Shown piece by piece: positions 1-64,000 of a stretch of 64,000 nucleotides of DNA. Each line of letters starts with the position of its first letter. Positions within the stretch are counted from its first letter, which is position 1. The notes below the pieces were generated by a model, which saw nothing but the letters and a program-made list of their open reading frames with translations, had not been told where the DNA came from and searched no databases. The stretch is taken from the NCBI GenBank assembly GCA_022661535.1, contig JAKULF010000003.1, positions 372,001 to 436,000 on the forward strand. The letters run 5' to 3'. Source of the DNA: Eutypa lata. Its lineage: Eukaryota > Ascomycota > Sordariomycetes > Xylariales > Diatrypaceae. Position numbers and translations under genes: made by a program.

Positions 1-742
1 TTCGGACCCCCACGAGGCCCCCATATCGGCGTGGGGCCGTACCCCGGCTACGATTGCATAGGCTCGTGTACTTGCCTTTGCGACTGCAGGAAAGATATAG
101 AGGGATGGAAGAGGGCTTGCGATGCATGTGTCAGCGGCCAGCATCGCAAAAGTATAGCAGATGATACTAAGTCCAGCCCCCCTGTAGACATGTACGAGTA
201 TATGTGGCGCCGGTCTGGGAACATAGTGAGATGGTAGAGGTCTACATATATACATTTATTACAGGTCTTTCACATTGTCAGCTCCTTTTTGTATTATCAA
301 GTAAGCGTGCTACGGTCAACTCTAAGTAGTGCGTAATTAGGTGGTTGATGCCCAGAGTATCCGTCCATTTCCTAGGGTTGTTAGCAGCTTCTTACCCTTC
401 TATTATTTAACATGATGTTTTCAGCTATAGCTTAATGTTTGCAACCTATGTGACACGTCTCGCTTCTCGTCGGGAATACATCGAAGTACTTGACAATTTA
501 CGTAGTGCTCCCCTCACACTCTCTAGGCATTGTGAGAAGTTTAGCACTATTTATGATTTTGTCATTGTATTACCTAGTCTGCCGCGGGTAGTATACAACC
601 TTCTATTATACCAAAATAGATTGTTTTCCAGTAACTCCCGTCCGATTTAGGATTCCCACAGAATATGCAAAGTCATTTTTACCTTGGCCCTATATCTAAT
701 GGTAAACATGAATATTTGAGCCCGCCAAGAAAACATGCCTTC
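1..742. other. No recognisable gene
   Basis: The window starts inside sequence that I cannot assign. Short open frames exist on both strands, one of them cysteine-containing near the left edge, but none shows a domain, a splice pattern or a family resemblance. The stretch from about 240 to 740 is AT-rich and looks intergenic, downstream of the dioxygenase pseudogene on the minus strand. A gene whose main body lies left of the window cannot be excluded. Confidence 0.5.
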
Positions 743-2395
743 CTAACCAGAATGTATCTTCTGAATATCAAAATAAGGAGTACCAGTATACATTTCAGAA
801 GTCCTAGCTATTTGATATCCACACCGTCTCTCTATCTCGCGCCGAATGTCTTTAGTACTCCGTTGTTGTGGATATCGTGCAAGCACCTCATCTTGAAAAC
901 CGGGTATTTCAAAGAGACTCTCGAATTCTCTGTCTATCCTTGGCCCTGGATCTGTCGCCTTTGACCGTGGAACGGTACCAAGTCTTGCCATTGAAGCAGC
1001 ATAATCATGTATGTTAACGTATGCCGCTCTCATCCATCTATCTCCTGTAGATGGATCAAATGACTGACGGCCATACAATACTCGGTCACACCTCATTATT
1101 AAGCAGTCACCTGCCTCGAGTTTCATATTGTAAACATCTCTTTCATCCTCCAGGTTAGCAGATAGCCCTTTCAGAGCTCTCCTGAATCTTTCGTATTCTG
1201 CTCCCTCGTTATTCGGTACATATGGTTGTATAGGCAACTGAACCATTGGCGACCAGTAAATGAGTTTGATTTCATCAATGGAAGGAAATGCTCTTATTAT
1301 GTGACATCCCCTGGTTACACCCGAGTCGCCTAAAATTCCCTGAATGAAGTTTATTTTAGGGCCGGTGATGAGTTCTCTCGCCATGTTAGGTTCAAAAGTC
1401 TTCAGTTGCCAGGCAGCTCTGAAGCCATCACTTATGATTGAATCGCCCTCCACGCACTGATTTGACATACAGTGGAGCAACTTCAGACCAAGTGAATCAC
1501 TGTCTGGTTGATATGGAGGGCTCATGGTGTGCAGAGGCAAAGAATCATGTCTTCCATCAGATGGATGGCATCGTACATTCCACGTCGTACCTAAAGGTGA
1601 GGATGCAATTCCTCCAAGTACAGAACCAACATCTTCTATGGTTCCTTCCGAGATTGGTGTACTTTGGATGCGCACAATTCCATAGATCCATAAGGCACGG
1701 AGCGCATCGACAAAAGGCTGGCCACCTTCCTTCCAATCACGCTATGGTATATTTACCAGTGCCCTTTCCATAATGGCACGATTCCATAGAATGCGAGGCC
1801 TCGAAAACATCACAGGTTCAGGAGACATGCGTTGGTAAGCCAATTCTAGATAGAGGCGGGTGAAAAATCCGGGAGGATATGTCGAAAGATGATTATTCCC
1901 ATCTGTGCATATATCATTACTCCATGATACACTGAAAGATCCATCCTTCAAGAATTTGGCGGACGCAATTGGGAGATGCTCCGGGAAAGCATGTGTGGAT
2001 GTTTTCTTAAGACCCGTGTTCGGGTCCACGCAGCGAGAGCACTGGCATGCATCCCTCAGCCATGTCCTATGCACGTATCGGTTTGTTCCCTTGAGCTCCT
2101 TCACTCGGATTATGATGCCTTGAGACTTGCCTCTCTCCGATAGTTCGGGGCAGTCAGGATCTCCAGGTAGGAAAACTTCATATTCAGGATGTTCCCCTGC
2201 CGGCAAGGAATTGAAAAAGGCATTGACGCGATGTCGCTCTCTCTCGCGAGCCTCAATAGGCTTCCAATGATCCCGCCTTGGGCGGTCGCGCGACTCGTAG
2301 TGGCGACAAGGGGACGTACTTACTGTGGATGTACGCGGTCGCTGGCTGGAATATGACCGGCATTGGCCTAGACCAGAGGCGCACTTGGTTTGCAT
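743..2395 (-). pseudogene. Gamma-butyrobetaine/trimethyllysine-type 2OG-Fe(II) dioxygenase, broken
   Basis: The frame encodes a TauD-like dioxygenase of the gamma-butyrobetaine hydroxylase type. That family hydroxylates carnitine precursors using 2-oxoglutarate and Fe(II). The N-terminal zinc-binding module is visible as WLRDACQCSRCVDP. The catalytic half follows in the same frame, with SDGFRAAW and GDRWMRAAYV recognisable. An in-frame TAG at 1742-1744 interrupts the protein just before RDWKEGGQPF, a position where relatives read on. Two of the three expected iron ligands also look lost: the LHxD motif reads LHTM, and the distal RVLH motif reads RVLY, where one C-to-T change would turn His into Tyr. 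A stop plus ligand loss makes a pseudogene the best reading. The family call is firm; the exact substrate is not known. Confidence 0.75.
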
Positions 2396-2850
2396 GACGT
2401 ACGATGGTTGTAGTTAATGACATATCGCTAAATCACTCCCTGTAGATTTAAGTAAATAGCTTTGGTGATTTCAATAAATCTGCTTCAATAAATTACCTGC
2501 TTTAAAAGCTTAGGGGGGGAGGGGGGGGAGGTCAACGTAGAAATTTATTGGTTTGGGGGGAAACGCCTCATTTTATCCCTGTCCAATCAAAGTCACACTC
2601 ATGCAGGATTACGGTAACACATATCGCTCACAAGATCCATGGCACTTAATACGACGACTATCTATCATGTCTCAGGTTGCTCCTGCATCTACTTACGCTC
2701 GATAGCCAGCGAGTTCTACTGCATAAACAAATCGTCAACAATAATAATATCACTCCAAAACATAATGATTATTGAATATCTAAGGTATAATAAACGTCCA
2801 AACTAATAACGTTTAAACGCCCAATCTTTTTTTCCTTAAAAGGAATCTAA
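2396..2850. other. Intergenic, G-run
   Basis: No gene is seen. A nearly uninterrupted run of G lies at about 2513-2532, followed by AT-rich sequence. It separates the start of the dioxygenase pseudogene from the retroelement relic. Confidence 0.5.
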
Positions 2851-3300
2851 AGACGATAAATTAAGTCAATACAACCACTATGGGACTTAACTAGCAGCTG
2901 CTCATAGGGCTTACGAAGCCTACAGAGCCTGAAGAAGACAACCTATCCAACGCACCTACGCCAGGTAAGGATATGGAGGTCAATACTCTTGGGGTAAGCC
3001 CTATAATCAACCAGCTGATGGAGATATATAGAACTGGCAAGGACCTAGATTATCTAAATTAAAAGAAATTTAAGGGGTTGAGTACGGTAGATTGGGTAGC
3101 AGATACAGGGGCTACAATTCACAAAATAGCCAATCGAAATTACCTTTGGACGCCGATCTTTTAACGAAATCTTAGAATGATAAAGTAAAACTATGATCTA
3201 TAAAGGTTCGTGGTCCTGGTAAAAGGTCAAAGAGTCTGCGATTACATATCCCATGCTAAATAGGCCAGTTGTTAAAACTAGTCGCTATCCGAACTTCTAT
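2851..3300 (+). mobile_element. Ty1/copia retrotransposon relic (protease region)
   Basis: A short plus-strand frame reads VDWVADTGATIHKIANRNYL at about 3087-3146. This resembles the aspartic protease active-site stretch of Ty1/copia polyproteins, where W-x-A-D-T/S-G-A-T/S-x-H is typical. An in-frame stop lies upstream (before KKFKGLSTVD) and another soon after (following LWTPIF). The flanking sequence reads like decayed gag-pol. No LTRs or other pol domains are seen, so this is an old fragment. The motif is short and the assignment rests on it, so confidence is moderate. Confidence 0.5.
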
Positions 3301-3358
3301 AGCCGTCGGTCTCGGTGAGGTAAATCTATTTCTTATTTGAAACATCTAAGTCAGATAG

Positions 3359-5008
3359 TCAGCATTCTCCTACAATAAATACAAATAAAGGGGTAGTGTC
3401 GGTGACGACTTTTAACGTACTGAATTGGAAGTGGATGATATCTCCGTCTTGGACAAGCTGGGAGAAAATAAAGTCAGCTACTACAGCATCAGGGGGGGTC
3501 TGGGTACCTACATAAGACTTTCCTTCCTGTCGGTATTTCCCAGCAGCCTTGATTGGGCCCATGGACTTGCCGCCTTCACAGAGATCGTGGAAGTCCTGGT
3601 AGGCGACCACTTCAGCTTTGATGAACCCCCTCTCGAAATCACCGTGGATAGCCCCAGCAGCTTGCGGTGCCAGGCATCCCCTTGGGATAGTCCAGCATCT
3701 GATCTCCTTCTCACCAGCTACGTACCAGTCAGCGCGGGATTCACCCAGGGGTGGCAAAAGTGTGAGCATACCGGTGAAGTAATATTGCAGACCCAGCTTT
3801 GTGAATCCTTCAGTGATGATCTTGTCCAGTTTTGACTTGACCTTGCTCTCCTTGAGGAACTCGGCCTGTGCAGCTGGATCATCCTTCATGCTGTAGAGCT
3901 TCTCTTCAAACTCAATAGAGAAGGGGACGATGTCTCGGGGGACGCCTCCGTGCTCGGTCACCCACTTGGCTATAAGCGGCAGGTACTTGCTCTTCTGTCT
4001 GAGGTAATCCTTCATTGTCAAGTTGACGAGGTAGATGGTTGGCTTGGTGGTGATGAGCTGTATCTTCTCGTTGATGAGCGCAATCTCCGCCGGCGTCCAG
4101 CTTCCGTCTCTAACTGGCTTATCCTTCTCCAGCATCTATCTCACGATTGTGAGCATGTTTAAAAATGGTTGGACCTATGAGACTGGAAATTCTGGGCTCA
4201 CTGCTCGGATCTTTGTCGTTGTCTCTGTGAAGAGAGGTAGCATCTTGTACTTGCCACCTGCCTTTCTGACGATTGCTTCCTCGGCGATGATTGTCTTCTG
4301 CAGAATGTCTAAAATGGGGGGTGGGGTTAGCTGGTCTCAAGCCGATTCAGAGGGAAATACAAACCGAGATCCTTCTTGCAAAGCTCGCTTTGGATGGTAT
4401 CTAGAAGATGCACTGATTAGTTTCGTCAGCTTGAGAGGTGTGGTTAAACTGACCCAAGTCCCGGACAGGATCGATCGAGTCATCGACATGCAAAACTTGA
4501 TCGTTATCGAATGCTCTGTCATAGAGTCCGAGTCAGTGTGAAGGTGCAGCAGCTTAGCCATGTATGCTGTACCTGACAATGTGGAACATGCCGTCGACGG
4601 CCTGGATATGAGACAGGAAGGCATTTCCAAGTCCTTCTCCTTGGGAAGCACCCTTGATCAGGCCGGCAATGTCGGTGACCTGCAGATACGCTGGGTACAT
4701 GGACGGCGGCTTCCAAAGGTCACAGAGAAAGTCCTACATGTAGTGCCTAGTTCAGCCATCCATTGGGAGCCCTTCCGTAGAGTATCTCGACTTACATATC
4801 GAGTGTCGGGGACAGCACATCTCGCCTCATTTGGCTCAATCGTACAAAAGGGGTAGTTCTCTGCAGCGGCGCTCTGCTCGGTCAATAGATTGAAAAGGCT
4901 CGACTTTCCCACGTTGGGCAGACCAACGCATCCCATCTTTAAGTTCTTGCGAACCCTTCCGAAAGCAACGACATTGTCCGTGACAGGTTCAACCTTCTTG
5001 GGGGGCAT
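3359..5008 (-). CDS. OLA1/YchF-family P-loop NTPase
   Basis: Nine exons give a 398-residue protein, close to the usual OLA1/YchF length of about 395. Exons on the minus strand are 4796-5008, 4573-4733, 4454-4515, 4365-4400, 4202-4308, 3772-4135, 3512-3717, 3421-3457 and 3359-3369; all junctions are GT...AG and keep frame. The Walker A (G1) stretch [12 protein letters not shown] and the switch stretch [20 protein letters not shown] are intact. The nucleotide-specificity motif reads NLTMKD rather than the standard NKxD, as expected in a family that often prefers ATP. The C-terminal TGS-like part contains [13 protein letters not shown] and DGDIIHFQF. The family binds ribosomes and acts in translation and stress responses in the cytosol. 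This resembles the second, more divergent fungal paralogue rather than the main OLA1. The last exon (11 bases) is the least certain. Confidence 0.9.
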
Positions 5009-5790
5009 GGCGACTATATTGGCCCAAGCACAAATAAATGTTTACTGGAAAGGTTGATCTTGGAGGGTTGAGAAAAGACAGAATCTTCTTCCAGACTTTT
5101 CAAAAAATGGCCTGACATTTCCCCTTCAAGCCCACTTAAAGACATGGGTACGTACTCACTCCGCATTAAAACTGTCCTCGTTCGCATACTTTACTCCGGT
5201 CGCCAAGTCGTACAAAACTTAATGATTCGTACTAGTGTTTAAGCCCGCTCAACCTCAGCCCGAGCTTAGAGCCACAGCGACCCTCGTTTCCGCGCACCGC
5301 CCTTATGAGAGTAAATGGCACATACGATGATCCTTGCACAGGGTGGCTTTCCCGCAGCAGTATTAGTACACATATATTACCCTCTGCGTCGACGGTATCG
5401 ACCTGGAACTACTTGCCATCTGCTGATTTCGGGGCATTGCATCTCTCAAAAGAAGTCCTCTCTGCATTGCCAGTCAATGAGTTCCTACATAAGACACATA
5501 CACAAGAATCACATTGCCAAACGACGCAGTAATATAGGATGATGATCAGGACCAGTTTCGGTTCACTATATAATACAAGACTCAAAAATATATATACATG
5601 TAGAAAATAAGTGCTAACAATGCTGTCGAATCGGGGAATGAAAAAAAGACGAAGATAGATACTTTCAAGCAGGTAACCAGGCAAGCCTCCCACCTCTCCC
5701 TCAACCACGGGATAGAACTACCTGGGGGAACAAGAGGCAAAAAACGGGCACAAAATTGAGTCCCACTCGGTTTCGAACGACTATAACGAC
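5009..5790. other. Intergenic between LPMO 3' end and OLA1-like promoter
   Basis: No gene is seen. Both neighbours are on the minus strand, so this holds the promoter and 5' leader of the OLA1-like gene (right after 5008) and the 3' region of the LPMO gene (left of 5791). Short frames here have no family resemblance. Confidence 0.6.
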
Positions 5791-6864
5791 TTAGATATTG
5801 AGACGCCGGAGCATCTCGCGGGCGTGGCGGCGGGTGACGGAGCTACCTGTAGCGCCCTGCAGCCAGGTGATGAACTGCTCAATGGTGAATTGCTCGGGCA
5901 AGCTGCTATCGTCGCTGCCGGTGGATGGAGCGGGGGTGGAGGTTGCGGTTGGGGTTGCCTCGACAACGGGGGCAGTGGGAGTCGCGACGGAAGAGGAAGT
6001 GGGCGCGGCGGAGGAAGTAGCAACGGCAGAAGAAGAGGCGGCGATAGTGGAAGAGGCAGCGGCAGCGGCAGTCGAACTAGGAGCTGCGCTGCTAGTAGCG
6101 CTACCAGAACCGGAGTCGGCACCAGCCATGAGCGCCGGGCCAGGAATATCGTACGAGGTGATCTCCTGGTAGGGGTTGAAGAGAATACCGGGGTCGGTAG
6201 GGATGTACAGCTCGGTGCCGAGCGTACCCTCGGGAAGCTCGGTGCCAGACCCATCCACGTCGATGTTGAAGCACTGCGGGTAGTTCTGGGCGCCGTTCTC
6301 CGAGCCGGCGCCGTGGAGGGCGATGATCTCGTGGCGGAACACGTACGAGCCGGCCTTCAGGTTAGAGGGGATGACAGTGTCCCACGTGGCGTTGTTGGCG
6401 ATGAACGAGACCGACGCGAACGTCTTGGTAGCCGTGTCGTACCCGGCCTCGTCGATCTTGACCCACTTGAGGGCCGTCTTGTCGATGTCGGAGCTGGCCC
6501 CCGTGTACTCGGCCACGTAGGTCAGCATGGGTCCCATGTGGGACTCGGGCCAGTCCTGGTTCCAGTGGAAGCTGACAGTACTGCCGGGCGAGGCCTTGGC
6601 GGTGATGGCACCCGGCGCGGCGGCCTTGTGGCAGATGATGTCCGCCTCGCCGTAGGAGTTCGGCTCAACGAAGCCGTTGTCCGTGTTTTCGGCGTACCAC
6701 CCGGCATTGTCGGGGAAGGAACCGGTGTTTATCTTCTCATAGTAGTATGAGCCCAGGAAGGTGGGCACATAGGTGCCGTCAATCGAGATGCCCTCGATGC
6801 GACCGTGGGCCATGACGGCCGAGGCGAAGGCACCAGTGAGGGCGAGAGCAGAGCGAAAAGACAT
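5791..6864 (-). CDS. AA9 lytic polysaccharide monooxygenase (secreted)
   Basis: A single exon encodes 357 residues. Residues 1-19 form a signal peptide ending VMA, and cleavage exposes His20, the first ligand of the copper histidine brace. The second ligand is His109 in ESHMGP, and the axial tyrosine is Tyr195 in QNYPQC. Cys78 and Cys198 can form the standard disulfide. The catalytic domain ends near residue 230. A Ser/Thr/Ala-rich linker follows (about 250-318), then a short charged tail (SLPEQFTIEQFITWLQG and on) instead of a CBM1. AA9 enzymes cleave cellulose or hemicellulose oxidatively, using copper with O2 or H2O2, outside the cell. The start is the only ATG giving a signal peptide directly before a His. 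Third-position G/C bias is strong, as in highly expressed fungal genes. Confidence 0.95.
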   Translation of the reverse strand: MSFRSALALTGAFASAVMAHGRIEGISIDGTYVPTFLGSYYYEKINTGSFPDNAGWYAENTDNGFVEPNSYGEADIICHKAAAPGAITAKASPGSTVSFHWNQDWPESHMGPMLTYVAEYTGASSDIDKTALKWVKIDEAGYDTATKTFASVSFIANNATWDTVIPSNLKAGSYVFRHEIIALHGAGSENGAQNYPQCFNIDVDGSGTELPEGTLGTELYIPTDPGILFNPYQEITSYDIPGPALMAGADSGSGSATSSAAPSSTAAAAASSTIAASSSAVATSSAAPTSSSVATPTAPVVEATPTATSTPAPSTGSDDSSLPEQFTIEQFITWLQGATGSSVTRRHAREMLRRLNI

Positions 6865-8225
6865 CGTGATCGTCTATGTGGGTTCGTTTGAAAGATTTGA
6901 GATGGATAGATGGGACGAATGAATGAATGAATGAGGCTAGCTCCGTGGAATGAAATGAATGTTCGATAATACAGAATGTCTCTAGCTTCACTCGGTGAAG
7001 ACGACGATGTAATGAAAAAAAAGAATGGAATTGGGATGATAAGCAGGATGAGGATAGAAGGAAAAACAGATTGATGACTGTTGTAAGGAACTATGCCTCT
7101 ATATAATCACCATCGCAGGGGGGAATATTTGTTCACCACCTCGCTTACATGACCGGGGTATCGTGTCCATCCCATGTGGTGTGGACAGGATCGCCAATCG
7201 TTCGTTTCTCGATGTTTCCCGTCAGGGGGGAAGTGGGAAGCTCCATAACCTAAAACCATGTAGCGATGCTCATTGGTGGAATTATGGATAGTGTTCGATG
7301 CGGGAGGATCGTGAGCCCACAAATCCACTCTATCCACACCACTCGCGGCGATCCTTAATCAAGCTACAGAAAGAGCCTCATCCAGATCTGTTTAGTTACC
7401 CGCCGCCACGGTCTGGCAGCTCGACCTGAAACGAAACCTTTATCAAGGGCCCCGGACTAAACGTCGCCTGATTTGGCAGCTATTCTAGCGGGGGTGCCAC
7501 AGTCGAATCTATATGACACAGGGCTAAGGAATCTATATGACACAGGGCTAAGAGCTCTATTATCTTAGCGACTGTGAAGATATCATCAATCGACCGAGCA
7601 AAATTGCTTACTACGTTTGCACTAAACATTAAGCCTAGCATATTTATAAATCTGGGCAATATAACTGTCACGACTCACGACACCAACTAGACCAAAGGGA
7701 CTAAGTAATATGTTGTTGCGCGCAGCAGGAAAGGGTGAAGTCCAGCTAGGTGGCGCCTAGCGCCGCTATGCTATAGTCAACTACACAGGAATCCGGCCTA
7801 GGTCCGTTTTGCTCTAGGGGTAATAACGCTATATATACGAAGTATTCACTGAGACATCCGTCCCCTCCACTTATCTAACTAGCGCCCGACGTCTAAGAAG
7901 AGTCTGCATTTCCGTCCTTTGTTTTCAAGACAATGTTTTGATGCTCCTGTGAGAGTTACCGCATCCGTTTAGAATCTCTACTGTCTATAAATAGGTAGTC
8001 AAACAAAGGGGTAGAAGGGCTAACCATACCCCACCAAGCCTGGATGACCAGGACACTTCCTGTCTAACAATGCTCCATACTACAATGATGCCGAATTAGG
8101 GTTCAATACTCAATCCACAAGTTGCAATCGATCCTTATAAGGAATCCGTCCTATTATTCATCTAATCCAGCGTCCGGTACTACCGCCGAAATTTGATTTT
8201 CGGTGACGAGCCGCCACCCAATACG
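6865..8225. other. Intergenic, LPMO promoter region
   Basis: No gene is supported. The leader of the LPMO gene lies just right of 6864 and contains a short GAAT repeat near 6917-6934. A TATA-like stretch sits near 7097-7106. Farther right the sequence is AT-rich with a perfect 24-base tandem duplication (listed separately) and no family-like frame until the kinase-like gene. Confidence 0.55.
7505..7552. repeat. Perfect 24-base tandem duplication
   Basis: The 24-base unit starting gaatctatatgacac occurs twice in a row without a mismatch, at 7505-7528 and 7529-7552. It lies in intergenic DNA. Perfect identity suggests a recent replication-slippage or repair event. Confidence 0.95.
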
Positions 8226-9840
8226 ATGGTCGATAGCGACGACTCCGACTATGAAAATCAAAAGGCCTTGTGGCCCGGTCCTCTTCCGGTGATAGATTTC
8301 CGCAGAATCGAGGAAGAAAGGGAAGATGCCTTGGAGCGGCAAGCTCGCAGGAGGGCTATAGAAGAGAAGTCGCTCATCTATCAATTCCGAAAATACCTGA
8401 GATCCGAGGCCTTTAGGCAGAGTATAGTGGTGGAAGATATTCGCGACGAGGTTAAGGAGTACTTTTCCAGAAGACACAATTTCCGGTACGTTAAGACGAT
8501 GATAAGCACCCGTGCAGATAGCAGTGGTGCCACTCTATTCGCGGAGATGGATAGACGGACTGGAAAGGAGAAGCGGCGCTTGATGACGAAATTTTCGGCT
8601 GGTCGAGTGAGAGGGAGGAATGAAGCCAAATGGATGAATTTGCTTTCCGGTTTGCAACATATAGTCGATCCTGTATACATAGACGACGCCCTACTTAGTC
8701 CGTCCGAGCGTGCAGCAAGGAACGCAAATGCAGATCAATCAGTACTCGGAAACTTGACGAATGCATTCTCGCAGCTGACCATATGGCCGCTACCCAAGCC
8801 ACCGTCACGCCCTATCCTAATTCACGAGTATCTTGAATCAGGCGATCTCTATAACCTTCGTGAAAGGTTAGAGGATCTAGAAATGTTGCCCCCTAACCGC
8901 TTCCTTTGGCGCCTTCTATTATGTTGTAAGTGATACTGATTCCCAACGGGACCCCCAAATGTACTAGGATGTTTATTTACTCATCCACTATCACCCCAGT
9001 GCTACGTGGGTGTGCAGGCATGGCGTATTATCCTTATATTTCCCCGGGGACACGGGAGGCGGTCGACAAAGGACAAGACCCGATTCACTTAGAGCACAGA
9101 CAGCTAGATACGCCACACGTACTTATTGGGCCCCTTATAGAAGATGACAGCGAGCACGACCTTGCTCCTCTATTTAAGGTATGTTATATCAATTGCAGAT
9201 CTGAGTCTTACCACTCTTTCATGAAGGTGTTTCTACTGGGCCATAAAGAAATAAAGACGGAACTGATACGCTACATGCATTTAGCTCTGTGGGTTCAGCC
9301 AAGCTGAAATTAGAAACCCATTGCCCGAAGGCCCTTCGAAGGGACGCACAAGATTGCAGCGGGGGATTGCAGCAAATCTGCGGGCTGTTGGTAGAGTAAG
9401 GAAACCCCCATCTTCCATCCTCTGGCGCAACTCAACTAGGACTAAAAAAACAAATTTCGTAGATCGTACAAACCATGGCATGTCCCTACTCCGACAACAT
9501 TGACGAGGACAACGGTCTTCTCACCCTCAAGGATCAACGTTACGAATACCGGTCCTCTTCTCGGGGGGTCAATGTCGTGACAAACGCGCACGAAGACTTC
9601 ATCGACGGTCCGCACGTAAGCCGTGGGTTGAAGTTTATTGTGTGCCAAATCCTGGCTTACAAGGTAACGGATCAGCCTTCATTGGAGGAGCTTTTAGAGA
9701 GAGTTGCGTCGGTAGTCGCTGCCCCCGCAGAAAGGAATTTTGCAGTGGTTCCGGACGACGAGACAAACGCCAGTATCGCAAAATTCGTTCAGCATGTTAT
9801 ATTCAATGCCAATACTCATACAGTGACTTGGTATAATTAG
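8226..9840 (+). pseudogene. Fungal protein-kinase-like gene, degenerate
   Basis: The sequence matches the layout of a fungal kinase-like family: an acidic start (MVDSDDSDYENQK), an N-terminal helical part, a kinase N-lobe, then LPPNRFLWRLLLCC before the catalytic region. Likely exons are 8226-8925, 9000-9178 and 9285-9840. The first two introns have GT...AG ends and keep frame. Expected catalytic motifs are missing: the Gly-rich loop reads ISTRADSSGA, the HxDxxxxN loop region reads TPHVLIG, and the DFG position reads CGF. Around 9475-9503 the frame must shift by one base to reach the C-lobe end (RGLKFIVCQILAYKVTDQPSLEELLERV). It is either a pseudogene or a strongly diverged pseudokinase; the frame break favours pseudogene. 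Confidence 0.6.
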
Positions 9841-10829
9841 AACAATTTAGTAAGCTTCTAGAGCAGGATAAATCCATATCTAAAGCTCCTATTGTATATA
9901 TAGATCTTCCTAGCCACATACCCCTGGTTATAAAGCTGCTGAGAGAACTATAATAATCCGCTCTATGCCATGCCCTGCTCCCAGACCTGCCTGTACGTAA
10001 TAGTAACATAGAACGATCCAGGGCCAAGTTGACTGCCAAGCCCTGCAGCTAGACCACCGTGCCCCTTGTGAGTAACTCAGTATTATCATGTAGTTATACC
10101 AAGATTATTGCCGAAATTATGAGATTAAAATACCATCTTCGAGATATGCACTTGCCAGCGCGTGCTCTGACGCCAGATCGTAATATTTTATATCGAACTC
10201 CACCAGGGGTTATGATTGGTTAAACAGAGGCGCTTAGAGCTGTCTAGGAACAATCCCCTATTAGTACAGACTTAAAGTAAAGCCTAGAGACATACAATGT
10301 ATGAATTTAGAATGAATGTAAATGTTATATGAAAAGCATCTCCCTCATAAGTTGTCATGTTAAGGATTAATGGGCTACATACTTCGTAAGGCGCCAAGTC
10401 ACTACCAAATCAAATAACACAGTGACAGTCTTATAAATTCGAAATTGGAATTATTCGCGGCTAATTAAGAATAAGCATGAATTACTATATTTGCGGCTAT
10501 ATAATAATGACATTATTTACAATTTACATTATTTTCATAGTAAACACCCCCTTCTTTTAAAGAAAGCATTATTTATACAGTGAAAAAAAAAAAAAAAATA
10601 AGTGTTGATTGAGTATATTGGAACAACTTGGGCGCTATCTATTGCGGTCTCTTGCGATTGGACGAACTTTCAGTTCAACGGTAAATACATGTATATGCGG
10701 CGAATAAACCTCCGATCAATCATTCTACCTCTTATATATGTAGATACAACAGCAACTCCTCTTTTCCCTCAATTCTATCTTTCCCTAAATACCTAGGTAC
10801 GACACATACACATTCGGAGAAGAAGAAAA
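9841..10829. other. Intergenic, AT-rich
   Basis: No gene is seen. The stretch is AT-rich with a poly(A) run near 10581-10598. The last 100 bases before 10830 hold a leader with CT-rich sequence and an A-rich context just before the ATG of the 2EXR gene. Confidence 0.6.
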
Positions 10830-12026
10830 ATGGCACCACCGCCCTACCTCGCAATATTCACAACTGCTGATGCGAAGCCGACAGCACCCATGCATTGCAT
10901 ATTCAATCGGTTCCCCACACTTCCACCCGAGTTACGCCTCAGGATATGGCATCTTGCAATGCAGCGTCAGCGCATCATCAAACTACGCTTGCACAGCCGT
11001 ATGATAATGGACGGGCTCCTCGGCTTACGGGGGGACACCAGACCACAGACACGCGAGGACGAGCGCTACGGCGCGGTCGTCGAAGGGTACCAGACGCTGA
11101 GCAAGCTGTTCCGCGTCAGCCGCGAGTCGCGAGATGCAGCCTTGGCGTTCTATCGAGTGCATCTTCCCTGTTGGCTGATTAAAGGGGCGACCACGAGGAC
11201 CGCTGATGTGATGAAGTCCGGCATGCTGTATTTCAATCCGGAATATGACTTTCTCTACACCAGCAGCAGCGAGATGGGCCAAGTCGCTGATATTCTTCAT
11301 GATTTAAAGACACTCCATGATCCTCACCATGTAGGGCTTCTGAATCTCGCCGTCGATAGCAACGGCCTGACTGGCTCGGGTGGCCTCTGCGGCACCAATC
11401 CGTTTATGCTCGATCCTCTTGTGAAATCGAGTGTGGTTGAGACTCTCACTCAACTCCATGAGGTGTTCTTTGTCCAGGAACAGCGGACCGGTCGCCATGT
11501 GCTTGGGCTCAGAAGCGGCTCCCGAACCTCTGAAATTTTTATGAATCGTTCGTTTCCCATCACAACCACAGCGTTGAACTTCGATCGCTTGCACCGCGAT
11601 CCCCGGCGTATCGGTGATGACTTGGGCAAGGTCTTCGTGAACGTTGAACCCCGGAAAATGCTCTACGCGTGGAGACAGCTCTTGAATACTTATTTATGTG
11701 ATCGTGTGGTACCCCAAACTGAGCACCGCGTACTTTTGACTTTCACCCCCTTTGTCGACATATATGATCACCAGGATGCAGAAAATTGGCTGCAGAAAGA
11801 GGAAGACATGTGGGTAGAAGAGACTTCTAAGGGGGGCCAATCACAGAAGGTTCTGGGTGAGGACTCTGGAACGGAGGTGGCAGCTGCATTCGGGTTCTGG
11901 CTGTTTCCTATACAGATTTTTGGTGCACTGCCTGAGAACCTAGATGATGGGTTCACTAATGAGAGTCCGCGAATCATGAACTTTAGAGAGCACTGGCCAG
12001 AGTTAGGCTTGGTGGACCTACTGTGA
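10830..12026 (+). CDS. 2EXR domain protein
   Basis: A single exon encodes 398 residues. Near residues 26-45 it reads FNRFPTLPPELRLRIWHLAM, the signature start of the fungal 2EXR domain, which resembles an F-box in its LPPELR pattern. After it come the usual hydrophobic strand and the SRESRDAAL motif. The middle and C-terminal parts have no known catalytic motif. The family is very large in Pezizomycotina and its biochemical role is unknown; it is often variable between strains. The start at 10830 is preceded by an A-rich context (gaagaaaaatgg). Nothing suggests a break. It lies directly 3' to 3' with the NLR pseudogene, about 200 bases apart. Confidence 0.85.
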   Translation: MAPPPYLAIFTTADAKPTAPMHCIFNRFPTLPPELRLRIWHLAMQRQRIIKLRLHSRMIMDGLLGLRGDTRPQTREDERYGAVVEGYQTLSKLFRVSRESRDAALAFYRVHLPCWLIKGATTRTADVMKSGMLYFNPEYDFLYTSSSEMGQVADILHDLKTLHDPHHVGLLNLAVDSNGLTGSGGLCGTNPFMLDPLVKSSVVETLTQLHEVFFVQEQRTGRHVLGLRSGSRTSEIFMNRSFPITTTALNFDRLHRDPRRIGDDLGKVFVNVEPRKMLYAWRQLLNTYLCDRVVPQTEHRVLLTFTPFVDIYDHQDAENWLQKEEDMWVEETSKGGQSQKVLGEDSGTEVAAAFGFWLFPIQIFGALPENLDDGFTNESPRIMNFREHWPELGLVDLL

Positions 12027-12230
12027 TGCTCTTGCTACTTCTTAGCATACCCTCCGTAGCTATTGCCAACTATCTATTGCCATTCGACTTGTGTTTCAAT
12101 AAAGTGATATATAGATGCAATAGGCCTGTAGCTAAAGAAAATAAGGTCCCGCCTATATCAAAGTGTTGCAAGAATTTCCACTCATGTTCCTTCCAATCGC
12201 TACCACTTCCCAGCCTCCGGCCCCATATTG

Positions 12231-15200
12231 CTATTTGTACCTACAGAGCGCCTCACAACTATTGGTAATTATATCTTCCATATGTTCGTATTCATCAGGC
12301 AGCGAATATATCCAACGCAAAAAACCCTTCCCAATAACGGCCTCAAACTCTCGTCTCCACTCGCTCTTTTCCGGATCAGGCGCCTGCCAGCCATCGCGTA
12401 CGTCAAGCCTAGATTCGTCGACTTCTCTTACCGCAATGCACTGAACGTCGAATTCAACACTGGCGATGTCTTGCGCAATCTCAAATTCTATTTCGTCTGG
12501 CGCAACAGGCCGCTTGACCCTGTTAAAGAATTCACTCAACCACTTCGCATATGTAATGAAAATAGAATTACACTCATTACGAACTGCAAAACACCCCACA
12601 CATCTAAATTCGGTGAAGCAACCAGTCTTATTGTAAAAGGGATAAAAATAAAATGGTATGGTCCAATCGACTTTGTGATGCTCGAACTCCAGAGGCCAGT
12701 CTGAAATGATTGCACGGAAAATGTCTAGATACCCAGCGTTACCACGCCAGTAGATATCATTCGACAAGAAGACATGAAATGGAGTTATTGCCATAGTCAA
12801 AAAGCCGAGCTTAATTTCCGAGCATTTCGCGTTCGGGTGAGCGCCTCCGTATAGCAACAACCATTTGATGGTATCCCTGAAACTACCCAACCTTTTCATA
12901 TCCCTGTTAACATCAGAACTAGGTGATTTGTCCTCCACTACTCGATGTTCAAGGTCTATTATAGGGTGGTACCAACCCAATTCGTCAAGGCCATACACGC
13001 TCGCATAATTCAAAATTGAGGACTTTTCTTCTAAAGACAACGCCTCGAAAGCTTTATGTTGTTGAGATAGAAACCCGACGTTACCGTGTTGGGCAGCCTG
13101 CATGAAGAGGTGGAAATCTGAATATTGTTGTGGTTCTCGCGGTTGTACCAAATTTCTAAAGTCCAGGAGATGCTTCGTCGCTTCTTGAGATGTTATATAA
13201 TCTGCACATGTTAAGCTGGTGATTAGGTTCGTGTAGTGAGAGAACATGAATCCGCCCACTTCCTTATAATAGCATATCTGCTTCATAATCTCAGCAGGGT
13301 GGAGTAATCTCTCTTTGGTTGATCTACCATCAACGAGAAGAATCTCATGCCCCTGTTTTGTACTGAGTAGAAATTCTGTCACAGAACGATGAATGAAGTT
13401 GACCTTGCAACCACTTAGTAGCGGATTAACTGAAGTCATGGATGTATTGGCGGGAATCCCGTGTATCTCGAGCAAACCGGCGCTCCTAGCAGAGAGCCAT
13501 TTTTCATATTCCTTCAAAATTTGTTTTTCTTCGGTAATCGCGAATGTCGTGACCTTGAGATGTAGCATAATATCGGAGAGAAGGGTTTCATGAGTACCAA
13601 GGATAAATCCCGTGACAGTATCCAGTTGAGACCCCCGACCTCCATTAGTATGTGCGTGCAGAGCATACCATAGTAACCTTGCTGTCTCTTCCTTATAGTA
13701 GTGTTGGTTGGCATTTTGCCTTTCCCACATTTGCTGGAAGAGTCGATAGAGGTCGGGTTCTAGCTCTTGAGTTCGCTTGTATAAGGTATCCCAAGAGTCA
13801 CCATTTCGGATACCATCGATGACGCTTTTGGTTGCTAATCTAACCCAGAGGAACACTCCAGATGCATTGTTAACAAGAGATTCAACTAATGCGCGGTAGG
13901 ATCTCAGGTCGGTGGGAATATATGGTTTATGTGGAGCTAAACATTTCCAGACATAAACTTTTATAGCGGACTTAGTGAGTGTTTCTGTTTGTAAGCACGG
14001 GTATAGACCGAGAGTCTGCTGGAATAAATTTTCCGGGCGGCTGGAGACGCAGACTTTTACGTTCGGATAATCACTTAGTTTCTTCACCAAGTTAATCATG
14101 GAATCGCGGTCTTTTGATCGTACCTCCATCTCATCGAGGCTATTAAGAAAGAGGCAGAATCGAGAGCCTTTAACGCGTAGAGCCTCGAGAAGATAACCCT
14201 GAAGTTCCTTTAGAGATTAATCATGTTCTGATTGTTTTGGTTTTAAGCGTGGTTTGATTTGTAACAAAAGGTCGAGGGTATGTGGCTTCGAGGCGAAGAT
14301 TTGATGTAGCAATGCACGGAGGCACACTCGAAACTGTCGTTGTAGACGATTCTCCCCTAGTTCTATAAAAAAGTATCGACATATCGCCACATTGGGCCCT
14401 TATTTATCAAGGCAATCTTTTGTACGTTGATCTTGGATTAGGAACTTTATTAACGTAGACTTGCCACTTCCAGCCTTGCCCGATATCCAGAATATGGGGT
14501 TATTTGCTTCAAGCCATTGGCGGAACTGATTGGAACGTCTGCGAGCAGCATCTTGCTGAGCACTGTCTGGAGGATAGAAGTCCAAATATGCATTCTTGGA
14601 CTTTGCATCTTCATTCTCTTTCTCGAATATCCATCTCATTGTGTTTTCTGGAACTTTCTGGATGTCGTTCTCGCGTGCAATCATCTTAGGAAACCAGAGC
14701 GTAGAAAGGATGCGGCTTCTCAACCTTTCTTGCTCTTTACGTAGGGCGTCCGTCTGCCGACCTAATTCGAAGTTTTCTTGGATTCTGGATGCTTCTAAGG
14801 TGACGTGGTCTCTCGTTGCAAGGTGCTGGGCGTCCACATGTGTTCTATGAGCTTGAGATGTCGTCTTAATGTCGTTTCTCATCACTCGGGATTCGGCTGC
14901 GGTACGCTCCCTCGTTTCTTGTGCTTCTGCGGATATGAGTGTTGCCACTGTAACAGATGAAGTTAGCAATTGCTTCTCTATGGATATCTCAACTAGTCGC
15001 GAAAGTTTCTCAGGGGTTCTAGCTCATTTGAGTGACTTAAAGTACTTTAGCACTGCAGCTAGCTAGAAATAGTAGAAGGTAACTTGAAATTGCTTACAGT
15101 CTTTATGTCCTTGGGACCAGAGGTATATGAATCGCTTGGTTTCTCGACTGAGGCCTGTAGAATAGTTGTGTCAATGAATCCAAATGGGAAAGATATGATG

Positions 15201-15905
15201 TCGACACGAGGATTGAGTACTTACCAGCGAAAGCCTCCTCTGATTGAGCAGCCATTGCCCGATTTGAAGAGCTAGCATATTGGTTAGCATCTCATAATGA
15301 CATGTGATAACACGTGAAAGTATGTCTTGCATATGATCTACAGACTTCTGTAAACGTATACATCACGACTGCAGGAAATTCGGGTTACTGGAGTAATTAC
15401 CATATTCTCATCAAGAATTCAGTGTTTAGGATGTCATGGGCCTTCAGAATCTTTCTTTCTAAGTCATTGATGACACGTCTATATCGAAATTTGTACTTGA
15501 AAACCACCGCCCAGGCTTTTATTCTAGAAGTGGGATTCGATATCTTTTGTGCTGTATCTTGAAGATTCTTTGAATCTCGCAGTAGGTCGGATGCGAGCAC
15601 TTGGAGCCTATGTTTATCTTCTTGCTCTTGCTGTTGGTTCGTAGTCCCAGGCGACTGAACCGCGTCGAACTCATCGAGTCTGGTAGTCAGGGTGGAAAGC
15701 AACTTGTTGAACTGTTCGGAATGTGATTTCAGGCCTGGGTCGGGACCACCTGTATTACTTTCATTAGTAAGAGCCAAGGGAGTGATAACCTGAAGAGTAC
15801 AGCACCGTCTTCGCACACCCTACGGCAGAGTCGAAAGAGCTCGCCGGTGAATGAGACCGCTTGCATCACATTGCAGACAAGTGACAAGGTCGCTATCGCC
15901 TCCAT
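12231..15905 (-). pseudogene. NACHT/STAND NLR-type protein with three in-frame stops
   Basis: Five exons on the minus strand assemble cleanly: 15806-15905, 15401-15749, 15225-15271, 15098-15154 and 12231-15052. The start at 15905 gives MEAIATLSLVCNVMQAVSFT, the typical first helix of fungal STAND N-terminal domains. Later come the helical effector-like region, SRETKRFIYLWSQGHKD, the Walker A motif GKAGSGKST (about residues 376-384), the Walker B-like FCLFLNSLDE and the VCVSSRPE sensor. The C-terminal half has no WD40 or ankyrin repeats. The last exon stays in one frame for about 2.8 kb but has three stops: TGA at 15024-15026, TAA at 14400-14402 and TAA at 14217-14219. Such proteins act in non-self recognition and programmed cell death. 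This copy could make only a truncated product unless the stops are read through. Confidence 0.85.
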
Positions 15906-16311
15906 CGTGTCTTCGCCGGGTGCTTTTACATCACAAAGAAATAATATGTTAACAAGGATGATAACAAGATATAGAAACGTTTATAAGAGACGGCGACATA
16001 GTATGGCTGAGTTGATGGGCTCTAACGAGAGTATAATAAGAAAATAATATATATTTATTGACTGGGGGGAAGCTCAGCCTGCGAAAGAAGTGTAAAAAGG
16101 CTGTGCTGACGTGCCAGCGCCCGAATGGCACAGTATAGTCTTGGCATGCAGGTGCTTACCTATATATAGTTGCAGTAAGGCAGCTAGCACCCCCTCCCCC
16201 CCTCGCGCGAGGAAATCCAGCATAGTGAAATAGCGTAAGGGGGTTCCTTTTATTTATTTATTTTTTTACAGTTTTATACCAATTTTAAGTAATTACAGGT
16301 AAGCAATTTAG

Positions 16312-17346
16312 CTAATAGGATGTAAGGAAAGTCCCCACCAACTGCATGTACCTCTCACGCTCTTCCCAATGACCCATATGACTCGAGTTCTCAAATACAA
16401 CCCACTTGACCCTCGGGATAGAACGGAACCAAGGCTCAACACACAGCTCCGAAACCTCGTCGTGCCGCCCATTAAGAAGCAACGTATCGACATTGATATT
16501 CTTCGCCTGCTCCGTCCCATCCCAATCCTTGAGATTGCCATCGACCACGATATCCGATGGCCCCTGCATGGTGTTGTACGCAGTGGAGTCGTCTTTCAAG
16601 TTGACGAACGCCTGCTTAACTGGCTCGGGCAACGGATCGATTCGACAGACGTGCTGCTTATAGAAAAACGCGCTGGCTCGTTCGTACTCGGGCGTTTCGA
16701 GGTTGCCGGTCCGATCACCTTCCTCCAGGATCTTCTGGATATCCGCGGGTAGTTGAGCGCGTAACCGCTTGCCGCCTTCGACGAAAAGGGGGAAGCTAGC
16801 AGGTGATCCGGCTATGACCAGTTTCTTCAAACCCGCGGGCCGGCGCGCGGCGTACATGCCGGCGAGCATGCCGCCCCAGCTCTGACCGAGTAGATAGAAC
16901 CCCTTCGAGCGGAGACCCAAGTGGTCGATCAGGTTATCAAGCTCAGCAATGAATAGATCAATGGTCCAGAAGGACTCGTCTCTCATTTTGTCTCGGAGAT
17001 GCGTGGAGCGCCCGCAGCCAATCTGGTCGTAGAAGACGATGGGAACCTGGTATTGGTCGATGAGATCGGTGAGCGACGCAAGGTATTCATGCCCAGCACC
17101 TGGTCCTCCGTGGAGCGCTATGAGAGGGGTGGACTGCTTGAGGTCGCCAACGACTTTGTACCACTGGTGCGGTAAGTGTTAACACCCGCGATTTTGGCAA
17201 GGCTCTGATCGAAATATCCTTAACCCTTGCATATATAGAACTAGTGGTAAATGGGCAAAAAGGCAATGACTTACTGTGCTGCAAGGCCTCCCACTGTTAG
17301 GCGCTGCAAATGGGACTTCCCCTTCGATGGTGGGATGTGCGGACAT
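16312..17346 (-). CDS. Proline iminopeptidase-type alpha/beta hydrolase
   Basis: Two exons, 17275-17346 and 16312-17163, joined across a 111-base GT...AG intron, give 307 residues. The family marker HGGPG is at residues 42-46 (oxyanion hole). The nucleophile elbow GQSWGG places Ser119; Asp259 (GRHDEVSE) and His286 (SSHMGHWEE) complete the triad. Enzymes of this family (S33) release N-terminal proline from small peptides; fungal members of this branch include hydrolases of broader or unknown specificity. There is no signal peptide, so a cytosolic enzyme is expected. The ATG at 17346 is the first in frame and gives MSAHPTIEGEVPF, as in relatives. The gene looks intact. Its neighbour to the left is the NLR pseudogene. 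Confidence 0.92.
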
Positions 17347-19905
17347 GTCGAATGAGTCAAGCCAGGTTCCTGACTGGAGCTACTCCTGTAGACACCAAAG
17401 AACTCACAATGACACTACTAGATTAAGGGACTAAGTACCTTGAATGGGCATTTAATATCTGGGTGCAAGGAGGATGTACGTAGAATAATTGTTGGTATAG
17501 ATCCCTGCACGAGGGCAGTGATGTGTTTGGAGTACTTATATTAGGTGCAGATAGAAGCATAAGCCGTATAAAGGCGTCTATCAACCGGCCTAAGCTGTTT
17601 TAGGGAGTAAGCAGGCCTGCAGCAGTTCCAACGTTGGGACCGATCGACCTTCCGTTCCGCCCGAGGGGTACCCGAAAGAAGGGGGTGCCCCACCTCGGCA
17701 CCCGATACTTACCGCTCTCTCTTTCCACACGAGTCTCTCCAATTAGGTACCACGGTATGCTTACTTGTATCAAAGGGTAGGACATCTAGTAGGAAGTAGT
17801 GATGTCTAGCTAAGTCCAAACTCAGCTAAGTGGCATATATCGCTATATATACACCTAGATAGTCAGGGACAACCAGAATAGTAATACTGCGGATCGGTTT
17901 TATGGCATTATCACCCTCTTGCGTAAATAGGGGCTGATTCATATATTAAGTCATCAGAGAGTATGAGGACAGTTATTTGAGACCCGTCACCTGTGTGCAA
18001 TCATTCTGCTTCTATCATCAATCCTATGTGTCGGTGTGCGCTTCAGTATTGCGATAGTATGTTAGCACATGAATCGCGTCGATTCAATTATTGTTCCGCC
18101 TGTTTTGGATGCTTGGATAGCTATTAGGGGCAACTGTTGGTCTGAAACTACCAGACTCTATATGAAATACTTCTGGGAGTTAGGGAGGGACCAGAACGAG
18201 GGTCGCAGAACGCAACGACTCCAACATACTAAACTAACTCTTCAGGAATCTGAGCAACATATATATTTATAATTAGCCTTAAGTTTCCTGAAAATCATTC
18301 GTCTCGCTACATCTGGGGAGATACAGAGGAAGCTAGCTTACTTAATAATCAGGGCATTACTTTGGAAGATCCACAGGGTTGCCCGGTGGCCGGTCCTCTC
18401 ACATATTATTATGTGGCATGCGCTCCGGAAAGCAGCTATGAATGAGGACCGACTGCCATAGCCTCACGCCACCTGGGTTTTTCGACACATGTACCCTAAG
18501 ACTTAGCCAAGAACAACGCCCGAGATAGTGCGCTCTACACTTACCTTATTGCTATTACGCCGTAAAGTCGTATGAATATGATGGTGTGCTTTCCATGACT
18601 TGATAAAAATTTCCAAAATCCACCCGTTCGTTAATTGGTAAATATGTCTTACAAAGCTTCGTACTACTCCAGGGATCTCTTTTGCTAATGCTAAAAAAGC
18701 AGTGAAGTCTTTACTACCCTGGAAAGGCGCCTTGCATAGGCCAATCAATCATTCGTTGGTTGGTAGATTCATCCTGCAGAGTAGTAATGTTAGCGAAGCG
18801 ATCTTCCTCGTGAAGGCTAAAAAAGCAGTGAATTTTGGATGACGGGCATTATCAGGATCAAAATAAGAGGGTTTTCAAAATGTTAGAATGGCCGATTAAG
18901 CAATATATTCACAACCATTGGTAAATGTGAAATTTAGCTACTATGTCGTTTTTTCCTCGTCTTTTTTAGAGTTTGTTTGCTTTAATGAGCAATAAAGCCA
19001 CCTCATTTGATTGCACGGAAAGCACCTCTTTCCAGTACCCATTTTATTTCATCTCAAGTGCATTAATGTTTCTGAAAGGCAATCAGCTTAGTGGTGATGG
19101 TCGTAATAAAAGTTAATATTTAGGTAGTGACAAAGTCTTCAGTGCTTGGAGAGAAGACTACGAGTCAAAATAACTCTCTATGTAGGTAGCTTAACACATA
19201 TATTCCCTACCGACCTTTATAATATGTTAGGTTGTGCTACTCCGGAGTCGACCAAGGCTAGATAAAAAATTTGATGCATAATATCAATCCACTTGGTGCG
19301 AACCAAGACGGCTATTAATGCCAATAAGGACGTCTGCACCATATACACTCTAAGTATCCAAACACTTGAAAGTCAGGGATATATTCGGCACCTCTGTCCA
19401 TGAATGCAATAGTCCCCGTGTACGTACGAGCACAACCATGAATGCATCCATGCAAGCCATTTATTAATACGGGGTCTGTGTAAAACAATAACCACCAAAA
19501 CCAGTAAACCATATATACACGTCTGGAGCATTCCCACAGCTAACCTATGATTTGCGGGGCCCGTGCCTACAGATTCTGTTGCCAAAAGCCATGTACGGTC
19601 AGTGAAGTAGGGGCACCCTCCGTGTAGTAAGTATGTTGTCGTACCCGACAATGATACAAGCGTCCCAGTTACATCCCAACCATAACTACCTGCTGAGTTC
19701 CCCGTAATCAGACATGTCTCTGAAGACAATATTAAGGTAGTAGGCACTCTGCCATACAAGTGAACCTATTATGCTCCGTCAATGGGTTGTAGCGCCGTCA
19801 AAAGCATTCCTCGCGGTTCTCTATAATTCGACCCATGGATAAACGTATATACAATCATCCACCAAAAAGAAAACTCGTAGTCCTTGTCACCCGTCGAGGA
19901 ACATA
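17347..19905. other. Gene-poor intergenic stretch, about 2.5 kb
   Basis: No gene is supported on either strand. The sequence is moderately AT-rich with scattered short frames. The 16-base string gctaaaaaagcagtga occurs twice, near 18691 and 18818, as a dispersed direct repeat. The left end holds the promoter of the proline iminopeptidase gene. Confidence 0.55.
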
Positions 19906-22119
19906 CTAGTTGCTCTCCTCAAACAATCGAACCCGTGGGCTTCCACGGCGAGGCTCGTCGGCATCGTCAATCACCTTTGAGCTGGCAGGGGTAAAGTGGC
20001 GTGGACGCTTAGCATCCTTTGCAGGTCCGGAGTTATTAATGCAGGGATCGATATTCGCAACACCGGTAGAAGTGGAATCGGTATTGGAATGAGTAAAGTT
20101 TGTGAGATTAGTGAGGTTGGTAAGGTCATGACCGAATTCTCCCGCCGATGCTGACCGGGTTGAGAAAACACCAGAAAATGACCTTGTGCTTGGTGGTGAG
20201 TTGTTGCCGCTAGTGCTCTTGCTTTCCTTGCCATGGTTACCAAATACCGGCTGAGACATCCTACGCATGTCGATATGCTCCGCTGTGGGGGTGTTCTCCA
20301 GGGAGTCAGTGTGATTGCCTCTGTTTTCTTTACGTGATTTGATCTCCGAAGCTGGAACTGGAACGTTGGCTGCATGAACGGGGAGAGGATGCGGCTGATT
20401 CAAGAGCGAATGGGTTAGAGAAGTGGCGAGATCCGAAGATATGTTGTTTGTATTGAAGAATTCGCTTGACGGGGGAGTGTCTAATGTGGACTGTTTGTTA
20501 GTCTCAGCCGTCGTCGTAACAGTCCGATGGCGGATTGGTTGAAATATACTTGGAGTGTCGAGGTCAGTATTTGAGAAAACCCACATACTTCCAGGAGTGC
20601 CAACTCTGTTGACATCAATACCAAGTTCTTCAAGGAGACCAGTTGTTGTCGGAGTGTTAGTAGGTACCTTGGGACCTTGAGTGGTGGTTCGCGGCTCCTC
20701 TAGGCCATTGCTGGTAAAGTTTAAGGCGCTTGGCACTACTGTTTGGTTATTGGAATTGCCTAGGCTGAAATCAGGCATGCTGATATCAGAGTTGATGATC
20801 CTACGATTACCAACACTCTTGCGAGTTGAAGCAGGGTTATAGGTGGACTTGGCTGTATCACCAGTGTTCGGAGTATAGCCAACCGGTCCATTAGTGTTAT
20901 CCCAGTCCAAAAAGGCGAGAGGATCAAAATCCTCTTGATTGAACGGATCATTCTGAACGGAAGCTGCATTACTCCATCCACGTTGAAGCAAAGCCTGGGT
21001 ATTGGGCATTGAACTCAGCAATGTGCTGACATTGCTATTGACTGAGGACAACCCAGGGATACCGCTCGAATGCCCCGATGAGTTTGGAGTGGCCTTGTTG
21101 TAACTAGGCTGACGACGAGGTGAATGGAGGTGTGCTTCTGCTCCTTCTTTGGGATGTTGAGTTGGGACAGGCATCGAGGGGTTGAAAGGGCCGCGGCGCC
21201 ACATGGTGGGATTGGGCCAGGCTATTCCAGAGCTCTCAAGGATGTCTGCGTAGTGACGCCAGTTAGTTAGGTATAACACGAAGATATAATAATGGTAATA
21301 GATCATCTACCAATTGGAGCATGCTGAAAAGAGAATGCAATGACGTTCTTCACCCGCTCGATAGGAACGGATAGAGAGTCCCTAGGAAAGCCTTCGCTGA
21401 TGACGATTTTGATTCGGCCAACCTCGTCTGCAGGACTCCAATAGCTCTGACGAAGCAGTTCGCTTCGAAACTGGGGAAATTTTAAGGGCTCAAGCTCCCC
21501 ATCCTTGGTGAAGTCTTCATAACGGTTAGCTTAAGCAGGATTGTGTTGGTAAGTTCTATGGGTTCACCGAAACTGTGGTTGAGCAACTGAGGCCAAGGTC
21601 CAGTGCGAGAGAATGATGAGGACCTGCCCACGACAAATCAATTAGAATTCCAAATTTCATAGTTAGGTTCTGGTATTCAACACGTACGCGACAAGTCGAC
21701 CGTCGATGAGAACACGCGCTTCGAGTCGGACTAGGTTCATATGTTCGCTAAAGCTGTTCTTGGTAAACTGGCTGATGTCTGGAGTCTGCCAGCAATGAAG
21801 CGAGATATTAAATGGAGTACCAGGACGCAGTCCAGGCATAAAGCAAGTCATAGTTGGAAGCCCGTATGAGCCATTGGCATACGCAAATTCTATTTAGTGA
21901 GTAGGTGGGTGAGCAGATGTCTTCTTTACCTAGATAGGAATGCTAGGGGGTGAAGAAGACGATTTACGGAGCATCGCGGTGCTGGAGAGCAGTGTATTGA
22001 GGACTAAGCCACCTAGACTAACCAGAATCTTGAATTACATGGCAGTTCGTCTTGAACTCCTTCAATGGAACCTTAGAACCCCTGGGGAAAAGGAGAACAT
22101 CCCAATCCTCGTACCTCAT
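19906..22119 (-). CDS. Conserved fungal protein of unknown function
   Basis: The gene starts at 22119 with MRYEDWDVLLFPRGSKVP, a very conserved opening in a Pezizomycotina protein family without known role. Exons on the minus strand are 22023-22119, 21688-21889, about 21311-21623 and 19906-21245. Junctions at 22022, 21889, 21687, 21623, 21310 and 21245 are GT...AG and keep frame. The conserved core reads RLEARVLIDGRLVA, then ISEGFPRDSLSVPIERVKNV, and it ends in DILESSGIAWPNPTMW. After that comes a long Ser/Thr/Asn/Pro-rich tail of about 430 residues, likely disordered. Inside the third exon the frame changes near 21530; only a 38-base GT...AG interval would explain it as an intron, which is unusually short. 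Nuclear or signalling roles are possible but unproven. Confidence 0.75.
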
Positions 22120-23023
22120 CGTGACTGATGGATGGCGTATATAAGGATCTGTATTTGAAGAAAGAACAAATAGGATTAATGAAACGAAGGCAAAGGAGTG
22201 TAGTTTGGGGGATTGATACAGAATTCAAAAGGAGATACCTCCAGATGGAGGAAAAGCCAAAAGGATGAGGGTGAAGATGTGGATGGGGATGGGGATGAGG
22301 ATCCACGATGTCGAGGATGGGAACATGGACGGTTTATACGTGAGTAGACGAACCCAAGGTAAAGTGATGCTTGGATTTGAGGGAGTTGGAAGGTTCTGAT
22401 GATGATATGACAACATTTCACGTGTATGTACCTACGCGAGCAACTTCGGCCGTCTGATACCCACATCCAATGTACCGTTCGAATAATGTCAATGGCAACT
22501 TCCCTCATATTCAGTCTCATTGTAGATTATGCTTCCGGGGGAAGGAGCATCCCAGTCCCGACGTACCCCATTTCATGCCATACTAACATGACCCCTTTCC
22601 CAAGCATCTGCAGATAGTTTGTAGTCGCACCAAATGAAGTCATGTTTGATGGTAATGAAAGGCCGCGACCACCAGAGTTTGAGTAATTACTATGTCATCT
22701 ACTACCTAAGTGGTAATGCAGTTGTCTGGAATGATTACTGATACTATTCAGTAAACCTGGATGGTAAGAAGGACCATAATAGATCACACGTCGACCTTAA
22801 CGAACTCAAACGGATCATCAATTAAAGCAGAAGCTCCATTCGACAAAAGAAATATTCATATGTTCGGATGCTTGGCCTACTTAACTATAGGTTGAGTCAA
22901 GACAGTAGGTTAAGTATATAAACTTCACTAGCAAAATAACCCATGCCGGCCTTTGCGATACTGTGGTATGCTCTCTACCTATGTACCTGGCCATTGGCTT
23001 TTTGGTCCATTTTATAATATACA
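22120..23023. other. Intergenic; promoter of the conserved unknown gene
   Basis: No gene is seen. Between about 22255 and 22320 the plus strand is a purine-rich GATG/GGGATG tract, so the minus-strand leader of the conserved unknown gene is strongly pyrimidine-rich, as in many fungal promoters. The right part lies downstream of the NDUFB8 gene. Confidence 0.55.
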
Positions 23024-23713
23024 TCAGTCCAGCTCTTCGGCCTCCTCACTCGAATATGGTTCTGGGTCGCCTGGGGCTCTTGCCTGCGATTATTGTTAGT
23101 CATGCCAATCCACATATGGACCGAGTCGGTGCATCTATTGTATATGGGGTGCGACTTACCCTCAAGGCACCAGGGCCGCCCAGCTCCCTTTCCAGTCCAC
23201 CCTCGTATTCTTTAGGATATGACGGCTTGTCCGGGTACACCCTGCCTATTACCCAACAGACCGAAACAAAGGTAGCAATGAATGCACCAATCTGAGCTAG
23301 ACCTTTCCCGGAGGACACCCAGGTATATTCGTGGGTAGAGAAGACGCCTAGGAGATCGTGGTCTTCGTGAACGGGTTCGCCGTAGTTGCGTCGTTCCTGC
23401 TTATCCCACCAGTCTCCATGAGGATCTCGGAATTGGCGCTTGACTCGCGGGGGGTTGATGTGGCCTCCATTCTGTTTTTGACCTCCGTCAGCAAACTACC
23501 TCCTTACGAGAGACTTTCGTTCGCATTGCGGTGCTTAGAGCTCACCTGGTTCGGGTCTTCGGCATCTGTTAGAACCGGTGGGTCGGGATACTTTTCTTCG
23601 AGGATATTCTGGCCCTGCATAGAATGAGGTATGAAGGTGCGTGCCTGGGTAACTGTGAGTCGTCGCGTTGCGGAGCGGAGAGCCGATGCTCTCGCAATTC
23701 GACGGGAAAGCAT
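23024..23713 (-). CDS. NADH:ubiquinone oxidoreductase subunit NDUFB8 (ASHI)
   Basis: Three exons, 23546-23713, 23160-23471 and 23024-23083, give 179 residues. Both introns have GT...AG ends and keep frame. The N-terminus (MLSRRIARASALRSATRR) is rich in Arg/Ser/Ala without acids, as in a mitochondrial presequence. The family core follows: DPHGDWWDKQERRNYGEPVH, then EDHDLLGVFSTHEYTW, and one membrane helix (QIGAFIATFVSVCWVIG). The C-terminus has YPKEYEGGLERELGG and an acidic tail. NDUFB8 is an accessory subunit of the membrane arm of respiratory complex I in the inner mitochondrial membrane. Length fits fungal homologues of about 20 kDa. The gene sits head to head with SWR1, about 590 bases between starts, so the two may share a promoter region. 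Confidence 0.93.
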
Positions 23714-24304
23714 CTGAGGTAATTATGTCAGTAGATATACAGTTAGCATGAACTAGAACAGTCAATTGAACCATACCGTGGGCGATTAATTGCCTGCAAT
23801 GCGATCGAATTGCGATGTGATTTAACTGAGTAGATATATTCAAACCTTGAGGTTATTCGTAGTTAGGTTAATCGAGATCACAGCTGTATCGTCAAATGAC
23901 GAAGTTATGATTGGTGCAGCAGCAGCTGGTGCAGACTGACACCTCAAGATTAAGGCAGTAAAAGTTACATAAAGTTCACAGTGGCTTGCTGTAACGTGGC
24001 TGTGCTCTTAGTCATAGCTCTAGTTTAGTGGTGGGTGCAGGTGGTGTCATTGAAGGCGGAGTGTGGGAGGGAAGATCCACCGCTAAGTATGAAATTTTTG
24101 AATCATCATCTTTTTTTGCTGAGAAAGGACAATTCCACGACAAAATTCATCATAACCATCGACACAGAACTCCAGTCATGGTCAAACTTGGAAATAATAT
24201 TCTTCCATTTATTAACTTTCCGTAGACCTACTTTTTAACTTCTCAAATGGTAGATTCATCGAGTTTAGCCTACCTCTCTCTCCTTCTCACACCCCTGGAC
24301 AGCT
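23714..24304. promoter_or_regulatory. Divergent promoter between NDUFB8 and SWR1
   Basis: The two start codons point away from each other across about 590 bases. The last bases before the SWR1 ATG form a CT-rich tract (cctctctctccttctc), a common fungal core-promoter element. No gene is seen within it. Confidence 0.5.
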
Positions 24305-27300
24305 ATGACGGGTACCGCGTCGACCGAGTCTGAATCCGCGCCTACACACGACACCACCAACAACCCCAATAACTTAGAGCCATTACAACCACCCATCGAT
24401 ATAAGACCACAAAATGACCAAATTCCTACCGATCCGCTCTCATCACCCCCCGACTCTCCTCTATCCGATGTTTCAAAACTTGAAGATTTTCTTAACGGCC
24501 CCTCTCATGACCACAAGGCAGCAAACGTGACACCAACAAAACCTAATACCAACGGCAACCATGCCGAAGAGAGACCTTCTAAGCGGCGTCGAACGAACGA
24601 TAACACACCCCCTCCCAACAAACAACTCCGCCGTCCAAAACCAATATCCCCTCCTTGGAAAAAGATAGAAGCTGAAGGACCTACAACATTTCTCGAAAAT
24701 GGCAAACGCAGATCTGGTAGGACAAATGCCCTCCCAGTGGAGATGCCTCCCCCAGGTCCCAAGAGGAGAACGAGGGGCTCTCTTCAGGGTTCGCAGTCTA
24801 CTCCAACCACTAAGGACAATAAGCGTGCAACTACCAATGGTCATGCGAATGGAACACGTCGACACTCGTCTGCTAGCAAAGTGCCTGCTTCGAAATCATC
24901 AGCACCACCTTCCAAGCAGGCCAGTAAGAAGCCTGTAACTAACGGTACGAGGACCTCGCCTAGAACAAGAAAGCAGTCTCCTCCGCCCATACCTCAAACG
25001 TCGCCGAAACGATCTTTACGGACAAGCCGAAGCACACGAACCTTGCGTGACCGCCAAGAAAGCCCTGCTCCAGGACCAAGACATGGCGCACAAGAGAGTT
25101 CCAATCCGAGAACCAGAATAAAATTCCGAGTGCGACCTACGACAATTCCCGTTGTTCATCCCTCCCAAGTCAACGTATTTCCTGGACAGACGATTGCACG
25201 ACCAAAGATCGGGTCCAACTTCGACCAATATCTTGAACGAGCGCCTAGTATAGATGTTAAGGATGGTGGTTGGCTCGACTCTGCCGATGAAGGGCCCCCA
25301 TATACCCAGGAAATGGCAGAGAAGGATGCCGGAATTATCTTGCAGATCGAGGATGAAGCGCAACCAGGGGGTTTACTTAGTCAAGAGCGGTCGTCCATCT
25401 ATGTTCCAGAGCCTGCTGAAGAGCCACCTCGACAGTGGGCCCATATAGACCACCTCACCAAGCAGATGGCTAACTTCCGCAAGTTAATGCTAATGGAACA
25501 GCAGCGTCACAAGTCTACGGCCAAGCGTCTAGCCGAGGCTTGCCGTGACGAATGGATACGCCGCCAACCCAAATCAGCTGAACAGATCGAGGCCGAGGCT
25601 CGTGCAATGTGGACCGGTCGGTATAGGACTGTTGTCAAAGTGCTGGTGGGGACCTGGGAGAATGTTAAAACAGAGATCAACCGTCGTCGTCTGGAAGAGT
25701 GGGAAGCCGCTGAGCAAAGGCGTGTCAAGGCAGCCTTGAACGAAGCCGTTAATATGTCCGAGATGAAACTTCAAGCCCGGCGTACACATGCCGACTCGGA
25801 ATTACTATCAGATGAGGATGAATCTGACGAAGACATGGACGATAGCGACCAGGATATTTCACCTGATGAAGAGGATGGTTTAAGTTCTGACAATGACTCC
25901 GATTCCGACGTGGGACCCCAGAGAGATGAGGACAATATGTCTTCATCCGATGATGACGATGATGATGCTAAGTCGACGGTATCAGATGAGGGCTTAACGC
26001 AAGACCAGCTACGCCAGAAGTATGCCAACGTTCCCGATCTCCCCCCATCAGAATACCCAGTAAACGGTATCCAATCGGAAGATCCCGGTGAGACGACGGA
26101 CGAGTCGGTCGATATGGATGATGACCTAGGTTCAAGCGACAATGAGATGGCTAGCCAAGAAGACGATGATGGGGAAGAATCTGAAGAGGAAGGTGACGAG
26201 GATCAATCTGGTTTACTTGGTCTTTTATTTGGCAAATCAGAACTAAAGAAATTAAAAGAGGAGGTTACAGAAAATGATGAACCGACGCCTACTGATGATG
26301 TAGAAATGGAGGATGCGGGGCCTACAAAAAATGAGACGACAGCTACAGTCGGTGATGGACAGCTAGCCGGAAACATCGACGCCGATGAAACACACGCGCC
26401 CCCTACCCAGGCATTATCAAATATCAATACTGAGAAGCCGCCCATTCAACATTCGAACCCCCAGAGCTTCGTTCACGATGCGGACGTGTCAAGTAAAAAG
26501 TCAACAGATTCTATATCTCATACTCGACCCCCAACGAACCCCTTAGACGCCGATAAACCCGATGCGCCACCAGCAGCCCCTGGACCACTGCAATTACAGG
26601 ATGTGGAGATGGAAATCATTAATGCTGTTGAACATGCCAAAGATGCTGCCGCACCAGAAACTTCTGCATCGGCAACAGGGCCGGACCCCTCAGCAGTTCT
26701 GAGTGTTGAAGGCACTTCTACACAAACGGACCAGCTTCAAACAAGCCCGGACACGGATGCTGTTACTAGCCCCCCTAGTCGTGATCGAAGTCAGTCCCCA
26801 CGTACATCTGACACCAAACCTTCAGATGTTGATACTGCGCCTACCACAATTAAGTCCCTTACTAGTAGATCAAGTTCACCTCAGTCGCAGGTCCCGAAAA
26901 CAGACGTGCCGTTCTTGCTCCGAGGAAGTCTTCGTGAATATCAACATTATGGCTTGGATTGGCTCGCCGGGTTGTATAAGAACAAGACAAACGGCATCTT
27001 AGCAGATGAAATGGGTCTAGGCAAGACTATTCAGACCATTGCACTATTAGCCCACCTTGCTTGTCAACACGAAGTGTGGGGCCCTCATCTTGTCATCGTC
27101 CCTACAAGCGTCATGCTCAACTGGGAAATGGAGTTCAAGAAATGGTGCCCAGGCTTTAAAGTGTTGTCGTACTATGGAAGTATAGAGGAGCGCAAACGAA
27201 AGCGTCAAGGTTGGAAAACCGATGACATGTGGAACGTTTGCATCACTTCGTACCAGATCGTGCTGCAAGATCAACAAGTCTTCAAACGAAGACAGTGGCA

Positions 27301-29680
27301 TTACATGATCTTGGATGAAGCACACAACATCAAGAACTTCAAGTCAAAGCGCTGGCAGACATTGCTCACCTTCAACACCCAAGCTAGACTTCTCCTTACT
27401 GGTACACCCCTACAAAACAACCTCACGGAACTCTGGTCTCTATTGTTCTTCTTAATGCCATCCGAGAATGGCGTGGGTGGTTTCGCAGACCTGGCGGAGT
27501 TTCAGGATTGGTTCCACAAGCCGGAATCACAGATCTTAGAGAGTGGTAGAGAACAAATGGACGAAGAAGCTCGAGCCATCATTGCGAAGCTTCACAAGGT
27601 GTTGAGGCCGTACTTACTGCGACGACTCAAAGCAGATGTTGAAAAACAGATGCCAGCCAAGTATGAGCATGTTGAGTTCTGCCGACTATCACGACGGCAG
27701 CGAGAGTTGTATGATGGGTTTCTAGCTCGGACTGATACAAGAGAGGCTTTATCGTCGGGGAATTACATATCCGTTATCAACTGTCTCATGCAGCTGCGCA
27801 AAGTCTGCAATCATCCCGATTTGTTTGTCGAGCGGCCAATTATGACCTCATTCCGCCAATCAAGATCGATCGTTTCCGAGTATGCGCCAACCGAGAGCCT
27901 AGTACGAGACAGACTACTCGCCAGGGACCCTATGCAGATCGTTAGCAAAAGCTTTCTCAACTTAGTTCCAACTGAACATGAATCTCTATCAAGAACCGAT
28001 TGCGAACGCATCAGCCAACTCAGTTCACATCGCGCTCTCCTGGATCTACGAGAAACCCAAAGGTTACGCGCCCAGGCCGCTTCTACTAACCTCGATCCTT
28101 CGACCGTAGAGTCTAACATTACCTATTTGGAAAGTGCGGCGCGATGGGGTCGCTTCGAGGAATTGCAACATTGTGTCTACCTCAATGCGCTTCGACGTCA
28201 ACAGCGCCCTATCTACGGCAAACGTCTGACTGATTTCCTCACCCTAGGCATCAACCAGCGACCACACAAGCCGAAGCCGAGAGTTCCGAGACAAGTCATG
28301 AGCTGGTTTGAGGAAGACTCACCCGTTTTACGATCAATGGTACTTACGCTTGATCAACGAGCGACATCCATGAAGAGCACCATATCAAAGTTCGCATGCA
28401 TTACACCAGCTGTAGTCACAAGAGACATGGATCGATTTGTCCTGGGCTCCAAAGGCGTCACAGCATTTAGCGATACGGACCTCACATTATCCGCGCCAGT
28501 ACGCTACGCCCCGTTCATGCCGAGAGAGCCTCCCCTCGACCCATGGCACGAATCACGAATGCGCCTCAGTATCCAATTCCCCGACAGGCGGCTCCTACAA
28601 TACGACTGCGGCAAACTGCAAGCACTAGACCGACTCCTGCGCAAGCTGCAGTCCGGCGGGCACCGCGCCCTCATCTTCACGCAGATGACGAAAGTGCTCG
28701 ACATTCTCGAGCAGTTCCTCAACATCCACGGGCACAAGTACCTGCGGCTCGACGGCGCCACCAAAGTCGAACAGCGCCAGATCCTGACAGACCGCTTCAA
28801 CCACGACACGCGGATCCTGTGCTTCATCTTGTCGACGCGCTCCGGCGGGCTCGGCATCAATCTCACGGGGGCCGACACAGTGGTCTTCTACGACCAGGAC
28901 TGGAACCCCGCCATGGACAAGCAATGCCAGGACCGATGCCACCGCATCGGGCAGACCCGCGACGTGCACATATACCGGCTGGTCAGCGAGCACACGATCG
29001 AGGCCAACATCCTGCGCAAGGCCGGGCAGAAGCAGATGCTCGACGACGTCGTCATCCAGGAGGGCGGCTTCACCACCGACTACTTCACCAAGAAGGCCAT
29101 GCGCGACGCCGCCGCCTCCGCTACCGGTACCTCGGCCGAGGACGACGTCGTCGGCGACGCCATGGATCGCGTCCTCGGCGGCGGTGTCGTCGAATCCACC
29201 GGCGGCCGCGTCCTAGAGCAGGCCGAGGACCGCGAGGACATTGCTGCCGCTCGCGTCGCCGAGCGCGAGATCCAGGAGGACGAGGCCGACTTCGCCGAGA
29301 AGCCCGTGATCCCGAATTTGAATTCGTCGGGCGCCTCATCCGCCACCACGCCCGCCGCGACCAGGGATGCGTCGGCTGCCCCCAGCGGTGGAGCCGGAGG
29401 TGGAGGTACGGGAATCGGACGGTCCAATCTTGGGTTGTATGCCGAAACCGCCGCGACTGCAGATGGGTTGTTGGAGGTTGGCGGTGCAGCAGAGGGTGGT
29501 GGTCAACTCGTGGAGTATAATGCGTATGGGAACCGCATGCGCAATATCGATGAGTTCATGCTCGCTACGATGAAGGCGTTGCTCGAGGGCACGCCGTTGG
29601 AGTTGCCGAGGGATCATAGGAAGAAGAAGGGTGGTGGGAAGGGTAATAAGAAGGGAGGGAAGGATACGAGAAAGCGGTAG
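24305..29680 (+). CDS. SWR1: SWR1-family chromatin remodelling ATPase
   Basis: One uninterrupted exon encodes 1,791 residues. The order of parts is diagnostic: a disordered basic N-terminus, an HSA domain (about 378-492), an acidic stretch (about 500-650), the SNF2 ATPase N-lobe from about 872 with DEMGLGKT at 901-908 and DEAH at 1004-1007, a long insertion, then the helicase C-lobe from about 1455 with HRIGQT at 1546-1551. The large insertion between the lobes marks the SWR1/INO80 class, and the HSA domain plus acidic N-part point to SWR1. In the nucleus SWR1 exchanges H2A-H2B for H2A.Z-H2B at promoters, with actin and Arp subunits bound to HSA. The C-terminus is Gly-rich and ends in a Lys-rich tail. 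Codon use becomes much richer in G/C after about 28540. Confidence 0.97.
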   Translation: MTGTASTESESAPTHDTTNNPNNLEPLQPPIDIRPQNDQIPTDPLSSPPDSPLSDVSKLEDFLNGPSHDHKAANVTPTKPNTNGNHAEERPSKRRRTNDNTPPPNKQLRRPKPISPPWKKIEAEGPTTFLENGKRRSGRTNALPVEMPPPGPKRRTRGSLQGSQSTPTTKDNKRATTNGHANGTRRHSSASKVPASKSSAPPSKQASKKPVTNGTRTSPRTRKQSPPPIPQTSPKRSLRTSRSTRTLRDRQESPAPGPRHGAQESSNPRTRIKFRVRPTTIPVVHPSQVNVFPGQTIARPKIGSNFDQYLERAPSIDVKDGGWLDSADEGPPYTQEMAEKDAGIILQIEDEAQPGGLLSQERSSIYVPEPAEEPPRQWAHIDHLTKQMANFRKLMLMEQQRHKSTAKRLAEACRDEWIRRQPKSAEQIEAEARAMWTGRYRTVVKVLVGTWENVKTEINRRRLEEWEAAEQRRVKAALNEAVNMSEMKLQARRTHADSELLSDEDESDEDMDDSDQDISPDEEDGLSSDNDSDSDVGPQRDEDNMSSSDDDDDDAKSTVSDEGLTQDQLRQKYANVPDLPPSEYPVNGIQSEDPGETTDESVDMDDDLGSSDNEMASQEDDDGEESEEEGDEDQSGLLGLLFGKSELKKLKEEVTENDEPTPTDDVEMEDAGPTKNETTATVGDGQLAGNIDADETHAPPTQALSNINTEKPPIQHSNPQSFVHDADVSSKKSTDSISHTRPPTNPLDADKPDAPPAAPGPLQLQDVEMEIINAVEHAKDAAAPETSASATGPDPSAVLSVEGTSTQTDQLQTSPDTDAVTSPPSRDRSQSPRTSDTKPSDVDTAPTTIKSLTSRSSSPQSQVPKTDVPFLLRGSLREYQHYGLDWLAGLYKNKTNGILADEMGLGKTIQTIALLAHLACQHEVWGPHLVIVPTSVMLNWEMEFKKWCPGFKVLSYYGSIEERKRKRQGWKTDDMWNVCITSYQIVLQDQQVFKRRQWHYMILDEAHNIKNFKSKRWQTLLTFNTQARLLLTGTPLQNNLTELWSLLFFLMPSENGVGGFADLAEFQDWFHKPESQILESGREQMDEEARAIIAKLHKVLRPYLLRRLKADVEKQMPAKYEHVEFCRLSRRQRELYDGFLARTDTREALSSGNYISVINCLMQLRKVCNHPDLFVERPIMTSFRQSRSIVSEYAPTESLVRDRLLARDPMQIVSKSFLNLVPTEHESLSRTDCERISQLSSHRALLDLRETQRLRAQAASTNLDPSTVESNITYLESAARWGRFEELQHCVYLNALRRQQRPIYGKRLTDFLTLGINQRPHKPKPRVPRQVMSWFEEDSPVLRSMVLTLDQRATSMKSTISKFACITPAVVTRDMDRFVLGSKGVTAFSDTDLTLSAPVRYAPFMPREPPLDPWHESRMRLSIQFPDRRLLQYDCGKLQALDRLLRKLQSGGHRALIFTQMTKVLDILEQFLNIHGHKYLRLDGATKVEQRQILTDRFNHDTRILCFILSTRSGGLGINLTGADTVVFYDQDWNPAMDKQCQDRCHRIGQTRDVHIYRLVSEHTIEANILRKAGQKQMLDDVVIQEGGFTTDYFTKKAMRDAAASATGTSAEDDVVGDAMDRVLGGGVVESTGGRVLEQAEDREDIAAARVAEREIQEDEADFAEKPVIPNLNSSGASSATTPAATRDASAAPSGGAGGGGTGIGRSNLGLYAETAATADGLLEVGGAAEGGGQLVEYNAYGNRMRNIDEFMLATMKALLEGTPLELPRDHRKKKGGGKGNKKGGKDTRKR

Positions 29681-30512
29681 TGGTAGCTACTTGGTCCTTG
29701 GTGCGTCACGGGAACGAAGAAACAAATAATAAAGCAAGCAAGCAGAACGATTCACGCAGTTCTTGTAATATAACGTTTCTATACTACATGCCCTACCTAC
29801 CTGCCTGCCTGCCGTCAATGGATGGACAGGCAGAGGAGCGGCTAGCCAGCAACGAGTATGGTGGCTCCATAGTTGGTTGGGTTGTGTTTTTAAAGAGATA
29901 TTCTCGCTCTACTCACTACTCTACTTTATTCTGCTTATTACTTAGTTAGCATTATCATGGCGATATGGTTTTGGTTTGGTTTGGTTTAGTTTGGGGTTCA
30001 GGTTTCTAGGTTTGGGTTTAGCACAAAAAAGAGAGGAAATTCTGGGTTGGGTTCATTTATTGGTTGGTTCATTCGCTGGCTGGTTGCTTGCTTGCTTTGA
30101 TTACCTGGTGAAATCCATGGATCGACGGATGGATGTTCTTAGATGACGGACGATGCATTTTCATTGTTATAAAGACAGACACCGGCAGGTTGGTACGATA
30201 AGAGAAAAGATTATACAGCTGCGTTGATGGGTTATAATTCAAGGTCATGGAATGCCCCTTATCTACTAGTCAAGTGTGAAACATGCATATAACTAGACAT
30301 TGTAAGTCTGAACAGGGGGCGGAGGGGGAAGTGGAGCGTTTTTCTCTAGCTCTTAGCTCTTCATCATAACAACAACACTTGGCTGAATACACAGAGTTGC
30401 TTTTGACACGATCCTTTTGGTCCTTTAGCATTACCGAAATCTCTCTGAAGCTAGCAGTACGTAGAGCCAATACAGTACGTACAAGTAGTCTGACCACCTT
30501 CCCCATATGTCA
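29681..30512. other. Intergenic between two convergent genes
   Basis: No gene is seen. The region holds the 3' ends of SWR1 and of the F-box gene. It has simple repeats: CTAC/CTGC tetranucleotides near 29786-29812 and a GGTTT pentanucleotide run near 29967-29995. Confidence 0.6.
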
Positions 30513-32195
30513 TTACCCGATCAACACATCGATGTCACCTCGCGGGATGCCGGTCCCAGCCTCAGATCCAGCGCGCCAGAATATCCTCTCCGCATTTACT
30601 CGAATATCGAGCTGCGCCGTTGGGCCAACTGCTCTACGGATGTTTCTCTGCACTTCATCCGCTAACGGGAGATTGGCTGTGCCGCCCATCGACTCCCCGT
30701 CTGGTGTTGAATACCTGGCGACACCAAACAACTCCATACTTCGAAACCTAGGCCAGGGGCTCTCCAGAATAGCAGGCAATATATGTTCTAGGAATCGCTT
30801 GTCCACTGGGTATAGCATTTGAAAATCAGTGATTTGAACGTTGGAACAAGCACTGACAGTGAACATATGCTCGCTCACTTGTAGTCCGAGTCCTAGTCTC
30901 TGGAAGTACAGATACACTTGATAGCAAGATATGAAAAGAATGGTATTCCCACTTACTTGGTCGTGTTCCAGCATCAGGGGGCAATAGTGGTCTGCCAGGA
31001 GTACTGCCGCGACGCCAGCCATCAACATCCCTCACACCTGTAATTCCCTGCTGAAATCGAAAATGCTCCAGCGTCTCGGACACGGACCTGATGAGGGTGG
31101 CGAGTTCCTGGTATCGGTCTTCTTCCGCCACCTCGTCCCACGTGTCCCATTGGCCGAGCAAGCCCTCCTCCCGTCCATTCTGGCCCACCGTACCAACGGT
31201 AAGCGTCCGCAAGCGCTGGAGCTTCCCCACGCACGGAAAGAGATGCGAAACCATCGGTCCCGGGCGTCCTATTATTCGCCTTCCGTGACATTCAGTTTTT
31301 AACTTCAGAGGGAGGCTCTGCGGGATATCGTCTACTTCCGCGAATGCATTCAAGTTGTTCAAGTCGAGACCCTCTAGTTGACTTAGATCTCTTTGGGTCA
31401 ATATCGACGTGATCAGAAACCGTGAGGCTATTCCCGATAGTCTGATCGATTTCGCTGCTTTGAAGAGCGGAGGCGGTGGCATGGCTTCTCGTAGGAATGT
31501 ACGACTTTGTGTCTGTGTGTGAGTTCGGATGTTTCAGTTCATGCAAAGGGTCGTGTCATGTCTTACTTGATAAACGCCAAATCGACGGTTTCGACGTGCT
31601 CCATTAGTGAGAAGGCATCCCACAGGACATCTATTATCAAGTCAACAGTTGTTACGCGAGACCTCCAGTGGGGTCAGTTACCATTGCACGCGTTGAAACC
31701 AATGTCCCACATGATTCTCTCTAGTTGCTCCTCGTCGATCTCCCCTCTGCTTAGGCGGTATCTAGCCGGCATGACCTCAACCTCGCGTAACTTGTTCGAG
31801 ATTTCTATTACGGTCCATCGAAGAGTCCGCACATGCTTCGCCAGATCCGGGTTTCGTCGAAAGGTCCTAATTAGGGCCAACTGTTTGGTGTCTAGGGAGT
31901 CATCTCTGGCACCTCGGCGGACGCCCGCCCAATCCGCCGGGACATAGGCCGGAGTACTGTAGATGCTACGTACGTCATTCCCATTATGATTGCTCATGTC
32001 TATAGTACGATAGAGGATCTTGGTCTGTCAAAATAAGATCAGCGACTATGCAGATATAGACTTTACAATTAACACTCGTACACCTTTATGCTGCATGCTC
32101 TGAGAGGTCCTGCATACGCGTGCTAGATCATCTTGTTCGCACAGCTCTAGCACCCGTAGCTGAAGTTCCGGCGGGAGGCGTTCGAATATAGCCAT
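30513..32195 (-). CDS. F-box protein with leucine-rich-like C-terminal part
   Basis: The start at 32195 gives MAIFERLPPELQLRVLELCE, an F-box-like beginning, followed by TKILYRTIDMSNHN, a typical continuation in fungal F-box proteins. Exons on the minus strand are 32082-32195, 31682-32024, 31567-31630, 31038-31504, 30957-30991 and 30513-30899, giving about 469 residues. Most junctions are standard and keep frame. The 46-base intron at 30992-31037 is inferred because the frame must change there; it could instead be a frameshift. The rest has amphipathic leucine-containing stretches (HVETVDLAFIN, QLEGLDLNNLN) like an irregular repeat domain. F-box proteins recruit substrates to SCF ubiquitin ligases through Skp1. 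The target is unknown. A pseudogene is possible if the 46-base intron is not real. Confidence 0.7.
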
Positions 32196-32671
32196 CTCAC
32201 AAGCAATATGACAAGATATCTCTAAGGTCGATGGAGTGGTAAACTGGAGACAAGTATGGTTCCATTGCGGGACTTCGCACAACTTGCACTAAAATATAGA
32301 GCGCCGGCCCCAAATTATCACGTGTTGCCCAATTGATCCATAGAAGTGCCGCATCTACTCTAGTTAGTTAACTGAATATTGGCATTGCTACAATTTGTTC
32401 CTTCATTACGCAAATACACTCCGTCAAACATGGTCTTGATTCCGACATCTCCTCCTACTGTACCTGGTAGGACCAGCTTTAGCTAGTCGTTAATACCCCC
32501 CCCCCCCCCAGAATGCGTTCATCTAAGAGATGCTAAGCATACTTAGCAACCAGGTACTGCATATCCTCCAAGGTCCTATGAACACCAACAATTAGCCACA
32601 AACATAGATATACCAGTTCATCTTACGGTCTGAAAATTAAGAGTTGTGCATAGAAGATGATTGCTAACTGC
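32196..32671. other. Intergenic with a poly(C) run
   Basis: No gene is seen. A homopolymer of C lies near 32498-32509. It covers the promoter of the F-box gene and the region downstream of the fructosamine-kinase-like pseudogene. Confidence 0.55.
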
Positions 32672-33517
32672 TCACCTCAGCCTAGTGTCCCTCGCTGTTG
32701 GAATCCAGTGAGCTGAGTGCGACATGTGGAAGAAAAGACTGTAAAGCCTATTGCGGTCATCCCACTCTTCTTTCGGCTCACTTGGGGGGAAGGAGGTCTT
32801 GTAGTTTTTCCGATATTCTTCATCGAACGGTACGAAGGTGGTCCGCCACATTCCCATCTCGAACTCATTGTGGCCGTAAAATGAGGCCGGGTCATATAGT
32901 ATGGGCTCTCCCGTTGCTTCCCTTGTTCCGATGCTCTTGTGCCACAGATCGCCGTGTACCAGATATGGAATTAGCACCCTTCCATCTGACTACAAAGCTC
33001 CGAGCAACCGGGGAATGACCCGATCCTTGATTGCCATGAAAGCTGTCTCGTACTCAGGGAAGTGCCCATTCGCTTTCATATCCTCATTGTAAAAGATCGT
33101 GATAAGCTTCGTGAAGAATTCGCTCCAGTTCGCGTCCCAGGTGTTTGGTTGAACAATCTTCCCATGCCATGTGGGTACATCGAAGCCAAACAACATGTTT
33201 GGTGATGTTCCATATGTTTTCTTGTGAAGGCTAGACACCAGTCGCGCTGTACCCACTGGGTCGGGACTTTTGGTGGTGAGGTGTAGGAAATCCATGACGA
33301 GAAAGAATGTACCCGCCGTGTTTTGGTATTCGCCCCATCCGTGAGGCTTAGGGCACAGAGTGGGCATAAGAGAGTGCATCTTGTGCAGAGAGTGAAATTC
33401 TCCTTGGAACATAGCTTCTGCTACTTCTGCGTCGCAATCCTTGAGGAAATATTCTCGAGCCATTCCATCGGGCAGTGTGGCATCAACTCGTAGGGTCTGT
33501 GTCCAGCCGGAAGTTCT
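32672..33517 (-). pseudogene. Fructosamine-3-kinase-like (FN3K) gene, broken
   Basis: The minus-strand frame carries clear FN3K-family sequence: MAREYFLKDC, FQGEFHSLHKMHSL, PKPHGWGEY, then LVHGDLWHKSIGT and DPASFYGHNEFEMGMW and EEWDDRNRLYSL. These enzymes phosphorylate sugar adducts on proteins so that the adducts fall off. An in-frame TAG at 32990-32992 sits just before SDGRVLIPYLVHGDLW, where relatives commonly have Gln; CAG to TAG is one C-to-T change. The catalytic Asp in HGDLW is present but the usual Gly-Asn that follows two residues later reads Lys-Ser. The 5' end begins at a TAG acceptor at 33518, and no convincing first exon is found upstream. Stop, missing first exon and altered active site together support a pseudogene. 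Confidence 0.75.
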
Positions 33518-35758
33518 CTATGGCACTACATTGTTAATGATTGTGCTCTGGGGAAAAACTTCAACCGGAGATTATTAGCAACAATAAAAAGAATGTGGTG
33601 CTAATTCGGGGCTTTACATTTTAAAACTTCAGGATCCATTGATTGCATTGCTTCACTAGGTAATGGTGTACTTGAATCGCCTAGAAATCGGATATTCTGA
33701 TTGCCTTTAAATATATCAGCAAAAAATAGGGGGATGAGTTAGTCTAATAGAATAATATGTGCCTTTCGAAGGGAGCTTGGTAATAGAACAGTCGTAACTA
33801 GTGGCAGCTAGAAACAAAGCATAGATTGGAATGCCCTAAATAAATACCAACATATCACCTTATTAATAGCACGATACAACTTTGCTGTGTACCTTCAGAA
33901 GGTAACAGTTACTTTGCCAGCATTCCATGCAAAACCTCTCGCCCTGCCTTAATCCTATAACACTTTGTGTACCGACATAGTGGTAACTAACAACTATCTA
34001 GTTTAATCTAAGATTAGTCTACAATAAGGAGCGTTATAAACATTGACGCAGTCGTTACTTGAAAATTCAAAAGATCTCTAATATATATCCCTACCCCAAC
34101 TTAGCCCCGGATATTCCATATAACGTGCTGTTATTAACATATCTTCTAATCCCAATAATTATTATTTAGTCGTGTTTGTTATTACATAATCAACGATTAT
34201 TATTCAATAAGCCAGTATCATTCGAATCCTGATATTTAGAAATGTTAGATCTTCTGGCACTCACTTGACTTAACTATCTGCTGAGAATAAGTTGATCGCT
34301 GATTCTCAGCCGTCACATATGTGTGGTCATACAAAAATATATACCTTTGCGTACCGGCTATGTAAGATATCCCGTCATCTTTGTGACCTGAATAACATCC
34401 ATCTATAGGCTTCTAGTAACTCTTCACCCGCTCAACATCTCTAACCCATCTAAAGGTTGTATACCTCAAAGAATGTTATCGATTCTGAAAAAAAAAGATT
34501 TCGGTAGGCCACGTCGATAGTTGTCTGGTTCCCTCTTAAGTCCTTTCGAAGTTTCATAGCAATCCTTAATTCTCAAAGCATGCAACTTGAAGATCGCATA
34601 TATGGATGTAGCCGCCGAAGACATGCCCAATCTTCTCGATCTACCATACATGTAAACTATTGATAGTGACCTGCTCCTCAAGGGAATGAGGTTGATTCTA
34701 GGCAAACGTCAGCTAACATCATATACAATACTTATTGTCGCCCACCAGCTCATCTGCAGTGAATACTACCAACCGCCAGAGAGAACGAAACGCTTAGTAT
34801 CGTCTTAGTTACCATGGAAGGAATTGATATAAGCTGGGAAGTCAGAGTCAATTTTGGAGGGTTGTTGTTCCTGCAGTGTCCCTGTTGATGATATTTCCAC
34901 AGTGAACCACCATTAATAAAATCTTCCAGCTGCCTGTGGTCACTGATCCCAGTCAAACATTTGGCAGCACTATAAAGTTATGATCTCTTTTCATTAGTAT
35001 CCATAACGCCCGCCGTGTTGTCATTATCAACTAGATCAAGCCACAATAGCTTCAGACTACTCAGGAGTGCCCTAAAAAGAGGGGTTCCAAATGGCTATGT
35101 CAGGATGCATTTAACAGTCGGCTAGAAGCAAAAGGACATTTGCAGGCATCTACATCAATCAATCCAATTGGTTTCTATATATTGACTCCTTTTGTTTGTA
35201 GCGCCTTTTCTGGAGCTTTTAATCAACTGTCTAGAGCGGATCCGCTACTAGTTAACGTAAGTCAGTCAGATTACATACAGGCAAGTTTTCGCCAAAGTGT
35301 TAGTCTTATGTGTCATATTTGGCATATTGCCAATGTCTATACACCTATACTGGTGCTATAGCTATGGTACAGTATGGTGCCTTATGGGGTATCTATATGA
35401 TAATCAATTCACGTTGTGGTGCTTATGGAGTCGCATCACTACGTCAAGGCGATGTTTGCAGAACAACGCGTCAGCGAACAGGTTTGCACTGGCGTATCCT
35501 GATAAAAATCCTACAACGATCTATAGTCTAGGCCTCTGATGACTTCTTAGGGAGAAGCAAATAGAATACTTTAACCAGTGAAAATTTGATATAAAGAGGA
35601 GGTTATTCTCTATCCATATCCCGAACAGAGGAGAAAGCAGACACAACTCAAACATCACTCTATCTATCAAGATAATATCTCCCTAACAATATCACAAGAA
35701 CTGAGACTTAATACTGTCAACCAAATATCCTACCAAGAACAACATCTTATCATCTAAA
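33518..35758. other. AT-rich gene-poor stretch
   Basis: No gene is supported over about 2.2 kb. The sequence is AT-rich with many stops in all frames. In the last 170 bases a TATA-like tataaag near 35591 and a pyrimidine/CAA-rich leader precede the secretory frame at 35759. Confidence 0.55.
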
Positions 35759-36028
35759 ATACAATTTACCAACTCCGTCACCCAAGACGTCCTGCTCCTC
35801 GCAGCAACGGCCCTTCCCGTAGTAAACGGCGCCATCGCCATCGGCAATAAAACCTGTGAGGGTGGGACGCACTTCAACGTGGCGTGGATTGAGGGCACGA
35901 GCCCCTGCACCATCGACGTCTCTATCTCCCCCGAGAGCTCGTGCCTCTGCAACCAGAACTTCGAGCTCGATGCCATCCTCAGCTCAGCAACGCTTAATCG
36001 ATGCCTAGCGCTAGGAGGTGAATCATAA
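35759..36028 (+). pseudogene. Small cysteine-rich secretory protein frame lacking an ATG
   Basis: An 89-codon open frame begins with ATA where a start is expected and ends at TAA 36026-36028. It reads (I)QFTNSVTQDVLLLAATALPV with a hydrophobic core and a VNGA cleavage-like end, so it looks like a signal peptide. The mature part, about 65 residues, has five cysteines, including a CLC pair. Codons are GC-rich, unlike the surrounding AT-rich DNA, which argues for past coding selection. A TATA-like box and a fungal-type leader lie upstream. One G-to-A change (ATG to ATA) explains the missing start. No known family is recognised; small secreted cysteine-rich proteins include effectors. A spliced upstream start is an alternative. 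Confidence 0.5.
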
Positions 36029-37598
36029 GGGGGTGAAAGAGCGCCTTGAGATCTATGAGGCTACAACTGCGAGGTGGCAATCGAAGTGGATCGGTTTGGG
36101 AAGTACACTGTCATTGATTTGGTTTAGACGGTAGTGTTCGGCGGAGAGGGTGTATATAGTCTTGTATTGTAGCCATTCATTTTGCAACATAAATAAAAGC
36201 ATCGGCAGCTGCGTTTGGCATCAAACATTTCGTCCTCCCCCCCGTGATTCATCCTCCACAAAGGTCTTTTAATAATAATCCAGTCGACATAGTGCGACCC
36301 CGCCTGGTTTCAAGATCCTTGAGATCACGAATAAAGTACTACAGTCGGGCGAGACAGAGATGCAATTTTAACAAACGCCATCAGGTTCTTCCAGCCTAGC
36401 GATATTTCAACTTGACTGATATCGACATATCAATATGGTAAGAAGTATGTACTGTAGCACTAGTTAATATTCTCCTAATGGTCCCTCATGCCCCCGGTGT
36501 TGAGTACTTTGTTTAAAGCGGTTTTCTGCCACCATACGCAGTTGGCCCAGATTTCCAGCTGTATTAGTTGTCACGGTACTAAGTGGCAGTCTACTATATA
36601 AGACTATGCAAGATGGTTAGCCCCCGAGCTAACAATAATCCACTTTGGTGGTGTAGTGGTATAGTCCTTACATAGTAGTGTCAACACTTGAGGATCAGTC
36701 AGTGCCCAGCCTTAACCATTTCTGAAGCCTGCGGGTGATATGTCGGTCTAACCATTAACTAAAATCTTACTCGCTCGCTGACCTTAATCGTAGCTCCCTT
36801 ATTTCCTAACTTCCATTATATTTCACTGCCGTTTACGTTTGGTTCGACAGAACCAATGTATTTAGAAAGCAAGCTATACCACCAGCCTCACCCCTAGCAG
36901 TCGCCATGCTTCAACGTATTCGGATAGTTCGTATCCATCTTTAATCGTACCATTATAGCTAGTGGGTAAATACATCACCTGCTTATTTCTTTGAATTGCA
37001 CGTAATTTTATTCGTTCGTATCAACGGTGCCTATGCTTTGATTGATCACACATGAGATGTGAACTGGTCTCTCCCCGCACTACAAAAGCAGCTATGGTAC
37101 GAAGAGTTGAAGGGGCATAATTATGTGTAGCATTCCGAGCATGCAGGGTGCCATTGGCTCATATCCTATTGGCAAACACGTCCCTAGCTCCTTATCATCA
37201 TGTAGGTCTGCCTCAATGAGTCGCCATTATCACGTGGGCGCTGCCTATGTCTCCAAATTGGAGGTCTAAGACAATTGATATGCGGGTAACACACCAGGCT
37301 CAGAACACCGAGTCAGAAACGAGTGTGACATAACGATTACTTTGAAATTCCATTTGTTCACATTGAGAATACCGTTGCATCCTTCACGATCCAATCCCGG
37401 AACGATCTCCAACATATGCATATGTACCCAATACGGGAGCCTGACAAGCCAACATACCCTACTTAATACCAAACGCCTTTAGACACCTACCACTAACAAG
37501 CCTCTCACATTTACCTCTGGCAACACCAATTGATCTCCCCCTCACTCAGACCCTCCCTGGCATACAACTTGAATTCATCAGACCTCAGCTTTTATCAG
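36029..37598. other. Intergenic, no gene; possible tRNA-like relic
   Basis: No gene is supported. Near 36648-36666 the sequence tggtggtgtagtggtatag resembles a tRNA D-arm with an A-box, but I find no matching acceptor stem or T-arm, so only a decayed tRNA or chance is possible. Confidence 0.45.
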
Positions 37599-37850
37599 TC
37601 AGTTTAGTTCACGTAATAGTGTCAAAATGCTGACCTCAAGTTTGTAATCCCGTCCAAACTTCTGATTCAACAGACTTTGGAGCTGTCTCTGATCGATATA
37701 AGGGCCGTGGATGGTCTGAATTGGTGATGACGGGTTATAGCTGGTTTGCGAAGTCGCTGATCTCAAACTAGAGCTACGACGACTGTTTCGAGAACTCCTT
37801 CCCCAGGGGATAAAACGATTCAAGCTTGGAATGCCATGAATATTAGCCAT
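37599..37850 (-). CDS. Hypothetical small protein
   Basis: A frame from the ATG at 37850 gives MANIHGIPSLNRFIPWGRSS, followed by a Ser/Arg-rich stretch and then QLQSLLNQKFGRDYKLE. A GT directly after KLE (GAG-GTCAGC) could be a donor, so the true C-terminus may lie on a later exon or the protein may stop at 37599 after 83 residues. No family is recognised. The Ser/Arg-rich N-part with a compact helical end looks protein-like, but evidence for expression is absent. Confidence 0.3.
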   Translation of the reverse strand: MANIHGIPSLNRFIPWGRSSRNSRRSSSLRSATSQTSYNPSSPIQTIHGPYIDQRQLQSLLNQKFGRDYKLEVSILTLLRELN

Positions 37851-39131
37851 TGTAGAATGAGGTTGTGGAGATAGTGTTATGGCTATCATCCAAAGTGGAC
37901 TGAAGAACCAAGCTGGCCATCAGATCATTAAGAATAATTAGCACCGTGATTCCCAGGTTTTCAAGGTATCCAAATTATAAGATCGATCGGCTTCTATTTC
38001 TCCAGATCTTCATTACGAAGCTTTACATCACTTCAGTGGTTGCACTGCAGCCTTCGACAAATCGGGACCGAGATAAATGCATATCTGTCGTGGGGTGAAT
38101 GGTCATGCACCTCCTCATTCTGCATCGGGCTTTCAGGCTTATTTGACGGGCGGGAAATTTCGGTAATATTTCATTTGCAATAAGACTTGCAGTTCTAGAC
38201 CCGGGCCTATCCGCCATAGCCTGCCTTCGATGTGCAAGTGAGGCTCCATTGCTTGAGGTAATTAATCGACCAAAGTGCAATAAGATGTTGGGCGGAGTAC
38301 TTGGGTGGTACGCCATTCTTATCCGCTGACGTAGTCAGCGTGATAAGCAGGTATATGCAGCCAAAGTCGAGGAATTCAGGCAAGGCTCGGGTATTACCTC
38401 TCCAGTGTCGCAGTGCATGCATGGTCTTATCTCATAGTAGATTCTCTAAAGTGTTATGATTTCAATTGGTGTAAGATTACAGCCACGTTATTAAATTTTG
38501 ATCAAATCTACGCCCGAACGCAAGAGACCGGGAAAGTGGAAAGGGGGATCTCCGGTCATGTACTTGGCTATTGTTATTATGTTCGGAAGCGAGTTAGGGT
38601 ACAGAGGTTCTCCAAAATCAAATAACCCATAGTAAAAGGAATATATGATACAGTCATCAATGATTATTCCTGATAATTCAGTTTGACTCTTCAAATTTGC
38701 GTAATATCTAGTGTGAAGACAAGTCAATCTTTGTGGCTGGAACCTAATTACCTATGTTCGCCCATGCTAAAAGAATAATTATCTCAGTTCCGTACTAACC
38801 AATGACATGATCTCCCTACTTTCTAGAATCTTCTCGTCTTCTTATTTTCCTGCTAGATAGTCGTGTCCAATTATCGCTGCGACGTCGGTGGCTGTGCAAC
38901 TCTCACCGTATCGAAGAGCATTTGACCTTAGCCCGCAGTCTGTCAGAAGAAATGAGACCATCTAATTATATCTGCTTGTTTAGGACCTATTCCCAGCCAA
39001 ACGCAGTTGATGATAATATTCCACAATCATGGCATTATTTAATATCCTTCAAAGTGGCAGGAAGTTCTCGAAGATTATATTACTGTGATTGCACTACCTC
39101 CTTCTTATTCAATGCCATATCATGAGGATGA
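37851..39131. other. Intergenic
   Basis: No gene is supported. Short frames on both strands lack recognisable motifs. The right end is the promoter of the protein kinase gene. Confidence 0.55.
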
Positions 39132-40957
39132 ATGGCTTCCTCCGATTTCCCCCCCAGTCAATCTTATGGTGATATACTGCGAGAGCTTCAACGTGCATCC
39201 AAACCAGAACTCACCAACGATAATCATCGGTTCGTACCACGCGGAGCCTTGCTGAGTATCTTGACCTATGAACGAGTCAAAGATTATCTACGATCGATAC
39301 TGGGCAATCTTGAGGATAGCCGATTACCCCATGATATTGCCAGTTACATCAGCCCGATGGGTAAAATCCCCTGCCACTGTCAGGAGAAGCTATGCACGGG
39401 AAGTAGAGTTATATTTGCGTCATTACTACATATAGGGCAGGCAAGGGTAATTGAGTCATTCTATAAGTGCATAGATCCGAAGCCATGCGATCAAGATCTC
39501 CCATTTTCATATCCAACAAGGCCCCACATACCAATCGCCTTTCACGATCTGTTGCCTATTGATAAAGAGGTATTCCATCATTTCCAATGGCAAATGAGAT
39601 CACCATATTTCAACAGGCTAGGAAGGAACGAAGAATACAGAGTCCTAGATCCGCAGGTTGCTCTTCCCTGGATAGAGTTTCATGGTACCGATCCCAAGTA
39701 TGGGCAACTGTCCTATGTTGCAAGGATTCAAATCGAGAATGATCATCATAACTTGGTACGTTTTCCCTGTTACTCTTTAGTATTTGATAATGTAAATGTC
39801 TTACAAATATTTCACATAGGGTAGTCACAACAACTTTGCTCTCAAAGTTTTCGAACCGCGCCTGCGCCCTAGCGGCGTGCTGGATGATCGTTACTTCAGA
39901 AAGGAAATCGAGGCTAACCAAAGAACACCTATCCATGATCGAATCATACCGCTTTTGGCTGCCTTCAAGCATAGAGAGAGATTCTACATGATATTACCAT
40001 GGGCAGATGGTGGCAACCTTCAAGAACTGTGGGAGAAATACCCTCACTCCAACGATGAGGGCATTCCTTGGTATTCGACACAGTGGCTTGTTACAGAGTG
40101 TTTGGGTATTGCAGATAGCCTAGCTACAACACATGACCCACCCAAAGACGTAGTGCTTGATGGGACAGGTAATCCAGTACCACAGCTACATGCAGATATC
40201 AAACCAGAAAATATCCTCTGCTTTAAGTCTGGGAGTAGATTAGAGGCACCGTTTACGCTAAAGCTGGCGGATTTTGGTCTTGCTATGAAGCTAGAGCCGA
40301 TTACTGGGGTAAAAGTTAACAGCGTCGTCCATACGAAAACGTATCGGCCGCCAGAACATGACACTGAGGAGCGCTTACTGCCCAATTTTGACATTTGGTG
40401 TCTCGGATGTCTATATTTGGACTTCATCACTTGGGCAATTGTGGGTTGGGAAGGTGTTGAATCATTCGGAACAGAGCGCATGGGTGAGGGGCACGACCAG
40501 GAATTTACAGAAGCATTGGGGGAAATCAAGGAGGACACTTTCTTCAAGAAAACGGCAAAATACCAACCACGCTACTCTAACATCAACATCAAATTGCAGT
40601 CGGGAATACAAGAGGATCTTTCCGAAAGGCCTGAAAACGGGAAGTCCCGAATGCCAGTTCTCCTAAAACAATACGTGGTGGGCTTTCAGCGTTCGGGAAT
40701 CCAGACCGAATGCAAGATTAAGGATAAAGTTAACGTGGTGCGTTCCTGATCTGATAGGTTGACTTGAGTCTAACTGCTAATCTTAAGTGTAGCATATAGA
40801 AGACCTACAAAACCATACGAGATGTGACCAGGAATTAAAAGACTTTCTCTCGTTTATAACAACTGATATGTTAGTCATTAATCCTAAGGAACGAGCTGAT
40901 TCCCCCAAAGTGCGGGAATTTCTGGATAGACTGAAAAGCAGAATAGATCACAACTAA
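39132..40957 (+). CDS. Fungal serine/threonine protein kinase
   Basis: Three exons, 39132-39755, 39820-40737 and 40793-40957, give 568 residues; both introns have GT...AG ends and keep frame. A lineage-specific N-terminal part of about 200 residues precedes the kinase domain. The Val-Ala-x-Lys position is FALKVF (Lys217). The catalytic loop reads HADIKPENIL, with Asp334, Lys336 and Asn339 in place although HRD has become HAD. The DFG triplet is at 359-361, and PPEH replaces APE. The C-lobe continues with FDIWCLGCLYLDFITW and closes with NPKERADSPKVREFL. All catalytic residues are present, so activity is likely. Kinases of this type are numerous and variable in Pezizomycotina, sometimes next to NLR genes; the substrate is unknown. 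The Gly-rich loop spans the first intron junction (NL-GSHNNFALK). Confidence 0.88.
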
Positions 40958-41104
40958 GTTTATCAACTTATGATATTATGTAGACTGTGTATTAAGCTTT
41001 TAGTGAATACGTATACTAAGCTAAGGATAATGACTGTCAGCCGTTACAGCGAGAATGGTCACTGGAAACTATATATCTCAGATAAGCATCTACCCTAGAA
41101 CCAT

Positions 41105-41627
41105 CTACTTGTCTTCATTTGACTCTTTCTCTTCTTCATTGGCCTCGTCAAATTTGCGGAAGACTTCCTCTCTCTCATCCTGTTCAAGGTCAATCATTTT
41201 GTCGATGTAGGTTAGGCAATCCTTTGTTCACGTACCTTTGTTAGTGGTCGTGGAAGCTGGACTTGGATCCCCTTCTCTTTTGTGGTCTGATAAACGTAAA
41301 CTGTTAGATTTGAATAATCGGGTTCAGTATCTGAATAAATGGAAGGCAACTTACCCGCATTTTGATTTGTTCAAGTTTAAAATGGAGGGTTTTCGTTAGG
41401 TACTCAGTCAGAACCTTGGGATTCTGGTACCTATGGTCGAAAACGTCGGTGGGTTTGAACTCATCGTTCGCCATTGCGCGCTTGTTGAAATGAAAGCCAG
41501 GTATCAGTTCTCCAAATTTGAGTAAAATTGTTTTAGCAGTGGAAGCCATGGGGTCAGTATCGGTAAGTCTAGAAGGGGAATTCAAAGGGGTTGATATAGA
41601 AGCGTTTTGCAAAACATGCGATGACAT
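41105..41627 (-). CDS. Hypothetical small protein, three exons
   Basis: Exons 41355-41627, 41236-41286 and 41105-41179 join in frame across two GT...AG introns and give 132 residues; a later ATG at 41549 (MASTAKTILLKFG) would give 106. The middle reads FKPTDVFDHRYQNPKVLTEY, and the C-terminus is highly charged (DEREEVFRKFDEANEEEKES). Clean splicing and the charged helical end argue for a real gene. I do not recognise the family. It lies tail to tail with the kinase gene, about 150 bases apart. Confidence 0.5.
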
Positions 41628-42312
41628 TCCGCCTGTTCTCTTCTTTTCAGAATATAAGCCAAGTATGATTTGGGATGAGCAGAATGTCGTACAGCATTTT
41701 GTTGTGACTCAGTCTACGTTGTTTGTGGCGAGGTGCTAGGTATATTCATCGGGACAGGTAGGTAGGTACCTTCCAGTAAGAGTTTGGGAGGGGGGGTTTC
41801 GGTGTGAGCGACTTCAGCCCTGAACACGTAGCAGAGTTAGCCCAGCCACTTTCACATCTGGCCTCAGTACCCCTGTCAAGCAGGCTCTGGTTGTAAGGCG
41901 GACTCTCTGTATGCAGGCTCTACCCGGACTTCGATAAAATGCAGTGTAGCAGTCGTCATCAATGTTGTAGTGGTATGTGAGATCTTACATGGAGGTGAGC
42001 TTTTACATACAATTGGGTCTGGAATACAATTTTTATCTGAATCACCTTAGATTCGTCGACACTCCGCCTCGTAGTCTAAGTAACTGGGCGACAAGTGATC
42101 CAGACTTGATAATGGTGCATTATGTATGCATCTCTCACACCGAACAATGCTGATTTGAGGATGGTACCCTACCCGCTGCCCCCCGAGTGGGGTATGCATT
42201 TGTGTATCAACTGACTTTATCCCAAATATCCATATTAATGGTAGACAATTGTCTCAAGATAGGATGCTGAACTAGGACACTTACAATCCCAGCTAAACGT
42301 CCCTAAGTCTCT
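41628..42312. other. Intergenic
   Basis: No gene is seen between the small three-exon gene and the CorA-like gene. An earlier exon of the CorA-like gene may lie in this stretch, but I find no frame with family-like sequence. Confidence 0.45.
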
Positions 42313-44153
42313 ATGGAATGGGCTAATGACAAAATAGAATTCTCGAAACGCGACAGGAAGCGTTTCGAGTTTCATCCTGATCATGTTTGTGTTATCCAAA
42401 CGGTCAGGATATGGGAAGATCAAGAGGTAAGTCTAGCGACTCAAAGTCAACATAACTAAGATACCGTCCAGTACATGCTTAACATTTCTTGATTAGGGGA
42501 AAGTCCAGCTTGAAGCTTGGACCCATGAATCAGAAAATTCATACCTCGAGTGGTTGAGAAAAGTACGTTTCAACCCATATACAGTGTGTAGCAGCTATGA
42601 ACAAGTTTCGGGATAGTGTCGAGTATTGCCAGACGGGCCCAACAAACCGGTCACACTCCTTGTTATGCACAAACGGCTCGATACAAAAGAAGAGACTATG
42701 AACGCTACCTGTCTTCCATGCTCCGAGCAAACATTCGATCGTACTTGCGAGCACTTATTCCAGCACCGATCGGTCTCCATCCCTATCTCTAGACGCTCCA
42801 CCGCTGTTATTAGTAAAAGATCGGTGCAATGGACTCCAAGGGTCCCATGGGGCTCGTCTATCGGTATGTTCAGTGCTATGCAAAGAAGATTGTTAATGTC
42901 TGACCAGTTGTCATAGTGTATAACTGCAAGTCAGATACCATGTCACCAACCAAGGAAGATGACATCGTAATGTCCGTAACCACCTTTCCAGACAAGCATA
43001 TAACATTCGCAGTCATGTATGGATGTACCAATAGCATGATGAAGAATGCTGTATCTTCTTTAGAGGGGTTCAGAACCGAAAGCAACCTCTACATATTCCA
43101 CCCTCTCATCCTTCCTATGGTATTTGCAGAGCTGGAGCGGAAGCGACTACTCAATGTACTCGAACGAAAGTCGTCGGAACTCTCTCAGAGGATTCTAGAT
43201 GTGGAAAATGGTTTGAAACAAGATGAGCAAAGCACTGAACGGAGCGAACATTCGAGAGTCACCCTAGCAGAAAGAGACTGTGAAACAACACGACTCTGGA
43301 TATCTGTTAGTAAGTTGAAGAACGGACTGAAAAGTCTCAAAACGCAGCTCTCGTCCATGCGTGCACATTGCAACTGTCTCTCACAGCCCGCTCTGCAAGA
43401 CCAAGTGGGCAAGACTCGCGAATACCGAACTGAGCCAGAGTCGGGAGAGAGGATGCAGGCAAGGATGCAGGAGATTATGGACGAGTTTGACACCAAGGTT
43501 GGACAATGCGATAGTGTCCTTGGAGGCACGTCATTAGCTGCACAAATTGTAAGTCTCCTGAAATCCTGAATGCGTAAGGGTCTACAGTAGTTACTGACAA
43601 CCTCCAGGAGTGGAACTACTATTCAAGGAGAGATGCGAAGGCAACAATCATTATTGCAAACGCCTCAAAGAGAGATAGCACTCAAATGAGATATGGTATG
43701 TAGATAAATTCCGATTGATTGTCTTATAATAGCTAACAGCCACAGTATGTTAAAGGTTCCTTTTCTGTTATAACAGTAGTCACGACATTCCTAGAAAGCA
43801 AGCTTCCAAACTTAGGAGCAACATGTTGATATATGACAGATCTCGTTTCTCGGAATGCTGTTTCTCCCTGGGACATTCTTCGCTGTGAGCAATCCATACC
43901 CTGAGCAAGTTATCTACCAATTATTCCAAATGCTCATGCAGTTTAGACTATGTTCTCGATGACTTTCTTCAACTGGATTCCGTCTGACAGTACCCGGGTC
44001 ATCTCGCCATGGATTGTCTTATTTTTCGGAACTACAATCACTGTGACCGCACTATTGTATTGGCACTCGCAGAAGAGAAAAGAGAAGGACGATATTGAAA
44101 TTGAAGAGTGGATAAGAAAAGAGCTGGGTTCCGATAACGGCTCCGCGGTGTAA
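42313..44153 (+). CDS. CorA-like membrane protein, gene model partly unresolved
   Basis: Visible exons are 42313-42426, 42497-42562, a long one ending at 43548, 43608-43695, a short one ending near 43884, and 43947-44153. The long exon has ITFAVMYGCTNSM and FHPLILPMVFAELERKRLLN, then a coiled-coil-rich region. The next carries ANASKRDSTQMRY and the following one ISFLGMLFLPGTFFA, the first helix and neighbouring signature of fungal CorA-like proteins. The last exon has FFNW and a second membrane helix (ISPWIVLFFGTTITVTALLY) with a basic cytosolic tail. The canonical CorA GMN motif is not seen. The family resembles Mg2+ transporters but transport is unproven in this branch. The joint between 43695 and the helix-1 exon does not keep frame with any AG that I see, and the region 42563-42915 is unclear, so the copy may be decaying. 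Confidence 0.6.
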
Positions 44154-45159
44154 AAACTTGCCCACACTAGTTGGAGGATAGTAAGCCCCTTATTGGCGGC
44201 TTGGAGGGATCGGCATGGCATGACGAGGTGCTCAAGCGAACTATCAGCATGAATATTGACATTGCAGTAATGATAATGAATTCCCGTTATTGTTAATTTC
44301 ATACATCAGTTTCTATTCTCTACCTTGGAATGTCTTTATTGAAGTACTGTTGTGTTTAGGACCTACTATAGGCAATAGGGGGTCCGATTACATAAGCATG
44401 TCAATACCAATTTGAATGACACATTAAAATGCGTAAATTCGAATAATTACTGACCATTATGCCGTCATGAATAGCATTAAAAAATTGTTATTCCCATTAT
44501 GGAATATCACGAAACTATTTTATTTTGAACTCAAATCATTTATATGTAAGCTATTGTGTAAATTTTCTTGAAGCGAAAATGTGTTAATTCTTTTGGCAAC
44601 ATCTTTATAAGTATGTTGAGCACAATTGCCTTATTCTGGGTCTTGGCATTGTTTAATGGTGCCGTTGTATGGTATATAAAGCTGTCTTTTAGCTAGGCAA
44701 ATACCACTTGCTATATTTGGTATACATTTCAATCATAGATCATCAGCAGGCACGGTAGTTCTTGGTTGAGTTGTTGCTGTAAGGTATGCTCTTCTCGGAA
44801 CAGGTTTAGTAAAATAATCATTATTACAGTTTCCTAAGCATGGAATAATGTTTGACTATTACAAGCTCAAAGCATATTATTCACATTTGCATGTATCTTA
44901 GTTGCACACTTTGGCAATAGCTTGATCCTTTATATATACCTAAGATAGTCAAATCCACCTTGCTCTAGCTCACGAGTGGATCCCGCCGCAAATTTATATG
45001 GGCTATAATGAATTCCTGGCTCTAAGAACACGAGTGAGTCATTGGCCATTTAGTGCATTCAAAGCCCACCAGTAGACCCATATCGTGGTCACAGCTTTAT
45101 GATAACTATGGAACACACATATCTATTTATTTTAATTCAAAAAAATAAAAAGAAACCAA
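44154..45159. other. Intergenic, AT-rich
   Basis: No gene is seen. The sequence is AT-rich and lies between the CorA-like gene and the tRNA group. Confidence 0.55.
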
Positions 45160-45192
45160 CAATTTGGCGCAGGGGGGCCGCGGCGGGCTGTT
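45160..45192 (+). repeat. Decayed copy of the tRNA 5' half
   Basis: The sequence caatttggcgcagggggg and what follows to 45192 lines up without gaps with the 5' half of the initiator tRNA 51 bases downstream, with about eight differences in 33 bases. The block covers part of the acceptor stem, the D-arm and one side of the anticodon stem. It cannot fold as a full tRNA. Confidence 0.55.
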
Positions 45193-45208
45193 GGTCTGAT
45201 CACATCAA

Positions 45209-45280
45209 AGCAATCTGGCGCAGCGGAAGCGCGCCGGGCTCATAACCCGGAGGTCCCTGGATCGAAACCAGGGATTGCTA
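45209..45280 (+). tRNA. Initiator tRNA-Met (CAT)
   Basis: The 72-base cloverleaf is complete. The 7-bp acceptor stem pairs AGCAATC with GATTGCT. The D-stem is GCGC/GCGC, and the anticodon stem CCGGG/CCCGG encloses CTCATAA with anticodon CAT. The T-stem CCTGG/CCAGG encloses ATCGAAA. Three traits mark the eukaryotic initiator: an A1-T72 first pair, three consecutive G-C pairs in the anticodon stem, and an ATCG T-loop instead of TTCG. It delivers methionine at translation start. No intron is present. A 3' discriminator A is encoded at 45280. Decayed half-copies flank it on both sides. Confidence 0.95.
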
Positions 45281-45322
45281 TGATATATTTTTGTTTATTT
45301 AACTCTATTTCTTTATTTTGTT

Positions 45323-45371
45323 GCCGGGTTTATAACCCGGAGTTCTCTAGATCGAAATCAGAAAATGCTAT
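45323..45371 (+). repeat. Decayed copy of the tRNA 3' half
   Basis: Forty-nine bases line up without gaps with 45233-45281 of the initiator tRNA. Nine positions differ; four are C in the tRNA and T here, three are G and A, and two are transversions. The anticodon CAT reads TAT. The upstream half is absent, so it cannot be a working tRNA. The transition bias fits RIP-like decay of a local duplication. Confidence 0.8.
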
Positions 45372-45933
45372 AATTTTCTTTTTTTCACTTACTCTTTGCA
45401 TTCCATCCTCTCATAGCTAATTTTTCCTGCTCTAACACCAGGTGGGGTACACCTGATGGCGGCCTATAGTGGCAGTAAAAGGGTGAATACCAGCAATTAT
45501 AGGGAGTGTCTCGAGGTGTCACGTGGGACTCCTAGGGCATACAGATATGTACGTATTTCGGGCTCGCAGCCGAGGCAGTGCAGACTTTTCCAGACAATAA
45601 CACACATCACACTTTTCGAGAACTATTCGTAACCATTGTTTATCGACGCATCTTGACATATTCTGTATTTATCTGTTGCCACTCGATTACGTTTTCAGCC
45701 TCTCTTTAGAACTTAGGAAATATTAAAATCAGCAAAAGAAAAAAAGAAAAGAAAAACTTATGATAGATCATATTATGTGCTCATATGTTCCTTACTGGCT
45801 AAGGGATGAAGACGGTAATTGTGCTGTATACCTCATCACATTAATTGATAGATTCATGTTAAGTAAGGAGAATAACGTCTTGTTGTTTCATAGACACTAA
45901 AGTATCTACATAGACCAACTTGATCTTACATAT
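45372..45933. other. Intergenic
   Basis: No gene is seen. An AT-rich stretch with an A/G-rich run near 45735-45760 lies before the 3' end of the cupin gene. Confidence 0.6.
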
Positions 45934-46443
45934 CTACTTTTTAAACTGCACATCCCGGTATTCCTCATCAATCTGCACCAGAGCAGCCATACCACCTTCC
46001 TCGACGACTTTAGTTTCAATAACAAAGACAGCCAGCAACTTAGCGGGCTCCGTAGAGCTGAAGTTGTCGCTAATCTTATGGTGACACCCTGGTGCCTCGT
46101 ACCAACTACCCCCAGTCGGGATCACCTTCGTCGGCTCATCGTTCATCTTGTTCAAAAGTGTGCCCTCAAGCACGTACGCCGCGACAGAAGCTCCACCATG
46201 GCGATGGGGCGGTGTAGCGGCATTGGGGTCGAAGTCCACAGTCATACCGATGATGGATTTTCCGGGACAGTTCATCAACTTGTACTGGAATACCAGGGCG
46301 AGCGAGGGAAGGGGGCGACTGTCGTATACGTGTTAGCTTGGCTTGTCGTGATCAAGATAGTCGAGACTTCCACAACTTCCCCTAATCTAATCTGAAGGAA
46401 GTTTCACATACCTTCGGTCGTATTTGTAGTCCTCGAAAGACAT
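45934..46443 (-). CDS. Cupin domain protein
   Basis: Two exons, 46412-46443 and 45934-46318, joined across a 93-base intron (GTATGT...ACAG), give 138 residues. The first exon encodes MSFEDYKYDR. The fold is a single RmlC-like cupin: the metal-binding motif reads PPHRHGGASVAAYVLEG, and the second histidine motif is near APGCHHKIS. There is no signal peptide. Small cupins of this kind occur as isomerases, dioxygenases or carbohydrate-binding proteins, so the reaction cannot be told from sequence. It is transcribed away from the Zn2Cys6 regulator gene, about 1 kb apart. That layout makes shared regulation possible. Confidence 0.85.
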
Positions 46444-47454
46444 TGTGTTAGATAGAATTCGATTTTGCTTCTGGGGTCTGAGGTCACTACTTTACGATAT
46501 GCTCAATATGATGCTGGCTTCTGTCAAACATACTTATATACATAACTAGTGGTATACGTGCATTGCTCTTAACGACATATCTCTTCACATAGCCTATCAA
46601 TTCTGTCTACCAGTATCACCGTCTCAGTGTATAGTTTCTAGGTCACGACTCGGTTCAAAATACGAGTTGCTAAGCAGATAGTTGTCGTTGGTTCGTTCCC
46701 TTTGATTGGCTGAATTATATCGGCCTATATATAAACTTCTGATGACAAATGGAACCCATTCGACTCTACCGCAGATAGGCTATCTTACCTATGGTGATCA
46801 TGGGGAGTTCGGGTATCAGTCAAGTAGGTATGCATTGAAGACTACCGGAAGGATCTCATTGGCCAACCTTCATACTGTAAACAATTCCGTCTTCAGCTAT
46901 CTTGGCATTGACTTTCCGTTGCTGACAACCGACGACCTCCAAATCACTCGAGGATGTTTACATACTAACATCGAAGGACATTCCTATCACCAGGCTACAT
47001 TTCAGCACATAGATATATCTCTATATGTCTCATTCAACAACATGACGTGTTAGTCTCCTCGTGTTTGAGTATAATTGAGTGCAATCTCCAAGCTAATTAT
47101 GCAGCATGTTCATATTCCGATATCACAATGAACATGGTAATGTAATGTACATTCTAATATCCTGAAGCAGAAAACCGAAACGCCGAGGGGTTACTCTCGG
47201 GCGAGCACAAGTCGAGAAATCTTTCGTGTTGTGATCTTCAATCCCTGTTCCAAGAGTGACGACATGCATGATGCATGTCAGCAGATGGAACTTCTCCTCG
47301 GAGTGAAATTGAAGAAAAGCAAAACCCAGACTCCTCAACTTTGCAAAGATGGCGTTTTTCTCCCCCTGTGGTTATGCTGTTCTTGAGATTACCTTTTCAT
47401 TCCATTCACCGAGAATAATGATAGCCTACCGCTCAGCTTTCTAGGTATCTAACC
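46444..47454. promoter_or_regulatory. Divergent intergenic region between cupin and Zn2Cys6 genes
   Basis: About 1 kb between two divergent starts. Open frames here have no family features. Regulation of the cupin by the neighbouring Zn2Cys6 protein is possible; I could not identify a convincing CGG-inverted-repeat operator. Confidence 0.4.
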
Positions 47455-49544
47455 ATGATGCAGTCATCACATCCTAACCGCGGCACTTTCGCGGAAAGTG
47501 CAAGGCGCACCAAGCACCGTGTTTCATTAGCATGCCTTCCATGTCGTTCACGTCACATCCGGTGCAATGCTGCAAAGCCTACTTGCAGCCGCTGCACCTC
47601 TGATGGAATGCCGTGTATCTACACAAGTTCACGGCGCCATGGCAATCATCGCCGAAAGGCAGATACCGAGGCTACTTATCGGGAATCCCGCCATCAGGCT
47701 ATTCTGGATTCTCCAATTCCCGATCTAGGCCTATCGGTTAACTACGCCTCCTTGGGCAATGAGGCTCGAATGGGGGTTACATGCGGAAGCCCCTTCCATG
47801 CACCAGCTCCAGAGCGCCCGGAAGACATAGGCAGTGCAGCGTATAGCACAGATCAGCCAGCACTTGACGAAGACCTTATTGGCCTTTATTATACCTATTT
47901 CCATGCCGCTCATCCATGTGTATTACCCCGCTGGGCCCTGCAGCAATACTATAGGTCTGATCCAGTGCAGTTCATGCCCATCGTACTCGTCGTGCAGTAC
48001 ATCGGTTCTCTATTTGACTTGAGTATTAACTCGGAGCCTTACCTAGAGGCAGCGAGGCAGTCACTTCCATTATCCCCTTGTCCCGGAACTTTCCAGAGAC
48101 CGCACGAGATTCAAGCCATGCTTCTCTATTCGATAGCAGTATATTGGTGTGATGAGATCATCGAGGGCATCGATACTCTTGGAAAGGTAGTGAAAGGTGC
48201 TCTTGACTTAGGGATGCATCTAGAATCTTTCGCAATATCACATGGGTGCAACAGCTCAGTATTAGAGGAGAGTTGGCGTCGCACATGGTGGCAAATATAT
48301 GTTACTGAAGGTAACATCGCTGGAAGCACCCGTAAGTAGGACTCGGCCCTCTTGGTTCGCATTCATTGTCAAGCGTATCTCTTGTGGCTTCTCTCTTCCA
48401 ATGACCGATATCCACTATCCACCACTGATAATAAGTAATAGATACATTCCCCACACGTGTCTATAGTGTAAATATGAGTGCCCTACTGCCCTGTGAGGAA
48501 GACTGTTATGAGTCAGGGGTACGTATATACTCGCCTACTCCTACGTCTCTCAATTTGCCTAATTTTGACATATTGGTCATAGGAAATTCCTACTAGCCGG
48601 GCCTTAGAAGAGTACGACATGAGGGAGTTCCTAATCGACGATGATACGGGGTTTTCCTCATTTGCACATCACGTAGGACTTGCGAGAACAATCGATTTCG
48701 TATTATCACGGAACATACCCATGGATAGTAATATTGCTGTAATATGCGCACAGCTTGACATCGGCTTATCAGCCTGGTGTTCTTTGCTGCCCCGGGATAA
48801 ACGATGTTTGATGAGTAGTGAGCGAGACGTCGACATGCAACTATTTAAAGCGAACATGTTGATAAATACGTAAGTTGCGTCGTGTCTATATTTGATATAT
48901 CTTCGCTAAAAAGTGAAACCGGTAGATACGTCGTGGATCTCCACCGCCGTCTTTCAGACTTAGCCTACTTCGAGGTAGAATCGGTAGCGCGATGTGCCCC
49001 GCCACCTCCACCATCCAATCTAAGATCTTCAAGGCCAGACGAGACACGTCTTCACACGTCAAAGGCTCTCCTAGCGATTCAGAAGATAGGCGACTTACTT
49101 CCCATGCCATCTACTCTCATAACACACACCCCGTTCCTCATCTGCATGATCGCCAGCACTATGATAGCGCATCTCTCGGCATGCCGCTACCTGTTCAAGG
49201 GTCACGCTCTTCAGCTTGAGCGAGAACGCATCCGCTCCAGCATGGGGGCCCTACGAGTCCTGGGTGAATGCTGGCCCCTAGGGAAGCGCACATATCGAGA
49301 GATGGGCATCATTGCGCGAGAGATCTTGGGTCTCTTAGATAGGGATATACCCCGCATTCCATCTCCGCTGAGGAAGTCGCCTTTGGTAATCCCCCTCACG
49401 TTACAGCAAACACAGCCTGAGCCACTGATATCGAATGAGACCGTTGATATATATACGGATTATAAAGATTATTTAGATTCTAACGTCCTGTCCCAAGATC
49501 TCATCTCATATAATATGTATCCTACTACAGATAGGTCGCACTAG
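47455..49544 (+). CDS. Zn2Cys6 fungal transcription factor
   Basis: Four exons, 47455-48331, 48442-48518, 48583-48869 and 48926-49544, join in frame through GT...AG introns and give 619 residues. The binuclear zinc cluster has six cysteines at 27, 30, 37, 44, 47 and 54 (CX2CX6CX6CX2CX6C), with a basic linker after it. The middle is a fungal-specific transcription factor domain, seen in DLIGLYYTYFHAAHPCVLPR, the EESWRRTWWQIYVTEG stretch, and LLPCEEDCYESG across the second exon. Nuclear activator or repressor of an unknown gene set. A second ATG three bases downstream (47458) is equally usable. It lies next to the divergent cupin gene, with F-box-like and hydrolase genes downstream. No break is seen. 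Confidence 0.93.
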
Positions 49545-49997
49545 GTTGCCCCTATTTGTAAATAGTGGGGCTTTTCTCATCAAGCTACCCTGTTTCAGGA
49601 GAATATATTGTATATAAATTTTATCTATAGCTCCTCTATGTGTTGGTAAACAAATATTCACCTAATCATTACTTCCAAGTTCTTACTTTTTACCCACATC
49701 GTTCTAAGTAGGTCAAGACATCATCCAGATTCACATTTAGAGTTTAGAAATGCTTTTGCTCACGGGACTCTAATGGTCAGGCCGTGAAAGGTAATATGTT
49801 ATTGAGTTTCGGAAATAGGTGTCCAATCACGTTTATGTTGAACCTAGAAAGTCTCCTTCTAATGGTATAAATAGAGACTCAAGATACGCGTATATTCCCA
49901 TTCTTCAATCTCGCTTACCTCTGCCTCTTCTGTCTTTGCCTTCTTTCAATTTTCCAAACTCTATTTTCTTCGTAAGAACTCCCTCCAAACCAGAATC
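49545..49997. other. Intergenic
   Basis: No gene is seen. The last 100 bases before 49998 form a CT-rich fungal promoter/leader (cttcaatctcgcttacctctgcc). Confidence 0.6.
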
Positions 49998-51377
49998 ATG
50001 GCACCCTCTGACGTTTTTCTTCCTCCTGAAATTTGGGTTCTAATTTTGGGCAACCTAGATTCTTACGATGATATTCAATCATGCATCCAAGCATCGCCTT
50101 TCCTTTTAAAGCTCTATCTCTCTCATCGTGAGAGGACACTACGTCATATCACCGAGAATTCAATCGGCGACCCGAGAGCATTGAGCGATGCATTAGCAAT
50201 TGTCCGCTGGCCAACATTTACCCCTAGCGACGACGATGATGATTCAAGTCTACGCTCCTCGATCGAGGCCCATTTAGGAGAGTATACCCAAAGTACTCGA
50301 AAAGATGCAGTGTCAGCTGACTTCCACTCAATACGGCGCCTGAACAAGACCGTCACGGAGTTCATCTTTGATTTCGCTAACAAGGCCAAATCGCCTAACC
50401 CTGAATCGGCACACTGGAAGGTACCTTACTGGTCCCATCCCTCTTTCCCGATATCGCCTTTGTCTGACACGAAGCTGTTGTCCACCAGGGAGCTCATTAG
50501 TTTCAAGAGGGCCTTTCTCCGATACGAGCTTTTCGCTAGAGCCTTCCATATTCGACTGGGACAACCTTTATTTTCTGCGGTGGATCAACGTACGCTACTC
50601 GACGGTTTGTCCAAGTGCGATGGTGACCGCATCTGGGCTGTTTACCGCTACGTCAGGATGCAGTTTACGACGCTTCGTCGTCAAATCAACATAGACTTCT
50701 GGGATGAAATACGAGAAGCGAAATCTAACCCGATTGCACCCGAACGTCGAGGGGTTGCTTCCATTTTTGACTTCGAGGAGTTCGAAAGTTCCCCCGCTCA
50801 AGTACTCGCTTTCATGAGAGAGGATCTGCCCTGCTTTACCCAGGCAGGCGAACCCCAAGTTTTTGATAACACATTAAGCTCATTTGGTATCTGTTACTTA
50901 GCTGATATTCTCTATTCGACCAAAGATCGCTATCGAGAAATAGTGCAGAGGTCATATCGACAACATGCGTCTCGGGGTCTACGTCGTCACGCATTCCTCG
51001 AATCGGCTCTCCAAGAGTGGTATACGTTCATTAAAGTATCTCCAGAGGAACAAAAAGCTAAACAATTCTCCCAACGGCCTTGGAGCAGTTCATGGGGACG
51101 GAAAGTCAATAAGGAAAGATGCCTAGCTCTTAGAGGACAGGCTTTTTTTGACACGGTATCGACGTTGCCCGTCCCAAGAAATCCAGACCATCCACCTGTA
51201 CCATGTAAACCAACCCCTACTGAATTACCCCTCAATGTATTGATTCCTATTATAGGGAGGTACAGTAATTATCACTGCCACCAGACATTGCCTCACCGGA
51301 TATTGGCCCACGACGGCGTAGGTCATTATGAAATTCGAAGAGAATGGCTTGGGAAACGACAGGGAGTGATGTTCTGA
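49998..51377 (+). CDS. F-box-like fungal protein of unknown function
   Basis: A single exon encodes 459 residues. It opens with FLPPEIWVLILGNLDSYDDIQ, a degenerate F-box-like helix pair. The remainder is helical and lacks known catalytic motifs; an acidic loop (DDDDDSS) lies near residue 75. Such proteins form large lineage-specific families in Pezizomycotina. Binding to Skp1 is an inference from the first 40 residues only. The ATG sits after a CT-rich leader with ccagaatc just before it. Nothing indicates a break. Confidence 0.75.
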   Translation: MAPSDVFLPPEIWVLILGNLDSYDDIQSCIQASPFLLKLYLSHRERTLRHITENSIGDPRALSDALAIVRWPTFTPSDDDDDSSLRSSIEAHLGEYTQSTRKDAVSADFHSIRRLNKTVTEFIFDFANKAKSPNPESAHWKVPYWSHPSFPISPLSDTKLLSTRELISFKRAFLRYELFARAFHIRLGQPLFSAVDQRTLLDGLSKCDGDRIWAVYRYVRMQFTTLRRQINIDFWDEIREAKSNPIAPERRGVASIFDFEEFESSPAQVLAFMREDLPCFTQAGEPQVFDNTLSSFGICYLADILYSTKDRYREIVQRSYRQHASRGLRRHAFLESALQEWYTFIKVSPEEQKAKQFSQRPWSSSWGRKVNKERCLALRGQAFFDTVSTLPVPRNPDHPPVPCKPTPTELPLNVLIPIIGRYSNYHCHQTLPHRILAHDGVGHYEIRREWLGKRQGVMF

Positions 51378-51887
51378 GGAGACATAAGCAACCGAATTGA
51401 ATCTTCTTAGACTGTTAGCTCCTCATATCAGGGGTTAGCTCCAGTCAGGAACGTGCTTATACAGATCAGGGGCGTAATTACAGTCACGACTAGAGCTTTC
51501 AAAATGCTATCCATGACGAAGAGCTTGATGTGACGGCACACAATAACCCGAGGAAGAACAGCAGTTTCTGCCAAATATAAATATACAGCAGCACTGACAA
51601 AGTTTGCCCAATAATGTGGTTGAGTGTGATGCAGCCGAGGCAAGAATGACTTCAACGTCAAACTGGACCATTCAAGGGAAGGCTTAATCGTCGATATGCT
51701 GGTTTCAACTGTGTCTACAAATAAAATAAAATTTATCTTAATGTGTAGTCTAGTTTATCTTAGTCCTAGGTATCTCTTACAATATATATTTCAATCCGTT
51801 GTACTTTGATTTAAAAATATCACGCCGAGCCTAGCTGGATGCCAGCCAGCACTTGGTCATAAGTGCAAACAAACCCCATCACGTCCT
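51378..51887. other. Intergenic between convergent genes
   Basis: No convincing gene. It holds the 3' ends of the F-box-like gene and of the hydrolase gene. A 77-codon minus-strand frame with hydrophobic stretches at 51428-51661 has no supporting features. Confidence 0.5.
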
Positions 51888-52895
51888 CTATTCCGCTAGG
51901 CACTCATCTAGAAAACAAATTGCCTCTCTGACAGCCTCGGCCGCTTCCGATTCCCACCCAATTATGGGAGCCAGGGTGACGATATCGTGGGGGGCATGCG
52001 CAATTTCATATTCTCCAACGCGGGCTCTCCTATCACCAATATGCTGGGATTGGAAGGCCCTCTGCGCGTGTACGAAATTCTTGATCTCCGGCCTCAGTAT
52101 TTCGGCACCGCCCCACTGCACCCAGATCGGAACCTCTGTGGGAATCGCAGCGGTGACGGGCGAGAGGTAGGGGTCGCTATGGGCGACTCCCGTCTCGGAG
52201 CGTGGCAGGAACCCGCGGTATGTCCACGGGATGAGTTCCGGCGCCGCATGGTCGACGTGGGTGGCGGGCCTCTCGTCGGCGACGTCGACGCTGATGTAGC
52301 GGAGCAGCGCGATGGCGAGATGGGCCCCAGCCGAGTCGCCCGATAGGACGATATCCTGATGGGGGATATGCAAGTCATGCACTAAGAAGGAGTAGGCCGT
52401 GACAGCGTCCTGGAACGCGGCTGGGAACCTCCCTCCCGGCGCAGAAGAGAGGCGGTACACCGGACAGAAGATGGCGCTGCCCGGCCACGACTGTCGTAAA
52501 AGAGAGCTCATGAATTTCGTACTCACGTCGCGACCATCCCCTAGTACGTACGCACCCCCGCGAAGATGGAAAAAGACGCGTTGGCCTCTTTGATGGTGTC
52601 CGGGATGGGTGATGGGCTTTGTATGCCAGACCGCACCAACGGGGCCTGGACGGATCGTCGGGTCGCAAAGTAGGATATCACAATATAGATCGCCCTTGAC
52701 AGGTTGAATGACGACAAATCGCTCCTTCTCGGTTCCCGCCTCGAGACTGTGCGGGGTTTTGAGCTCAACCGTTGCTGCATATTTCCCGAAATATACGAGG
52801 AGTGCGCGGCTTAGCGATTGCCGGAAGGTCCAGTGGCAATTCGGACGCGTTGATGGGAAGAGGTAGAGGGTACACAGCCAGGGCAATCGCAACAA
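51888..52895 (-). CDS. HSL-family alpha/beta hydrolase, 5' end unresolved
   Basis: At least 335 residues in one frame. It belongs to the alpha/beta hydrolase fold 3 (hormone-sensitive lipase-like) group: the nucleophile elbow is GDSAGAHLA, and the catalytic histidine is likely in HAPHDIVTLAP. The oxyanion motif, normally HGGxx, reads FHLRGGAYVLGD, so the first His has become Arg. Open sequence continues upstream in frame to about 52960 (CPSIWTRQPGTAVYTAFF) and contains a likely membrane-anchor helix, but no ATG is present in that frame. The nearby ATG at 52962 is in another frame. The true start therefore needs an upstream exon or the gene is frame-broken at its 5' end. Substrates of this group are esters, often acetyl esters or lactones. 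Confidence 0.7.
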   Translation of the reverse strand: MLRLPWLCTLYLFPSTRPNCHWTFRQSLSRALLVYFGKYAATVELKTPHSLEAGTEKERFVVIQPVKGDLYCDILLCDPTIRPGPVGAVWHTKPITHPGHHQRGQRVFFHLRGGAYVLGDGRDVSTKFMSSLLRQSWPGSAIFCPVYRLSSAPGGRFPAAFQDAVTAYSFLVHDLHIPHQDIVLSGDSAGAHLAIALLRYISVDVADERPATHVDHAAPELIPWTYRGFLPRSETGVAHSDPYLSPVTAAIPTEVPIWVQWGGAEILRPEIKNFVHAQRAFQSQHIGDRRARVGEYEIAHAPHDIVTLAPIIGWESEAAEAVREAICFLDECLAE

Positions 52896-53735
52896 GGTGA
52901 GTGCCGCAAAGAAGGCTGTGTATACCGCCGTGCCAGGCTGGCGAGTCCAGATGCTTGGGCATGATGCGTGACTTAGCTGCTGTCGCCTAGGTTTGTTTTG
53001 AAAAGGCTAGCTGTGAAAATGGACAAATGTGAAGTGACGACCCAGCGCGGTCTTGGTGGAATATTAAGGTTATAGACTAGAGCTCAACGAGATCTACCTG
53101 GTTGCGGTTTCTCACAAAACATCTCTTCGTAAGGTGGCCGCGCATTATCTATACCCACTACCTATTAAGGCCAACTAATATCAGGTTGTAAGGTAAGGGA
53201 GATAATATTGTCCTACCAGCGACCAACGTACAGACCGACTAACCTGATAGAGGGCTACATCTGGCAACTAACGTTGTTATGTTACCTTGTATATCATATA
53301 TTTGGATGACCAGGTGGCAAGTTGCTCCCAAAATAATCAACATTGTCTACTATACATCTATCTACTTACGTAACCCACATATATTCTAATTATAATATGA
53401 TTAAAATGAAAATTAGAATAAGCTCACGATTATGATCCTCAATATAGAATAATCACTGATTATTACCAACGAACCGAGTATTATTCAAATTATAGCTTTT
53501 GACGTGTCATTTAATTTGGCAACAGTTACATGGGACGAATGGACCATAATAGAGGTAAACAAATAAATATATCGCCAAGTTGCTATACTTTCTTATTTTA
53601 TCATTTGCAGGTATTGATAACATAAAGAAGTTGTTACGATACACACCCTGATAATAGGTTATACATATAATGGGTTGTATGTACGATATGTAAATACCTA
53701 GGTAGATAATAGGTAGATATAGCATTAGGGAATAA
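52896..53735. other. Intergenic up to the retrotransposon edge
   Basis: Apart from the probable 5' part of the hydrolase gene (52896 to about 52960) no gene is seen. AT content rises toward the element, but normal dinucleotide mix persists until its edge. Confidence 0.5.
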
Positions 53736-54035
53736 TGTGCTTTCTAATCCTGCTTCCTATAACCCCAAATGCTTACGTAATATATTCATTTTAAGATTCT
53801 TTAAAACTTAAAACTCGAAACTAATTAATTAAAAAAAAAAAAAAAAAAATTATTTAATAATTAATAAATCTTATAAATATTAAAATATAAAACGAATTTT
53901 TTAAAAAATTTATAATAATTTTTTCATTATAAATTTACATATTATAAATTTTTTATTATATAATCTTTTTATTATAAAAAGCTTTATTATATTATATAAT
54001 ATAAAATTTTTATTATTTAACTTTAAAAATTTATA
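53736..54035. repeat. Left LTR of the outer element
   Basis: 300 bases that line up with 61211-61510. The first 40 bases (tgtgctttctaatcctgc) keep their G and C, whereas the inner 230 are A/T-only apart from CG steps. Differences from the right LTR are almost all C/T or G/A. Confidence 0.88.
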
Positions 54036-57000
54036 TTACTTTTTTTATTTTAAATAATTATTTTAATTATTTTAATTTAATAAACTTTATAAATATTATC
54101 GATTTTATTTAAATAATTACTTATTTATATATTATAAGTTTCGTATAAAATAATCGTCGTTTACGTAAATAAAAAATAAATTAATTTCGTTATATTTTAA
54201 TAAAAACGCGATTTTTTTAAAACTTTATATACGATATATATTTCTTAAATAATAATTTGTTATAATTTAAAATTTATCGTAATAAAGTTTATATTTTTTT
54301 TCGCGTTAATAAATTCGTAACATTTAATTTTTTATAATATAAATTCGAATTAAACTTTTCTTTTTTTATAAATACGTTTAAATTTAATTTCGTAACGCTT
54401 TTAAACCGTTATAATAATTCTTAACCATAAGCATTTTATATTATTTAATTAATTACTTTTTAAAGTTTATTTTTTTTTCTTTAATTAATTTTTAAACGTA
54501 TTCGAAAAGCTTTATTTAAAGTTATTTTTATAAAAGTTACGTTTTAAACATTAAAAAATAATTATTATAATCGTTTAATTTAAATGTTTTATTATATATC
54601 GTTATTACTTTTTAAAATAAATACGATAAATTTAATATAAAATTAATTTAATATTTTCGTAATATAATTCTTTTAATATTATCATTAACTTTTTTTATTT
54701 TATCGTTTTTACGAAGTTAAATTAATGTAATAAGTTTTATTATCGATTTATATTATTAATATTATTTTCGTATTTTATAATTATTAAACGCATCGATATT
54801 ATTATTAATTTATTCTTTTAAATAATTAAAAGTTATTTTAATTCGTTTAATTATAAGTATTATATTAATAAATTATATAAAAGATATAAATTATGTTTTT
54901 ATTTAATTTATAACGTATTTTATAATTATAAAAATTTTAAATTAATTAATAAATATATAATTAATCGTTTAACGTATAAAAAATATAAGTAATATAATTA
55001 ATTATAAATTAAATAATAAAAAGTTAAACTTTTTTATTAATTAATATATAAAGCATTTAAGTATAATTTATTATATTATTAAAGTAATTTTTAAATATTA
55101 AAATTACTTTAAAGCATTTTATATTAAAACTTTAATAATTAAATAATTTTAATTATAATGAATTTTTTTTAAATTTATTATTAAATTATTATATTTAATT
55201 ATTTTTTATAAAGTTTTTATTTTTATTATTATATTTATTATATATAAAAGGTTTTTTAAATATCTTTTATTTATTATTATTTTATATAACTTTTTTTAAT
55301 AAAAAATAAAGTTTTTATATATTTATTTTTTTTATAATATAAATAATAATATCGTTTCGTATTAAAAGTATTTATATATAATTTATAAATTAATTCGATT
55401 TAATTAATTAAAGTTTCGAATTAAATTAAGTTAATTTTTAATTAAATACGTTTAATTTTATATATTTTCGATAAAACGTAATAAATAATTTATAAAAATA
55501 TTTATTTTATTTAATTTATAAAAGATTTATATATTATAATGTTTAATAATATTAAAAAATTTAACGATTTATATTAATTATTTAATTTTTATATTTAATG
55601 TTTTAAATAATTTATAATTTATTATTATTATTACGTTTTTTTCTTTTATTTAATGTTATTAATATTATAAAGTTAATATTATTTTTAAAAGTTTTCTTTT
55701 TTAAATTATATATTTCGTTTATATATTTATAAGCTTTTTTAAAAAGTAAATTATAAAATAAAAAATTATTTCGTTTCGTTTTTTATATAAATAAAGTTAT
55801 AAAAAAACTACGTTAATATAACGTTAAAAAGCATTAGTTTTTATAATATAAAAAATTTATTAATTAAATTTTCGTACGATAAGTATTATTATAATTACGT
55901 CGCGAATTTATCGTTAAGTTATTTTAACTTTAATATTTAAAGTAATTTTATAATTTTTTAAACTTTTAATTAACTTTATTAAAAATATTAATATTTTCGA
56001 ATAATTTATAATTAAATAACGAAAATAACTTATTATATTAACGAAAACTTATATTTTAATTATAATTTTTAATTTCGATCGTTTTTATTTTATTAATACT
56101 TTAATTAAGTTAACTTTAATATTTTTTTTTAATATAACAAATTTAAAAAATATTTTTTTACAAATAAATATAATTAACTTTACGGCGTTAATTATTATAT
56201 CGTAATTTAATAATCGTTAAAATAACGTTTTTACTTTTATATAAAGTTATTTTAAAATTTTTTTTTATATTATAATATTATTAATTATATTTAAAACGAA
56301 TTTTTAAAATAATATTAAAATCTTTTTTATTAAAGTTTAAAAGATTATTAATATATTATAAAAATTAAAAAATATTATTATTTATTTATATAAATCGAAT
56401 AAAGTTATAAAAGTCGTTTTTTTTTTATATAATTTATAAATTTTAATATATTAAAAATCGTTTTTAAAGTTTATAAAATAATAATATCGATACTTTATTA
56501 TTTATTAAATTTTATTCGTTACGTTTAATAATAAATAAGCGTTTTTTTTAATAATTTTATTAAGTTTTTAATAATTATAATAAAAACGTTAAATAATATA
56601 AATATTATTTTTATTTAATTTTTATTATTTATTTAAATACTTTTTTAAATATTAATAAAGTTAATGTTATTTAAAGTTTTTAATCGTTTTATATAGTTTT
56701 TAAAATATATTTTTATATAAAATCTTATATTACTTTTAATTATATTAAATTATATTTTTATAATAATAATTTAATAAATAAGTAATTATTTATATTAATG
56801 TAATATTTAATTTTTATTTTAATATTTTTACGTTTTTTAATAAATTTAAATAATTTTAAAAATTATTTAATATATTTTCGTAAATACGTTTTAATTATAA
56901 AATCGTTAATAAATGTTTTTTTATATTAATTTACTTTCGGTTTTTTTAATTATATATATATTATTTTAATTATATAATTATTTATATATTAAAATAATAT

Positions 57001-57138
57001 TTCGTTAATTAATATTAAATATAATATTAACTTTTTTAATATTTTATTTAAAATTATATTTTTATTTTTTTTATTATAATTATATTATATTTTAAATTTA
57101 TAAAATATATTTTTTTTTAAAATTAATTTACTTAAAAA

Positions 57139-57384
57139 TGTTATTACGAATTAAATAAAAAAACGTATTACGTAATTTTAAACATTTAAAAAATAAATAA
57201 AAATAACAAGTTAATAAAAAAAAAAAAAATATAACAATAACTAATACTTTTAAACTATTTATATATAAATAAAATAAATTCTTTAAAAATTCTTTTTATT
57301 ATAAATATTTTTTTATTATCTTAATCACTTAACCATTATTATAACCACTTAACTTATACGTATTATTTAAAATAAATCGTAACA
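57139..57384. repeat. Left LTR of the nested element
   Basis: About 246 bases from tgttattacgaattaaat to aaataaatcgtaaca. It includes a poly(A) run and the string ttataaccacttaactt, which appears as ttataattacttaattt in the other copy, that is, C-to-T differences. Confidence 0.8.
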
Positions 57385-58938
57385 TTATCTTTTTAACGTA
57401 TTAAACTTCGTTTCGAAGTTATATAAATTTTAAATATTAAAAAACTTTAAGCAAAATCTTTAATAATTAAACGATATATATCGTTAATCTTATCTTTCGT
57501 ATTCGTATTATTCGAATTATTATTATCCTTTACATTAAACTTATCGATAACGATTACTTTTTAAGTTATAAGTTTATACGTAATTATAATTAATTATTTA
57601 AAACAATTCTTTACGAAATAATTTAAAACATTACATTTTTAACACTTATTATTACGTTACCATTCGTTTTTTTAAACTTAAATTAACGAAAAAATTATAA
57701 ATTTTAAATAAATAAAAGCTACGTTAACGTTTATTAACTTACGTAAATTAATAATAAAGCTATTAAGCTTTTATACATTAATAATAAGTTTTAAATTATT
57801 AATACTTTAATATAATTTAATTAAGTTAAATATTAATTTAATAATATTTAAAATAATATTTATTACATTAAAACGTTAATAATTAAAATAACTAAAATAA
57901 TAATTTATATAAATATAAATATAACTTTTATTATAAAATTAACGATAAAGTTTTTTAATAAAAGTTAAATATATAAATAATAAAACTTTAAAGTTATTAA
58001 CTTTAATTTATAAACGATTTAAAAAAACTTATCGAAACTTTTAAATACGTTAATTATTCGTTATTTCATCGATATCGTTACAAGCGTTATATAAAACTCG
58101 CTTTTAATTAATTAAAAATTAACGAAAAAAATCATCGTTTTTTATTTTTATTTTTTTAAACTTAACTTTATTATATAATTATTTATTAAAATTATCGTAA
58201 AAGTAATTAAAAGCGTTAAGGATTTTAATCAACGCTTTAAATTATTTATTTATACGCTTAATATATTATAATTACGAAATAATTAAGTTTTTAACCTTTA
58301 ATTTTAAACGATTATAAATATAATAAATACGAATATAATTATTATCGATAATAAAACCGTTAACTTATATTTTACCTTTTATTTTAAAAAGTTATATATC
58401 GTATAAAATAAAGCCGTTTAATTTCATTACATTAAGTAATTTAACTTTAATCAATAAAGTTTTAATTAAAATATTAACTTTATTATTTAAAGTATTAATT
58501 TCGACTTTAAATTAAATTATTAATTAATTTCGTACAAAAATAACAATAGCTTTAATAACTTTTTACATTTTATAAGCATTAATAATTATTATTTTATAAA
58601 ATAACGAAGTAATTTATTTAACATTTAAGTTTTAATTAAACGAAATAATTTATTTAACGTTAATATTTATATCGAAAAAAACGAAAAATTTATCGAAAAA
58701 AATAAAAGTTATAAAGCACCTTTAAAGTTTAACGTAATCGAAAAAAATATCAAAAACGAAAACGTAAATATAATAATCGTTAATAAAAATAACCTTTTAA
58801 TTTAAAATACCTTTAAAGCTTAATAGATTTAATAAAGTTCATTATACTTTATATGCGTTAAAATTTAAAAATCGAAAAAATTAAAAAGTATATTTAACGG
58901 CTTTAACTTTAAATATTAAAAACGAAAAAACTTATTAT

Positions 58939-59182
58939 TATATTACGAATTAAATAAAAAAACGTATTACGTAATTCTAAACACTTAAAAAATAAATAAA
59001 AATAACAAGTTAATAAAAAAAAAAAAATATAATAATAATTAATATTTTTAAATTATTTATATATAAATAAAATAAATCCTTTAAAAATTCTTTTTATTAT
59101 AAATGCCTTTTCATTATTTTAATTACTTAATCATTATTATAATTACTTAATTTATACGTATTATTTAAAATAAATCGTAACA
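58939..59182. repeat. Right LTR of the nested element
   Basis: Lines up along its whole length with 57139-57384 and ends in aaataaatcgtaaca. The left boundary is slightly uncertain because the first few bases have changed. Confidence 0.78.
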
Positions 59183-61210
59183 AATATTTCGTTTAATATA
59201 ACTTTAACGAATATTATAAACTTATATATATATAATGTATTTTTTAATTTAAATTTAATTATTATTAATACGTTTTATTAAATTCGTAATTTTAATTTAT
59301 TTATTCTTTTTATTATAAATAATTATATAATATTATATATAAATTATATTTTTATTAAAAATTATAAAGCGTAATAAAAAATATAATCGTAATTAAAAAA
59401 AACATTAAAAAAGTAATTATTTATTATTTTTATTTTAAATAAATTATAAGTTTATTAATAACTTTTTTTTATAAATTTATTTTATATAAATTTAAGTTTT
59501 TTATTAACATTTACGTTAATTAAATAAACGCGGTTTTTTTAATTTTTATTTTCAAATAATTTAAAAAAAAAATTTAATTTTTATTTATATTTAAATTTAT
59601 TTTATTATAATTTTTTCGTTAAACTTTTATTATTTTTATTATTTTTATTAACTTTATTATTAATAAAATATATTTTTAATTTAATTTTACTTTTTTATTT
59701 ATTAAAAGTTAATTTAAATTTAATATATTTAAAATTATTATTATTATATAAAGTTTTTTTAAAAATAATTTTTTTATTTTTTTAACGTTTATTATTAAAA
59801 AACTTAACTTTTTTTTAATAATTTTTTATTTAATAATCTTTTATTTTATAATTAAAGTATATATTATCATTCGTTATAATTACGTAATTATGTTTTTTTA
59901 TAAAGTTAATTTTTTAATCGTTATATTTTAAATTTAAAATTTAATTTAATTTTAACGTTATTAATATTATTATAATAATATTTAATTATTTTAAATATAT
60001 TATATTTAATTTATTTAATATAACTTTAAAAATCTTTAAATTATAAAACGAAATAAAGATTTTATATAATTAAACGATTACTTTTAAAATATTATAAATT
60101 TTATTTTCGATTTTACGATAAATTATTATAAAAGTTTTTTATATTACTTTTTTAATTATTTATTATATATTTTATTAATTAATATAATCGTATATAAATA
60201 ATTAAATAATTAATATATATATTTAAAAAAAAATAAATAAATACTTTTTTATTATAATAAATATTACGATATCTTTATAATAATTAATAAAAAGCTTTAT
60301 AAATATAACGCATAAAATTAATTAAACTTTTATTTTAATAAAATAATAAAATTAAAAACTTTATTATAAATTTATAAAATTAATAATAATTATTTAAAAC
60401 TTAAATTATTATTTTAAAAAATATTATTTAATTAAGTTTTTATAACTTTACGTAAATTATAACTTATTAAAAGTTATTTATTAATTTAATAAAAACACGT
60501 TATATTTAAAAATTATAAAAAATAAATACTTATTAAAGTTAATATTAAATCTTTCATAACTTATTAAATATCGTTTCGTTAATTTAAACGAACTTTAAAT
60601 TTAATAAAAACACAACTTTATTTTTACTTTTATACTTCGAAAAAGTTATAACTTTAAAAAATAAAATTACTTTCGATTAAAATATTTTAATTCGCTTTTT
60701 TTATATTATTATAACTTTTATTTTCGAATTAAATTTTTTAAAATTTAATCGTTTATTTAACTTTTATTTTATATTAACTTATTAAATAAAGTTTTTAACG
60801 TAAAAAAAAAAATTCTTTTATAATATATTAATTATAAAAAGTATTAATATTAATTTTAATATTATTTTTAATATTATATTTTAATTTATAATTAAAATAA
60901 TAATTAAATTTTAAATTAAATCTTTTAATTATTATATATTTTAATTATTTTATTCGATATTATAATTTATTTTTATAAATTAACTTTTTAACTTTTTATT
61001 AAATTCGTTTAATTTAATATATATTTAATTATTAAATTTACTTAAGCCGGCTTTATTAACTTAATATAAAGTTATACATAATAAATCGTTACTTTATAAT
61101 ATTACGAAAATATTAAAAACGAATAAAAAAAATAAATTAAAAAATAAATAAATAAATAAAAATGTTATTATTTTTACTTAATATAACATAAGCTTATAAA
61201 AATAACTATT

Positions 61211-61510
61211 TATACTTTTTAATCTCGCTTTTTATAACCTTAAATACTTACGTAATATATTTACTTTAAGATTTTTTAAAATTTAAAACTTAAAATTAAT
61301 TAATTAAAAAAAAAAAAAAAAAAATTATTTAATAATTAATAAGTTTTATAAATATTAAAATATAAAACGAATTTCTTAAAAATTTTATAATAACTTTTTC
61401 ATTATAAATTTATATATTATAAATTTCTTATTATATAGTCTTCTTATTGTAAGAGGCTCCATTGTATTACATAATATGGGATTCCCATTATCTAGCCCTA
61501 GGGATCCACA
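61211..61510. repeat. Right LTR of the outer element
   Basis: 300 bases matching 53736-54035. Here the outer 70 bases (about 61440-61510) keep original G and C, for example gggattcccattatctag, while the left copy reads aaaatttttattatttaa at the same positions. It starts TATAC where the left copy has TGTGC. Confidence 0.88.
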
Positions 61511-61819
61511 ATAATGGGTTACTAAGGGGTCAGGTGATGATAAGGTATCTGCTGTACCTACCTACTTCTTAAAGCTGATGTCATAGACCTTTCCCTCTGC
61601 TTCGCTTCCTTTCCCAATCTTATATTTTCACCTCATGAAGAAGCATTTGTATACGCATCCCTACGGTCCCTAACAACGACCCCCAGAAAGAGCATCTAGA
61701 CAGTCTTTCACATGATCAATACCTTAATACACGGCTAGCAGCAGGATACCAGCATTATGCATGGGTATAGTTTTCTTCATTTTGCTTTATTTTTGACTAA
61801 TCAAAACAATGCTGCATAG
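61511..61819. other. Flanking unique DNA right of the element
   Basis: No gene is seen. Base composition returns to normal within a few bases of the LTR edge. An upstream exon of the following frame might lie here, since the frame at 61820 starts right after an AG. Confidence 0.45.
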
Positions 61820-62272
61820 GTGACAACGCCACGGCTCCTCGATTTACATCGATTCTATCGTCATGTTTGCACAGAGTTCAACCAGGAACGAACTAAATAT
61901 CACGGTAGACGATCTTTCATCTTGAATGCAAGAGATGCGGAGCAAGTCCAAGACATCAGAGATGGCTTGGCGGATCTAGCTTTTCTGTATGTACATCATT
62001 TTGCTGGTTTTTCTATACTAATTCAATCATCTAAGGCATGGCACTGCGCGGGTCCGATTACTTCAAGCCTGCCCATTTTCTACACCACTCAAAATAACCG
62101 GCAAATTCATATAAACAGAATCGAACAATGCTACAGCGCTTTGGCTCAACTGAAGAAAGAGTCAGCCAACTATCGCTACCATATCTCTGGTTTAAGTTTG
62201 CCCGACGTAATTACCTTTGTTGAGGTATTGAACATTAAAATTTTAAAATGCTACTTGGCAAATATAAACTAA
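61820..62272 (+). CDS. Unknown protein or exon
   Basis: An open frame of about 150 codons begins with GTG after an AG (gctgcatag), so it may be an internal exon rather than a full gene. It reads LLDLHRFYRHVCTEFNQERT and RSFILNARDAEQVQDIRDGL, and ends in a GT-rich context near 62225. No ATG is found in frame at the start. I do not recognise the family. The mixed hydrophobic and charged pattern looks like folded protein, but a decaying gene is equally possible beside the RIP block. Confidence 0.35.
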   Translation: MTTPRLLDLHRFYRHVCTEFNQERTKYHGRRSFILNARDAEQVQDIRDGLADLAFLYVHHFAGFSILIQSSKAWHCAGPITSSLPIFYTTQNNRQIHINRIEQCYSALAQLKKESANYRYHISGLSLPDVITFVEVLNIKILKCYLANIN

Positions 62273-62380
62273 TATGAGCAAATAGTACATCAAAAAAGAC
62301 TATAATCAACGCTAGTATATATGAGACGCACAACGTTGCAATCTTCCACCCAAGCTGCGCGCAGATTAGCTGAATCCGTG

Positions 62381-62490
62381 GATGCATTGGCGGGAATCCT
62401 GTGTATTTTAAGCAAACCGGCACTTTTAGAGGAGAGCCAATTTTCATATTCCTTCAAAATGTGATTTTCCTCAATAACTAATTGCGAATG
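62381..62490 (-). pseudogene. Fragment of a second NLR (NACHT) gene copy
   Basis: About 90 bases (62381-62471) line up without gaps with 13441-13531 inside the NLR pseudogene, with roughly 84% identity counted by eye. On the minus strand the fragment reads ILKEYENWLSSKSAGLLKIH, against ILKEYEKWLSARSAGLLEIH in the larger copy. Upstream of it the matching FAI residues are in another frame, so it is a frameshifted relic. Most differences replace C or G by T or A in this copy. No other NLR domain is found nearby. Confidence 0.8.
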
Positions 62491-62576
62491 TAGGAATGAA
62501 TGCCCTATGAAAATCGCTGCATCGTCCAGCTCCTATATTTTGCATAAAACTGAATATTTAGGTCAATTTTATATCT

Positions 62577-63110
62577 CTAAACAAAGTAAGCCCCCTTACA
62601 TCCAGCACTAATAATCTGACCCGTAGGAACCCTCCATGTAGAAGACACCTTGCCCCCCTTAGACTTACTATCTCCACGCAACCAAGCATCTCGCAAGTAC
62701 ATAAAGACTTCCCAAGCCTGACTGTACACGACGTTCACGTTCTTTTCCTGTGCCCATCTACACGGCCCGCCTTCTTCCCTATCGGAGCGGATCACCTCTC
62801 CCATGAAGCGAACCGCGTGGGTCGCTGGCGTCCAGTCATACTTGCAGGGGTTCAGCTCACGGTAGTAGTAGACCGGTTGGTATTTGTGCATAGACATCAG
62901 GAGCAGGGTTCGCTTCAAGTCGGGTGGCGGGCTGTGGCGATCCCACCGCATGAAGTGTTCGGTGTACTCTTCGAACCATGCGTTAACGGATGAGGTTACT
63001 AGCCAGACGGCGAGTTGGTAATTGCTGGTGAATGTTGGAAGCTTCATGCGAAGCTCGGTGAGCTTGGGGTCTCCCTCGATGCGCTTCAGCTTATCTGCGA
63101 CGGAGGCCAT
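62577..63110 (-). CDS. Conserved-looking fungal hypothetical protein
   Basis: A single exon encodes 177 residues from the ATG at 63110 (MASVADKLKRIEGDPKLTEL). The protein is helical with many aromatic residues (NAWFEEYTEHFMRWDRHSP, YQPVYYYRELNP) and ends in GCKGAYFV. No signal peptide, membrane helix or catalytic motif is apparent. G/C-rich third positions differ from the AT-rich surroundings, supporting a true coding region. The family is not recognised. Confidence 0.6.
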   Translation of the reverse strand: MASVADKLKRIEGDPKLTELRMKLPTFTSNYQLAVWLVTSSVNAWFEEYTEHFMRWDRHSPPPDLKRTLLLMSMHKYQPVYYYRELNPCKYDWTPATHAVRFMGEVIRSDREEGGPCRWAQEKNVNVVYSQAWEVFMYLRDAWLRGDSKSKGGKVSSTWRVPTGQIISAGCKGAYFV

Positions 63111-64000
63111 GTCTACAGCCTAACGGTTAGTTGAACGATATAATGTTGGATAGATATTGGCACACCTTTTCTGTTACGCAGGCCCTTGATTGCAATAGTA
63201 GTTATGTTGAAATGCACGGGTTTTAGCACCTTCAAATATGATAGTTGTTTTACGTCAGGGGCTTTTCGGATTTTCTATTTGTTTTAGTGATACTGTGTTG
63301 TATTCTTCGCCACATGATGAAAATGAATGCAACAGGAAGAATTTAATGTTATAGGTCATCGAAATTTAATATATGCATTTAGAGTTAAGTAAAATCTGAT
63401 ATCGAGGTTAGATTAACTTACCAAAACTTAATTCCTAGGTATTTTGACCGTTCAATGTACATCCACTAGATCCAGGGCTTTGACATGAGATTGAAGCTTA
63501 ATAATTACTATCGTTTTACTAGAGGTCCTAAGTAGGTCGAACTCTTTCACGTATGCCTATCTTTCATATCATAGTTTCGAACCCTTTTTGTGCCATGAAC
63601 TTGCGAATATTCGTCCCTTGGATTTGCAAGATATGCGAGGGGGCTCACCATTAACGGGCCCTTTTATTCAATGAGTTGTTTTAGTTTCCACGATAGCCAA
63701 GTTGCAACATTGGTTCAAAGTTTCAACTTGAATAGTATTTGATTAAACAATAAATGTCCAACGTTACTCTATATTTAACGTTATAATTATAAAACTTATT
63801 TCAGTTTCAAATATCTACCTGACATTACTGAAGCATATATAGTTACAGAAGTAGGTAGGCGTATGGTGGACTGTGTTACTTATTTTTGCAGCAACTTGCT
63901 AGATATACCCCTTTACCGTAGTTCAGATGCCCTCAAGAGGCGTTGATTTCCACCTTGTCCTGATCTAATGGAGACGGGTGAACACGTCGTATTTCTTCAG
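63111..64000. other. Intergenic to the window end
   Basis: No gene is supported. The sequence is AT-leaning and contains no recognisable domain on either strand. A gene could begin just beyond the edge. Confidence 0.5.

What the first reader, a model, noticed from the sequence alone, without database searches (positions are those of the whole stretch)
12231..15905. NLR gene complete except for three in-frame stops, each one C-to-T change from a sense codon
All five exons, splice sites and the NACHT motifs are preserved in one reading frame over more than 3.3 kb of coding sequence. The only lesions I see are TGA at 15024-15026 and TAA at 14400-14402 and 14217-14219. TGA can arise from CGA and TAA from CAA by a single C-to-T. 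Point nonsense without indels in an NLR gene is what RIP or selection against a self-recognition allele would leave. A standing polymorphism in this species, with intact alleles in other strains, is likely.
Basis: partly seen in the sequence, partly recalled or inferred. Interest (0 to 1): 0.8.

Follow-up and report, generated by a model that had tools for sequence, protein, structure and literature searches.

The report
Fungal immune-receptor gene, disabled allele
This is a fungal NLR (immune or self-recognition receptor) gene whose ATP-binding core carries a sharp patch of mostly one-directional mutations with two stop codons, while an intact version of what looks like the same gene is present in other public sequence data, so it is probably a broken allele circulating next to a working one.

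Summary
Partly confirmed. The NLR gene is real (minus strand, five exons, 1,089 codons; SesA/HeLo-like N-terminus inferred, NACHT, DUF7791), but only two of the three stops are coding. The TGA at 15024-15026 lies in a 150-base intron (15097-14948); full-length Xylaria homologues align across that junction without gaps. Both TAA stops are real, but relatives have tryptophan there, not glutamine, so each needs two G-to-A changes. They are not the only lesions. Against a near-identical intact protein from public assemblies (P0001, 853/883 identical), 26 of 30 differences fall in residues 259-470, the NACHT core. There 21 of 30 minimal base changes are G-to-A on the coding strand, at most one is C-to-T, and the Walker B aspartate (35 of 35 relatives) is lost. 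The stop-bearing allele recurs in other assemblies: P0121 is exact over 160 aa and listed on 10 contigs; P0125 is a sub-variant with a later frameshift. Best reading: a null allele circulating beside an intact one, made by a strand-biased RIP-like tract, in place or imported by conversion. RNA editing or readthrough is unlikely to restore it. RIP-inactivated fungal NLRs are known; the unusual part is a short bounded tract in a gene that is now single-copy.

The parts
15806..15905 (-). exon 1, start codon 15905-15903 (MEAIATLSLVCNVMQ...)
   Evidence: closely similar N-terminus in P0003-P0005 and in a second frame of L002
15401..15749 (-). exon 2
   Evidence: residues 1-258 are 130/247, 122/243 and 114/246 identical to P0003, P0004, P0005
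15225..15271 (-). exon 3
15098..15154 (-). exon 4 (...GLSRETKRFIYLWSQGHKD)
   Evidence: GTAAGC donor, GCTAAC branch-like site, TTACAG acceptor; homologues have no residues here
12231..14947 (-). exon 5: NACHT (NPHP3_N PF24883, NACHT PF05729), DUF7791 PF25053 and C-terminus; normal stop 12233-12231
   Evidence: Pfam on P0001
14400..14402 (-). premature stop TAA, codon 367; 31 of 34 aligned relatives have Trp
14217..14219 (-). premature stop TAA, codon 428; 34 of 34 aligned relatives have Trp
14142..14144 (-). codon 453, Walker B aspartate lost (FLDGLDE in P0001, FLNSLDE here); Asp in 35 of 35 relatives
14091..14726 (-). mutated tract, about 0.64 kb (codons 259-470), 26 of the 30 differences from the intact protein P0001
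62361..62491 (-). relic of a partial copy of this gene (matches 13547-13421, 80% identical DNA), outside the tract, beside the AT-rich block
53500..61300 (.). AT-rich block, 10.9% GC, composite RIP index 0.88-1.05 per kb from 54 to 61 kb; shows that RIP-like mutation has acted in this genome

Best explanation
The gene is a non-functional (null) allele of a single-copy NLR. In intact alleles an N-terminal SesA/HeLo-like helical bundle (inferred), a NACHT nucleotide-binding switch and a C-terminal sensing part would form a receptor that oligomerises on ligand binding and triggers a fungal cell-death or defence response (inferred from the family). In this haplotype the NACHT core was hit by a strand-biased C-to-T process on the template strand (G-to-A on the coding strand), most likely RIP in one or a few rounds. 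It left two ochre stops at conserved tryptophans and 24 other altered residues, the Walker B aspartate among them. The null haplotype persisted beside the intact one, and at least one sub-lineage of it has gained a frameshift near residue 825. Shown: the stops, their Trp ancestry, the tract, the G-to-A bias, an intact protein elsewhere, recurrence of the null allele and a frameshifted sub-variant. Inferred: RIP as the agent, allelism and conspecificity of P0001, loss of function. Unresolved: whether the tract was made in place (next to a lost partial duplicate) or imported by gene conversion from a mutated copy.
For: P0001 is intact over 883 aa and 853/883 identical. Of the 671 compared residues outside codons 259-470, 667 are identical. 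In the tract 18 of 26 sites need only G-to-A; 21 of 30 minimal changes are G-to-A against at most 1 C-to-T. Two sister NLRs compared with their near-identical database proteins lack the bias: 2 of 7 changes for L002/P0007, 5.5 of 26 for L003/P0034. In Neurospora crosses 91.9% of RIP clusters are all C-to-T or all G-to-A (PMC7296669, passages). Changed fraction of G's by context, read on the template strand: CpA 9/40, CpC 4/26, CpT 7/48, CpG 1/29 (I assigned the contexts by hand, the second G of each Trp as CpC); CpG is also the least depleted context in the AT-rich block. The focal state is derived at positions invariant or nearly so in relatives. The genome carries two C5-methyltransferase genes that look RID/Masc1-like (by the recalled EQT motif). 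P0121 is an exact match to the piece that ends at the first TAA, 7 members, 10 contigs; P0125 carries the focal residues at the tract end and then a frameshift.
Against: No duplicate that could trigger classical RIP is present now: own-genome DNA searches find only pieces of one paralogue at 63-78% identity and a 127-base relic outside the tract. Bulk RIP indices of the gene are normal. The single-context tests for CpA excess and CpG avoidance are not significant (P 0.12 and 0.08). Seven tract sites are not explained by G-to-A, more than in the flanks (7/212 against 3/671, P 0.003); simple in-place RIP does not predict that, an imported segment does. Not all sites can be polarised: the focal residue also occurs in relatives at, for example, 290 (24 of 35), 355 (14), 431 (8), 434 and 459 (7 each). 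Silent sites of the intact allele could not be read. Both ruined Trp codons have both G's changed while the other three Trp codons of the tract are untouched, which independent hits would rarely give. Clustering alone is not special: L003 against P0034 is also clustered. P0121's contigs could include reassemblies of the same isolate.
Confidence: 0.72

Rival explanations
1. The tract was not mutated in place: gene conversion or recombination copied it from a diverged, already RIP-mutated copy of the gene that this strain no longer holds.
For: Sharp limits (0 differences in residues 207-258, 4 in 471-1089) and an excess of non-G-to-A sites inside the tract (7/212 against 3/671). A relic of a partial copy lies about 48 kb away.
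Against: No donor found in this genome. The relic does not cover the tract. Paralogue L002 shares the focal residue at only 2 of the 26 sites (290 and 459).
Confidence: 0.35
2. Ordinary decay of an unneeded gene by spontaneous mutation, without RIP.
For: Bulk RIP indices are normal. Some transversions and A-to-G changes are present. A frameshift occurs in a sub-variant.
Against: Clustering and the 21:1 strand asymmetry. No indel and 4 differences over the 619 codons downstream of the tract.
Confidence: 0.1
3. P0001 is not an allele but a second locus (or a very close species), so the database shows an intact paralogue and a mutated paralogue rather than a polymorphism.
Against: Near-identity outside the tract (667/671) and no second copy found in this 54.5-Mb genome.
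Confidence: 0.15
4. The gene works: the stops are removed by A-to-I editing or readthrough, as in premature-stop genes of Fusarium.
For: Both stops stand where relatives have Trp, as in UAG-to-UGG correction in filamentous ascomycetes (PMC11156358, passages).
Against: Both stops are UAA. A single edit gives UGA, which that review calls stop-retaining, so two adjacent edits would be needed at each stop. The Walker B Asp and other near-invariant residues are also lost, and a null sub-variant has a frameshift.
Confidence: 0.03
5. Sequencing or assembly error.
For: None found.
Against: P0121 is exactly the 160-aa product ahead of the first stop, listed on 10 contigs of at most 50,973 bases, while this contig has 6.7 Mb; P0125 begins at the first Met after the second stop with the same tract-end residues.
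Confidence: 0.01

Closest known systems
NWDp1 and NWDp2, RIP-inactivated NACHT-WD pseudogenes of the het-d/het-e NLR family in Podospora anserina (PMC1805685, passages seen)
   Same: Fungal NLR genes with nonsense mutations in the NACHT region attributed to RIP, the 3' (WD) part largely spared.
   Different: Those are heavily mutated, low-GC extra loci, with low CpA/TpA and TpG/TpA ratios reaching at least 750 bp into both flanks. Here a single-copy gene has a short bounded tract, normal bulk indices and an intact counterpart elsewhere.
het-Vb polymorphism in Neurospora (PMC9262711, passages seen)
   Same: A candidate allorecognition gene that is polymorphic for full and pseudogenised copies within species, different taxa having their own premature stops.
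   Different: Neither RIP nor a localised tract is mentioned for it in the passages I saw, and they do not describe het-Vb as an NLR.
Strand-biased RIP clusters in Neurospora crassa crosses (PMC7296669, passages seen)
   Same: Clusters all C-to-T or all G-to-A, over 60% of mutations within 100 bp of the next.
   Different: Mostly in duplicated DNA; coding sequence is said to be largely avoided there.
Genes with premature stops corrected by A-to-I editing in Fusarium (PMC11156358, passages seen)
   Same: In-frame stops that stand for Trp.
   Different: Those are UAG; here UAA plus catalytic-site loss.

Membership tests
Fungal NLR (NACHT/STAND) | NACHT-type P-loop domain with Walker A and Walker B | tested here: met
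   Intact P0001: PF24883 8.5e-28, NACHT PF05729 2e-9. The focal allele keeps Walker A (GKAGSGKST) but not the Walker B Asp. The model of relative P0003 matches STAND proteins such as MalT, CED-4 and Apaf-1, among ORC/Cdc6 and other ATPases (low TM-scores, multidomain).
Fungal NLR (NACHT/STAND) | N-terminal effector domain | tested here: inconclusive
   No N-terminal Pfam hit in P0003-P0005; SesA PF17107 in 4 of 38 members of A1; four long N-terminal helices in the model of P0003.
Fungal NLR (NACHT/STAND) | C-terminal sensing repeats (ANK, TPR, WD40, HEAT); usual but not universal | tested here: inconclusive
   No repeat family among the Pfam hits printed; only DUF7791 beyond the NACHT (in one search the first 25 of 50 families were shown). 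Many fungal NLR C-termini are unannotated.
RIP-mutated sequence | clustered C:G to T:A transitions, one strand per round | tested here: met
   21 G-to-A against at most 1 C-to-T in about 0.64 kb, inferred from amino acids; 9 of 30 minimal changes are of other kinds or the C-to-T.
RIP-mutated sequence | CpA preference | tested here: inconclusive
   CpA has the highest rate and CpG the lowest, not significant.
RIP-mutated sequence | target is a duplicate, classically over about 400 bp and 80% identity (as stated in PMC1805685) | tested here: not met
   No such copy found in the present genome. A past duplicate is not excluded; so it is filed as RIP-like, not as proven RIP.
RIP-mutated sequence | RIP active in the species' past | tested here: met
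   AT-rich block with composite index about 1 and CpA density down 9-fold; RID-like methyltransferase genes.
Restoratively A-to-I edited gene | UAG stop that one edit turns into UGG, rest of the gene intact | tested here: not met
   Stops are UAA and catalytic residues are lost.
Segregating null allele | same lesion in independent isolates and intact alleles in the same species | tested here: inconclusive
   P0121, P0125 and P0001. P0125 differs from the focal allele (frameshift, residues 650 and 659), so at least two null haplotypes exist; organism and strain names are not given.

The most novel reading that the evidence does not exclude
RIP (or a RIP-like deaminating process) acts on a single-copy NLR gene through weak homology between the NACHT cores of paralogues, repeatedly producing null receptor alleles that are kept at intermediate frequency beside intact ones, so that genome defence itself supplies the on/off polymorphism of fungal self-recognition receptors.
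Probability: 0.1. Interest if true: 0.75.

Novelty: new member of a known kind. Interest (0 to 1): 0.42.

Why it matters
Fungal NLR repertoires grow by duplication, while RIP attacks duplicates; how the two coexist is open. A single-copy NLR with an intact and a RIP-like null haplotype in circulation gives a concrete locus where one can ask whether broken receptors are kept by selection (relaxed incompatibility) or drift, and whether RIP reaches genes whose only partners are distant paralogues.

Tried and rejected
Introns over the two TAA codons: rejected, since the homologues shown are colinear there without length change. Conversion from the nearest paralogue L002: rejected, since it shares the focal residue at only 2 of 26 sites. 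Bulk RIP indices, CpN ratios and third-position composition: not informative at this length (four-fold G is low in the tract but also in L002's NACHT). RIP aimed by L002 homology: not favoured, since DNA identity to L002 is no higher in the tract (0.60) than beside it (0.61 and 0.62). Fold of the RNA around the stops: no clear hairpin-loop placement for either TAA. Rfam on the window at gathering threshold: one tRNA only. Neighbouring genes (2EXR, alpha/beta hydrolase), judged by Pfam name only, show no obvious partner role. Error corrected: an earlier count gave 20 G-to-A-only sites and 22 substitutions; the right counts, are 18 sites and 21 substitutions.
Full report
WHAT WAS CHECKED. The window is 64 kb of contig 10 of a 54.5-Mb, 29-contig fungal genome. 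The gene runs on the minus strand from 15905 to 12231. I modelled five exons (15905-15806, 15749-15401, 15271-15225, 15154-15098, 14947-12231), giving 1,089 codons plus the final stop, with exactly two internal stops, TAA at 14402-14400 and 14219-14217. A translated search of the genome with the intact homologue P0001 also reports '2 TAA' in this gene.

THE TGA IS INTRONIC. Splicing it joins GHKD to LATLISAEAQ. P0003, P0004 and P0005 (Xylaria, 1,083-1,095 aa) and P0032 read straight through this point with no gap and no extra residues; so does the paralogue L003, and L002 is continuous at the junction.

THE TAA STOPS REPLACE TRYPTOPHANS. I aligned 35 relatives: P0002-P0034, 33 of the 120 listed proteins, plus the paralogues L002 and L003. 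At the first stop 31 of the 34 that align have Trp (two Arg, one Gln), at the second 34 of 34. The intact protein P0001 has Trp at both. So CAA-to-TAA is wrong; each stop needs two G-to-A changes.

AN INTACT COUNTERPART. P0001 (883 aa, source 'lgn', cluster of 34 member sequences, contig of 32 kb) covers codons 207-1089 and is 853/883 identical. No second copy was found in this genome: the next hit is a paralogue at 44-46% identity. The differences are not spread: 26 of 30 lie in codons 259-470, none in 207-258, four in 471-1089. Nothing is known about codons 1-206 of the intact form.

THE TRACT. Of the 26 tract sites, 18 need only G-to-A on the coding strand, one needs G-to-A plus another change, and seven need something else. 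In minimal base changes that is 21 G-to-A of 30, with at most one C-to-T, at residue 290, where the focal residue (Trp) is the one most relatives share, 24 of 35. In the focal tract as it stands, non-synonymous opportunities for G-to-A and C-to-T are about equal (91 and 84). As controls, L002 against P0007 gives 2 of 7 and L003 against P0034 gives 5.5 of 26 G-to-A. L003's differences are clustered too, so clustering alone is not special; the one-direction bias is. The focal state is derived at N274 (35 of 35 relatives keep it), G392 (33 of 33 aligned), G454 (31 of 35) and the Walker B aspartate D453 (35 of 35) (the matching D434 of P0003 is invariant in the 38-member alignment). At other sites (for example 355, 431, 434, 459) some relatives share the focal residue, so these cannot be polarised. 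The receptor's ATPase would be dead even if the stops were read through (inference).

WHY RIP-LIKE. RIP clusters in Neurospora are strand-pure in 91.9% of cases (PMC7296669, passages only). This genome bears the mark of RIP: the block 53.5-61.3 kb has 10.9% GC, and against the first 52 kb of the window CpA density falls from 66 to 7 per kb per strand, CpC 56 to 3, CpT 64 to 19 and CpG only 47 to 25. In the tract the changed fraction of G's, read on the template strand, is CpA 9/40, CpC 4/26, CpT 7/48, CpG 1/29 (contexts assigned by hand). CpA is highest and CpG lowest, but no single test is significant. Genes with RID/Masc1-like methyltransferase domains are present (identification by the EQT motif is recalled and was not found in PMC2432034).

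WHAT DOES NOT FIT. Classical RIP needs a duplicate, and none was found: only L002 at 63% over 1,066 bases (with shorter pieces of 70-113 bases at 76-78%), and a 127-base, 80% relic at 62361-62491 that matches the gene outside the tract. The L002 identity is not higher in the tract (0.60) than beside it (0.61 in codons 185-258, 0.62 in 471-600). Non-G-to-A sites are over-represented in the tract (7/212 against 3/671), which favours import of a diverged, mutated segment over mutation in place. Both lost Trp codons have both G's changed while three other Trp codons are untouched; I cannot explain this. Silent sites could not be compared because no DNA of the intact allele was available.

THE NULL ALLELE IS NOT UNIQUE. 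The 160-aa piece from M207 to the first TAA has an exact database match, P0121 (7 members, 10 contigs, longest 50,973 bases; sources are not shown because the window encodes it). The C-terminal search found P0125 (372 aa, 22 members, longest contig also 50,973), which begins at residue 458, the first Met after the second stop, carries the focal residues at 459, 463 and 470, differs at 650 and 659, and leaves the frame at residue 825 with SPQF, as a one-base deletion in the A-run at 13027-13024 would give. That P0121's longest contig and P0125's are the same is inferred from the equal length. So error is very unlikely, at least two null haplotypes exist, and one is decaying further. Some of P0121's contigs could be reassemblies of one isolate. 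Member counts (34, 7, 22) are cluster sizes, not allele frequencies.

HOW IT WOULD WORK WHEN INTACT. Domains: N-terminal helical bundle (four long helices in the model of P0003, mean pLDDT 79.7; SesA PF17107 in 4 of 38 members), NACHT (38 of 38 members match NPHP3_N, 36 match NACHT), DUF7791 and an unannotated C-terminus. The model resembles STAND ATPases (MalT, CED-4, Apaf-1, NRC4) and also ORC/Cdc6 ATPases (low TM-scores). By family knowledge such receptors oligomerise on ligand binding and start a cell-death or defence response; no partner gene or ligand was identified.

AGAINST RESTORATION. In ascomycete A-to-I editing UAG becomes UGG, while UAA to UGA keeps the stop (PMC11156358, passages). 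Two adjacent edits at each of two stops, plus correction of the Walker B and other sites, would be needed.

COMPARED WITH WHAT IS KNOWN. RIP-killed NLR paralogues (NWDp1/2) and intact/pseudogene polymorphism at a candidate allorecognition gene (het-Vb) are both in print (PMC1805685 and PMC9262711, passages). My searches for NLR, RIP, null alleles and stop codons together listed, by title and abstract start, no paper on a bounded RIP-like tract in a single-copy NLR with an intact allele; one search showed 20 of 272 papers and the library is open-access only, so this is weak evidence of absence. Verdict: a good new instance of a known kind, with one puzzling feature, the short tract without a visible duplicate.

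Noticed in passing
L027:2448-2450 (G000:C13, base 620247): Another NLR of this genome has a 936-codon frame broken by one TAG only, at or within a few residues of the Trp that matches the first stop of the focal gene (the pairwise alignments differ by a few residues), with Walker A and B intact. It is a candidate for restorative A-to-I editing (UAG to UGG) or a fresh nonsense mutation.
   Followed up: partly
L028:2362-3044 minus (G000:C1, about 10.4-11.0 kb from the contig start): NLR remnant near a contig end with four in-frame stops, all TAG, one at the Trp of the FLW motif. Of 42 own-genome hits to P0001 only this, the previous one and the focal gene have stops.
   Followed up: partly
53500-61300: AT-rich block, 10.9% GC, in which CpG is strongly retained (observed/expected 8.7) while CpA and CpC are nearly gone: the local RIP-like process seems to spare CpG.
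   Followed up: partly
62361-62491: Short relic (80% DNA identity) of this same NLR gene, minus strand, between a 180-codon frame and the AT-rich block.
   Followed up: partly
L016, L017 (G000:C6:51583-52455; C5:2280895-2281886): Two RID/Masc1-like cytosine methyltransferase genes rather than one, plus a DIM-2-like gene (L015) and a 465-codon methyltransferase frame of bacterial look (L014). Names by recalled motifs.
   Followed up: no
L003 against P0034: A sister NLR differs from its near-identical database protein mainly in two clusters (frame codons 556-570 and 838-898), without G-to-A bias: a possible diversity hot spot in the C-terminal part.
   Followed up: no
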